Source of the DNA: Candidatus Latescibacterota bacterium
GTDB lineage: Bacteria; Latescibacterota; UBA2968; GCA-2709665
Assembly: GCA_012271065.1 (NCBI GenBank)
Contig: JAAXHE010000026.1
Span: 1 to 9,405 of the forward strand
Direction: 5' to 3'
Length of the DNA: 9,405 nucleotides
Shown here: piece by piece, positions 1 through 9,405 of the stretch
How the letters are laid out: every line of letters starts with the position of its first letter
Numbering within the stretch: position 1 is the first letter of the stretch
Notes under the pieces: model-generated
The model's input: only the letters and a program-made list of their open reading frames with translations
Databases searched by the model: none
What the model was told of the DNA's origin: nothing
Position numbers and translations under genes: made by a program

Positions 1-680
1 TAGGGATACATGAACAGCTCCACCGCCGTCGCGCCTACGGACCCCATCACGGCCATGGCGACGAACGCCCCGTCCGCAGGCAATGCGAAGCGAAGTCCCG
101 AAAGCACCTCGGCGCCTCCCACGGCGTATGGCGTGGCCTGCATTGCGATCACGGATCCGATGACGACCAGGCTGAAGCCCGCGACCAGAATCGTGATCAT
201 CCGCTCCAGATCCGCGTACAGGCCCCGGTACAGCAGAATCGAGATTGCCGCGAAAACCAGAATAGCCCAGAAATTGTACGGGACACCGGGAAGGAGGGTC
301 ACCATCAGTCCCGCCACGGACCCCAGTATGCCGATCACGGCAATCATCACGGAGAAATAACCCAGCACACACAGCCAGGCCGCCCAGGAGGTATTCGACA
401 GGCGCACGCCGGGCACGCGGTCCAGCACCTGAATCGTCGTGCTGTTGTGCAGGACACACTGGCGCCCGAGTTCAAGCTGGATGAAGAATTTGACCAGACA
501 GGCCAGGATCACCCCCCAGAGGAAGACGAAGCCCACCTCAGCCCCCATGCGGGTGGTCACCAGCAACTCGCCGGACCCGACCACCGAACCCGACACGACC
601 ACGCCCGGGCCGATATTCCGCAGCAAGCCTCCGACGCCCCGCGGCGCCTCTCGAACCGGCCGTCTGGCTGCGTTCTCCAT
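1..680 (-). CDS. Nramp-superfamily membrane transporter, divergent, 3' end outside window
   Basis: Translation from the ATG at 680 stays open for 226 codons to the window edge, so the C-terminal part is missing (Nramp proteins usually exceed 400 residues). A Shine-Dalgarno CGGAGT lies at 687-692. The protein starts with a short basic tail and then shows alternating hydrophobic segments, about residues 24-42, 48-70, 100-130, 137-151, 160-180 and 205-224. The TM1 region GPGVVVSGSVVGSGELL followed by MGAEVGFVFLW matches the Nramp TM1-TM2 pattern without gaps. The DPGN metal motif of MntH falls on G35-S36-G37-E38. In TM6, after a conserved GAT (216-218), the canonical MPH falls on V220-E221-L222. 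The fold is therefore Nramp-like, but the known Mn/Fe ligands are absent and the substrate is unknown. It is separated from the upstream genes by a 362-bp gap, so it may be a separate transcription unit. Family assignment is fairly sure; function is open. Confidence 0.8.
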   Translation of the reverse strand, partial: MENAARRPVREAPRGVGGLLRNIGPGVVVSGSVVGSGELLVTTRMGAEVGFVFLWGVILACLVKFFIQLELGRQCVLHNSTTIQVLDRVPGVRLSNTSWAAWLCVLGYFSVMIAVIGILGSVAGLMVTLLPGVPYNFWAILVFAAISILLYRGLYADLERMITILVAGFSLVVIGSVIAMQATPYAVGGAEVLSGLRFALPADGAFVAMAVMGSVGATAVELFMYP

Positions 681-697
681 AAACGTACTCCGTCACG

Positions 698-707
698 GGT
701 CCGGACC
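698..707. promoter_or_regulatory. 10-bp perfect palindrome in the leader of the Nramp-like gene
   Basis: GGTCCGGACC equals its own reverse complement. It sits just upstream of the Shine-Dalgarno (687-692) of the Nramp-like gene. It could be an operator half-site pair or the base of a leader hairpin. A 10-bp palindrome can occur by chance in GC-rich DNA, so the functional call is weak. Confidence 0.3.
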
Positions 708-717
708 TACCCCCAAA

Positions 718-739
718 CCCCCTTTCTGAAGGACGGGGG
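718..739. repeat. GC-rich hairpin, copy A of a related pair
   Basis: The left arm CCCCCTTTC (718-726) pairs with GGACGGGGG (731-739) across a TGAA loop. There is one mismatch (723/734) and one G-T pair. Its arm sequence CCCCCTTTC is shared with the hairpin at 785-810, so the two look like relatives of one intergenic palindromic repeat. No T-run follows on the minus strand, so it does not look like an intrinsic terminator for that strand. Confidence 0.5.
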
Positions 740-752
740 AACGGTGATTGGT

Positions 753-762
753 CGATTAATCG
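753..762. promoter_or_regulatory. 10-bp perfect palindrome CGATTAATCG
   Basis: CGATTAATCG is a perfect dyad 73 bp upstream of the Nramp-like start, in an AT-richer island between the two GC-rich hairpins. Position and symmetry fit a repressor or activator site. It does not match any MntR or Fur box that I can recall, so the binding protein is unknown. Confidence 0.3.
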
Positions 763-784
763 GCGAGGCGACCCTTAGCTTACC

Positions 785-810
785 TCCCCCTTTCCTTTAG
801 GAGAGGGGGA
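785..810. repeat. GC-rich hairpin, copy B of a related pair
   Basis: TCCCCCTTTCC (785-795) and GGAGAGGGGGA (800-810) form an 11-bp stem with one G-T pair around a TTTA loop. The following bases (811-822) are also G-rich and could pair alternatively with 784-790. It shares CCCCCTTTC with the hairpin at 718-739. It lies about 230 bp past the glutamine synthetase stop and has no T-tract on the minus strand, so a dispersed intergenic repeat or RNA-processing element is more likely than an intrinsic terminator. Confidence 0.55.
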
Positions 811-833
811 CGGGGGGAGAGGTCACCGAAAAA

Positions 834-962
834 CGGGTAGAGGCAAGACGTACGAAGGTAGAAGAAATCCTTGCCCACTATTCGATTCCTTCTTGTCTCC
901 GGCAGGAAAAGAAACCTCGCAAGGCAGGCAATCTCTACCGTCTACCGGCTTACGTCTACCCG
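834..962. repeat. Imperfect nested inverted repeat, possible structured RNA or small palindromic element
   Basis: The left side carries CGGGTAGA (834-841), then CGTACGAAGGTAGA (849-862). The right side carries TCTACCG twice in tandem (934-940, 941-947) and TCTACCCG (955-962). Inside, TTGCC (871-875) can pair with GGCAA (927-931) and TTCCT (886-890) with AGGAA (904-908). The complementary blocks are therefore nested in order, as in a long bulged stem. No coding function is apparent. This could be chance, a small RNA, a 3' UTR structure of the upstream operon or a short mobile palindrome. Confidence 0.3.
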
Positions 963-1042
963 CCTTTTGCTGACAATTGAAAGCTGATATCCTTCTTTCC
1001 CCCGGCCATGCGAATCTTAGCAATCTGTCTCGTGGATATTCC

Positions 1043-2377
1043 CTAATAGACCGGCAGATACCGTTCGCGTTCCCACTGGTCGACGTGCAGATGATACTCC
1101 GCCCATTCTTCGCGTTTCACCTGCACGTAATAGTCCGCATATTCCGTCCCGAGCGCCTCCCGGAGCACGTCATCGGACGCCAGGTGATCGGCCGCCTCCG
1201 CCAGGGTACCCGGGAGCAGATCGATGCCCCGCGCTCTCAATTCGCTTTCGGGCACCTCATAGAGATTGCCCTCGTTGCGTTCTCCCGGCTCCATACGGTT
1301 TTCGATGCCGTCGAGCCCGGCTGCCAGCATTGCCGCGGTCGTCAGGTATGGATTTGCGGCGCCGTCGATCGCCCGGTTCTCGATACGGCCCGCGTCCGGG
1401 ATTCGTATCATCTGCGTCCGGTTCGATCCGCCGTAGGTGATGCAGATCGGCGCCCAGGACGCGCCCGAACGAGGAGCACCCCTCGTGAGGCGTTTGTAGC
1501 TGTTCACCAGCGGCGCGGACACTGCGGAAATCGCCTTCGCGTGGTTGAGGATGCCCGCCATGAACCAGTAAGCCTCCTTCGACAGACCGTTTTCATCCCC
1601 GTCGTCGAGGAACAGGTTGGTCCTGTTCTCTGGATCCCACAGGCTCATGTGATAGTGCGCGCCGCTTCCGGTGAGATGAGAAAACGGCTTCGGCATGAAC
1701 GTCGCGTGGTATCCGAGCCGCTCTGCGTTCACCTTCACCATCCATCTGAAGAACGTCTGCCGGTCGGCGGTCGTCAGCGCGTCGGAATAGGTCCAATTGA
1801 TCTCGAACTGGCAATTGGCGTCTTCGTGGTCGTTTGCATAGGGTTCCCATCCCAGTTCCTGCATATACCCGATGAGCGTGGTCATCACGTCCAGGTTGCG
1901 ATGCAGGGTGACGAGATCGTAACAGGGCTTCTCCAGCGTATCCATCGGATCGGCCAGCGCATAGTTCCCCTGATCATCCTTTTTAAGGAGGATGAATTCC
2001 GCTTCCACGCCCAGATTCAGGCGATATCCCTTCGCTTCCGCCTTTGCGAGCTGCCGCTGCAGGATCGTCCGCGGACAATATCCGAACGGCTCCCCCTCGA
2101 CTTGGATGTTGCCGGCAACCCACGCCGTATTCTTGCGCCACGGCAATACGGTCATCGAGTTGAAGTCCGGTATGTTCATCATATCGGAATCGTGCGGGCC
2201 CTGCCCCATATTGCCCGCCGCGAAACCTGCGAACCCCGCGCCCTCCGAGGCCATGTCGTCGAGGTGGGTCACGGGCACCACCTTGGCCTTGGGCATCCCG
2301 CTCATCTCCACAAACGAACACAGAAAGAAGTCGATTCCATTCGCGGCTACGAATTCTTTAACCTGGTCCAGCGTCAT
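1043..2377 (-). CDS. glnT/gmaS: Type III glutamine synthetase (GlnT) / gamma-glutamylmethylamide synthetase (GmaS)-like
   Basis: This 444-residue protein covers a whole GS-fold enzyme of the type III GlnT/GmaS branch, which ligates ATP-activated glutamate to ammonia or methylamine in the cytoplasm. Visible motifs include EGAGFAGFA (45-53), the metal motif GVEAEF with E125 and E127, NDHEDANCQFE with E185 and E192, GSGAHYHMSLW with H241 and H243, VNSYKR ending at R296, and the ANPYL block at 340-344. A Tyr in the NLYEVP context (Y373) matches the adenylylation loop of GS type I. The start at 2377 is preferred over an in-frame TTG at 2395 because GGGGAG (2386-2391) sits 8 bp upstream and the family begins near MTLxxVK. 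The gene follows a small membrane-protein gene by 26 bp. Family motifs do not separate GlnT from GmaS. The tdm-fhs-amt context favours a role in methylamine assimilation, but this is inference. The mgs/mgd genes that usually accompany gmaS are not in the window. Confidence 0.9.
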   Translation of the reverse strand: MTLDQVKEFVAANGIDFFLCSFVEMSGMPKAKVVPVTHLDDMASEGAGFAGFAAGNMGQGPHDSDMMNIPDFNSMTVLPWRKNTAWVAGNIQVEGEPFGYCPRTILQRQLAKAEAKGYRLNLGVEAEFILLKKDDQGNYALADPMDTLEKPCYDLVTLHRNLDVMTTLIGYMQELGWEPYANDHEDANCQFEINWTYSDALTTADRQTFFRWMVKVNAERLGYHATFMPKPFSHLTGSGAHYHMSLWDPENRTNLFLDDGDENGLSKEAYWFMAGILNHAKAISAVSAPLVNSYKRLTRGAPRSGASWAPICITYGGSNRTQMIRIPDAGRIENRAIDGAANPYLTTAAMLAAGLDGIENRMEPGERNEGNLYEVPESELRARGIDLLPGTLAEAADHLASDDVLREALGTEYADYYVQVKREEWAEYHLHVDQWERERYLPVY

Positions 2378-2385
2378 CGTCAGTT

Positions 2386-2391
2386 CTCCCC
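2386..2391 (-). promoter_or_regulatory. Ribosome binding site that decides the glutamine synthetase start
   Basis: On the minus strand the bases read GGGGAG, 8 bp before the ATG at 2377. This overlaps the upstream in-frame TTG-initiated extension (start 2395), which has no equivalent site in front of it. That is why the shorter 444-residue product is preferred. Confidence 0.7.
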
Positions 2392-2403
2392 ACAAAATCC
2401 ATG

Positions 2404-2634
2404 TTAGGAATTCTTGTTCTCAGTATCCGTCGGCGATGCGGGCGATTCTGCCTCGGCCAACTGATCCAGCTCGGCAGCATAAGTTGCATTCTCGTGTTTG
2501 ATCTGCCAGATCGTGTACGCAATCCATAAAACAACGCAAACCACAAAAAGAGGAACCTCGGACCCGACAAAGGGATACATCGGACCCACGTCGGCCGGAT
2601 TCCCCACCCACGTGTCGACCAAACCCGTTCTCAT
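2404..2634 (-). CDS. Small single-pass membrane protein, unknown function
   Basis: This is a 76-residue open frame with a very strong Shine-Dalgarno (AAAGGAGGAGG at 2638-2648, AGGAGG core at 2641-2646, 6 bp from the ATG). I do not recognise the family. Residues 1-26 are short and slightly acidic with a MYPFVGSE stretch. Residues 27-45 (VPLFVVCVVLWIAYTIWQI) form one hydrophobic helix. Residues 46-76 are hydrophilic and mostly acidic, starting with K46-H47-E48, and may extend as a helix before a Ser/Thr/Asn-rich tail. The gene lies between fhs and the glutamine synthetase gene, 26 bp from the latter, so it is probably cotranscribed and may be coupled to it. Strong ribosome binding, a clean membrane segment and position support a real gene. 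Possible roles are an accessory subunit of the Amt transporter or a membrane anchor; neither is shown by sequence. Confidence 0.72.
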   Translation of the reverse strand: MRTGLVDTWVGNPADVGPMYPFVGSEVPLFVVCVVLWIAYTIWQIKHENATYAAELDQLAEAESPASPTDTENKNS

Positions 2635-2637
2635 CTG

Positions 2638-2648
2638 CCTCCTCCTTT
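2638..2648 (-). promoter_or_regulatory. Strong ribosome binding site of the 76-residue membrane protein
   Basis: AAAGGAGGAGG on the minus strand, with the AGGAGG core 6 bp from the ATG at 2634, is the best Shine-Dalgarno match in the window. It supports translation of the small gene. An inverted repeat (2655-2700) starts just upstream of it. Confidence 0.75.
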
Positions 2649-2654
2649 GAAGCT

Positions 2655-2700
2655 GTCCTGAAATGATGAATATATCGAAACCACTCGTCTCATTCAGGAC
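2655..2700 (-). promoter_or_regulatory. Inverted repeat in the leader of the small gene/glutamine synthetase pair
   Basis: GTCCTGAAATGA (2655-2666) is complementary to TCATTCAGGAC (2690-2700), giving an 11-bp stem with a single-base bulge around a 23-bp AT-rich centre. It lies between the fhs stop (2781) and the strong Shine-Dalgarno (2638-2648), ending 6 bp from the latter. It could be a leader hairpin that controls ribosome access, or an operator with widely spaced half-sites. No T-run follows, so an intrinsic terminator for fhs is unlikely. No known riboswitch core was recognised here. Confidence 0.45.
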
Positions 2701-2710
2701 CGCACGAAAA

Positions 2711-2721
2711 GTGTGTCACAC
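2711..2721. promoter_or_regulatory. Short operator-like dyad GTGTGtCACAC
   Basis: A perfect 5-1-5 inverted repeat lies in the 146-bp gap between fhs and the small membrane-protein gene, just upstream of the larger inverted repeat at 2655-2700. The symmetry resembles the binding sites of dimeric regulators, but no regulator gene is in view and chance is possible. Confidence 0.25.
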
Positions 2722-2780
2722 CCCGTGTCCTGTCCCAACGATTCGTCGCCATTCGGCAGGTGGCGAAATCGGCTCCGCTT

Positions 2781-4466
2781 TCAGAATAGACCGACCGTGT
2801 GTCCGGCTTCATCATAATCGATCGCCTCTGCCGACGGCCTGCGCGGAAGCCCCGGCATTGTCATGACGTCTCCGGTATACACGACCACAAAACCTGCCCC
2901 GGCAGACACCCTCACGTCGCGGATGGGCACGTCGAAACCCCTCGGTCTGCCCTTCAATCCCGGATCCGTCGAGAGCGAATACTGGGTCTTGGCCATACAG
3001 ACCGGAAGCTTTCCGTGCCCCGCTTCCTCGAGCTTTGCGAACCGGGCTCTCAACCGTTTGTCCCCCATAATATCGTCGGCGCCGTAGACTTCCCGGGCGA
3101 CGATCCTGGCCTTGTCCCACAACCGCAGATTATCGGGATAGAGAAGCTTGAAATCGCAGGACGCCGTTTCCGCGGCCTCGACAACCCTTCGCGCAAGCGC
3201 CTCCGCGCCGGCCCACCCCTTCGCCCAGTGTTCCGATGGAACGATCGGCAGATCCATATCGGCGCAGCTGTCCTGAATCAGAGCGATCTCACCGGACGTG
3301 TCGGAAAGAAACCGGTTCACGGCCACGACAGCTGTGAGGCCGAAACGCCGGATGTTTTCGATATGCTTCCTCAGATTCACGAGACCTTTTTCCAGCGCGG
3401 CCGGGTTGGCGTCCGACAGCCGCCTGGGTGACATACCGCCATGGTATTTCAGTCCCCGGACCGTCGCCACCAGCACCACCACGTCCGGGCGGATGCCGGC
3501 CTGACGGCACTTGATATTCAGAAATTTCTCCGCGCCCAGATCCGCACCGAATCCGGCTTCGGTTACGGTATATTCGGACAGTCGCATGGCCAGCTTGGTC
3601 GCGATCACCGAATTGCAACCGTGCGCGATATTGGCGAACGGACCCCCGTGAACGATCGCCGGGTTGTTCTCAAGGGTCTGCACCAGATTCGGCTTCAGCG
3701 CGTCTCTCAGCAGCACGGCCATTGCACCGTGCACATTGAGGTCCGCCGCCGTGACCGGTTCATTGGACCGCGTATACGCCACAATGATCCGGCCCAGCCG
3801 CTCCCGAAGCTCGTCGAGCGACTCCGAAAGGCAAAAAATAGCCATCACTTCCGATGCGACCGTGATTTCAAATCCCGATTCACGAGGATAGGAGTTCCCC
3901 GTACCTCCCAGACCGACGACGATTTCCCGAAGCGCGCGGTCGTTCATGTCCATCACGCGCTTCCACAGGACGCGCCGGGGATCGATATCCAGCCTGTTCC
4001 GGTGATGGACGTGGTTGTCGATCGCTGCCGAGAGGAGGTTGTGGGCGACGCCAACTGCGTGGATATCGCCCGTAAAATGCAGGTTGATGTCCTCCATCGG
4101 CGCTACCTGGGACATCCCGCCGCCGGCAGCGCCCCCCTTCATCCCGAAACAGGGGCCCAATGAAGGCTCTCTGAGACAGATTGCCGTGCGCTTTCCCAGC
4201 CGGTTAAGCGCGTCGCCCAGGCCCACGGTCGTGGTTGTCTTGCCCTCGCCGGAAGGCGTGGGATTGATCGCCGAGACCAATACCAGCTTGCCGGCGGCAT
4301 TTCCGGCAAGGCTGTCGTAAAAATCCATCGAGACCTTGGCCTTGTACCTGCCGTAGACCTCCAGTTGGTCTTCCGGCACGCCCAATTCCTGCGCGACCTG
4401 GCCGATATGGTGCAGACGGGCCCGCCTCGCAATCTCGATGTCCGGCAATACGTCGTGCTCGCGCAT
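2781..4466 (-). CDS. fhs: Formate-tetrahydrofolate ligase (10-formyl-THF synthetase)
   Basis: This 561-residue protein matches the normal length and order of bacterial FTHFS, a cytoplasmic enzyme that interconverts formate + THF + ATP and 10-formyl-THF + ADP + Pi. The P-loop [12 protein letters not shown] is at 69-80. The [18 protein letters not shown] block is at 100-117, followed by the INLHFTGD and [10 protein letters not shown] segments. Further C-terminal are [20 protein letters not shown] and KYHGGM. No catalytic block is missing. The start at 4466 has an AAAGGA Shine-Dalgarno (4470-4475), rather close at 3 bp, and gives the usual N-terminus ([13 protein letters not shown]). The gene lies 83 bp from amt and 146 bp from the small membrane-protein gene. 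Next to a THF-linked demethylase it most likely works in C1 oxidation, making formate and ATP, but assimilation of formate is equally allowed by the enzyme. FolD or FchA partners are not in this window. Confidence 0.97.
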
Positions 4467-4549
4467 AGATCCTTTCTATCAATGTCCTGTCCCGAAAACA
4501 TCCGATAAAACGACCGCCGATTCAGGCGACCTGCTTCCGGAACAAAACA

Positions 4550-5944
4550 CTAGCTGCCTGCCCGCGCTTCGTCGATTTCGGCCTGAGCGAGTTCGTCTGC
4601 ATCAGCATTTTCGTTCTGAATGGCCACATGATCCAGACCCGCAATTTCAATCTGCGCCGGAATGCGCAGAATGCCGAGTTTCTTGAGGATCGCCCCCAGG
4701 ACGTAACAGGGCAGAAAGCCCAGCACAAAGAACATGATGACGGCGCCGAGCGTCTGTCCCCACGGCGTAATCGGAGCGTACGCGGGATTGGCGCCCGGAT
4801 ATCCCCAGAGTACGAACCCCGCGACAATCACCCCGATAACCCCGGCATAGCCATGTACCGCCACGGCGCCCACCGCATCGTCGATCCTGAACCGTTTCTC
4901 GACCCAGTTGTGCAACTTGTACATGCAGAACGTGCCGAATGCGCCGATGAGCAGCGCCTGCATCGGATGGTACAGATCATTGCCGGCCGATGCCGTGATG
5001 ATGCCGGCCAGTCCACCGGAGAACGTCCAGTAAGGGTCGCCCTTGGAAACGAAATACCCCATGATCAACCCGCCGGCGAGCGACATCAGAAAGTTGAACG
5101 TGATGGCGCTGAGCGTCGTGGGCGTCAGGTAAATCGTGGTGGCCGAAAAGAACGCCCGGTCGCTGGCGGGGTCCACGTCCATGATGGGCACGTTGCAGGC
5201 CGCGTAAAAGCCCCAGAACCCCGTATAGATCAGGAACAGACCGATAACGACCAGCCAGGTGTTTTGAGGCGGGAAGTTTCTGGGAGAACCGTCGGACCTG
5301 AATCTGCCGATTCGCGGCCCCAGGTGGTAGAGGATCGCCAGCGCGGACCCGCCGCTTATCGCGTGGATCACACCGGAGGCGTATGCGTCGTGGTATCCCA
5401 GTACCTGAACCATCCAGCCGTCGGCGGACCAGCCCCATGCCGCGTCGATCACCCAGGTAACCGATCCCACCAGCACCGCGAAAATCCAGAACGCGCCGGA
5501 TCGGATGCGTTCGATGACCGCACCCGAAAGAATCGATCCCGCCGTCCATGAGAACAGCAGAAACGCCGCCCAGAACACGCCGTTCAGCCGCGCCCATAGC
5601 GCCGTATCGTCTCCGGTCAGCCCGCCGCCGTGCGGCTTGCCACCCATATGCGTACCCATCAGCTCATTCCAGGGCGTAGCCCACGCGGCTTCGATCAGCC
5701 CGCCCGTGATCCCGGGTCCGTTCTGCACGGCGAAATAGATCCACCACCCGAAGAAATAGAACGTAATGGTAACCAGAGGAATCAGCATCGCGTTCTTCAT
5801 AAGGGTGTGCATCATATTCTTCCTCCTGGACACGCCGACTTCGTACAGACAGAAGCCGACGTGGATGAGGAACATGAGCACGATACATATCCAGTAATAG
5901 AATTCCGTAAACACGACGGTCAATGCACTGAGTTCGTTGTCCAT
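4550..5944 (-). CDS. amt: Ammonium/methylammonium transporter, Amt family (divergent)
   Basis: This 464-residue protein has about 11 hydrophobic segments of the Amt/Mep/Rh fold and acts in the inner membrane. The two pore histidines are present: H194 in DAYASGVIH, with D186 eight residues before it as for E. coli AmtB D160, and H364 in DDAVGAVAVHG. F131 in FSWTAGSILSGAVIER matches the AmtB F107 gate, and F246 in GFWGFYAAC matches F215. Two residues near the recruitment site differ: AmtB N216 aligns with Y247 and S219 with C250. The LGPRIGRF signature is at 208-215. The C-terminal tail (about 430-464) is acidic and Asn/Ala-rich. The start has CGGAGGG at 5950-5956. The gene sits between a flavin reductase gene (53-bp gap) and fhs (83-bp gap), with no glnK PII gene beside it, unlike many amtB loci. 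In this context it may import ammonium or methylammonium. Confidence 0.94.
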   Translation of the reverse strand: MDNELSALTVVFTEFYYWICIVLMFLIHVGFCLYEVGVSRRKNMMHTLMKNAMLIPLVTITFYFFGWWIYFAVQNGPGITGGLIEAAWATPWNELMGTHMGGKPHGGGLTGDDTALWARLNGVFWAAFLLFSWTAGSILSGAVIERIRSGAFWIFAVLVGSVTWVIDAAWGWSADGWMVQVLGYHDAYASGVIHAISGGSALAILYHLGPRIGRFRSDGSPRNFPPQNTWLVVIGLFLIYTGFWGFYAACNVPIMDVDPASDRAFFSATTIYLTPTTLSAITFNFLMSLAGGLIMGYFVSKGDPYWTFSGGLAGIITASAGNDLYHPMQALLIGAFGTFCMYKLHNWVEKRFRIDDAVGAVAVHGYAGVIGVIVAGFVLWGYPGANPAYAPITPWGQTLGAVIMFFVLGFLPCYVLGAILKKLGILRIPAQIEIAGLDHVAIQNENADADELAQAEIDEARAGS

Positions 5945-5997
5945 TTAATCCCTCCGTATTGAACCTGAAGAATGCGCGACTCCGCGACAGGTGTCCG

Positions 5998-6489
5998 TCA
6001 GATCTGAGAAGCGGTCCCATCCGAAATCTTGCGATACTTTCCCTGGTAAAACAGAAGCGGACGACCTGAACCCGCATCGCCCGCAACAATCTTGCCAACG
6101 AAAATATCATGGTCGCCGGCCCGCAACACGTCGGCCAGCAGACATTCCACGTGGCCCAGTGCGTCCGTGAGGACGGGGGCGCCGGTCCGGAACGTCGTCG
6201 TGGCCACGTTCGAGAAGTCCTTGGGACCCGGTCTGGCAAACTGAGTTGAAACCGCTTCCTGATCCTCGCTGAGGATATTCAATGCGAAATACCGGCTTTC
6301 CGTCAAATGGGCGTGCATCTGCGCCCCCTTGTCAACGGATACCATGACCAGAGGGGGATCAAGCGAAAGCGAGGTCACGGCATTGGCTGTCATTCCCCTG
6401 TATTCGCCGCCTGCAACCGTGGTGACAACGGTGACGCCGGTTGCAAAACAACCCATAATCCGACGTTGCTCCATCGGGTCGAAGGCCAT
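5998..6489 (-). CDS. Flavin reductase domain protein (HpaC-like, two-component monooxygenase type)
   Basis: This 163-residue single-domain protein belongs to the flavin reductase-like FMN-binding family, which uses NAD(P)H to supply reduced flavin to a separate oxygenase. Visible features are RIMGCFATGVTVVTT (10-24), GMTANAVTSLSLDPPLVMVS (32-51, the FMN-binding core), FALNILSEDQ (68-77), the GDHDIFVGKI motif (125-134) and PLLFYQGKY (144-152). Length is normal for a stand-alone reductase. The start at 6489 has GAGAGGG (6497-6503), 7 bp upstream. It lies between tdm (103-bp gap) and amt (53-bp gap). Tdm itself needs no reduced flavin, so the partner is probably elsewhere; the ACAD-fold protein encoded just upstream of tdm is the nearest candidate. 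Its actual partner and its preference for NADH or NADPH cannot be read from the sequence. Confidence 0.87.
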   Translation of the reverse strand: MAFDPMEQRRIMGCFATGVTVVTTVAGGEYRGMTANAVTSLSLDPPLVMVSVDKGAQMHAHLTESRYFALNILSEDQEAVSTQFARPGPKDFSNVATTTFRTGAPVLTDALGHVECLLADVLRAGDHDIFVGKIVAGDAGSGRPLLFYQGKYRKISDGTASQI

Positions 6490-6592
6490 TACGATACCCT
6501 CTCAATGAGAGCGCCGTCCAACGCGAAGCTTCAGGGCACTATCGTGGGTACGACGTCGGCCGGAGAAGCATTGCGGATCCTTGAAGCCGTAA

Positions 6593-8926
6593 TCAGGAAC
6601 GTAGCCGCGTTTTGTCCGGATCGTAAAACGGAAACCGCACCACCTGCGCGGTAATACGTTTCTGGTGGCCGTCCAGCCTTCCCACCTCGACTTCGGCGCC
6701 GACCGCGGCGTACCGGGTAGCGATACGGCAAAGCGCGATATTCCTGCCCAGAATCGGTGAGCGGGTGCCGCTCGTGATCGCGCCAACGCGGCCGCGCCCG
6801 TCGTAAACGTCGTCGCCGGTGGCGACCGGTTCATTCCCTGATACCTCCAGCCCGACCAGCACGCGTTGTGGATGCGAACGCCTTCGGATCAGCGCTTCTT
6901 TGCCGATAAAGTCGTCTTTCTTGCGCCTGAGCGGAACCGTGAAGCCGATCCCCGCCTCAAATGGGTCCGTCTGGTCGTCAAACTCGCATCCCGCAAAAGC
7001 CAGACCGGCCTCGATCCGCAGCATGTCCAGGGCTTCCAGCCCCAACGGTTTCAGGCCATCCCGCTGTCCCGCTTTCCAGATGGCATCCCACACCGCGGGC
7101 GCATCGTTGGGATGGCACCATACCTCGTAACCCAGTTCGCCCGTATAGCCCGTCCTGGATACGACAATCGCCGGACCGTTTCCATTGCCGATTCGGCCCA
7201 CCGTGAATCGGAACCAGCCCAGTTCGGCCAGGGACGGGCGGGACGGAGGCGTCCAGATGACGTTGCGGAGGATATCCCGGCTTCCGGGTCCCTGAACGGC
7301 AAGATTATGGAGTTGATCCGTCGAGTTTCTGACCCATACCCGCATCCCGAGCCGACTCGCCTGCTCGCGCAGCCACGTGCCCCCGTAATCGTCGCCGCAG
7401 ATCCACCGGAAATTCTCGGCGCCCAACCGGAACAGCGTGCCGTCGTCCAGCATGCCGCCGGTTTCGTAACACATCGCGGAATAAGTCACCTGCCCCGGAG
7501 TAAGCCGGCGGACGTCCCGCGTCAGCGTGTACTGCAGCAACGCCTCCGCGTCCGGCCCGAGGACCTCGAATTTACGCAGCGCGGACAGGTCCATCACCGC
7601 CGCGGTCTCGCGGCAGGCGAAGTATTCCTCGACGGCGCCCTTGCCTGTAAAACACGCGGGAAGCCAGAACCCGCGGTATTCCTCGTAATGGCGAGTCAGG
7701 GAGGACGTGCGTTGGTGAAAGGCCGTCTCCCTCGTCAACCTGGGCGCGGCGTCTGCCGTCATCCGGTGAGCAATCCCCCTGGAAAAACGGTACCGTTCAG
7801 GGTAGACGCGGACCTGAATCTCCGTTGGCTCCCAGCCGTTGGCCGGATCGATATCGTCCGGGCACGCGGACGACAGACAGACCAGGTCCGTTAAGGCCTT
7901 CAGTAAGACATGGTCGCCCGGACGAGACCATGGCTCGTCCATGAACAGGACGTTATTCCCGTCGATTCTCGTATTGTAGAAGAAATTCACGGCTGGCCAG
8001 CCGCGCCGGGGCTGAATCGTATACGGGTCCAATGCCGCGTTGAAGTTGTCCGTACAGTTGACGTGACCCGGATAACCCATATCCTCGTAATATTTGGCGG
8101 TGCACGCAAGCGCAAACGTATCGTGCCGCCCTACCGTATCCCGAACGACCTCGACCAGCGGATGCATATCCTGGTCGTAAAACTTCGAAAAAAGGCCCGG
8201 ACCGGGATAGGCCGCGCCCATGAGGGTCCGCGTGGTGGTCGCATCCAGGCCACGCTCAACGCCATGCTGCAGCTGCCGGGCGTCGAACGCCAGAAAATCG
8301 GAACACTGGCGCCCGGCGACGTCGATCACCTGGATGAACTCTCCGGCCTTTACCTCGTAGGCGATGGCCGACGCCCTTTCCACCTCCAGATCCAGGCGCA
8401 TGTCACCCAGAGGCGCGGGCAGCGGGGGGCTTTCCGGCGTTTCCACGCGCGAGCGCCTGACCACGACTTCCAAGTCCGTCGGGGGATCCTGGGCATCCAC
8501 CCGCATCGGCCCGCCGGGAGCCGCAATCACGCAAACGGCGTCCCTCCGGGCGTTGAAACACGTTTCGGCGCCGGCTTCCGTCTCTCCCCCGAAGACCTGT
8601 ACCGCCCGCGCGCCCGCGAGGTCGATGCCCTTTCGCCGCAGGGCCGCGCGGGCCGCCAGCGCGCTCTCGTCCCCGCGCCGGAGCGCCTCCGTGAAACCCT
8701 CCATCGCACCGTCAGCACGGAGACCCAGCCGGGAGGGATCGGCGCCGCCGTCCGGACCGAATACGCCCAGTTCGCAGCGCTGGCGCCCTTCCACGTCGAC
8801 GACCGCCAGCCGGTCGCCCCGTGCCAGCCCCAGGGCGATCGCCCCGCCGCCCGGCACCCGATAGCGCTCCCTGCCCGGTGTCCATCTAAGCAGTCCCGTC
8901 CCGGTCATTTGGACGTCTTCAGGCAT
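6593..8926 (-). CDS. tdm: Trimethylamine N-oxide demethylase (DUF1989-GcvT fusion)
   Basis: This 777-residue cytoplasmic protein has the Tdm architecture: an N-terminal region (1-175), a DUF1989 metal domain (about 185-380) and a GcvT/aminomethyltransferase domain (about 400-777). Tdm converts TMAO to dimethylamine and formaldehyde, the latter captured on THF by the GcvT half. D210 in CSDFLAF, C275, H288 and C291 in YPGHVNCTDN, and C355 in LSSACPDD fit the DUF1989 metal site. The Cys spacing 16 and 64 equals that I recall for Methylocella silvestris Tdm (C263, C279, C343). GcvT marks include MDLSALRKFEVLGPDAE, GGMLDDG, RTGYTGELGYE and the final IGKEAL and SGTRSPILG blocks. The N-terminal region repeats the DUF1989 start (37-56 resembles 195-214) without its Cys ligands. 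The start ATG at 8926 overlaps the preceding stop as TGATG; a GTG at 8929 would add one residue. A DMSP demethylase (DmdA) is unlikely because it lacks DUF1989. Confidence 0.87.
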   Translation of the reverse strand: MPEDVQMTGTGLLRWTPGRERYRVPGGGAIALGLARGDRLAVVDVEGRQRCELGVFGPDGGADPSRLGLRADGAMEGFTEALRRGDESALAARAALRRKGIDLAGARAVQVFGGETEAGAETCFNARRDAVCVIAAPGGPMRVDAQDPPTDLEVVVRRSRVETPESPPLPAPLGDMRLDLEVERASAIAYEVKAGEFIQVIDVAGRQCSDFLAFDARQLQHGVERGLDATTTRTLMGAAYPGPGLFSKFYDQDMHPLVEVVRDTVGRHDTFALACTAKYYEDMGYPGHVNCTDNFNAALDPYTIQPRRGWPAVNFFYNTRIDGNNVLFMDEPWSRPGDHVLLKALTDLVCLSSACPDDIDPANGWEPTEIQVRVYPERYRFSRGIAHRMTADAAPRLTRETAFHQRTSSLTRHYEEYRGFWLPACFTGKGAVEEYFACRETAAVMDLSALRKFEVLGPDAEALLQYTLTRDVRRLTPGQVTYSAMCYETGGMLDDGTLFRLGAENFRWICGDDYGGTWLREQASRLGMRVWVRNSTDQLHNLAVQGPGSRDILRNVIWTPPSRPSLAELGWFRFTVGRIGNGNGPAIVVSRTGYTGELGYEVWCHPNDAPAVWDAIWKAGQRDGLKPLGLEALDMLRIEAGLAFAGCEFDDQTDPFEAGIGFTVPLRRKKDDFIGKEALIRRRSHPQRVLVGLEVSGNEPVATGDDVYDGRGRVGAITSGTRSPILGRNIALCRIATRYAAVGAEVEVGRLDGHQKRITAQVVRFPFYDPDKTRLRS

Positions 8927-9405
8927 CACCCCTCGTCGGTTTCAGCCAGAAGCTGACGCGCGAGTTCCTTCTTGCTATCGCCATCCATTTTCTTGAGTTC
9001 GTTCCTCAATATCCGTTCGTTGACCGACTGGTTCCAATAGTCCAGTGAATCGAACCCCAGCAGCACGCTCTTGCCTACAAACTGGCGCAGGACCTCATTC
9101 GTGGGGCCCATCACCCATCCAGCCTTTCCGTCACGCAGATACCGTTCGATACCCAGGTCGGGCTTGTACCCCGTCCCCCCGCAGGCGTGCAGCATCTTGT
9201 CGGAGACGTTCGCCACGTTCTTCGCCGCGGTGAACTTCACCTGCCACATCCAGTGCAGCACGTCCGCCCTCGGCATGCAGGAGAGGTCCTTATGGATCGA
9301 CCAGTCGCACCGATTCGTGACGTCGTCCATCGCCCGGGCCATCAGGTAGACGAAGGACCGTGAGGTGTTCGTATCGATCACGGCCTCGCCCACGTAATCC
9401 TGGAT
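8926..9405 (-). CDS. Acyl-CoA dehydrogenase-fold flavoprotein, C-terminal part, possible monooxygenase component
   Basis: The reading frame is open from the window edge to a TGA at 8926-8928, giving 159 visible residues; the 5' portion lies outside. An apparent GTG start at 9393 is internal, because the frame continues in codons IQDY before it. The visible part is the C-terminal helical domain of the acyl-CoA dehydrogenase superfamily: an amphipathic helix run, then CGGTGYKPDLGIERYLRD (visible residues 75-92), as in canonical GGxGY...ERxxRDA. The next segment, WVMGPTNEVLR, aligns without gaps to the usual IYEGTSEIQR, placing G100 where most family members have the catalytic Glu. A 45-residue tail with DSLDYWNQSV and a basic helix follows. 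Without that base it may be a group D flavin monooxygenase (like isobutylamine N-hydroxylase), or an isovaleryl-CoA-dehydrogenase-like enzyme with the Glu in an upstream helix. The tdm start overlaps its stop, indicating translational coupling. Confidence 0.85.
   Translation of the reverse strand: MQDYVGEAVIDTNTSRSFVYLMARAMDDVTNRCDWSIHKDLSCMPRADVLHWMWQVKFTAAKNVANVSDKMLHACGGTGYKPDLGIERYLRDGKAGWVMGPTNEVLRQFVGKSVLLGFDSLDYWNQSVNERILRNELKKMDGDSKKELARQLLAETDEG

Follow-up and report, generated by a model that had tools for sequence, protein, structure and literature searches.

What supplies trimethylamine N-oxide (TMAO) to the TMAO demethylase Tdm when its gene adjoins one for a protein of the acyl-CoA dehydrogenase (ACAD) fold? 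Published surveys of trimethylamine (TMA) use take tmm as the gene for the first step. The locus considered here lies in a 9,405-nucleotide stretch of a Candidatus Latescibacterota genome (the window, meaning this whole stretch), with the following features:

8926..9405, minus strand: candidate ACAD-like oxygenase, C-terminal 159 residues, running off the window end (PF00441, 32 bits against a cut-off of 22.4)
6593..8929, minus strand: tdm, predicted TMAO demethylase (NF053776; DUF1989, GCV_T and GCV_T_C domains; metal-site residues)
5998..6489, minus strand: stand-alone flavin reductase, the proposed supplier of FMNH2 or FADH2 (PF01613, 151 bits)
4550..5944, minus strand: amt, ammonium-transporter family (PF00909, 194 bits against 23.2; below the TIGR00836 cut-off)
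2781..4466, minus strand: fhs, formate-tetrahydrofolate ligase (NF010030, 865 against 652)
2404..2634, minus strand: 76-residue open reading frame with a hydrophobic stretch (direct reading)
1043..2377, minus strand: GmaS-like gene, type III glutamine synthetase family (TIGR03105, 593 against 469.6)
3..680, minus strand: N-terminal part of an Nramp-type transporter, cut by the window start (48.6 bits, just below the NF037982 cut-off of 50)

The stop codon of the ACAD-like gene overlaps the tdm ATG by one base (TGATG), and an in-frame GTG lies one codon 5′ of that ATG; tdm encodes 778 residues from the GTG (8929) and 777 from the ATG (8926). Both this overlap with a DUF1989-GcvT gene and the stand-alone flavin reductase downstream had been pointed out in the preliminary description, and both are read in the sequence. 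The closest solved relative of the reductase is 1rz0, the reductase component of phenol hydroxylase. Beyond it, on the same strand, follow amt, fhs, the small open reading frame, the GmaS-like gene and the Nramp-type transporter gene. The top PDB matches of the GmaS-like gene are 7cql, a type III glutamate-ammonia ligase, and 9qur, a glutamate-methylamine ligase, and the complete transporter gene in the nearest genome compared (L002) reaches 107 bits.

That the DUF1989-GcvT gene encodes a TMAO demethylase, as had been proposed, is well supported. Its product exceeds the NCBIfam equivalog cut-off for this enzyme (1237.6 bits against 1100), and the residues described for the metal (Zn/Fe) site of Methylocella Tdm (D198, C263, H276, C279, C343 and D346; PMC12560246) are all present, 6 of 6, at a constant offset of 13. 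Curated cut-off and metal-site residues together thus mark it as a probable Tdm.

The full-length ACAD-like gene, which stands beside tdm in the nearest genome, encodes 464 residues and is 97% identical over the shared part. The catalytic Glu found in solved ACADs (RDAKITQIYEGTNQIQR) aligns to Gly405 (RDGKAGWVMGPTNEVLR), as had first been seen in the C-terminus that matches PF00441, and all 43 of the aligned relatives have this Gly. An upstream IVD-type Glu, for which the preliminary description had left room, is not there: at the corresponding position, 264, 39 of the 43 relatives have F or W and 4 have L or I. The residue counts draw on 46 ordinary ACADs and on 17 rows of the family, among which L155 is a duplicate; the paralogue rows are 55 distinct proteins from the 60 loci obtained with 212 listed domain matches. 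Here 0 of 16 distinct family rows have a catalytic Glu at either the MCAD or the IVD position, as compared to 40 of 46 ordinary ACADs, and Arg265, kept in 46 of 46 ordinary ACADs, is replaced in the family.

These changes bear on the possibility that the protein is an acyl-CoA dehydrogenase, or another electron-transferring dehydrogenase, placed beside tdm by chance. Its HMM scores and fold ranks lean to ordinary ACADs, the fold search being not decisive for function, and the nearest model, Rv1679/FadE16 (NF049984), shares with it the fold, the length and the spacing of a TNE(V/I)-type C-terminal motif. However, it scores 217 bits against that model's cut-off of 600, both Glu are absent and Arg265 is replaced. 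A literature search on FadE16 and catalytic glutamate gave no FadE16 among the matches listed. With the two Glu sites and the conserved Arg altered family-wide, only two genes with an ACAD C-terminal domain in the nearest genome, this one included, and the same neighbour genes recurring across phyla, such a dehydrogenase is very unlikely. As for an ordinary beta-oxidation ACAD, it was rejected on account of the changed residues and the neighbour genes.

Group D enzymes (HsaA, DszC, SfnB and the Acinetobacter Dms1-3, which oxidise dimethyl sulfide, DMS) resemble the ACAD-like protein in fold, in having a separate flavin reductase, and in lacking both the dehydrogenase Glu and the ACAD Arg. Their C-terminal motif, visible in the compared rows, is of RDxHx(4)H type with a conserved His. 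Of the 8 group D type rows, 7 carry this His (the rows were chosen by motif; the cut-off for HsaA is exceeded by one and that for SfnB by another, five match these models but score too low, and L145 has no match at 1e-30), whereas all rows of the ACAD-like family have Met. In addition, the invariant GSHFW and RDxKAGWVMGP motifs of the family were not found in the compared group D proteins. In an unrooted tree, which omits L141, L153 and L155 (a copy of P0001) and in which two long frames are trimmed to their last 400-430 residues, the family stands as a separate branch (100), with 44 ACADs (99) and 8 group D type proteins (77) grouped elsewhere, and falls outside the ordinary-ACAD clade. Plain membership of group D, as originally suggested, is therefore not accepted as proven, in view of the Met and of a separate branch in a tree without a root. 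All 17 NCBIfam matches of the protein are to ACAD or group D type models, with none to the Tmm model NF058570 among them; a SAR11 Tmm query exceeds the cut-off of that model (742.5 against 675).

The arrangement is not confined to the window. Among the best 80 of 226 tdm loci, ranked by similarity to the window tdm, the ACAD gene directly adjoins tdm in 17, and the pair is found again in Actinomycetota, Alphaproteobacteria and Latescibacterota-like MAGs, with the two genes in other phyla either overlapping slightly or standing up to about 60 bases apart. Relatives carry an mgsC-like gene and a 138-residue gene (AlphaFold pLDDT 72) before the ACAD gene. Flavin reductase genes stand in 16 of 23 tdm loci of ACAD-positive genomes as compared to 1 of 57 others (same best 80; kinship ignored), and thus the reductase tracks the ACAD gene across tdm loci; it was not found at 7 of the 23, of which 5 lie on contigs shorter than 10 kb. 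Since the ACAD-tdm-reductase arrangement recurs in other phyla, it is not a product of chance.

We searched for Tmm, ACAD, PF11927 and TMADH-like proteins across 49 whole genomes, which account for 50 of the best 80 loci (for TmoX, in 51 genomes). ACAD alone was present in 17 of these tdm genomes, Tmm alone in 25, both in 4 and neither in 3, absences to be read in light of the fact that completeness is not given for genomes reached via loci. This avoidance has a Fisher p of 8e-7 with kinship ignored. A relatedness-corrected sign test had no power because there are too few independent switches (2 opposite pairs on well-supported branches, 4 in all, on a Tdm tree of the 51 of 81 sequences with a tested state). 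The threshold for calling Tmm falls in a gap between E values of 3e-164 and 5e-37; weak FMO matches occur in 5 of the 17 ACAD-only genomes (best E 1e-18). The remaining 30 genomes of the best 80 loci, mostly SAR11, were searched for ACAD alone, and 2 were positive. Within the phylum of the nearest genome, tdm occurs in 5 of 64 genomes and ACAD in all 5 of those, and in one further ACAD genome the start of tdm lies beside ACAD at a contig end. Matching contigs and positions show that G002, G003, G004 and G005 are identical with the assemblies G001, G071, G070 and G072 (97-98% complete), so that the phylum survey and the 49-genome survey share four genomes, all near relatives. The Tmm-complementary distribution is directly seen, as are the genes, the lost dehydrogenase residues and the recurrent linkage. 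It partly upholds the earlier suggestion of a Tmm-independent system: no Tmm was found in the nearest genome compared (98% complete) or, genome-wide, in any of the 17 ACAD-only tdm genomes, and the trio recurs without tmm. Against the suggestion stand 4 of the 21 ACAD-positive genomes, which also hold Tmm, elsewhere in the genome in 2 and in the same cluster in two Pseudonocardia (L066 and L077), a finding that the preliminary description had listed as a refutation.

Could the ACAD-only genomes obtain TMAO or process TMA in some other way? TmoX, the binding protein of the TMAO importer, has a homologue in 0 of 17 ACAD-only genomes, 13 of 25 Tmm-only genomes and 2 of 3 with neither oxidase, at a threshold of 42% identity that was our own choice. 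At an E value of 1e-20 instead, 20 of 51 genomes match; the matches discounted are those at 31-34% identity in the ACAD-only G006 and G008 and in G042, and a partial one at 47% in G045. At 1e-20 the TmoX query has a single match in the PDB, 4xz6, which is titled as a glycine betaine/proline binding protein. Uptake of TMAO with no oxidation of TMA was also considered; it suits 2 of the 3 tdm genomes with neither oxidase, in which TmoX is present, but 0 of the 17 ACAD-only ones. Close TMADH-like genes (at least 53% identity to the L061 protein) occur in 4 of 17 ACAD-only genomes, including L061's own, and in 0 of 25 Tmm-only genomes, and therefore a TMADH route does not account for ACAD in general.

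From the sequence evidence we lean, on balance, to the reading that ACAD-like protein and flavin reductase together make up a two-component flavin monooxygenase for the conversion of TMA to TMAO, a non-orthologous replacement of Tmm. The reductase would use NAD(P)H to reduce FMN or FAD; the ACAD-fold protein would take up the reduced flavin in a pocket that has an aromatic residue in place of the dehydrogenase base (Glu) and the adjacent Arg; O2 would react with the bound reduced flavin to give a C4a-(hydro)peroxyflavin, whose distal oxygen would be attacked by the TMA nitrogen to yield TMAO; and Tdm would then release dimethylamine (DMA) and formaldehyde. The flavin used, the oxygen chemistry and the substrate of the pair are thus what we infer. 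The FMO-type Tmm has the same proposed reaction and the same place before Tdm, but it is a single-component, NADPH-using class B FMO (PMC13352529), whereas here an unrelated ACAD fold is paired with a separate reductase. As precedent for TMA oxidation by this pair we count that, in the same report, ACAD-fold two-component enzymes convert DMS to DMSO and Tmm accepts DMS too; DMS was also oxidised there by reduced flavin on its own. Counted against TMA oxidation by the pair are the presence of Tmm in 4 of 21 ACAD-positive genomes, twice within the same cluster, the replacement of the group D His by Met, the leaning of HMM scores and fold ranks to ordinary ACADs, the TMADH-like genes of 4 of 17 ACAD-only genomes as another TMA route, the weak FMO matches in 5 of 17, the 7 of 23 ACAD-positive loci lacking a reductase, and the few independent ACAD/Tmm switches.

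The same pair might instead be a two-component monooxygenase that acts on DMA, which Tdm produces, and so takes the place of DmmDABC. PF11927, a mark of Dmm-type enzymes, was found genome-wide in 0 of 21 ACAD-positive genomes, and two Pseudonocardia hold ACAD, Tmm and tdm side by side, both as this would predict. DmmDABC is an oxygenase of the same catabolic route (PMC5520151) and consists of different proteins. Yet a DMA enzyme would have no reason to avoid Tmm, 21 of 25 Tmm-only genomes lack PF11927 and nevertheless also lack ACAD, the remaining neighbour genes (a soxB-like FAD oxidoreductase, a 489-residue glutamine synthetase, mgsABC and the 138-residue gene) accompany tdm in the ACAD and Tmm classes alike, and the ACAD-only genomes would be left without any TMAO source that we found. 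We consider DMA oxidation unlikely; of the two methylated amines named in the preliminary description, the distribution points to TMA and not to DMA.

It is just as doubtful that the pair oxygenates another N-methylated compound, yielding for example TMA or TMAO, or acts on several substrates. At L110, a 52% relative accompanied by a separate flavin reductase adjoins an 815-residue FAD/GcvT protein that resembles sarcosine or dimethylglycine dehydrogenases, and the ACAD-fold two-component DMS enzymes are called promiscuous in PMC13352529. However, this would not predict the avoidance of Tmm, the ACAD gene directly adjoins tdm in the 17 loci noted above, and position 264 of the L110 relative is Leu rather than F or W.

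Returning to TMA oxidation, our literature search found no description of an ACAD-type TMA oxidase system. The chances seem about even that these sequences represent a second enzyme type for the first aerobic step of TMA use, namely an ACAD-fold two-component monooxygenase that works with neither the Glu of dehydrogenases nor the His of group D and replaces Tmm in actinomycetotal, acidobacteriotal, Latescibacterota-like and alphaproteobacterial lineages. If so, it would be an undescribed microbial route for TMA use, and it would extend the ACAD fold to tertiary amine oxidation with an active site unlike those described. Surveys that rely on tmm as a marker would then miss these TMA users, and for sponge-associated bacteria, Actinomycetota and Acidobacteriota the TMA-oxidising capacity would be undercounted. 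As DMS is another substrate of Tmm (PMC13352529), DMS oxidation would perhaps be undercounted as well, should the ACAD-type enzyme be real.

The genes listed for the window form one row on the minus strand, running from the ACAD-like gene to an Nramp-type transporter.

Genes of the window
9405-8926, minus: ACAD-like protein, C-terminus
8929-6593, minus: tdm, passing the curated TMAO demethylase cut-off (1237.6 over 1100)
6489-5998, minus: flavin reductase
5944-4550, minus: amt
4466-2781, minus: fhs
2634-2404, minus: 76-aa ORF, between fhs and the GmaS-like gene
2377-1043, minus: GmaS-like glutamine synthetase
680-3, minus: Nramp-type transporter, cut, last in the row

As the preliminary description had it, the stop codon of ACAD and the start ATG of tdm overlap by a single base, and a flavin reductase stands downstream of tdm. 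The six published metal-site residues of Tdm are kept at a constant offset. Tdm is an Fe/Zn enzyme, and metal supply is a possible link to the Nramp-type transporter, whose full gene in the relative L002 (10141-11484) scores 107 bits against NF037982. The 76-aa ORF (2404-2634) follows a good ribosome-binding site and encodes a hydrophobic stretch. Ahead of ACAD, the three close relatives L003-L005 carry an mgsC-like gene and a 138-aa gene.

The ACAD/tdm/flavin reductase gene partnership is real and recurrent. A tdm scan of GTDB genomes gave 226 relatives. The best 80 of these were fetched; in 16 of the 80 loci tdm comes immediately after ACAD in the same orientation, and one more (L025) has the two genes side by side and convergent. 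These 17 loci belong to 11 Actinomycetota, one alphaproteobacterium, one other bacterium and four MAGs titled as Gemmatimonadota or Latescibacterota. An Acidobacteriota MAG (L006) has ACAD and tdm at the ends of two separate contigs. Within 64 genomes of the nearest genome's phylum, tdm occurs in five and ACAD in six, including all five with tdm; in the sixth, a tdm start adjoins ACAD at a contig end. Among the same best 80 of 226, a flavin reductase is present in 16 of 23 tdm loci from genomes with ACAD, as against one of 57 others, where it is 30% identical and 9 kb away (Fisher p 1e-10). Five of the seven misses are contigs under 10 kb, and two are Pseudonocardia loci with tmm. In three loci (L026, L032, L057) the reductase adjoins a tdm that has no ACAD next to it, and ACAD lies elsewhere in those genomes, in L032 within 8 kb. 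Where ACAD sits on a contig without full tdm (n=4), the reductase adjoins it in L108 and L110, and none was found within the stretch available around ACAD in L109 (12 kb) and L183 (3 kb). A reductase-like start was seen by eye at the contig end of L182.

The nearest genome's full ACAD gene, 97% identical over the part in common with the window, encodes 464 residues, as read in L002. Aligned to solved ACADs, it has the Gly noted before (Gly405) at what we take to be the MCAD-type catalytic Glu position; an upstream Glu at what is presumably the IVD-type position, named beforehand as counting against a monooxygenase, is absent, Phe264 standing there. Across 43 aligned relatives, Gly405, Met404, Trp402 and His154-Phe155-Trp156 are invariant; 39 have F or W at position 264, the other four L or I. 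In ordinary ACADs (46, drawn from five genomes) Glu occupies one or other catalytic position in 40 cases, and Arg265 and Asp154 are present in all 46, whereas 16 distinct rows of the ACAD family show Glu at neither position, Phe265 in 14 and His154 in all 16. Eight group D type monooxygenases resemble the family in being without Glu and Arg and, in five, in having Phe264, but seven have His where the family has Met. Judged by this comparison of residues, the dehydrogenase signature is gone from the family, and the usual group D one is missing as well. One copy matches in two pieces in different frames (L069:8582-9935), which may be a frameshift or an assembly error.

We sought ACAD and Tmm genome-wide in the 49 genomes from which 50 tdm loci came, using as Tmm query a SAR11 gene that passes NF058570. 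ACAD was found in 21 and Tmm in 29: 17 genomes have ACAD only, 25 Tmm only, four both and three neither; two of 30 further genomes have ACAD. Of the four with both, two Pseudonocardia carry tmm in the cluster itself, in the order ACAD-tdm-tmm, which had been named beforehand as counting against the proposal, and two have it elsewhere. Among the ACAD-only genomes, 12 of 17 gave no FMO match at E 0.001 and five gave weak ones. The association of ACAD against Tmm has a Fisher p of 8e-7, with relatives sharing states; since the Tdm tree, with four ACAD and five Tmm changes, holds two independent pairs on well-supported branches and four in all, these are too few for a test of avoidance. An ACAD-only Streptosporangiaceae splits off in that tree ahead of two Pseudonocardia that carry both genes and of three Tmm-only relatives, an order suggestive of Tmm having been gained and ACAD lost afterwards.

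A SAR11 gene (PDB match 4xz6), taken as TmoX by its position, served as query for TmoX in 51 genomes, with matches counted from 42% identity upwards. At that cut it was found in 13 of 25 Tmm-only, two of three neither-oxidase, one of four both-oxidase and none of 17 ACAD-only genomes. In the ACAD-only genomes, then, the search for two TMAO sources, Tmm and TmoX, found neither, which makes the ACAD pair the obvious candidate, other importers being conceivable too. In genomes of both kinds, ACAD-bearing and Tmm-bearing, tdm is found with a soxB-like FAD oxidoreductase, a 489-aa glutamine-synthetase-like gene (GS), mgsABC and the 138-aa gene, and what differs between the two kinds is the enzyme before Tdm.

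The soxB-like/GS/mgsABC set is seen at L038:12783-18891 and similarly in L117, L032, L008 and L046; because SAR11 is without DmmDABC, according to a passage of PMC5520151, this set may hold the DMA step missing there. In tdm clusters from several phyla, and in those of SAR11 too, mgsC-like genes are followed by the gene of the 138-aa protein (alignment A2: L003:8144-8557, L038:18967-19296 and 21 other loci). The protein has 19 invariant columns among 23 sequences, no Pfam or NCBIfam match and a weak AlphaFold model (pLDDT 72). Two Actinomycetota loci carry a similar-looking gene near ACAD-tdm, by eye phytanoyl-dioxygenase-like (L069:12160-13017, L111:10556-11536).

ACAD and the flavin reductase quite probably form a two-component flavin monooxygenase for some methylated amine, and we lean slightly towards TMA to TMAO as the putative activity. 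The closest precedent, in the text available of PMC13352529, is the oxidation of DMS to DMSO by ACAD-fold two-component enzymes. In excerpts of PMC5520151 and PMC13390433 the first-step enzyme is Tmm, and in one of PMC9999580 TMA oxidation in a sponge microbiome is predicted from FMO transcripts. Our literature search, of titles and abstract starts with few subscription journals, gave among the matches listed none that links TMA oxidation or Tdm to a protein of the ACAD type.

On the substrate question (ALTERNATIVES), DMA could take the place of TMA, but avoidance of Tmm is not expected from a DMA enzyme, and 21 of 25 Tmm-only genomes have neither ACAD nor PF11927. Three observations weaken the reading of TMA as substrate: ACAD and Tmm occur together in Pseudonocardia; close TMADH-like genes are present in four of 17 ACAD-only genomes, one downstream of ACAD and tdm (L061:13291-15396; 894 bits to solved TMADH, PDB 1djn) and relatives of it, at 53-59%, in the other three; and a 52% ACAD relative in L110 adjoins a sarcosine- or dimethylglycine-dehydrogenase-like gene. 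The L110 set (7765-12757) has no tdm; it comprises the ACAD relative, a flavin reductase of its own and that neighbour, an 815-aa FAD/GcvT dehydrogenase-like gene, and may be a sister system acting on a different N-methyl compound. Because of that neighbour, the substrates of the wider ACAD family may include other N-methyl compounds.
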